Virus record (IMG/VR): IMGVR_UViG_3300028423_001286
Span: 1 to 20,978 of that record
Length of the DNA: 20,978 bases
Source of the DNA: a virus
Reading direction: 5' to 3' (one strand)
Shown: in pieces, positions 1 through 20,978 of the stretch
How positions within the stretch are numbered: position 1 is the stretch's first letter
Layout of the letters: the number at the start of each line of letters is the position of its first letter
The notes under the pieces: generated by a model
What the model saw: the letters and a program-made list of their open reading frames with translations, nothing else
Told to the model about the DNA's origin: nothing
Database searches by the model: none
Made by a program: the position numbers and the translations under genes

Positions 1-2
1 AG

Positions 3-86
3 TGGCTCGCCAGCCTCACGCGCATCGAGCGCCGGCGGAAGCGCCTGGCCGAGTACCGGCCGAGGAAGCGGAGGAGCAAGGCATGA
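3..86 (+). CDS. C-terminal end of an unidentified basic protein (5' end outside window)
   Basis: Reading frame 3 is open from the first bases to a TGA at 84-86 and encodes 27 residues, very rich in Arg and Lys and ending RPRKRRSKA. Almost every codon ends in G or C, like the confirmed genes here, which supports real coding. The stop overlaps the next start in an ATGA at 83-86, so the two genes are probably translationally coupled in one operon leading to the integrase. Only the tail is visible, so no function can be assigned. A basic tail would suit nucleic-acid binding, but that is a guess. Confidence 0.6.
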   Translation, partial: WLASLTRIERRRKRLAEYRPRKRRSKA

Positions 87-406
87 GCGATCGCATCGGG
101 ACGGATCGGCTGGAGACCCTGCGGGCGTGCGCCTGGCACTGTGACCGCACCGGCGATCCCGTGCACTTCTACCGGGGCGAGCTGCTGAGTCTCGTCAACG
201 GCTACGGCCCCGACGCCCTGATGCGCGGCGCGAAGCGGTTCGTACAGTGCGCCGGCCGCGGCTCCACCGCCACCATGCAGCGCCAGTTCTTCCTGAGCTA
301 CCACGAGGCGACTCAGGTGATCGACCGCCTGATCGAGGACGGGGTGCTGTCTCCGCGAGCCGAGGACGGCTCCTGGACAGTCCGAACGGACGACGTGGAG
401 GGCTGA
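83..406 (+). CDS. Small protein with FtsK-gamma-like winged-helix domain
   Basis: A 107-residue protein. I chose the ATG at 83 because a GAGGAG lies 6 nt upstream and the start overlaps the upstream stop; the frame is open further left but without a credible site. Residues about 48-95 resemble the gamma domain of FtsK/SpoIIIE translocases: a conserved Ser before an MQRQF block, then a Tyr, an Ala and an xIDRLIEDGV helix. The E. coli FtsK gamma domain, recalled from memory, has VQRQF, a Tyr and an IIEQMEAQGI helix at the same spacing. FtsK gamma reads KOPS DNA and contacts XerD. Here there is no motor domain, only about 45 residues before the winged helix. Its place two genes before a tyrosine integrase suggests a DNA-binding accessory or regulatory role in integration or excision, which is inference. 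Confidence 0.7.
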   Translation: MSDRIGTDRLETLRACAWHCDRTGDPVHFYRGELLSLVNGYGPDALMRGAKRFVQCAGRGSTATMQRQFFLSYHEATQVIDRLIEDGVLSPRAEDGSWTVRTDDVEG

Positions 407-407
407 C

Positions 408-623
408 GTGGTCGGCGCGATCCTCACGAAGGCGGAGCTCCAGGAGCTCACCGGCGCCCGGCAGAGGGCCAAGGTGATCCGCGTCCTCGTGGAGAACGAC
501 ATCCGCTTCGTAAAGGCCGCCGACGGATGGCCGCGGGTCCACTCGGATGCCCTGACCGGTCACAACGTGGTATCCCTGTCCGCCCGCCGGAGCCGTGAGC
601 CGAACCTCGATGCCTTCGCGTGA
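408..623 (+). CDS. DUF4224 domain protein, candidate integrase accessory
   Basis: A 71-residue protein starting at a GTG (408), preceded by GGAGGG at 397-402 inside the end of the upstream gene. The N-terminal part (residues 5-42) has the DUF4224 pattern: an LTKAELQELTG helix, a basic helix, a short sheet with the I-R-F core, and a D-G-W-P turn. DUF4224 proteins are small phage proteins commonly found just before tyrosine integrases. Their biochemical role is not settled; an excisionase or integrase-regulating role is often suspected from context. The last residues overlap the integrase start at 610, so the two are probably co-translated. The remaining 25 residues look unstructured. Confidence 0.8.
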   Translation: MVGAILTKAELQELTGARQRAKVIRVLVENDIRFVKAADGWPRVHSDALTGHNVVSLSARRSREPNLDAFA

Positions 624-1596
624 GCCCCACTGGCCGCCCCGCTGGACGCGGAAGCACGGCGCGATCTACTTCGTCGTCCCGAAGGACGAGCGCAACCGCT
701 GGGACGGCCGCTCGTGGTTCCGCCTCGGCGGCACCGAGGTAGAGGCCTGGCGCGAGTGGTTTGCGCGCACTGACGCGCCCGAGGGCGCCCCGCCGACCAT
801 CTCCGCGGCGATCCTCCGCTATCGCGCCGAGGTCCTGCCCGGCCTGAAGCCCTCCACGCAGCGCCAGTACAGCGCCCTCCTCACGAAGATCGACGGCGGC
901 TTCGGACACATGCGCCCGCGAGACCTGAAGCCGGCGATGATCTACCAGGCCCGGGGCCGGATGAAGCCCGTCCAGGGGAACCGCATGGTGGCGGTCCTCT
1001 CGGCGTTGATGACCCGCTGCATCGAATGGGGCGCCCTGGACCGGAACCCCTGCCGAGAGGTCCGCAGGACGAAGGAGGAGCCCCGGGACCGCTACGTCGG
1101 CGACGAGGAGCTGCAGGCCTTCCTCCGGCGCTCGACACCCCTGATCCGCGCCTGGGTGCGCCTGAAGCAGGCCACGGGCCTCCGGCAGGGCCAGATGCTC
1201 GCGCTCGACGAGTTAGACTGGAACGACGCCACGGGCGAGCTGACGGTGCCCGGGGCCAAGCGCGGGTTCGACGCGATCTACCACGGCGGCGACCTGCGTG
1301 GCGCCGTGGAGGCTGCCCTGGCGCTACCCCGGCCCCGGACCGGCCCCATCTTCCGCAACCGAGCCGGAGAGCGGTACAGCGGCGACGGATTCCGCTCCCT
1401 GTGGCAGTACGCCATGGCGATGCACGTCGAGGCCGGCGGCGTCAGGTTCACGGAGCACGACATCCGCGCGAAGGTCGCCAGCGACTCGGCCGACGACCTC
1501 GAGGCACAGGCCCGCATGGGCCACCGGTCGCTCGCGACGACCCGGCGGGTTTACCGCAGGCGGCCGAAGCGGGTCGAGGCTGCCGGCGCTGCATGA
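610..1596 (+). CDS. int: Phage tyrosine recombinase (integrase)
   Basis: A 328-residue integrase that would recombine the phage attP with the host attB. From the ATG at 610 the layout is: an N-terminal beta-rich arm-binding part (about 10-50), a core-binding helical domain (about 62-145) and a C-terminal catalytic domain. The catalytic set is present: Arg192 in ATGLRQGQ, a probable Lys217 in the beta hairpin, His283 and Arg286 in EHDIR, His305 in MGHRS, and the nucleophile Tyr315 in RRVYR. A GTG at 595 is also in frame, but the ATG gives a more typical start and neither has a strong ribosome site. The start overlaps the DUF4224 gene by 14 nt. The gene ends 129 nt before the tRNA-derived attachment core, the usual arrangement for a phage that integrates in a tRNA. 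Confidence 0.95.
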   Translation: MPSREPHWPPRWTRKHGAIYFVVPKDERNRWDGRSWFRLGGTEVEAWREWFARTDAPEGAPPTISAAILRYRAEVLPGLKPSTQRQYSALLTKIDGGFGHMRPRDLKPAMIYQARGRMKPVQGNRMVAVLSALMTRCIEWGALDRNPCREVRRTKEEPRDRYVGDEELQAFLRRSTPLIRAWVRLKQATGLRQGQMLALDELDWNDATGELTVPGAKRGFDAIYHGGDLRGAVEAALALPRPRTGPIFRNRAGERYSGDGFRSLWQYAMAMHVEAGGVRFTEHDIRAKVASDSADDLEAQARMGHRSLATTRRVYRRRPKRVEAAGAA

Positions 1597-1608
1597 AGGT
1601 CCGGCGGG

Positions 1609-1615
1609 TGTCTAA
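1609..1615 (+). promoter_or_regulatory. Candidate integrase arm site (left arm, direct)
   Basis: TGTCTAA within GGTGTCTAAC (1607-1616), 13 nt after the int stop codon. It is identical to the ten-base copy at 1827-1836 on the other side of the core. Confidence 0.5.
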
Positions 1616-1660
1616 CCGCGGCCACCGATGATCGGAAGAATCAGCACCTTGCAGCGGAAC

Positions 1661-1670
1661 TGTTAGACAG
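1661..1670 (-). promoter_or_regulatory. Candidate integrase arm site (left arm, inverted)
   Basis: On the minus strand this reads CTGTCTAACA, sharing TGTCTAA with the other three copies but in the opposite orientation. It lies about 55 nt left of the tRNA-derived core. Confidence 0.5.
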
Positions 1671-1725
1671 CCAGAATCCGCGCTCACCCCGCCAGCCGTG
1701 GCCTCCAGACGACCTCGCGACGAGA

Positions 1726-1770
1726 CTGTTAATCAGCGGGTCGCTGGTTCGAGCCCAGCAGGCGGAGCCA
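1726..1770 (+). other. 3' half of tRNA-Asn(GTT), attP core identity segment
   Basis: The segment reads as tRNA positions 32-76. It has an anticodon loop CTGTTAA with GTT at 1728-1730, a stem strand TCAGC (1733-1737), a 5-nt variable loop, a perfect T arm (GCTGG 1743-1747, loop TTCGAGC, CCAGC 1755-1759), an acceptor strand AGGCGGA (1760-1766), discriminator G and CCA (1768-1770). The bases left of the loop do not pair with TCAGC beyond two positions, and no TCCGCCT acceptor strand occurs upstream, so the tRNA is not complete. This is what an attP carrying the 3' part of its target tRNA looks like, since integration would rebuild an intact host tRNA. Strand exchange is probably in or near the anticodon loop. 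Confidence 0.88.
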
Positions 1771-1775
1771 ACAAC

Positions 1776-1811
1776 CACGAGGCCTGCAGCCCGATCGCCG
1801 CAGGCCTCGTG
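1776..1811 (+). repeat. Perfect 12-bp inverted repeat just after the tRNA fragment (possible terminator)
   Basis: CACGAGGCCTGC (1776-1787) and GCAGGCCTCGTG (1800-1811) are perfect reverse complements separated by 12 nt. Such a GC-rich stem-loop 5 nt after a tRNA CCA end is what a bacterial tRNA terminator looks like, so it may have come from the host together with the tRNA 3' end. No T-run follows; the next bases are TCTAAGG. It could equally insulate int transcription from the lipoprotein gene, or act as a structural part of attP. Confidence 0.6.
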
Positions 1812-1818
1812 TCTAAGG
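1808..1818 (+). promoter_or_regulatory. Candidate integrase arm site (right arm, first copy)
   Basis: CGTGTCTAAGG contains the shared GTGTCTAA. It overlaps the end of the 12-bp inverted repeat at 1776-1811 and begins about 38 nt right of the core. Confidence 0.45.
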
Positions 1819-1826
1819 AATCGGCC

Positions 1827-1836
1827 GGTGTCTAAC
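1827..1836 (+). promoter_or_regulatory. Candidate integrase arm site (right arm, second copy)
   Basis: GGTGTCTAAC, identical over ten bases to 1607-1616. It lies 19 nt (about two helical turns) after the neighbouring copy at 1808-1818 and in the loop of a small GGCCGG/CCGGCC inverted repeat (1822-1827, 1840-1845). Confidence 0.5.
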
Positions 1837-1847
1837 AGGCCGGCCGG

Positions 1848-1876
1848 TTGCCCCCTCCCCTCCGTGGCGCTACGTT
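1848..1876 (+). promoter_or_regulatory. Weak sigma70-like promoter for the lipoprotein gene
   Basis: A TTGCCC (1848-1853) and a TACGTT (1871-1876) are 17 bp apart, matching the consensus boxes at 4 and 3 of 6 positions. Transcription would begin near 1883 and give a leader of about 22 nt with the GGAGG ribosome site at 1894-1898. Supporting a separate promoter, the gene is isolated from int by the attP region. The match alone is weak. Confidence 0.3.
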
Positions 1877-1904
1877 CCGCCGTGCACCGTCACGGAGGAC
1901 ATCC

Positions 1905-2279
1905 ATGCGCGCCCTGCTTCTCGCCCTCATCGCCGCCGCCCTCGCGGGCTGCGCGAGCACGCCCGCCGGCATCGCGTCCGGCGATCCCGTCCAGACCATC
2001 CGGATCACCGGGGCTCCGCAGGCCGTGGCGGACTGCATCGTCGGCGAGGCCGCGGCGCGCGGCCTGACCGGGCACATGGCCTCGATTCGAGCCATGCGCA
2101 CGGCCGACGCACACCTGGTCGTCCTGAGTGGGTGCACGTTGCTCGGGTGTGGGTTGAACGAGGTCCCCGGGGCTGCACTGCGGATCGCCGACGGCGAGCT
2201 GGGCGCCTACCGCATCCCGGTCGAGGACTGGCCGGACGGGATGGCCGCGGTCGTGGAGGCGTGCGCCGCGGCGGAGTAG
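1905..2279 (+). CDS. Small secreted lipoprotein, candidate lysogenic-conversion (moron) protein
   Basis: A 124-residue protein with a textbook lipoprotein signal: MR, a hydrophobic stretch of Leu and Ala, then the lipobox LAGC with the modified Cys at position 16. The residue after Cys is Ala, which in Proteobacteria favours sorting to the outer membrane. The ATG at 1905 is chosen because GGAGG lies at 1894-1898 and the signal peptide begins there. The mature part has four more Cys (44, 77, 82, 120), of which two could pair, and no domain I recognise. It stands alone between attP and the convergent late operon and runs against it, typical of genes expressed in the lysogen. A role in superinfection exclusion or surface change is possible but unproved; a lysis (Rz1-like) role is less likely given its length and lack of Pro-richness. 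Confidence 0.85.
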   Translation: MRALLLALIAAALAGCASTPAGIASGDPVQTIRITGAPQAVADCIVGEAAARGLTGHMASIRAMRTADAHLVVLSGCTLLGCGLNEVPGAALRIADGELGAYRIPVEDWPDGMAAVVEACAAAE

Positions 2280-2280
2280 A

Positions 2281-2601
2281 TCAGGCGCGGCGGCCCGGCT
2301 CCGCGCGCACCATCCGATCACGGAGCTCGGCGGCCCGCCGGGCCTTCGCCGCCTTCATCCGCTCCCGTCGGCGCTCGCACTCCTCCTCCGGCCCCGGGCA
2401 CTCCACGAGCTGCCCGTCGGAGACCCTGAAGAAGCCCTCCGTCGGCGCCTCGGGATGGTCGACCTCGAGGACCGCGAGTTCCGTGGCGCGCTCCTCGCCG
2501 TCCACCACGCGGGTGTCGACGCGCTGATCGGCATCGGGCTCCGTCGTCCACATGCGGCGGACGTAGCCGCGGCCCGTCTCCTGCTCGTAGCCGTAGAACA
2601 T
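2281..2601 (-). CDS. Hypothetical protein, last gene of the late operon
   Basis: A 106-residue protein starting at an ATG (2601) that shares one base with the upstream stop (TGATG), with GGGAGGAG just before it; a GTG three bases earlier is too close to that site. The N-terminal two thirds is mixed sheet-like sequence with many acidic residues (for example DADQRVDTRVVDGEER). The C-terminal third (from about residue 70) is a highly charged helix of Glu, Arg and Lys (EEECERRRERMKAAKARRAA). I do not recognise the family. Its position downstream of the tip protein and coupled to two other small genes suggests a tail-fibre accessory or assembly role. It ends one base from the convergent lipoprotein gene, and no clear terminator is visible between them. 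Confidence 0.75.
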   Translation of the reverse strand: MFYGYEQETGRGYVRRMWTTEPDADQRVDTRVVDGEERATELAVLEVDHPEAPTEGFFRVSDGQLVECPGPEEECERRRERMKAAKARRAAELRDRMVRAEPGRRA

Positions 2602-2759
2602 CACTCCTCCCTGCCTTCGAGGCGGGCGACCCGGGCCTCGAGCGCCTCGATCTGGTCGAGCAGCGCGCGCACCACCGGGCCTCCACGTTCCGCGTCGCGA
2701 CGGAGTGCCGCGCGCTCCTGGCGCCGCCGGCGCCGCTCCTGTCCTCGCTGCACCCTCAT
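2601..2759 (-). CDS. Small Arg-rich coiled-coil protein
   Basis: A 52-residue protein. The ATG at 2759 overlaps the upstream stop in an ATGA, and its own stop shares a base with the next start, so it is embedded in a coupled chain. The first half is extremely basic (QERRRRRQERAALRRD). The second half is a short leucine heptad region (LLDQIEALEARVARLEG), so it is likely a helix that forms a coiled coil. Small coiled-coil proteins of this kind are frequent next to tail-fibre genes, but no specific function is known to me. GC-ending codons and exact coupling support that it is a real gene despite its size. Confidence 0.65.
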   Translation of the reverse strand: MRVQRGQERRRRRQERAALRRDAERGGPVVRALLDQIEALEARVARLEGREE

Positions 2760-3154
2760 GCGATGGTCACCTTCGTGGCCGCGTCGATCCGGCGAGGGTG
2801 CGTGAACTCGATGACGGCGCGGCCGGGCTCCAGGAAGTCGACCTCGAGGCCGGTGTCGTCGACGACGACCTCCTCGACGCCGTCCTCGTCCCGGATGCGC
2901 ACGACCGTCCCCTCGGGCACATCGAAGGCGATCGGCGTCCCGGGAGCGATGTCGATCGTCGCCGGCACTGCCAGCGGCGTGCGCTCGCGGAGCTGGGCGC
3001 CGTCGAACCAGTGCGTCGAGTCGCGGACGCCGGGGCCGCAAAGCACCAGGCGCTCTCCTTCGCCGAGTGCGGCTCGCTTCGCATCGAGGCTCTCCTGGCG
3101 CCGGCAGGCGCCGTAGCGCAGGACCTCCTCGCCCTTCACGATGGCGTAGTTCAC
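2756..3154 (-). CDS. Tail tip-associated hypothetical protein
   Basis: A 132-residue protein starting at a GTG (3154) in a GTGA overlap with the end of the tip protein gene. The N-terminus (NYAIVKGEEVLRYGAC) and the following segment, with GEGERLVLCGPG and a DSTHWFDGAQLRERTP strand-turn, resemble small proteins encoded right after tail fibre or tip genes in many phages. The C-terminal half is beta-rich and acidic, with an Ig-like or beta-sandwich look (GTVVRIRDEDG, VEVDFLEPGRAVIEF-type strands). Because it is coupled to the J-type gene it is probably a tip or fibre component or assembly factor. The assignment rests on position and general sequence character, not on a named domain. Confidence 0.7.
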   Translation of the reverse strand: MNYAIVKGEEVLRYGACRRQESLDAKRAALGEGERLVLCGPGVRDSTHWFDGAQLRERTPLAVPATIDIAPGTPIAFDVPEGTVVRIRDEDGVEEVVVDDTGLEVDFLEPGRAVIEFTHPRRIDAATKVTIA

Positions 3155-6100
3155 AGGACCTCCTCGACCGTGATGACGCGATTCCGGACGCCCACGTTCC
3201 CGCCGCCGGAAAGCTTCGCGACGTCGAGGTCGAAGGTGTGCGATCCGGTGAGGGACAGCTGCGCCCGGTACACGAAGGAGTTGAACGCCTGGTTCCCCGG
3301 GAGGATGAACTCGCCCGCGGAGAGGCCGCCGATCTCGACGCCGTTCCGGGTCACGCGCACCTCGCATCGCGACTGGTCGTTCCCGTCGTTCCGCCGGAGG
3401 TTGCACGTCACGGTGACGATCACCTCGCGCGTGCCCGAGAACGACTGCGTCTCCGTCTGGACGGTCGTCCACGAGGTCGAGGAGACGGTGGTCTCGCCAT
3501 CCGTGGTCGCGTCGCTGGCGTCGATGAGGCCCTGCGTCGCGTTGTTCTCCGGCTTGCCCGATCCGCTGACGCTGCCCCACTGCGCGGTATCGCCGAGGTT
3601 CGCGCCGTCCGAGAGCTGGCTGGTGTTGTCGTAGGCGTTCCCCACGAGCTGCCACCCGGACCCGTTGTGGCGGTAGAGGAGGTCGTCGTCCCAGTCGAAC
3701 CAGAGGTCCCCGTCCTGGCCCGAGGGCGCCGTGGTCTGGCGGAAGATGCGATTGACCGTGGCGCTGTCCGCCGGCTTCCCGCTGCCGCTCACGGAGGCCC
3801 AGATGGCGGTCTCGCCGAGCTGGTCGTCATCGGTGAGCTGCGAGGTCAGGTCGTAGGCGTTCCCGACGAGCTGCCAGGACGACCCGTTCGATCGGTACAG
3901 CAGGTCGTCGTCGATGTCGAACCAGACATCGCCCGCGTTCGACGCCGAGGGGGCCGAGGTCTGGCGATAGATGACGTTCTTCGTCGCGTCGTCGGCCGGC
4001 TTGCCGGTGCCGGTGACGGTCGACCACACCGCGGTCTCGCCGAGCAGCGCGCCGTCCGTGAGGTCCGCCGTATCGTCGAATGCGTTGCCGATCTCGACCC
4101 AGAAGGAGCCGTCCCAGCGGTAGAGGATGTCGTCGTCGATGTCGAACCAGAGGTCGCCGGTGCTCTCCGCGGTCGGCGCGGTCGTCTGGCGAAAGACGTT
4201 GTTCTTCGTCGCCCCCTCTTCGACCTCGCCGCGGTTCACGCGGGCCGGCGGCTCCTGGAACGGAAGCGCGAAGCCGCCGATGTTAAGCATGACCTGCTTC
4301 GCGTAGAGCGTGCCCGACCCGCCGTCGGAGTAGAGCCCCAGGGTGATCCCGTTCGTGGCCGCAGGAATCTCGACGGCATCGATCTCGTCGTAGGCGTAGG
4401 CGGTGCCGAAGTCGTCGAGCTCGTAGGTCTCGATCACGACGTCGCCGGCGGAGAGGAGCTCAAGCCGAAGCGTGCCGCCGGTGACGGTGCCGTCGGCCTT
4501 GCCGAACGCCGAGAGGGACAGCAGGTCGCCCTCGGCGAGCGACAGGGTCTCGATGAGCACGTCGTCGAGGTACTTGTGGGCGTAGCCGGACGGGCTGCCC
4601 GACTGCTCCGGCCCGGCGTCGCTGGTGAGGAGGTTCTGGCCGCCGCTCTTTCCGTACAGCCGGCCCTCGGACACCGTGTGGGTCGTCGTCGACGTCCAGG
4701 ACGACACGCGCCGGCCGCGCCGGCCCCTGATCTGGACGTCGTAGACGTGCCCGACCTCGACCCCGCCGATCAAGATCACACCGACCTCGGAGGGCGCAGA
4801 CGCCGCGACGACCCAGGCGGTCGTCAGCTCGGCGGCGTCGGGGGTCTCCCGGTTCCGGATGCGCGCCTGGACCTCCACGCCGACGAGGCCGGGCGGCATC
4901 TGGAACTCGACCGCCATGACGACGGCCTGGGCCTTGTCGAGGCCCAGCGTGCCGGCCTGGACGCCCGACGTGATCTGCTTGAGCTCCGGCTGATTCGGCG
5001 GGAGGAGGTCCTGGTCGACCGTCTCGGTGATGACCGGATTCCACGCCGGGATCGTTCCCGTCCAGGCGTCGAAGATGTCCTCCGCCGCCGGGACCGCGGT
5101 GACGCGCGCGTCGAAGTCGCCGACGGGGTCGATCCGCGTGATCCGCGCGAGCAGGGACTCCGAGCCAGCCACGCCGAAGATGAACGAGTCGCCCTCCTGG
5201 AGGTCTTCCACGGGCGAGTCGAAGGTCACCGTCTCCGTCGACGGTGTGACGGTGGTGACCCCCTCGGTCACGATGGTCCCGTCCCGGCGCTGAATCTTCA
5301 GCGCGTAGGAGGTCCCAGACTCCATCTCGAGCAGCTCGTCGACGTCTGCGGTCAGCGCGTCGCCCGAGCCGTCCACGGTGACGGCCTTGATCCGGCCCCA
5401 CTTCAGGCCGACGAGGATCGAGTCCTGGGCGACCTCGACGGTGTCGCCGCGGTCGAAGGCGAGATGCTGGATGCCCTGCTGCCAGGTGTAGACCTCGGGC
5501 CGGAGGCGGAGCTGGGCAACGTGGTAGCGCCCGAGCTTCCACGCCTGGTCCGCGTCGGTGACGCCGATGGTCCGGAGCTGCGTGAAGCGGGTCGCGTTCG
5601 CTGCCGTGTAGCCGTCGTCGTAGACGATGCGCTCCGTCGGCTCCCAGGTCGTCGGGTCGATGAACTGGACGCGCAGGGCGTGCGGGAACTCGCGGAAGAC
5701 GCGCTCGGTGCGGAAGCCGCTCGCGATCCGCGGGGTGATGAGCATCCGCGGGGTCTGCCCGGCGATGTCCCGGATGATGCTGACGGCGCCGTCGTCGCTG
5801 ATCGCCCAGGCGCCGAGGCCGGCGCTGGCGACCTCCCGCAGGCGGTCGAAGACCGTGCCGTCGGCGTCGTAGACGGCATCGAAGTAGAGCCCCTCCGTGT
5901 CGCACCAATCCGCCCAGGACTTCAGCGTCGTCGCGTCGACGTTCGACTTCGACATCGGCGAGCGCGTCGCGGAGCCCGTGAGGAGGTCCACATAGGCCCA
6001 GGCCGGGTTCCGCGTCGACTGCGCGACCCAGGACGATCCGTTCCAGACGTCGAGGATCGACGTGGCCTCGACCGAGACCCGGTCGACGATGCCGGAGACC

Positions 6101-7362
6101 GACTCCGCCGGCACGCGCAGGGCCATGACGACGACGTCGTCGACGTCGAAGGGGCGCTCGTTCCGCTTGATGCTCCGCAGGACCGACCACTGACCGTCCG
6201 CGAAGGCGTCAGTGCCACGCTCGTAGAACGACTCGACGCGCGTGAGCCGGATGTCGTACTCGCCGGAGCTCGGGAGCGTGTAGCGGCGGCTCGAGCGCAC
6301 TGGCGACCGGTTCCGGCCGCTGACCTCCCAGGCGGAGTCAAGCGTGGTCCAGGTGCCGGCGCCCGCCGGCGAGTATTCGACCCTGAAGGTCACCGACACG
6401 AACCGCGTGTCGCCGTCGCTCGAGACGGAGAACAGGGCGGGGAAGACCACGTCGAGGGAAATCTCGTCCGTGTCGGTCTCCGTCGTGCGGATCGCGGAGT
6501 CGCCGTCGGTGATCGTCTGGTTGCGCCCCGTGGGCGCCGCGGAGGGGTCGAGGCTCACGCCGACGGCGAGCTCCGTGATCGACTGGACGTAGAGCGTGAC
6601 GTCGTCCGGGTCGCCGATCTCGAACTCGATGCCGTCGATCTGGTCGATGGCCGTGCCGCCGATCTTGATCGGGTCGCCCGTCAGGCTCGTCGCTTCCGTG
6701 ATGAGCGCCTCGCCGGCGCCCGCGGTCACCCCGCCGATGTCGAGCGGACCGTAGCCGAGGATGAGCATCATCCGGAGGTATTGATCGCTCCCCACGAGCT
6801 CCGTGTACGGGCGCGCCGTCATCGGGATCGGGGGGAAGAACTGCCGCTGGCCGTAGAGCCTGGGGATGGGCGAGAAGGGCGCGATGCGGTTCGACTGCCC
6901 CGTGATGAACGAAACGTCCTCGTTCACCCCCTGGCTTGGCTGCCCGGGCACGGGCGGCGGGACCAGAGCGTTGAGCGCGAGCTGGCCGACCACCGTGAAG
7001 CCGGCCGTGATGGCGGCGGTGGCCGCGGAGAAGGCGGCCGTGCCCGCGGTGAAGCCTGCAGCGCCGGCGACGATCGGCGCGAAGTAGGCAGCGGCGACGA
7101 CGACAGCGATCGTCCCCAGGATGCGGCCGATGTCGCCCTGCGGGCACCGCCGGATGAGGACGAACTGCTCGGGACGGAACGTCGCCCACTGCTCGCGCTC
7201 GATGACGGCGCCGTCGGCGTACACGACCGCGGGCAGGTCGTCTCGCCCCATGATCTCGACGAGGGTCTGCCCGGCCGGGACGTGCGCCTCGAGCGGGTCG
7301 TCGTGGAACGGGTGCGCCTGGGCAACAACCCGAACGGTGCCGGCGGGGAGCAGATCAGACAC
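3151..7362 (-). CDS. Tail tip attachment / host-specificity protein (I-J fusion, TipJ type)
   Basis: A 1403-residue central tail tip protein that should contact the host receptor. Start is a GTG at 7362, overlapping the NlpC/P60 gene by 8 nt. Residues 1-73 look like a beta-grasp domain with the HPFHDDPLEAHVPAGQT pattern seen at the start of TipJ-type proteins. Residues 79-134 are a long Ala/Gly/Val hydrophobic helical stretch ending in PPPVPG, like the second half of lambda gpI, so I- and J-like parts seem fused. Residues about 140-700 hold the J-like tip core. The rest contains beta-sandwich or fibronectin-like segments, three 74-75 residue tandem repeats at 1052-1275 (see repeat) and a C-terminal beta-rich domain (about 1290-1403), the likely receptor-facing part. 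Lambda J is 1132 residues, so this one is longer. Confidence 0.9.
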   Translation of the reverse strand: MSDLLPAGTVRVVAQAHPFHDDPLEAHVPAGQTLVEIMGRDDLPAVVYADGAVIEREQWATFRPEQFVLIRRCPQGDIGRILGTIAVVVAAAYFAPIVAGAAGFTAGTAAFSAATAAITAGFTVVGQLALNALVPPPVPGQPSQGVNEDVSFITGQSNRIAPFSPIPRLYGQRQFFPPIPMTARPYTELVGSDQYLRMMLILGYGPLDIGGVTAGAGEALITEATSLTGDPIKIGGTAIDQIDGIEFEIGDPDDVTLYVQSITELAVGVSLDPSAAPTGRNQTITDGDSAIRTTETDTDEISLDVVFPALFSVSSDGDTRFVSVTFRVEYSPAGAGTWTTLDSAWEVSGRNRSPVRSSRRYTLPSSGEYDIRLTRVESFYERGTDAFADGQWSVLRSIKRNERPFDVDDVVVMALRVPAESVSGIVDRVSVEATSILDVWNGSSWVAQSTRNPAWAYVDLLTGSATRSPMSKSNVDATTLKSWADWCDTEGLYFDAVYDADGTVFDRLREVASAGLGAWAISDDGAVSIIRDIAGQTPRMLITPRIASGFRTERVFREFPHALRVQFIDPTTWEPTERIVYDDGYTAANATRFTQLRTIGVTDADQAWKLGRYHVAQLRLRPEVYTWQQGIQHLAFDRGDTVEVAQDSILVGLKWGRIKAVTVDGSGDALTADVDELLEMESGTSYALKIQRRDGTIVTEGVTTVTPSTETVTFDSPVEDLQEGDSFIFGVAGSESLLARITRIDPVGDFDARVTAVPAAEDIFDAWTGTIPAWNPVITETVDQDLLPPNQPELKQITSGVQAGTLGLDKAQAVVMAVEFQMPPGLVGVEVQARIRNRETPDAAELTTAWVVAASAPSEVGVILIGGVEVGHVYDVQIRGRRGRRVSSWTSTTTHTVSEGRLYGKSGGQNLLTSDAGPEQSGSPSGYAHKYLDDVLIETLSLAEGDLLSLSAFGKADGTVTGGTLRLELLSAGDVVIETYELDDFGTAYAYDEIDAVEIPAATNGITLGLYSDGGSGTLYAKQVMLNIGGFALPFQEPPARVNRGEVEEGATKNNVFRQTTAPTAESTGDLWFDIDDDILYRWDGSFWVEIGNAFDDTADLTDGALLGETAVWSTVTGTGKPADDATKNVIYRQTSAPSASNAGDVWFDIDDDLLYRSNGSSWQLVGNAYDLTSQLTDDDQLGETAIWASVSGSGKPADSATVNRIFRQTTAPSGQDGDLWFDWDDDLLYRHNGSGWQLVGNAYDNTSQLSDGANLGDTAQWGSVSGSGKPENNATQGLIDASDATTDGETTVSSTSWTTVQTETQSFSGTREVIVTVTCNLRRNDGNDQSRCEVRVTRNGVEIGGLSAGEFILPGNQAFNSFVYRAQLSLTGSHTFDLDVAKLSGGGNVGVRNRVITVEEVL
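3538..4209 (-). repeat. Three in-frame tandem repeats in the tip protein gene
   Basis: Units on the minus strand are 4209-3985 (225 bp), 3984-3760 (225 bp) and 3759-3538 (222 bp). Each encodes the same pattern: xRQTxAP, then GDLWFDxDDDxLYR, xGSxWxxxGNA, an acidic LGxTAxW segment and a SGSGKP turn. Units 2 and 3 are closest (both with GWQLVGNAYD-like or SWQLVGNAYD cores), and unit 1 has diverged most. The GDLWFD and DGSxW elements recall short beta modules repeated in many phage tip and fibre proteins. They probably form a stalk or ligand-binding string, and unequal recombination could change their number. Confidence 0.9.
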
Positions 7363-7708
7363 GCCAGAACCCCGCGATCCGGTTCCGCCAGCGCACAGAG
7401 GAGATGCGCTCCACGCACGCGCCCGCCCCCTCGAAGGAGTGCAGCATCTCGTCGCCGTCGAGCATCACGCCGATGTGCGCCGGCCGGCCGCCGATGGTGA
7501 GCAGGACGACGTCGCCGGGCGCCGGCGCTTCCACGCGGCAGGCGTGCTCGTCCAGGTGGCGCAGGAGCGCGTCCGCCTTCTCGTCTTCGGTGACGCTCTG
7601 CGCGTAGTCCGGGACCTCGACCCCGCGCATCGCCAGCGCCTCGCGCACGAGGGCGAAGCAGCCGAACGGCGGGGAGTACGGCCGGCCTACGAGTCCGCGG
7701 AGTTCCAT
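7355..7708 (-). CDS. NlpC/P60-type tail assembly peptidase (lambda gpK-like)
   Basis: A 117-residue cysteine peptidase-like protein of the NlpC/P60 class, which cleaves peptidoglycan cross-peptides. In phage tails it helps assemble or act at the tip during DNA entry. Visible catalytic residues are Cys17 in PFGCFALV at the start of a helix and His78 in RPAHIGVML on the next strand, with His90 in MLHSFEG as the third polar residue. The segment APAPGDVVLL before the His is typical of the fold. I start it at the ATG 7708, although the frame is open upstream, since the catalytic domain begins right there. This start overlaps the end of the L-like gene by 22 nt. It lacks the JAB metallopeptidase half of lambda gpK. 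The order L-K-I/J matches lambda. Confidence 0.88.
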   Translation of the reverse strand: MELRGLVGRPYSPPFGCFALVREALAMRGVEVPDYAQSVTEDEKADALLRHLDEHACRVEAPAPGDVVLLTIGGRPAHIGVMLDGDEMLHSFEGAGACVERISSVRWRNRIAGFWRV

Positions 7709-8157
7709 GGGGCGATCCAGTCCTTCGGCCAGCTCTCGTTGAGGAAGTCGAGCGCGAACGCACACCGGAGCCCGACCGAGGCCGCGTCCGCGACGAAGCT
7801 CAGGACGGCGAACTCGATCGGGCCGACCTCGACCGTGTTCGGGCTCGAGTGCAGGACGACCTCATAGGTGCACGTCGGGCGATCGCTGATCGCGCGCAGC
7901 TCCTCGACGATGCGGCGGTCGACGTTCGTCGCGGTGATCTCCGCCTCGGCGAGCCGGTCCTCGCCGCGCGCGTGGAGCTTCACGGAGAACGGGAACGCCG
8001 TGAACGTGCCCGCGGTCCGGGAGAGGTCGGACTGGTCGTTCACGAGCCGGATCGGCGTCGAGATGGACGAGTGGTCGAACGTGAGGCACTCCAGGAAGAC
8101 CTCGTCGGTCCACTGCGCGAGCGCCGCCTGCAGCGCGTTGGCGGACGTCACGGTCAC
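7687..8157 (-). CDS. Minor tail protein, DUF1833 family (lambda gpL position)
   Basis: A 156-residue protein with the DUF1833 pattern along its length: a DEVFLECLTFDHSS start, a PIRLVND turn near residues 36-42, a FTAFPFSVKL segment, a TATNVDRRIVEELR helix, and a final VLHSSPNTVEVGPIEF strand pair. DUF1833 proteins sit between the tape measure and NlpC/P60 genes in siphovirus tails, in the place of lambda gpL, and are thought to be distal tail or tip-hub parts. The GTG start at 8157 overlaps the upstream stop in GTGA. No zinc or Fe-S cysteine cluster like that of lambda gpL is seen; only three Cys are present. Confidence 0.85.
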   Translation of the reverse strand: MTVTSANALQAALAQWTDEVFLECLTFDHSSISTPIRLVNDQSDLSRTAGTFTAFPFSVKLHARGEDRLAEAEITATNVDRRIVEELRAISDRPTCTYEVVLHSSPNTVEVGPIEFAVLSFVADAASVGLRCAFALDFLNESWPKDWIAPWNSADS

Positions 8158-8504
8158 GGCAGGACCTCCAGGGAGAGCGATGCGAGCCAGGCGCCGCCGC
8201 CGATCGGCTGGATCGAGGGCGGTTCGAGGAACCGCATCTGGACCGACGCGCCGGTGCGCGGGTGCGTCCAGTCGAAGGCGACGGCGCCCTGGCTCAGTGT
8301 GGAGTCGTGGAAGGTCTCGAGGGTCGCGGCCTGCGTCGTCGTGAGTTCGACCTGGCCGGCGATGTTCGTGGTCCGCGCGCTGAAGCGCGGGCGCGTGAGC
8401 GAGGGGCCGACGTCGACGCCCGTGCGCACGGTGCCCGGCTTCGGCTGCTCGCCGTAGCCCTGGACGAGGAGCGCCTCAGGAAGGGACGAAGGCCAGCTCG
8501 CCAT
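8154..8504 (-). CDS. Minor tail protein (lambda gpM-like)
   Basis: A 116-residue protein directly after the tape measure gene, with its ATG (8504) sharing a base with the tape measure stop (TGATG). Lambda gpM is about the same size and in the same place. The sequence is beta-rich, with features common in this family: an early GYGEQPKPGTVRT segment, a region for a paired sheet (ARTTNIAGQVELTTTQAATLETFH) and a GAVAFDWTHPRTG turn ending in a strand with FLEPPSIQPIGGG. It would be part of the distal tail or tip ring. Assignment combines the family-like pattern with synteny. Confidence 0.82.
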   Translation of the reverse strand: MASWPSSLPEALLVQGYGEQPKPGTVRTGVDVGPSLTRPRFSARTTNIAGQVELTTTQAATLETFHDSTLSQGAVAFDWTHPRTGASVQMRFLEPPSIQPIGGGAWLASLSLEVLP

Positions 8505-10525
8505 CAGCGCATCCCCCGGCGGCGGATGGAGAAGCCCGACGCTCGGAAGTTCTGGTCGATGGCCCCGTCGGCGAACATGGAGTTGACCTCGGAGCGGACC
8601 ATCAACCGGACCTGCTCCTGCCCGTTCACCATCTGCTTCTGCACGTCGACCGGGGGCGCGCCGGCGCCGCGCTGGTCGATGACCTGCACGCTCGTCCCGC
8701 CGCCACCGACGCGGCCGTTCGGAACGACCGTGCCCGCCGACCGCGGGACGATGACCTCGGGGCCCTGCTCGCCCACCAGGTAGGCCCGGCCGGCGGACAC
8801 CGGGCCGCCCGCGGCACGCTTGCCGCCGAAGGCGCCGGCGATGGCGTTCCCGATCGCCGCCGCGAAGCCGCCGCCCTCGCCCCCGCTGTCGCCGACCAAG
8901 GCGTCGAGGAGCTCGGCCGCGGCTGCCTCGGCGACCATGCGCTGCAGCGCCGTCGCGAAGCCCTCGAGCATCCCCTTGACGCCCTCGTCGAAGGGGTCGA
9001 AGAGGAAGTCGGCGAAGTGGCCCTGGATGCTGCGCGCGGCCTCCTCGGCGAAGACGCTCATCCGCTCGGTCGCGGTCTCGGCCTCGTCCTGCGCGTCGGC
9101 GTACTCCTGCCCCGCTGCCTCGACGGCGCGATTGAACGTCTCCTGGTCGATGAGGCCGGCCTGCAGGAACTCCGAGAGGCGCCGGACCTCGATCGCGTAG
9201 GCCTCCACCGGGGTCCGGGTCGCGCTGATGATGCGCTCGGCCTCGCGGAACACCTCGTTGATCTGGCCCTGGTCGCGCTTCAGGTCGTCGAAGCCGGACG
9301 TGTCGATCTTGCGGAGGGGGTCTTCGACGTCGCGGCGCTGCGGGAGCAGGGACGTGTCGATCAGCTCCAGCGAGGCGCCGCGCGAGAGCTGCTCACGCAG
9401 CCGGCGGCGGAAGGCCTCGGCGTCGAAATTCTGAATCCGCTCTTCCAGCTCCTGCATGTCCTCGCTGTAGGCCGCCCACACCGACTGGACGCCCTCGTCG
9501 TCGCCCTCCATGGCGAGCCGGGCGGCCGCTGCGGCGGCGCCGAGCGTGCGTCCCGTGCTCTCGAAGATGGTGTCCAGCACGAAGCTCGAGTTGCGCGCGA
9601 TGTCCGCGAGACCGACGATCGCCGCGGCGCTGGCAGCGGCCCAGTTGATGATGCCGTCCTCGTCCTGCATCTCGGAGGCGACCGAGCGCAGCGCGCGAAG
9701 ACCGTCGGCGGCGCCCGCGGCAGCCGGCGTCAGACCGTCGCCGGCCCCGGCCCCGAGCATCCCGGCGAGGAGCGTGACCTCGTTCCGAAGGCGGGCGAAC
9801 TCGGCGCGCATCGTCTTCACGGCCGCCGGCACCTGGGGGCCGAACGTGCGGCGCAGCTCGATCGCGAGCTTCGGCAGCAGGTCCTCGGCCATGACCTCGC
9901 CCCGCTGGAGCATCTCGCCGAGCTCCTGCGTGGTGACGCCCAGGGCGCGCGCGGCGATCTGGAAGGCGCCCGGCAGGCGCTCGCCGAGCTGGCCGCGGAG
10001 CTCTTCGGCGGAGACGGTGCCCTTCGAGATGATCTGCTGGATGGCGGTGAGGGCGCCGCCCGTCTGGTCGGCCGACAGCCCCATGACGACGGACGCCTCG
10101 CTGACCGCCGTGAAGATGTCCCGAGCGGCCTGGCCCTGAAGTTCCGTCCCGCGCGCGGCCGCGGTGAGCTGGGCGAACTGGCCGGCCGCGGTGGCGAGGT
10201 CAAACCCGAGACGCTGCGACTCGTCCGCGATGAAGCGGAACTCCGCCGCGGCGGCCTCGCGCGACCCGGTCCCGGCCTGCAGCGTGTTGTCGATCCTGTC
10301 CAGCTCCATGCGGGCGCGGATGATGCCCTGCACGAGCACCGAGCCCCCGAGCGAGATGCCGCCGAGGGCGATGACGCGCGTCGCGACGCCGGCCACAGAC
10401 GTGCCCACGCGATCGAAGCCGGAGTCGAGCCGCCGGGCCTCGCCGTGCGCCTTGCGGATGCCCCGGGTGTACCGGCGGTCGTCCGTCCGGATCTCGAGTA
10501 CCGCTTCGCCGAGGTCTTCCCTCAC
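8504..10525 (-). CDS. Tail tape measure protein
   Basis: A 673-residue tape measure protein that sets tail length and is ejected with the DNA. It starts at a GTG (10525) in a GTGA overlap with the chaperone T part. Residues about 75-225 form the tape-measure N-terminal domain, shown by IISKGTVSAEELRGQLGE, LPGAFQIAARALGVT and VMAEDLLPKLAIELRRTF. Next come Ala-rich and helical stretches (about 230-520) with coiled-coil character, then a Gly-rich hydrophobic segment GFAAAIGNAIAGAFGG. A C-terminal block contains RAYLVGEQGPEVIVPRSAG, typical of lambda gpH-like ends. By the usual rule of about 0.15 nm per residue the tail would be near 100 nm. Confidence 0.96.
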   Translation of the reverse strand: MREDLGEAVLEIRTDDRRYTRGIRKAHGEARRLDSGFDRVGTSVAGVATRVIALGGISLGGSVLVQGIIRARMELDRIDNTLQAGTGSREAAAAEFRFIADESQRLGFDLATAAGQFAQLTAAARGTELQGQAARDIFTAVSEASVVMGLSADQTGGALTAIQQIISKGTVSAEELRGQLGERLPGAFQIAARALGVTTQELGEMLQRGEVMAEDLLPKLAIELRRTFGPQVPAAVKTMRAEFARLRNEVTLLAGMLGAGAGDGLTPAAAGAADGLRALRSVASEMQDEDGIINWAAASAAAIVGLADIARNSSFVLDTIFESTGRTLGAAAAAARLAMEGDDEGVQSVWAAYSEDMQELEERIQNFDAEAFRRRLREQLSRGASLELIDTSLLPQRRDVEDPLRKIDTSGFDDLKRDQGQINEVFREAERIISATRTPVEAYAIEVRRLSEFLQAGLIDQETFNRAVEAAGQEYADAQDEAETATERMSVFAEEAARSIQGHFADFLFDPFDEGVKGMLEGFATALQRMVAEAAAAELLDALVGDSGGEGGGFAAAIGNAIAGAFGGKRAAGGPVSAGRAYLVGEQGPEVIVPRSAGTVVPNGRVGGGGTSVQVIDQRGAGAPPVDVQKQMVNGQEQVRLMVRSEVNSMFADGAIDQNFRASGFSIRRRGMR

Positions 10526-10923
10526 CCGTCAGGCCTCCCCTGCTGCGCCACGACCTTGATCCCGACCGCGGCCAGCTCGTGCGGGTCGGTCGACTGCCGC
10601 ACCGGGCGGCGGATGCCCGCCTGCCGCTCGAGCGTGCGGATCGCCTGCCGCGAGGCCCGCTTCTCCACCATCCCGGACGCGAGGGCATGCACATGCATCG
10701 ATCGGAGCGCCCCTTCGGCCTCCACCTGCGGCAGCGCCGAGGCGTAGGACCTGAGCAGCGCGAGCGGGATGTGTAGCCATCGCTCGGGGTCGCCCCCGTA
10801 GAACCGCTGGAGCCGCGCCAGGCTCAGGCCGGCGCATGGCTGGTCCCCTGGGGCGTCGTCGCCGGCTCCGGCGTCTGGCCGGCCTTCTTCCTCGGCACGC
10901 TCGCCGGCATCGAGCGCGCCGTA
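10522..10923 (-). CDS. Tail assembly chaperone, T part made by -1 frameshift (GT)
   Basis: This reading frame has no usable start of its own: no ATG or GTG occurs in it between about 10940 and the middle of the domain. It is open through the end of the upstream chaperone gene in the -1 frame. The conserved-looking part is LSLARLQRFYGGDPERWLHI followed by a PLALLRSYASALPQVEAE helix, which matches the T domain of many siphovirus tail chaperones. As in lambda G/GT, a ribosome slip would add this part to a fraction of G protein, giving about 236 residues if the slip is at 10921-10928. GT binds the tape measure and recruits tail tube subunits. Its stop overlaps the tape measure start. The left boundary given is the first codon after the proposed slip. 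Confidence 0.75.
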   Translation of the reverse strand, partial: YGALDAGERAEEEGRPDAGAGDDAPGDQPCAGLSLARLQRFYGGDPERWLHIPLALLRSYASALPQVEAEGALRSMHVHALASGMVEKRASRQAIRTLERQAGIRRPVRQSTDPHELAAVGIKVVAQQGRPDG

Positions 10924-11231
10924 AAAACGAGGAGGACCTGCCACCGTTGGCCGTGCGGCATCCGCAGCGCGACCTCCTCCGGCAGGTCCACGAGCACCTC
11001 GCGCAGCATCTCGAGCGTCAGCTCGTCGAGCGCCTGCAGCTCCTCCTCCGAGGGCTCGTCGGTGTCGAGGATGGCCTGCACGCGCGCGCCGAGGCGCCGC
11101 AGGCGGTGGGCCTGGAGCCACGACAGGTCGCCGGGGCCCTTGAGCTCGTAGGTCTCGCCGTCGATGCGGACCGGATCACGTTCGACGAACGTGTCCAGGT
11201 CCAGGAGCGGCGTCTTCGTCGTCTCGGCCAT
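10824..11231 (-). CDS. Tail assembly chaperone, G part
   Basis: A 135-residue protein between the major tail protein and the tape measure, where lambda gpG sits. It begins MAETTKTPLLDLDTFVERDP, then a small sheet with YELKGPGDLSWLQ, followed by helices (about 40-105) rich in Glu and Leu, and a Pro/Thr-rich tail. The upstream overlapping frame keeps high G/C at third positions to the stop at 10824, so the short form is the main product. It acts in tail assembly only and is not expected in the virion. The start ATG at 11231 has a weak ribosome site (GTAGGGGAT region). Confidence 0.82.
   Translation of the reverse strand: MAETTKTPLLDLDTFVERDPVRIDGETYELKGPGDLSWLQAHRLRRLGARVQAILDTDEPSEEELQALDELTLEMLREVLVDLPEEVALRMPHGQRWQVLLVFTARSMPASVPRKKAGQTPEPATTPQGTSHAPA
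10921..10928 (-). promoter_or_regulatory. Candidate -1 frameshift site
   Basis: On the minus strand the zero frame reads GTT TTT ACG with a run of five T. A tRNA-Phe on TTT can re-pair with TTT one base back, and the -1 frame then stays open to the end of the T part. GTT and TTT are rare codons in this GC-rich genome, which favours a functional reason. A second candidate is a run of four G at 10845-10848 (CAG GGG ACC). Neither is a classical X-XXY-YYZ heptamer in the right phase. Confidence 0.4.
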
Positions 11232-11427
11232 GGGTATCCCCTACGCCGTGGACTGCGATCCCGTGGGACTCGCAGAGGGCGCGCAGCTCCTCCATGGTGC
11301 GGCGGAGCGCGCGTCGGTGATGGCCGATGGCCCGCTTGTGGCGGCGGGCCTCGGCCTCCAGATCACGCCGTCGCGTCTGCGGTCTGGACGACGAGGCGCC
11401 CGAACCGCTCGTCCTCGGTCGAGGCAT
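11176..11427 (-). CDS. Possible small helical protein hidden between tail genes
   Basis: The 131 nt between the major tail protein and the chaperone hold one frame in which about 86 percent of codons end in G or C. That frame encodes a charged helix (DLEAEARRHKRAIGHHRR and MEELRALCESHGIAV). The nearest good start is an ATG at 11427 with GGAGG 6 nt before it, which gives 83 residues, overlapping the major tail gene by 65 nt and the chaperone by 56 nt. A later ATG at 11295 would give 39 residues. No family is recognised. A frameshifted extension of the major tail protein is a less likely reading, because it would need a +1 shift at a non-slippery GCG-TGA. Confidence 0.45.
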   Translation of the reverse strand: MPRPRTSGSGASSSRPQTRRRDLEAEARRHKRAIGHHRRALRRTMEELRALCESHGIAVHGVGDTHGRDDEDAAPGPGHVRRT

Positions 11428-11968
11428 CCGGGTCCTCCAGGGCCATGAACTCGAGAGCGAGGCCCGCGGGCTGGTCCTTCTGGTAGACCGGCGCCGGGCT
11501 GCCGTTCTGGAAGCAGACCGGGACCTCGTACTGCATCGACCAGCCCGCGCCGGCCGGCGACACCGCGCCGCGCACGAGCAGCGCGATGAGCTGCACCTCC
11601 GTGCCCCGGTAGAGGCCGAGCGTGCTCACGCCCGCGGTGCCGCTCCCGGCCGCCGTGGTGCCGACCGTGTTCGAGTTGAGCGCGAGCGCGTACTGCGCCA
11701 GCGTCAGGTCGTGGAGCTGGAAGGCGATCGAGAGCGCCTCCTCGGTGCGGAAGGCCTTGCGCGGGCCCGTGCTGCCGAGGCCGCGGAACATCTCCACGGT
11801 CTGCTCGTGGTTGATCGTGACGCCCTCCTCGTTGTAGTCCCGGGCGCCCGACGTGCCGATCTTCGTCCAGTTTCCGGCCGGGGCGTCGGCGAGGTCCGGG
11901 AACGATTCGTCCACCGGGGCCCACCAGACGTCGAACGGCGCGGCGATGATCTCGAAGGGTTCGCTCAT
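11363..11968 (-). CDS. Major tail (tube) protein
   Basis: A 201-residue protein in the tail tube position, after the tail terminator and before the chaperones. It has an N-terminal DVWWAPVDESFPDLADAP segment and then a GNWTKIGTSGARDYNEEGVTI pattern typical of siphovirus tube proteins. There is a TEEALSIAFQLHDLTLAQYALALN stretch and a C-terminal sheet ending ALEFMALEDPDAS. Such proteins stack in hexameric rings around the tape measure. The ATG at 11968 has AGGAG 7 nt upstream. Tube proteins are made in high numbers, and the 10-nt space before this gene leaves room for its own ribosome site instead of strict coupling. Confidence 0.9.
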   Translation of the reverse strand: MSEPFEIIAAPFDVWWAPVDESFPDLADAPAGNWTKIGTSGARDYNEEGVTINHEQTVEMFRGLGSTGPRKAFRTEEALSIAFQLHDLTLAQYALALNSNTVGTTAAGSGTAGVSTLGLYRGTEVQLIALLVRGAVSPAGAGWSMQYEVPVCFQNGSPAPVYQKDQPAGLALEFMALEDPDASTEDERFGRLVVQTADATA

Positions 11969-11978
11969 GGCGATGCTC

Positions 11979-12392
11979 CTATGCTGCCGCCTGCTCGGCG
12001 GATTGGAGGACCCAGGGCTGCACCAGCACGGGCCATTCGGTGTCGGGGTCCCGCTCGTAGCGGGCGCCGCCGACGGGGTTCATCCAGTGCAGGACCGCGT
12101 CGCCCTGCTTCAGGTGCGAGAGCGGCCGCCAGAGGTCGTAGACCTCCCGGCGCAGCTCGTCGGCCTCGCGCCCGGTGGGGCCGTAGCAGACGAGCTCGAC
12201 GCGCTCGCGGACGATCTGGAGGCTGACGTCGTAGGGCGGGCCGCCGTTCGGGCGCAGCACGACCGCCTTCGACGGGGTCTTCGGCGTGCTCTCGCCGGAG
12301 CGCCGCGGCAGCTCGCCGACGTAGACCGACGTCCCGGACGCCAGGTTCTCGGCGGTGTACGCGGCCAGGGCCTCGATCGCGGCGACGCTCAT
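11979..12392 (-). CDS. Tail terminator / tail completion protein
   Basis: A 137-residue protein; the ATG at 12392 overlaps the upstream stop in ATGA. It starts with a helix (SVAAIEALAAYTAENL), followed by strand-rich sequence (GTSVYVGELP, KAVVLRPNGG, YDVSLQIVRERVELVCYG) and a helix GREADELRREVYDLWRP, then another sheet with HWMNPVGGARYERDP. This alpha-beta pattern and the position right before the tube protein match tail terminator proteins (lambda gpU type), which cap the tail tube and join it to the head. Identification is by fold-like pattern and gene order. Confidence 0.8.
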   Translation of the reverse strand: MSVAAIEALAAYTAENLASGTSVYVGELPRRSGESTPKTPSKAVVLRPNGGPPYDVSLQIVRERVELVCYGPTGREADELRREVYDLWRPLSHLKQGDAVLHWMNPVGGARYERDPDTEWPVLVQPWVLQSAEQAAA

Positions 12393-12724
12393 CCGAGGAG
12401 CCTCCGGATGCGCGCGCCGAGCGTCGGGTAGTTCCGGTCCGCGGCCGGCTGCAGCGTGGGCATGGGCTCCATGTACCGCGTGCCCTCCTCCAGCCAGCGG
12501 AAGTAGCGGACGCGCAGGGAGCCCCACACGCCGCGGACGCCGCCGGGGATGTCCCGAGCCGGCTCCGCGATCTGGATCGACCCCTCGGCCGTGCCGGTGC
12601 GGTTGTTCCACGGATGCGTGGTCTTGGCGTCGATGACGCACTCCGCCATCGTCGCGTCCACGGCCTCGCGCTGCGCTCGGAGCATGCCGAGAGAAATCTG
12701 CTCGCCCTTCCATCGCAGAGCCAT
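12389..12724 (-). CDS. HK97 gp10-like neck/tail protein
   Basis: A 111-residue protein with the ATG at 12724 sharing one base with the upstream stop (TGATG). The family marks are an N-terminal helix (about 10-40, LRAQREAVDATMAECVIDAK), a THPWNNRTGTAEGSIQI segment, a strand GVWGSLRVRYFRWLEEGT and a MPTLQPAADRNYPTLGARI C-terminus. The N-x-TG and (L/W)EEGT near the middle are typical of the gp10 family, found between head closure and tail terminator genes. They are neck components, joining head to tail. Confidence 0.88.
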   Translation of the reverse strand: MALRWKGEQISLGMLRAQREAVDATMAECVIDAKTTHPWNNRTGTAEGSIQIAEPARDIPGGVRGVWGSLRVRYFRWLEEGTRYMEPMPTLQPAADRNYPTLGARIRRLLG

Positions 12725-13068
12725 CACACGCGCTCCAACGTCGCTTCCTGGTGGGTCGCCTTCGCCACCACGGTCCTGACCGTGAGCGGGCCGGGGAACA
12801 CCACCGATCGGCGCCGATCCGTGACCGACTGCAGCCGGTCGCCTTCCTGGACATCCGCGCCGCGCGGGAAGATCGCCCGGAGGTCCTGCACCGTGACGAC
12901 CTTCTCGCCGTCCGCGACCACCTTCCGCGACTTGCTCCACGCGTAGCAGGCGAGGGGCCGGCCCTCCTCCTGCGCGGTGAAGCTCGGCTCCGGCGGCTGG
13001 CCCCAGGCGTCGGCGGTGGTCGCGGTGTTCCGCTCCAGCACCGCGCGATGGGTCATCCGCCCGCGCAT
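12724..13068 (-). CDS. Head-tail joining / head closure protein
   Basis: A 114-residue protein starting at the ATG 13068, two bases after the upstream stop; an ATG at 13056 is the alternative. It is beta-rich with the pattern of the small head closure (SPP1 gp16 / HK97 gp7-like) family: MTHRAVLERNTATTADAWGQ at the start, a central strand pair around CYAWSKSRKVV, then VVTVQDLRAIFPRGADVQEGD and a VTDRRRSVVFPGPLTVRTV end. Such proteins seal the connector after packaging. The frame continues open upstream, but that part is the shadow of the previous gene. Confidence 0.82.
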   Translation of the reverse strand: MRGRMTHRAVLERNTATTADAWGQPPEPSFTAQEEGRPLACYAWSKSRKVVADGEKVVTVQDLRAIFPRGADVQEGDRLQSVTDRRRSVVFPGPLTVRTVVAKATHQEATLERV

Positions 13069-13070
13069 GG

Positions 13071-13592
13071 TCAGGCCAGCAGCGAGCGGCGCCCGTCGAG
13101 CTGGGAGAGCACGCGCTCGCGCTCGGCGGTGTACTCGGCGTGCGTCTGCGACGTGTCGCCCGCGCTCTCCGCCTTGAGGCCGCGGTACTCGATGGCGAGC
13201 TTCACCAGGTCGATGAGCACGCGGTCCCGCAGCGAGGCGTCGACGTCGGGGACGTAGACGATCCGGACGCGGCCGAGCCAGCCGGACGCGCCGTTCGTCC
13301 CGTTCCCGAGACGCACCAGCGTCCGCGGGGGCTCGAAGCGGTAGTCGTCGGCGGCGAGCTCGACCTCGTCCTCGTCCGGGTGCGCCCGGGTCGCCGCGGT
13401 GGTGATCGACGCCGCATCCCGACGGAGCCGAATCTCGCGGTGCCCGAGGGCGTCCATGTACTCGGTCTCGGACGACGCCGAGCCCGCCCGCGTCACGATG
13501 GCCTCGTCCTCGGCCGCCTTGATCCGGGCGAGCGCGTCCTCCGACAGGTCGGTCTCGACGTGCTCGCGGAGCTGGGCGACCGAGAGGCTCAC
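13071..13592 (-). CDS. Head-tail connector (adaptor) protein, gp6-like
   Basis: A 173-residue protein starting at a GTG (13592) in a GTGA overlap. It is mainly helical with an inserted sheet: an N-terminal LREHVETDLSEDALARIKAAEDEAIVT helix pair, a central REIRLRRDAASITTAATR region with a YRFEPPRTLVRL strand, and a C-terminal helix DRVLIDLVKLAIEYRG. This is the arrangement of HK97 gp6-type adaptors, which bind below the portal. Synteny (after capsid, before head closure) supports it. Confidence 0.82.
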   Translation of the reverse strand: MSLSVAQLREHVETDLSEDALARIKAAEDEAIVTRAGSASSETEYMDALGHREIRLRRDAASITTAATRAHPDEDEVELAADDYRFEPPRTLVRLGNGTNGASGWLGRVRIVYVPDVDASLRDRVLIDLVKLAIEYRGLKAESAGDTSQTHAEYTAERERVLSQLDGRRSLLA

Positions 13593-14038
13593 TTCGAGCT
13601 ACCCCGGCGGCCGCCCTTGTTCGAGGCCTGCTTCGCGGCCTTGTCCTCCGCCGGCTTGCCCCCCTTGGCGCCGTCGTCGTCGGTCTTCTGCTCCACGCTC
13701 TCCTCCTCGGCCTGGCCGTCGTCGCCGGCCGCGGCGTCACCGGCGGGCTCCTGACCCTCGGCGGAGGCGTCGGCGGGCTGGGCGGTGTCCGTGGACGCCT
13801 GGGGCTCCTTCCCCTCGGCACCGGCCTCGCCGGCGTCCGTGGCGCCCTCGGGCTGCGGCTCCGGGGCCCTGTCGGCGATGCATCCGTCGGGGCCGACCCC
13901 GAGCCGCTCCGCCTCCTCCTGAGAGACCTCGCGGCCGGGGATGGACCAGAGGGTCGCCGCCTCCGGGTCGGTGTCGAGCACCACCCGGCTGCGATCCGCC
14001 GTGAGCGCGAGGCGCTGCTGGATCGTCACGCGGCTCAC
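13589..14038 (-). CDS. Hypothetical head protein with long disordered acidic tail
   Basis: A 149-residue protein starting at a GTG (14038) in a GTGA overlap with the decoration gene. The first 50 residues look folded (RLALTADRSRVVLDTDPEAA, then SQEEAERLG). Residues about 56-149 are low complexity, made of Ala, Glu, Gly, Asp, Pro, Gln and Lys, ending in a basic KGGRRGSSK. Proteins with a similar short N-terminus occur between capsid and connector genes, but I know of no firm function. Roles as a spacer, scaffold-like or neck-associated protein are possible; the tail is almost certainly disordered. Confidence 0.75.
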   Translation of the reverse strand: MSRVTIQQRLALTADRSRVVLDTDPEAATLWSIPGREVSQEEAERLGVGPDGCIADRAPEPQPEGATDAGEAGAEGKEPQASTDTAQPADASAEGQEPAGDAAAGDDGQAEEESVEQKTDDDGAKGGKPAEDKAAKQASNKGGRRGSSK

Positions 14039-14538
14039 GTCTGCGTCCCGACCTTCGTCCAGGTCGGCTCCAGAGCCGTGCCCGTGTTGATGTAGTCGAC
14101 CCCGTTCGTGGTGTCGATGAGCTTCGCGCCCTTGCTCGCGCCCCGGCCGGTGGCCGTCACGCCAGCGACGCTCTCGGCGATCGCGACGTCGGGCGAGGAG
14201 CCCCCCGTCAGCGAGTTGTCGGCGAGCGTGAGCAGGTCGACCGCGAGCTTCGCGAGGTTGCCCTCGAAGGTGACGGTGTGGACGTTGCCCGGCAGCGCGC
14301 CGGAGCCCGCGACGGAGCAGCCGCCGGCCCCGATGTTCGGCAGCGCGCGGAGCGCGGACTGCACGTCGGCCACCGCCGCGTCGAAGGCGATGTCGTCGGT
14401 CTCGAAATCGCCGAACGCGAGGCGGAAGGTGCCGCCGGTCGGCGTGCCGGAGACCGTGATGGTCTGCTGCTCGTCCGTCCCGTCGACCGGCGCGCCCGCG
14501 TTCTCCAGCGGGCCGAGCGTGCCTTCGATGATCGTCAT
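14035..14538 (-). CDS. Probable capsid decoration / head fibre-like protein
   Basis: A 167-residue protein 57 nt after the major capsid gene, the common place for decoration proteins. Residues about 24-95 match a beta-rich module common in phage surface proteins: QQTITVSGTPTGGTFRLAFG, then DIAFDAAVADVQSALRALPNIGAGG and a VTFEGNLA strand. The C-terminal 40 residues (KLIDTTNGVDYINTGT and a W-T-K-V end) recall the short trimeric or surface modules at the ends of head fibre proteins. The ATG at 14538 has AGGAGA upstream. It could instead be a minor head protein; binding to the capsid is inferred from position only. Confidence 0.7.
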   Translation of the reverse strand: MTIIEGTLGPLENAGAPVDGTDEQQTITVSGTPTGGTFRLAFGDFETDDIAFDAAVADVQSALRALPNIGAGGCSVAGSGALPGNVHTVTFEGNLAKLAVDLLTLADNSLTGGSSPDVAIAESVAGVTATGRGASKGAKLIDTTNGVDYINTGTALEPTWTKVGTQT

Positions 14539-14566
14539 GGCCCTGTCTCCTGAGTGGCTACGGGAA

Positions 14567-14586
14567 GGGCCCGGCGGACCGGGCCC
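14567..14586 (-). promoter_or_regulatory. Strong hairpin after the major capsid gene
   Basis: On the minus strand GGGCCCGG and CCGGGCCC form a perfect 8-bp GC stem around the tetraloop TCCG (a UNCG-type loop), starting 10 nt after the capsid stop. The following bases TTCCC are only weakly T-rich, so it may be a partial terminator or a 3' end that protects capsid mRNA. It lies in the only gap between capsid and decoration genes. Confidence 0.6.
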
Positions 14587-14595
14587 GCGTCAGGC

Positions 14596-15900
14596 TCAGA
14601 GGCCGGTGACGGTGGAGAAGGCGGCCGGGCGGAAGACCACGAAGGCGGCCCGCATGTCCGCGCGGACGGTGCGCTTGCCCTCGGTGAACTGCGTCCCGAC
14701 GTAGCCGACCTGGATGTCCACGCCGCGGCGCTCGAAGAGCGACACCCACTGCGGCATGAAGGAGCCGACCATGCCCGTGTTCGCGCTGCCGATGTCCTGC
14801 TGCACCACCGGCAGGCCCCACATGCGCTCGGGGCCGGCCTCGGACGGGTTGCCCCAGATGTACACGCCGTCGGCGGTGCGGAGCAGGCGCACGCCCTGCC
14901 AGTCGTCCGGGTGCATGATGTGGTGGGTCGGCATCGCCCGGCCGGTCACGCGGACGTTCTTCATCGCCTTGAAGAAGGCGTCCGGGACGGGGTCGGAGCC
15001 CTTCGCCTGGGTCTGGATGCCCGTGACGTTGAGCAGGCCCTCGAGGTTCGGACTGGTGCCGTTGCCGTTGTAGACCTGACCGTCGAGCCGCTGGCGCAGA
15101 CCGAAGGTGAGGCGGCCGTCGATGTAGCTCTCGACGAACGCGGCGTCCTCGAGCTGCTCGTCGGTCACCGGCAGGCTGTCGGTGATCTTGCGGACCGGCG
15201 AGTTCTTCTCCGTGAACGCGAAGGTCGACTCGGCGAACGAGGCGCCCTCGGCCTTCTCGGCCGCGGCGTGCGTCCGGGTCGTCTCCTCCATGTAGACCAC
15301 CGACTCCATCCCGGTGCGGGACACCGGGATGATGTCGAGGAGCTGGATCGGGCGGGTCGCCGACTCGACGAAGCCGGGGATGCGGGTCGACTCCGGCGCG
15401 TAGCCGGCGGACGTCGTCATCAGGGTCTTGCGGCCCATGGTGTCGAACTGCGCCGCCTTGGCGAAGAAGTCCGACGGGTAGGCCTCCTCGAGCGAGAGCG
15501 TGAACTGGCCCTGGCCGCCGGCCTTCTGCATGGACTTGAACTCGTCCGACTCGCCGACGAGCTGGCCGAGGGACTTGCCGCCGAAGGTGGGCTCGCCCTT
15601 GCCGTCGCCGCTGCCGGGCTGTGCCGGGCGACCGCTGGGGGTCTTCCGGGCCTTGCGGCCCTCCTCGACGCGGTCGTGGATGCCCTCGACCTCCTCGACC
15701 GCCTTGATCTGGTCGTGCAGGTCGTCGAGTTCGGCGTTCTTCGCGCGCACGGCCTCGAGGGCGTTCTGCGCGTCGTCGATGCCGAGGGTGGTGGACTTCG
15801 TGAAGTCGAAGGTGCCGTCGTCGGCCTTCGACTCCTCGAAGACCTTGTGGAGCTCGTCCTGCTTCGCGGCGAGCTTCTTCTGGAGTTCGTTGAGCTTCAT
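14596..15900 (-). CDS. Major capsid protein, HK97 fold
   Basis: A 434-residue major capsid precursor. Residues 1 to about 105 are the delta (scaffold-like) domain, with two coiled-coil stretches (LNELQKKLAAKQDELHKVFEE and LEAVRAKNAELDDLHDQIK) and a Gly/Pro/Lys-rich linker (about 86-110) where the protease would cut. The mature part begins near the SLGQLVGESDEFKSM region. It contains HK97-family marks: FVESATRPIQLLDIIPVSRT, KITDSLPVTDEQLEDAAF, a TSPNLEGLLN turn, HHIMHPDDWQGVRLL, and GNPSEAG followed by MWGLPVVQ. The ATG at 15900 has an excellent GGAGGT site. The gene stands in its own 106-nt and 57-nt gaps with regulatory-like structures. Confidence 0.97.
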   Translation of the reverse strand: MKLNELQKKLAAKQDELHKVFEESKADDGTFDFTKSTTLGIDDAQNALEAVRAKNAELDDLHDQIKAVEEVEGIHDRVEEGRKARKTPSGRPAQPGSGDGKGEPTFGGKSLGQLVGESDEFKSMQKAGGQGQFTLSLEEAYPSDFFAKAAQFDTMGRKTLMTTSAGYAPESTRIPGFVESATRPIQLLDIIPVSRTGMESVVYMEETTRTHAAAEKAEGASFAESTFAFTEKNSPVRKITDSLPVTDEQLEDAAFVESYIDGRLTFGLRQRLDGQVYNGNGTSPNLEGLLNVTGIQTQAKGSDPVPDAFFKAMKNVRVTGRAMPTHHIMHPDDWQGVRLLRTADGVYIWGNPSEAGPERMWGLPVVQQDIGSANTGMVGSFMPQWVSLFERRGVDIQVGYVGTQFTEGKRTVRADMRAAFVVFRPAAFSTVTGL

Positions 15901-15911
15901 GGTCTGACCTC

Positions 15912-15928
15912 CGGGTTGGGGAAACCCG
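15912..15928 (-). promoter_or_regulatory. Hairpin directly before the capsid ribosome site
   Basis: On the minus strand CGGGTT, a TCCCC loop and AACCCG form a 6-bp stem ending one base before the GGAGGT ribosome site. It leaves the site exposed, and a 5' hairpin of this kind could protect a capsid mRNA begun at the nearby promoter-like sequence. Confidence 0.4.
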
Positions 15929-15954
15929 AGGCAGCCAGACCTCGAACACCTGTG

Positions 15955-15983
15955 AATCTATCCAGTGACCGGGAGGATTGCAA
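15955..15983 (-). promoter_or_regulatory. Candidate sigma70 promoter before the major capsid gene
   Basis: On the minus strand TTGCAA (15983-15978) and TAGATT (15960-15955) are separated by exactly 17 bp, each matching 4 of 6 consensus bases, in a region unusually AT-rich for this genome. Transcription would start near 15947 and give a leader of about 47 nt with the hairpin and GGAGGT site. The -35 box lies in the loop of the 8-bp hairpin at 15969-15994. Confidence 0.4.
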
Positions 15984-15994
15984 CCCCCTCCCGG
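15969..15994 (-). promoter_or_regulatory. 8-bp hairpin between protease and capsid genes
   Basis: CCGGGAGG (15969-15976) and CCTCCCGG (15987-15994) pair perfectly around a 10-nt loop. A further GTGACC (15965-15970) and GGTCAC (16005-16010) could form a competing or outer pairing that reaches the protease stop region. It may attenuate read-through from the upstream genes; no T-run follows. Confidence 0.45.
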
Positions 15995-16006
15995 CCACTA
16001 TCCGGG

Positions 16007-16756
16007 TCACCGGAGCGTGAGCGTCCGACGGCTGCGGTGCGCCTCGAAGCGCATCGCCTCCTTCACGGCGTCGCCGCTGTCGCGCACGACGGCCACCTTC
16101 AGGTCGCGCGAGGCCTTGGCGACCTCGTCGAGTGCGGCCACGACCTTGTCGACCTCGGCCAGGCGCTCGTCGGAGATGTCCTTCCCCTTCCGGGCGCGCA
16201 TCTCCCTGATCTCCGTGACCCGCGACGCCAGGTCGCCCGCATCCTCGAGCACCGACTTGATGTGGTCGTCCAGCCCCCGGCCCTGCGCGCCCGCCGACTT
16301 CATCACGAGCGTCCGGGTGTTCTCGCCGGCGCCGACCAGCACCGGGGAGACCTCGTGGACCTCCATGGTCTTCAGGAAGCGCACCCGCTGGCCGTCGTGC
16401 TCCCCGAACTCCGCGTCGTTCACGGTGAAGCCGTAGGACCACTCCTGCAGGGGCCGATCGCCCTTCTCGACGTCGAACTTCAGCGCCGAGAACCACTCGC
16501 GCGCCGTCGGGCTGTCGAGGTTGAACTCGAAGTCGACGTGGGCCTCCTCGCCGACCTCGCGGATCGTGCCCTTCCCGAGGGGGACGGACCCCCAGTTGTG
16601 GGCCGGGACGATCACGACGGACTGCTTGCCGAACGCGCCGGGCAGGGTCACGTCGCCGTCCTTGTCGATGACGTTGAGGGTCGCGAACACCGCGGTCCCG
16701 CGGCCCTCGCCCAGGTTCTTGATCGCGCACGTCTGGCGCTTCAGCTCGGTCCTCAT
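16007..16756 (-). CDS. Prohead maturation protease, S78 family
   Basis: A 249-residue HK97-type prohead protease that removes the capsid delta domain. The N-terminal catalytic part (about 1-160) shows the family marks: FATLNVIDKDGDVTLPGAF, then His53 in VPAHNW and the nucleophile Ser107 in QEWSYGF, with EVHEVSPVLVGAGENT after it. The C-terminal 90 residues are charged and helical (RVTEIREMRARKGKDISDERL), as usual for the self-cleaved tail. The ATG at 16756 overlaps the portal-MuF stop in ATGA. It is followed by the capsid gene, whose delta domain is its substrate. Confidence 0.95.
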   Translation of the reverse strand: MRTELKRQTCAIKNLGEGRGTAVFATLNVIDKDGDVTLPGAFGKQSVVIVPAHNWGSVPLGKGTIREVGEEAHVDFEFNLDSPTAREWFSALKFDVEKGDRPLQEWSYGFTVNDAEFGEHDGQRVRFLKTMEVHEVSPVLVGAGENTRTLVMKSAGAQGRGLDDHIKSVLEDAGDLASRVTEIREMRARKGKDISDERLAEVDKVVAALDEVAKASRDLKVAVVRDSGDAVKEAMRFEAHRSRRTLTLR

Positions 16757-18858
16757 GGCGTGATCTCCTCCGCCAGTGCAGGGGGCAGCGGGGTGAAGCT
16801 GCGGGTCCCGTTCGGGTGTTCGTCGATGGCGAGCTGCTCCGCCTCCTGGAGGGTCACGATGCGACCGTTCAGGGCCATGCAGACCTCGTCCGTGGGCCCG
16901 AGGCGGGCGTCGAAGATGAGGGCCTGCGTGATGCCCTCGACCCTCGCCCGCTCCAGGGACGAGACGTTCTGCGCGAACTTCGTTTCCGTCCGCGCGATGA
17001 CCTTGGCGCGCGTCGCCGGCGTGGCCCAGGGGCCTCGGGCAACGTCCGCGCGGATGCGCCGGGCGATCTCCTCGGGGCCGGCGCCCTCCTCCCGGAGTTC
17101 GCCGATGGCGTCGAAGATGCGGCGCTTCGTCTGGCCTTCGAGGTCGATCAGGCCGGCCCGGCGACCACCCGTCGAGAAGACCGCCCGCGCCACCGGGTCC
17201 GGCAGGTCCGTGGCGACGCCAATGGCGGCCGACACGGTCTCGTTCGTCACGCGGGCGACCTGGACGTAGTGCCGCTCGAAGGCCTCGCGCATCAGCTCGC
17301 CCGTCGCCCCGAGCGTAAGCAGCTCCATGATGCGAGCCGTGTCGAGCTCGTCCTTCTGGCCGAGGACCTCGAGGGCGGCGCGCTCCGCCTTCTGGCCGAG
17401 GTCGTCGAAGACCGGCACCAGGTCAGCCGCGAAGGCCTCCTCCAGCGTCGGCCGCGCCGTGTCGAGCTGCCGCATCACCGCCTCGAGCTGCTCGGGGACC
17501 CGGGTCGCGCGCGGGGCCGTGGCCGCCATGCGCTCCTCGAACGGCGTGTGGTCGTGGCCCTCCTTCGCTTCCTTCTGCCCAGGCTCGGCCGCCGATCGCT
17601 GCTCCGGGTCGCGGTTGCGCGAGGCGCCGGCGTCGCCCCGGGGGACCACCATGACGTTGATCGGCAGGAGGTAGACGTCGTCGTCGGGCTCGACGTCGTG
17701 GCCGAGCAGCTCCTTCGCCTTGCCGCGGGTGATGGCCCCGCCCTTGAGCTGATCCATGACGCGGGTCACCAGCTCGCCGCGGTCCTCCTGCAGGGCGTCG
17801 ACCCGGTCCACGTTGAACCGGAAGCGCCAGCCCTCGCGCTCGTCGAAGAAGTCCGGGCCGATGGAGCGGTCCAGTTCGGACTCAATGAAGTGCAGGAGCG
17901 GCATCACGCCGTTCTGCCACGACATCTTCCGCAGCTCGCGCATCGTCGCGCCGACCTTCGTCTGCTCCATGCCCGTGCCGTAGCCGACGACGGCGGCGTG
18001 GACGCCCAGGAGCACACACAGGCGTTCCTCGGCGACGTTGCGCACGGACGAGAGGTCCAGCTCCTCCGGGTTCCAAGAGACGCGCTGGACGTCCGTCGGG
18101 CCGGTCATCACGAGCGGATCGCCGCGGTGGACGCCCCGGAACTTGGCCCGGACGTCCTTCTTCACTTCCTCGGGGTCCGGGATCGCGGCCTCCCCCGACT
18201 TCGGCGAGAGCACGAGGCCCGGGATGGCGTTGTTCGAGAGCATCTGCGAGACGAGGCGCGCCGAGTCCTGATCCGACCAGGCCTCCCGGAACGCCGAGCG
18301 GATGGGCGAGATGCCGCACCGCGGCTGGTGCGGGTCGATGCCGTGGCGGAAGTGCACGATCTCGTCGGGCGCGTAGTAGGCGTCGCCGATGCCGGCGCGG
18401 TAGCGCCACGAGGACAGGAACAGGGACCCGTCGCGCGGGTACTGCGGCTCCATCATCCAGTGCGGGACGTACCAGAGCTCGACGGGCTTCTGCCGGTTCG
18501 CCTGGGACCCGACCTTGACCCAGAACCCGTTCCCGCCGTCGACCCACGAGAAGATCGTCGCCTGGAGCAGATGGTCGCCCGAATAGTAGGGGTTCGGCTG
18601 GGCCAGCAGGTCCAGGACCTCGTGCGAGCGCAGGACCTCCTCGCCATCGTCGGTCACGCGGTAGAGCTCGAGGTCAGCCTCGACGATCGCGCGCTGGAGC
18701 CACTGGATGACCCCCATGACCACGGACACGTCGAGACCGTGGTTGATGTCGCGGGTGATCTTCGCGAGGTCCGGCGCCGAGCGCCCCCACGGGAGGAGCG
18801 CGCCGCCGTGCCGGAACTCGGACGCGGCCGCCTTGCGGCCGAACCACGGGAATCGCAT
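16753..18858 (-). CDS. Portal protein fused to a MuF-like head morphogenesis domain
   Basis: A 701-residue protein, far longer than the usual 400-450 residues of HK97-type portals. Residues 1 to about 405 are the portal, with VVMGVIQWLQRAI, VLDLLAQPNPYYSG, WYVPHWMMEP, DEIVHFRHG and ERLCVLLGVHAAVVGYG. A charged linker (about 405-440) leads to a helical part and then a MuF-type end (about 612-690): a RAKVIARTE helix, ARVEGITQALIFDARLGPTD, Cys660 in CMALNGR, and HPNGTRSF. MuF proteins are minor head proteins injected with DNA or needed for capsid assembly and are normally separate genes. The ATG at 18858 shares a base with the terL stop. A frameshift artefact is unlikely because the frame runs straight through. 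Confidence 0.92.
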   Translation of the reverse strand: MRFPWFGRKAAASEFRHGGALLPWGRSAPDLAKITRDINHGLDVSVVMGVIQWLQRAIVEADLELYRVTDDGEEVLRSHEVLDLLAQPNPYYSGDHLLQATIFSWVDGGNGFWVKVGSQANRQKPVELWYVPHWMMEPQYPRDGSLFLSSWRYRAGIGDAYYAPDEIVHFRHGIDPHQPRCGISPIRSAFREAWSDQDSARLVSQMLSNNAIPGLVLSPKSGEAAIPDPEEVKKDVRAKFRGVHRGDPLVMTGPTDVQRVSWNPEELDLSSVRNVAEERLCVLLGVHAAVVGYGTGMEQTKVGATMRELRKMSWQNGVMPLLHFIESELDRSIGPDFFDEREGWRFRFNVDRVDALQEDRGELVTRVMDQLKGGAITRGKAKELLGHDVEPDDDVYLLPINVMVVPRGDAGASRNRDPEQRSAAEPGQKEAKEGHDHTPFEERMAATAPRATRVPEQLEAVMRQLDTARPTLEEAFAADLVPVFDDLGQKAERAALEVLGQKDELDTARIMELLTLGATGELMREAFERHYVQVARVTNETVSAAIGVATDLPDPVARAVFSTGGRRAGLIDLEGQTKRRIFDAIGELREEGAGPEEIARRIRADVARGPWATPATRAKVIARTETKFAQNVSSLERARVEGITQALIFDARLGPTDEVCMALNGRIVTLQEAEQLAIDEHPNGTRSFTPLPPALAEEITP

Positions 18859-20129
18859 CAGGCAGCCCCCCAGGCGTTGCGCTTGCGGATGAGCGGCGCG
18901 AGCGCGTAGCGCACCGCATCCCAGCAGTGGTTGTGCGCGTCGACGAGGGTCGGCAGGACGTCGCCGGTGTTCCGGTCGACCTTGAACGACCAGAGCTTCG
19001 CCTCGCGGCGCGTGGCCTCACAGCGCGGGTGGATCACGATCTCGTCGTAGGCCCGCAGATGCTCGACGCCGTCCTCGACGGAGCCGGGCCACTTCCTCAC
19101 GGCCTCGATGCGCGGCAGACCTCGCTCGTGCGTGCGGACGTGCGCGATCGACTCGGGCCGGGCGTTGTCGGCGCGGACGATGAAGTCCTCGATCCCGGGG
19201 ATGCGACGCCGCAGGAAGTCGCCCGTCGCGTCGAGGCCGAGCTTCACCTGCGAGGCGTCGTGCTCGATGTACAGGGTCCGCCCGTGGACCCAGCAGCGGA
19301 CGCCCGCGGTCGGGTCCTGCGAGAAGCCCCAATCGAGGCCGTGGTAGGGACCATCCCATTCCGGGCCCGGCTCGAACTCGGCGACGCGCCACTTCCCGTT
19401 GAGCACCTGAGCATCGCTGCGCCGACGGTAGTCGCCCTCCCAAACCCAGGCGTAGAGGTCCGCGTCGAGCTTGAGGTCGCGCTGGCGCTCGGCATCGAGC
19501 TCGTCCGGGAACCACGGATTGTCGTCGAAGTTCATCTCGACGATGCGCGCGGCGTGCGTGGACGGGTCGAGGCCCTGAGCCGCGCACTGCTCCGGCGTCG
19601 GCGGCGGCTTCTTCCGGAACCGCACGTCCGTGGCCGAGCCGTCGACCTCCGGGTTCCAGGTCACCCACAGTTCGGAGCCGGGCTTCCGAATGGTCGGGAT
19701 GAGGACGCGCCACGACTCCTCGGAGACGACCTCCGCCTCCTCGACCCAGGCGAGGTCGATCCCGGACAGGCCCTTGATCTCGCGGTAGTTGTGCCGGAGA
19801 CCCTTGAAGAGGAACTCGGAGCCAGTGGCAGGGCAGCGGATGAAGCTCTCGCCGTAGTCAAACATCGAGGCGAGGCCGTGCTCCTCGATCGCCTCGACGA
19901 TCTCCTGGTGGACCGAGTAGCGGATCGAGGTCTGCAGCTCCCGAGCGCAGAGGATGCGCGTGCGCGCGCTGATCGCGCGGATCGCCGCCATGAGAGCGAA
20001 GCCCCGGGACTTGCCCGAGCCCCGGCCGCCATGTGCGCCCCGGGTCCGCGCCGGGCCCGAGAAGACATACTCGAGCTTCTCCGGCAGACGGACGTCGAGC
20101 TCCGGAAGCTGGAGTGCAGCCTCAGCCAT
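18858..20129 (-). CDS. terL: Terminase large subunit
   Basis: A 423-residue packaging motor of the PBSX/Terminase_3 type. Walker A is GGRGSGKS at residues 34-41. The Walker B region is IDLAWVEEAE (124-133) with the usual Trp-Val-Glu-Glu form for this family, and coupling elements follow (TWNPE near 158). The nuclease half holds Asp266 in GLDWGFSQDPTA, Asp321 in VRADNARPESI and Asp404 in HNHCWDAVRYAL, the three metal ligands expected. The ATG at 20129 is chosen over a GTG at 20138, which gives METM, because GGAGGTGGAG sits just upstream. It overlaps the small subunit gene by 8 nt. Confidence 0.96.
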   Translation of the reverse strand: MAEAALQLPELDVRLPEKLEYVFSGPARTRGAHGGRGSGKSRGFALMAAIRAISARTRILCARELQTSIRYSVHQEIVEAIEEHGLASMFDYGESFIRCPATGSEFLFKGLRHNYREIKGLSGIDLAWVEEAEVVSEESWRVLIPTIRKPGSELWVTWNPEVDGSATDVRFRKKPPPTPEQCAAQGLDPSTHAARIVEMNFDDNPWFPDELDAERQRDLKLDADLYAWVWEGDYRRRSDAQVLNGKWRVAEFEPGPEWDGPYHGLDWGFSQDPTAGVRCWVHGRTLYIEHDASQVKLGLDATGDFLRRRIPGIEDFIVRADNARPESIAHVRTHERGLPRIEAVRKWPGSVEDGVEHLRAYDEIVIHPRCEATRREAKLWSFKVDRNTGDVLPTLVDAHNHCWDAVRYALAPLIRKRNAWGAA

Positions 20130-20655
20130 CGTCTCCACCTCCGGCGCTCACGAAGCTCACGCGCACCCCGCCGAACAGGGGCGTTCCGTCGGGGTTCGAG
20201 ACCTGGACCTGCTCGCGGAAGAGCCGCAGATGCTTCCCGAGCAGTTCGAGCGGCGGCTTCTTCCCCGCGATCTTGTAGCGCCACCGGCGGGTCTGGTTCT
20301 CGCCCGTGCCGACGGTCTCCTCCGTGACCTCCTCCACCGCGGCGGCGAGCTCGCGGGGCAGGAGGTGCGGCGGGAGGAGCTGGCCCTGGTCGTCGTAGAG
20401 GTCCTGGATGTTCGCGAAGCCCAGCGAGGCGAGCTCCTGCAGCACGCGGTCGGCGGTGATGTCCGTGCGCTTCGCCCGGCGGTCCATGAGCGCCTGGATG
20501 CGCACCTGGATGCGCCGCTCGTTCATCAGCTCATAGCCGCGCTGCTTCGCCGTCTTCTTCGAGTAGCCGGCGCGCTCCGCGGCCTTCGTCGCGCAGAGGT
20601 CGACCAGGAACTCGCGGCAGAAGGCCTCCATCTTGTCGGTGAGGGGGCGGTCCAT
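20122..20655 (-). CDS. terS: Terminase small subunit (Terminase_2 / XtmA type)
   Basis: A 177-residue DNA-recognition subunit. Residues about 4-85 give the Terminase_2 pattern: LTDKMEAFCREFLVDL, ATKAAERAGYSKKTAKQRGYEL (a helix-turn-helix), RIQVRIQALMDRRAKRT and ITADRVLQELASLGFANIQD. The C-terminal part has strands and a KPPLELLGKHLRLFREQVQV helix found in members that act with PBSX-type large subunits. The ATG at 20655 begins 2 nt after the upstream stop, with GAGGAGG inside that gene's end. The frame continues open upstream, but only as a shadow of the HExxH gene. Confidence 0.93.
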   Translation of the reverse strand: MDRPLTDKMEAFCREFLVDLCATKAAERAGYSKKTAKQRGYELMNERRIQVRIQALMDRRAKRTDITADRVLQELASLGFANIQDLYDDQGQLLPPHLLPRELAAAVEEVTEETVGTGENQTRRWRYKIAGKKPPLELLGKHLRLFREQVQVSNPDGTPLFGGVRVSFVSAGGGDDG

Positions 20656-20657
20656 GG

Positions 20658-20978
20658 TCACCGCGCCTCCTCGGCGAGAGCCCCGCAGCTCTCGGCGATG
20701 TCGAGCCCCGGCGGGTGCCAACGTCCGGTCGCCGCGTGCGACAGCTCGTGGCCCAGCGTGCAGAGCCAGACCGGGTCGACCGGTGCAGTGGGGGCCGGGA
20801 GGTGCAGCTCGTCGCCCTCGATGGAAGTCCACGCATGGGCGCGGATTCCGAGGGCCTCGTTGACGACGATGGCCGGGTTGTCGGGGTGCGCGTCGCGCAT
20901 GACCTCGTGGACCGCCGCCGGGCTCTCGTGGACGTGGATCTCGATCGCGTCGACCTCGTGGACGCCCACCGGGAACGC
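20658..20978 (-). CDS. Small HExxH protein, possible metallopeptidase (5' end may lie outside window)
   Basis: At least 103 residues from a GTG at 20969, but the frame stays open to the window edge (codons Ala-Phe-Pro before it), so the true start may be outside. The key mark is LGHELSHAATGRWHP, an HExxH with a Gly and another His seven residues on, close to a zinc-metallopeptidase site. The third His is one residue farther than in classical metzincins. The rest has a sheet with VNEALGIRAHAWTSIEG. Small HExxH proteins occur near phage packaging genes, but I know of no proved role. It is coupled to terS, 2 nt downstream. Confidence 0.75.
   Translation of the reverse strand, partial: AFPVGVHEVDAIEIHVHESPAAVHEVMRDAHPDNPAIVVNEALGIRAHAWTSIEGDELHLPAPTAPVDPVWLCTLGHELSHAATGRWHPPGLDIAESCGALAEEAR

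Follow-up and report, generated by a model that had tools for sequence, protein, structure and literature searches.

What might a winged helix of the FtsK gamma type be doing, by itself, just ahead of the integration genes of a phage? This question is raised by a short ORF near one end of a 20,978-base virus record (hereafter the window, with a G+C content of 71%), in which there are no terminal repeats and no matches to defence-system models. The minus strand of the window carries a packaging, head, and tail gene block typical of tailed phages, and the plus strand between positions 3 and 1596 holds a short operon, comprising the end of a gene for a basic protein, the gamma ORF, a DUF4224 gene, and a tyrosine integrase gene (Table 1). 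As was originally predicted, the gamma gene thus lies two genes before int. Here, the start codon of the gamma ORF and the stop codon of the preceding gene overlap as ATGA (positions 83-86), only 1 nt separates the gamma ORF from the DUF4224 gene, and the DUF4224 gene in turn overlaps int. From the gene overlaps, we infer that the gamma, DUF4224, and integrase genes are co-transcribed, and the tight packing of gamma with xis and int would suggest at least a joint expression. Moreover, the G+C content of the gamma ORF by codon position (0.68/0.50/0.90) is that of the other phage genes, and because of this resemblance to its neighbours, we regard the ORF as a real gene.

Table 1. Features of the window that bear on the gamma gene and its surroundings.
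Feature	Position	Strand	Basis or remark
Preceding gene, 3' end	3-86	+	Basic C-terminus RKRLAEYRPRKRRSKA; gene cut by the contig end; translation and codon-position G+C
FtsK-gamma-like stand-alone winged-helix protein, 107 aa	83-406	+	PF09397; PDB sequence and fold matches
Gamma domain, residues 44-97	212-373	+	Recognition helix at about residues 73-85
DUF4224 protein, PHROG excisionase family	408-623	+	PF13986, 50.1 bits; phrog_1266 excisionase, E 3.4e-12
Tyrosine integrase	610-1596	+	phrog_1 integrase, E 1.7e-35; ORF opens at 595, likely start ATG at 610
Four TGTCTAA repeats	1609-1835	1609+, 1663-, 1810+, 1829+	Flank the attP core
attP core	1726-1770	+	Same sequence as the 3' end of a gammaproteobacterial tRNA-Asn gene
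Packaging, head, and tail block		-	Small and large terminase, portal, prohead protease, capsid, tape measure, tip protein J-like

That ORF 83-406 encodes a winged helix of the FtsK gamma type, as the original prediction had it, is confirmed by several searches. With Pfam, residues 44-97 match FtsK_gamma (PF09397) at an E-value of 2.2e-9 and 37.3 bits, which is above the curated cut-off of 30.6, and the only other match to the 107-aa protein is CtsR_C (E 0.06). Among PDB sequences, the top match is likewise an FtsK gamma domain (E 0.002). An independent profile, for which 16 other phage gamma domains were used but not that of the window, gave the window ORF 50.6 bits (E 4.5e-14), with the next best of 6,101 ORFs at 9.3 bits. 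The Pfam model also gives 22.6 bits to one generic winged helix, a MarR-type protein that came up as the second gamma match in one genome and was discarded, so that the distance from background is genuine though not very large. Our comparison also agrees with the gap-free alignment to the E. coli FtsK gamma domain that had been proposed, including the shared QRQF, Tyr, and Ala. An AlphaFold2 model of the 107-aa protein, guided by an alignment of FtsK gamma domains, is confident at about residues 50 to 100, and its top 13 Foldseek hits are all FtsK gamma domains, 12 from P. aeruginosa (ranks 1-9 and 11-13) and one from E. coli, with MarR-type proteins ranking below FtsK gamma. Superposition of the model with P. 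aeruginosa FtsK gamma gave an rmsd of about 0.7-1.3 Å for 55-59 residues (0.7-0.9 Å at best). Folding from the single sequence was of low confidence and uninformative, and the gamma assignment is carried by the sequence evidence. The absence of a motor domain also holds for this ORF, as Pfam finds only the gamma domain, preceded in the protein by a short helical N-terminal extension, and the gene upstream ends in another frame.

While the fold had thus been correctly recognised, the functional part of the original prediction is weakened by what is seen in the recognition helix. FtsK of E. coli reads KOPS through N1296, R1300, and E1303, and replacing all three together with alanine abolishes recognition in both E. 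coli and Vibrio (PMC2533119). At the aligned positions, the window protein has His74, Gln78, and Asp81 in place of this N/R/E triad. Among 26 distinct phage gamma domains, collected with a search pattern in which the first triad position was restricted to N, H, or A and the other two were left unconstrained, the Asn is found in 26, the Arg in 21, and the Glu in 25. KOPS itself is not enriched in the window, which is a fragment of a genome, with 4 matches against 4.5 (4.47) expected; one of these lies on the minus strand at 1853-1860, 18 bases after the final repeat around attP. As regards KOPS, the sequence therefore contradicts the earlier interpretation. With the KOPS-reading residues lost, the window protein would most likely bind some other DNA sequence.

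Turning to the proposed link with XerD, the residues through which FtsK contacts this recombinase are Q1288, R1289, R1292, I1293, G1294, and N1296, of which R1289 matters most (PMC5052618). The window protein keeps the first two (Gln66 and Arg67), but R1292 is changed to Phe, G1294 to Ser, and N1296 to His, and the window contains no dif-like XerD half-site, which leaves the Xer part of the original prediction weak. It might nonetheless be imagined that the protein binds host XerD, or an Xer-like surface, in trans, and so stimulates or blocks dimer resolution, or competes with host FtsK gamma. The retained pair does include the Arg that forms the key salt bridge to XerD E184 (PMC5052618), and fusing a gamma peptide of nine residues to XerC is enough for weak activation. 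However, the kept Gln and Arg are weak evidence, as they are near-universal in all gamma domains, and because both were fixed in our search pattern, their conservation among the phage gamma domains is uninformative. The altered residues are also XerD contacts, activation in the studies consulted required FtsK itself or a fused gamma domain, and the phage integrase uses a tRNA-Asn attP and lacks a sequence match to any solved recombinase. Taken together with the missing dif-like site, we consider such mimicry unlikely.

Just downstream of int, the 45-base attP core has an exact match in 88 bacterial stretches, most of them labelled Pseudomonadales, Alcanivorax/Alloalcanivorax, or Gammaproteobacteria. 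Since tail genes lie immediately beyond the core, the layout of the record would point to an intact attP. TGTCTAA occurs four times in the window against 0.16 expected, and as all four copies surround the core, these are probably arm-type sites of the integrase. A near-perfect inverted repeat (1776-1811; 15-nt arms, 93% complementary, 6-nt loop) sits between the core and the third TGTCTAA, and may be a terminator or an attP structure.

Given this neighbourhood, a role in directing integration or excision had originally been suggested, along with a survey of how often gamma genes adjoin DUF4224 and int. Single-sequence queries gave no close relatives of either int or the DUF4224 protein, and the IMG/VR integrase relatives were retrieved with an alignment of three integrases. 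In total, 73 related integrase loci (67 from IMG/VR and 6 from GenBank) were scanned up to about 3 kb upstream. None of the 73 has a gamma ORF beside the integrase, though the same profile detects the one in the window, and so the link between gamma and integration is not conserved. A conserved role of this kind is thus unsupported, and a role in integration has this one operon as its sole basis. That a free gamma protein, having acquired another DNA target (perhaps sites at attP), might set the direction of the phage's own tyrosine integrase seems to us quite improbable.

The survey fits a cargo reading, in which the slot before xis-int would take exchangeable accessory genes and gamma would have its effect on the host or in phage replication, with no part in integration. 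Consistent with this, the slot before the xis-like gene in the related loci is occupied by ORFs of widely varying length, another stand-alone gamma ORF (L128) is found in a tail gene cluster, and PHROGs places FtsK-like families in the moron/host takeover category. Against it, there is the tight packing of gamma with xis and int, through the ATGA overlap and the 1-nt gap. We view such cargo as a reasonable possibility, and the next best after a gamma-derived accessory protein, which we tentatively prefer as the best-supported mechanism, though we would put it at somewhat short of an even chance.

According to this preferred mechanism, the gamma-type winged helix and its short helical N-terminal extension would form a small DNA-binding protein that neither loads on KOPS (GGGNAGGG) nor activates XerD. 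Instead, it would bind a different DNA sequence of its own, probably within the phage's genome, and would serve as an accessory or regulatory factor of the early or lysogeny operon. The divergence of the protein can be viewed in this light, since a long branch is to be expected after a change of target. Indeed, no branch among 35 gamma domains is longer than that of the window copy (2.31 changes per column), which is unplaced in the tree. No close homologues of the 107-aa protein were found in viral or genome contig collections, nor in 390 genomes from the order to which the host likely belongs. Counting against the preferred mechanism are the failed search for homologues that might reveal whether the altered recognition residues are conserved, the low-confidence single-sequence fold, and the KOPS match near the attP repeats (1853-1860). 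A short pattern taken from the diverged recognition helix gave no matches, and a longer one returned only a multidomain giant protein and two known gamma-terminase loci. A family-wide scan of 369 Gammaproteobacteria found mainly host FtsK and revealed little on free copies. A direct copy of host ftsK is not favoured as the origin, as host FtsK gamma domains score 91-104 bits as compared with 37 for the window copy.

Alternatively, the very long branch and the lost base-contact residues might mean that the winged helix is purely a protein-protein module, whether partner-binding or structural, or else a functionless copy in decay. Yet, the reading frame is intact, its codon-position G+C follows that of the other phage genes, and the domain core is retained, which makes this explanation rather improbable, and we return to the DNA-binding accessory protein as the preferred reading. 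If gamma did act with the phage integrase, this would be, to our knowledge, the first gamma domain serving a non-Xer recombinase, but the more modest outcome is the most likely. Phage gamma domains occur in many settings, and among them the window copy offers a small testable case, in that it has an intact frame, a well-defined attP, and an altered recognition helix.

With regard to known systems, the winged helix of FtsK gamma (PF09397; 2ve8, 2ve9, and 2j5p) is the closest counterpart, sharing with the window copy a gap-free alignment, the QRQF, Tyr, and Ala residues, and the Q1288 and R1289 equivalents. In contrast, the window copy is without a motor, has the H/Q/D triad and changes at R1292, G1294, and N1296, and bears its own short N-terminal extension. 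DUF4224 excisionase-like and tyrosine integrase modules have the same xis-int pair and gene order as the window, but those in the 73 related loci are without an adjacent gamma gene.

Single FtsK_gamma-like ORFs in phages have already been published, with their role stated to be unknown (PMC8190038). Like the window, phages Sam46 and Sam112 (PMC8190038) carry a gamma domain without a motor, though theirs is part of a small-terminase fusion in which the DNA-binding residues are preserved, whereas that of the window is free, located by int, and has lost the triad. We noticed a second case of fusion between gamma and small terminase (phrog_57) in two IMG/VR contigs (L135:1565-2458 and L140:3719-4612). 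The free gamma ORF among lambda-like tail assembly genes (L128:2061-2423) is of the E. coli type with an intact KOPS triad. Gamma is also found within a giant polyvalent protein (L209:3001-3144 and L103:4001-4144), where R1300 is replaced by Ala, and which is of the LPD38 type on a Comamonas plasmid. A GenBank entry named 'Acinetobacter phage MD-2021a' (L003) has ordinary chromosomal genes (ftsK, minCDE, aat, and trxB), and for this reason holds host DNA or is mislabelled.

Phage gamma domains sit mostly within other proteins, and of 28 virus records with a gamma domain, 19 contain RdgC, mostly as an RdgC-gamma fusion. Such fusions, for which a literature search gave no paper, recur in phages and non-mobilizable plasmids and are mostly triad-intact (L002:3978-5198, L101:2879-4195, L100:3957-5195, and L110-L131). 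In plasmid p2463-1 of P. juntendi, an annotated 57-aa 'DNA translocase FtsK' corresponds to the end of a 412-aa ORF (L100:3957-5195), apparently RdgC plus gamma, and hence its annotation begins too late. The fusions of Pseudomonas phage PA8, Aeromonas plasmid pHm21, and P. juntendi p2463-1 resemble the window in being gamma domains of phages or plasmids, and they show the highest identity to the window copy, at 46% (L110) and 45% (P. juntendi). Here, however, gamma is the C-terminal domain of a recombination protein and the KOPS triad is intact, whereas the window copy is free and its triad is lost. Set beside these systems, the window gene adds another, strongly diverged example of a phage gamma domain, distinguished by its location ahead of xis-int and by having lost the KOPS triad.
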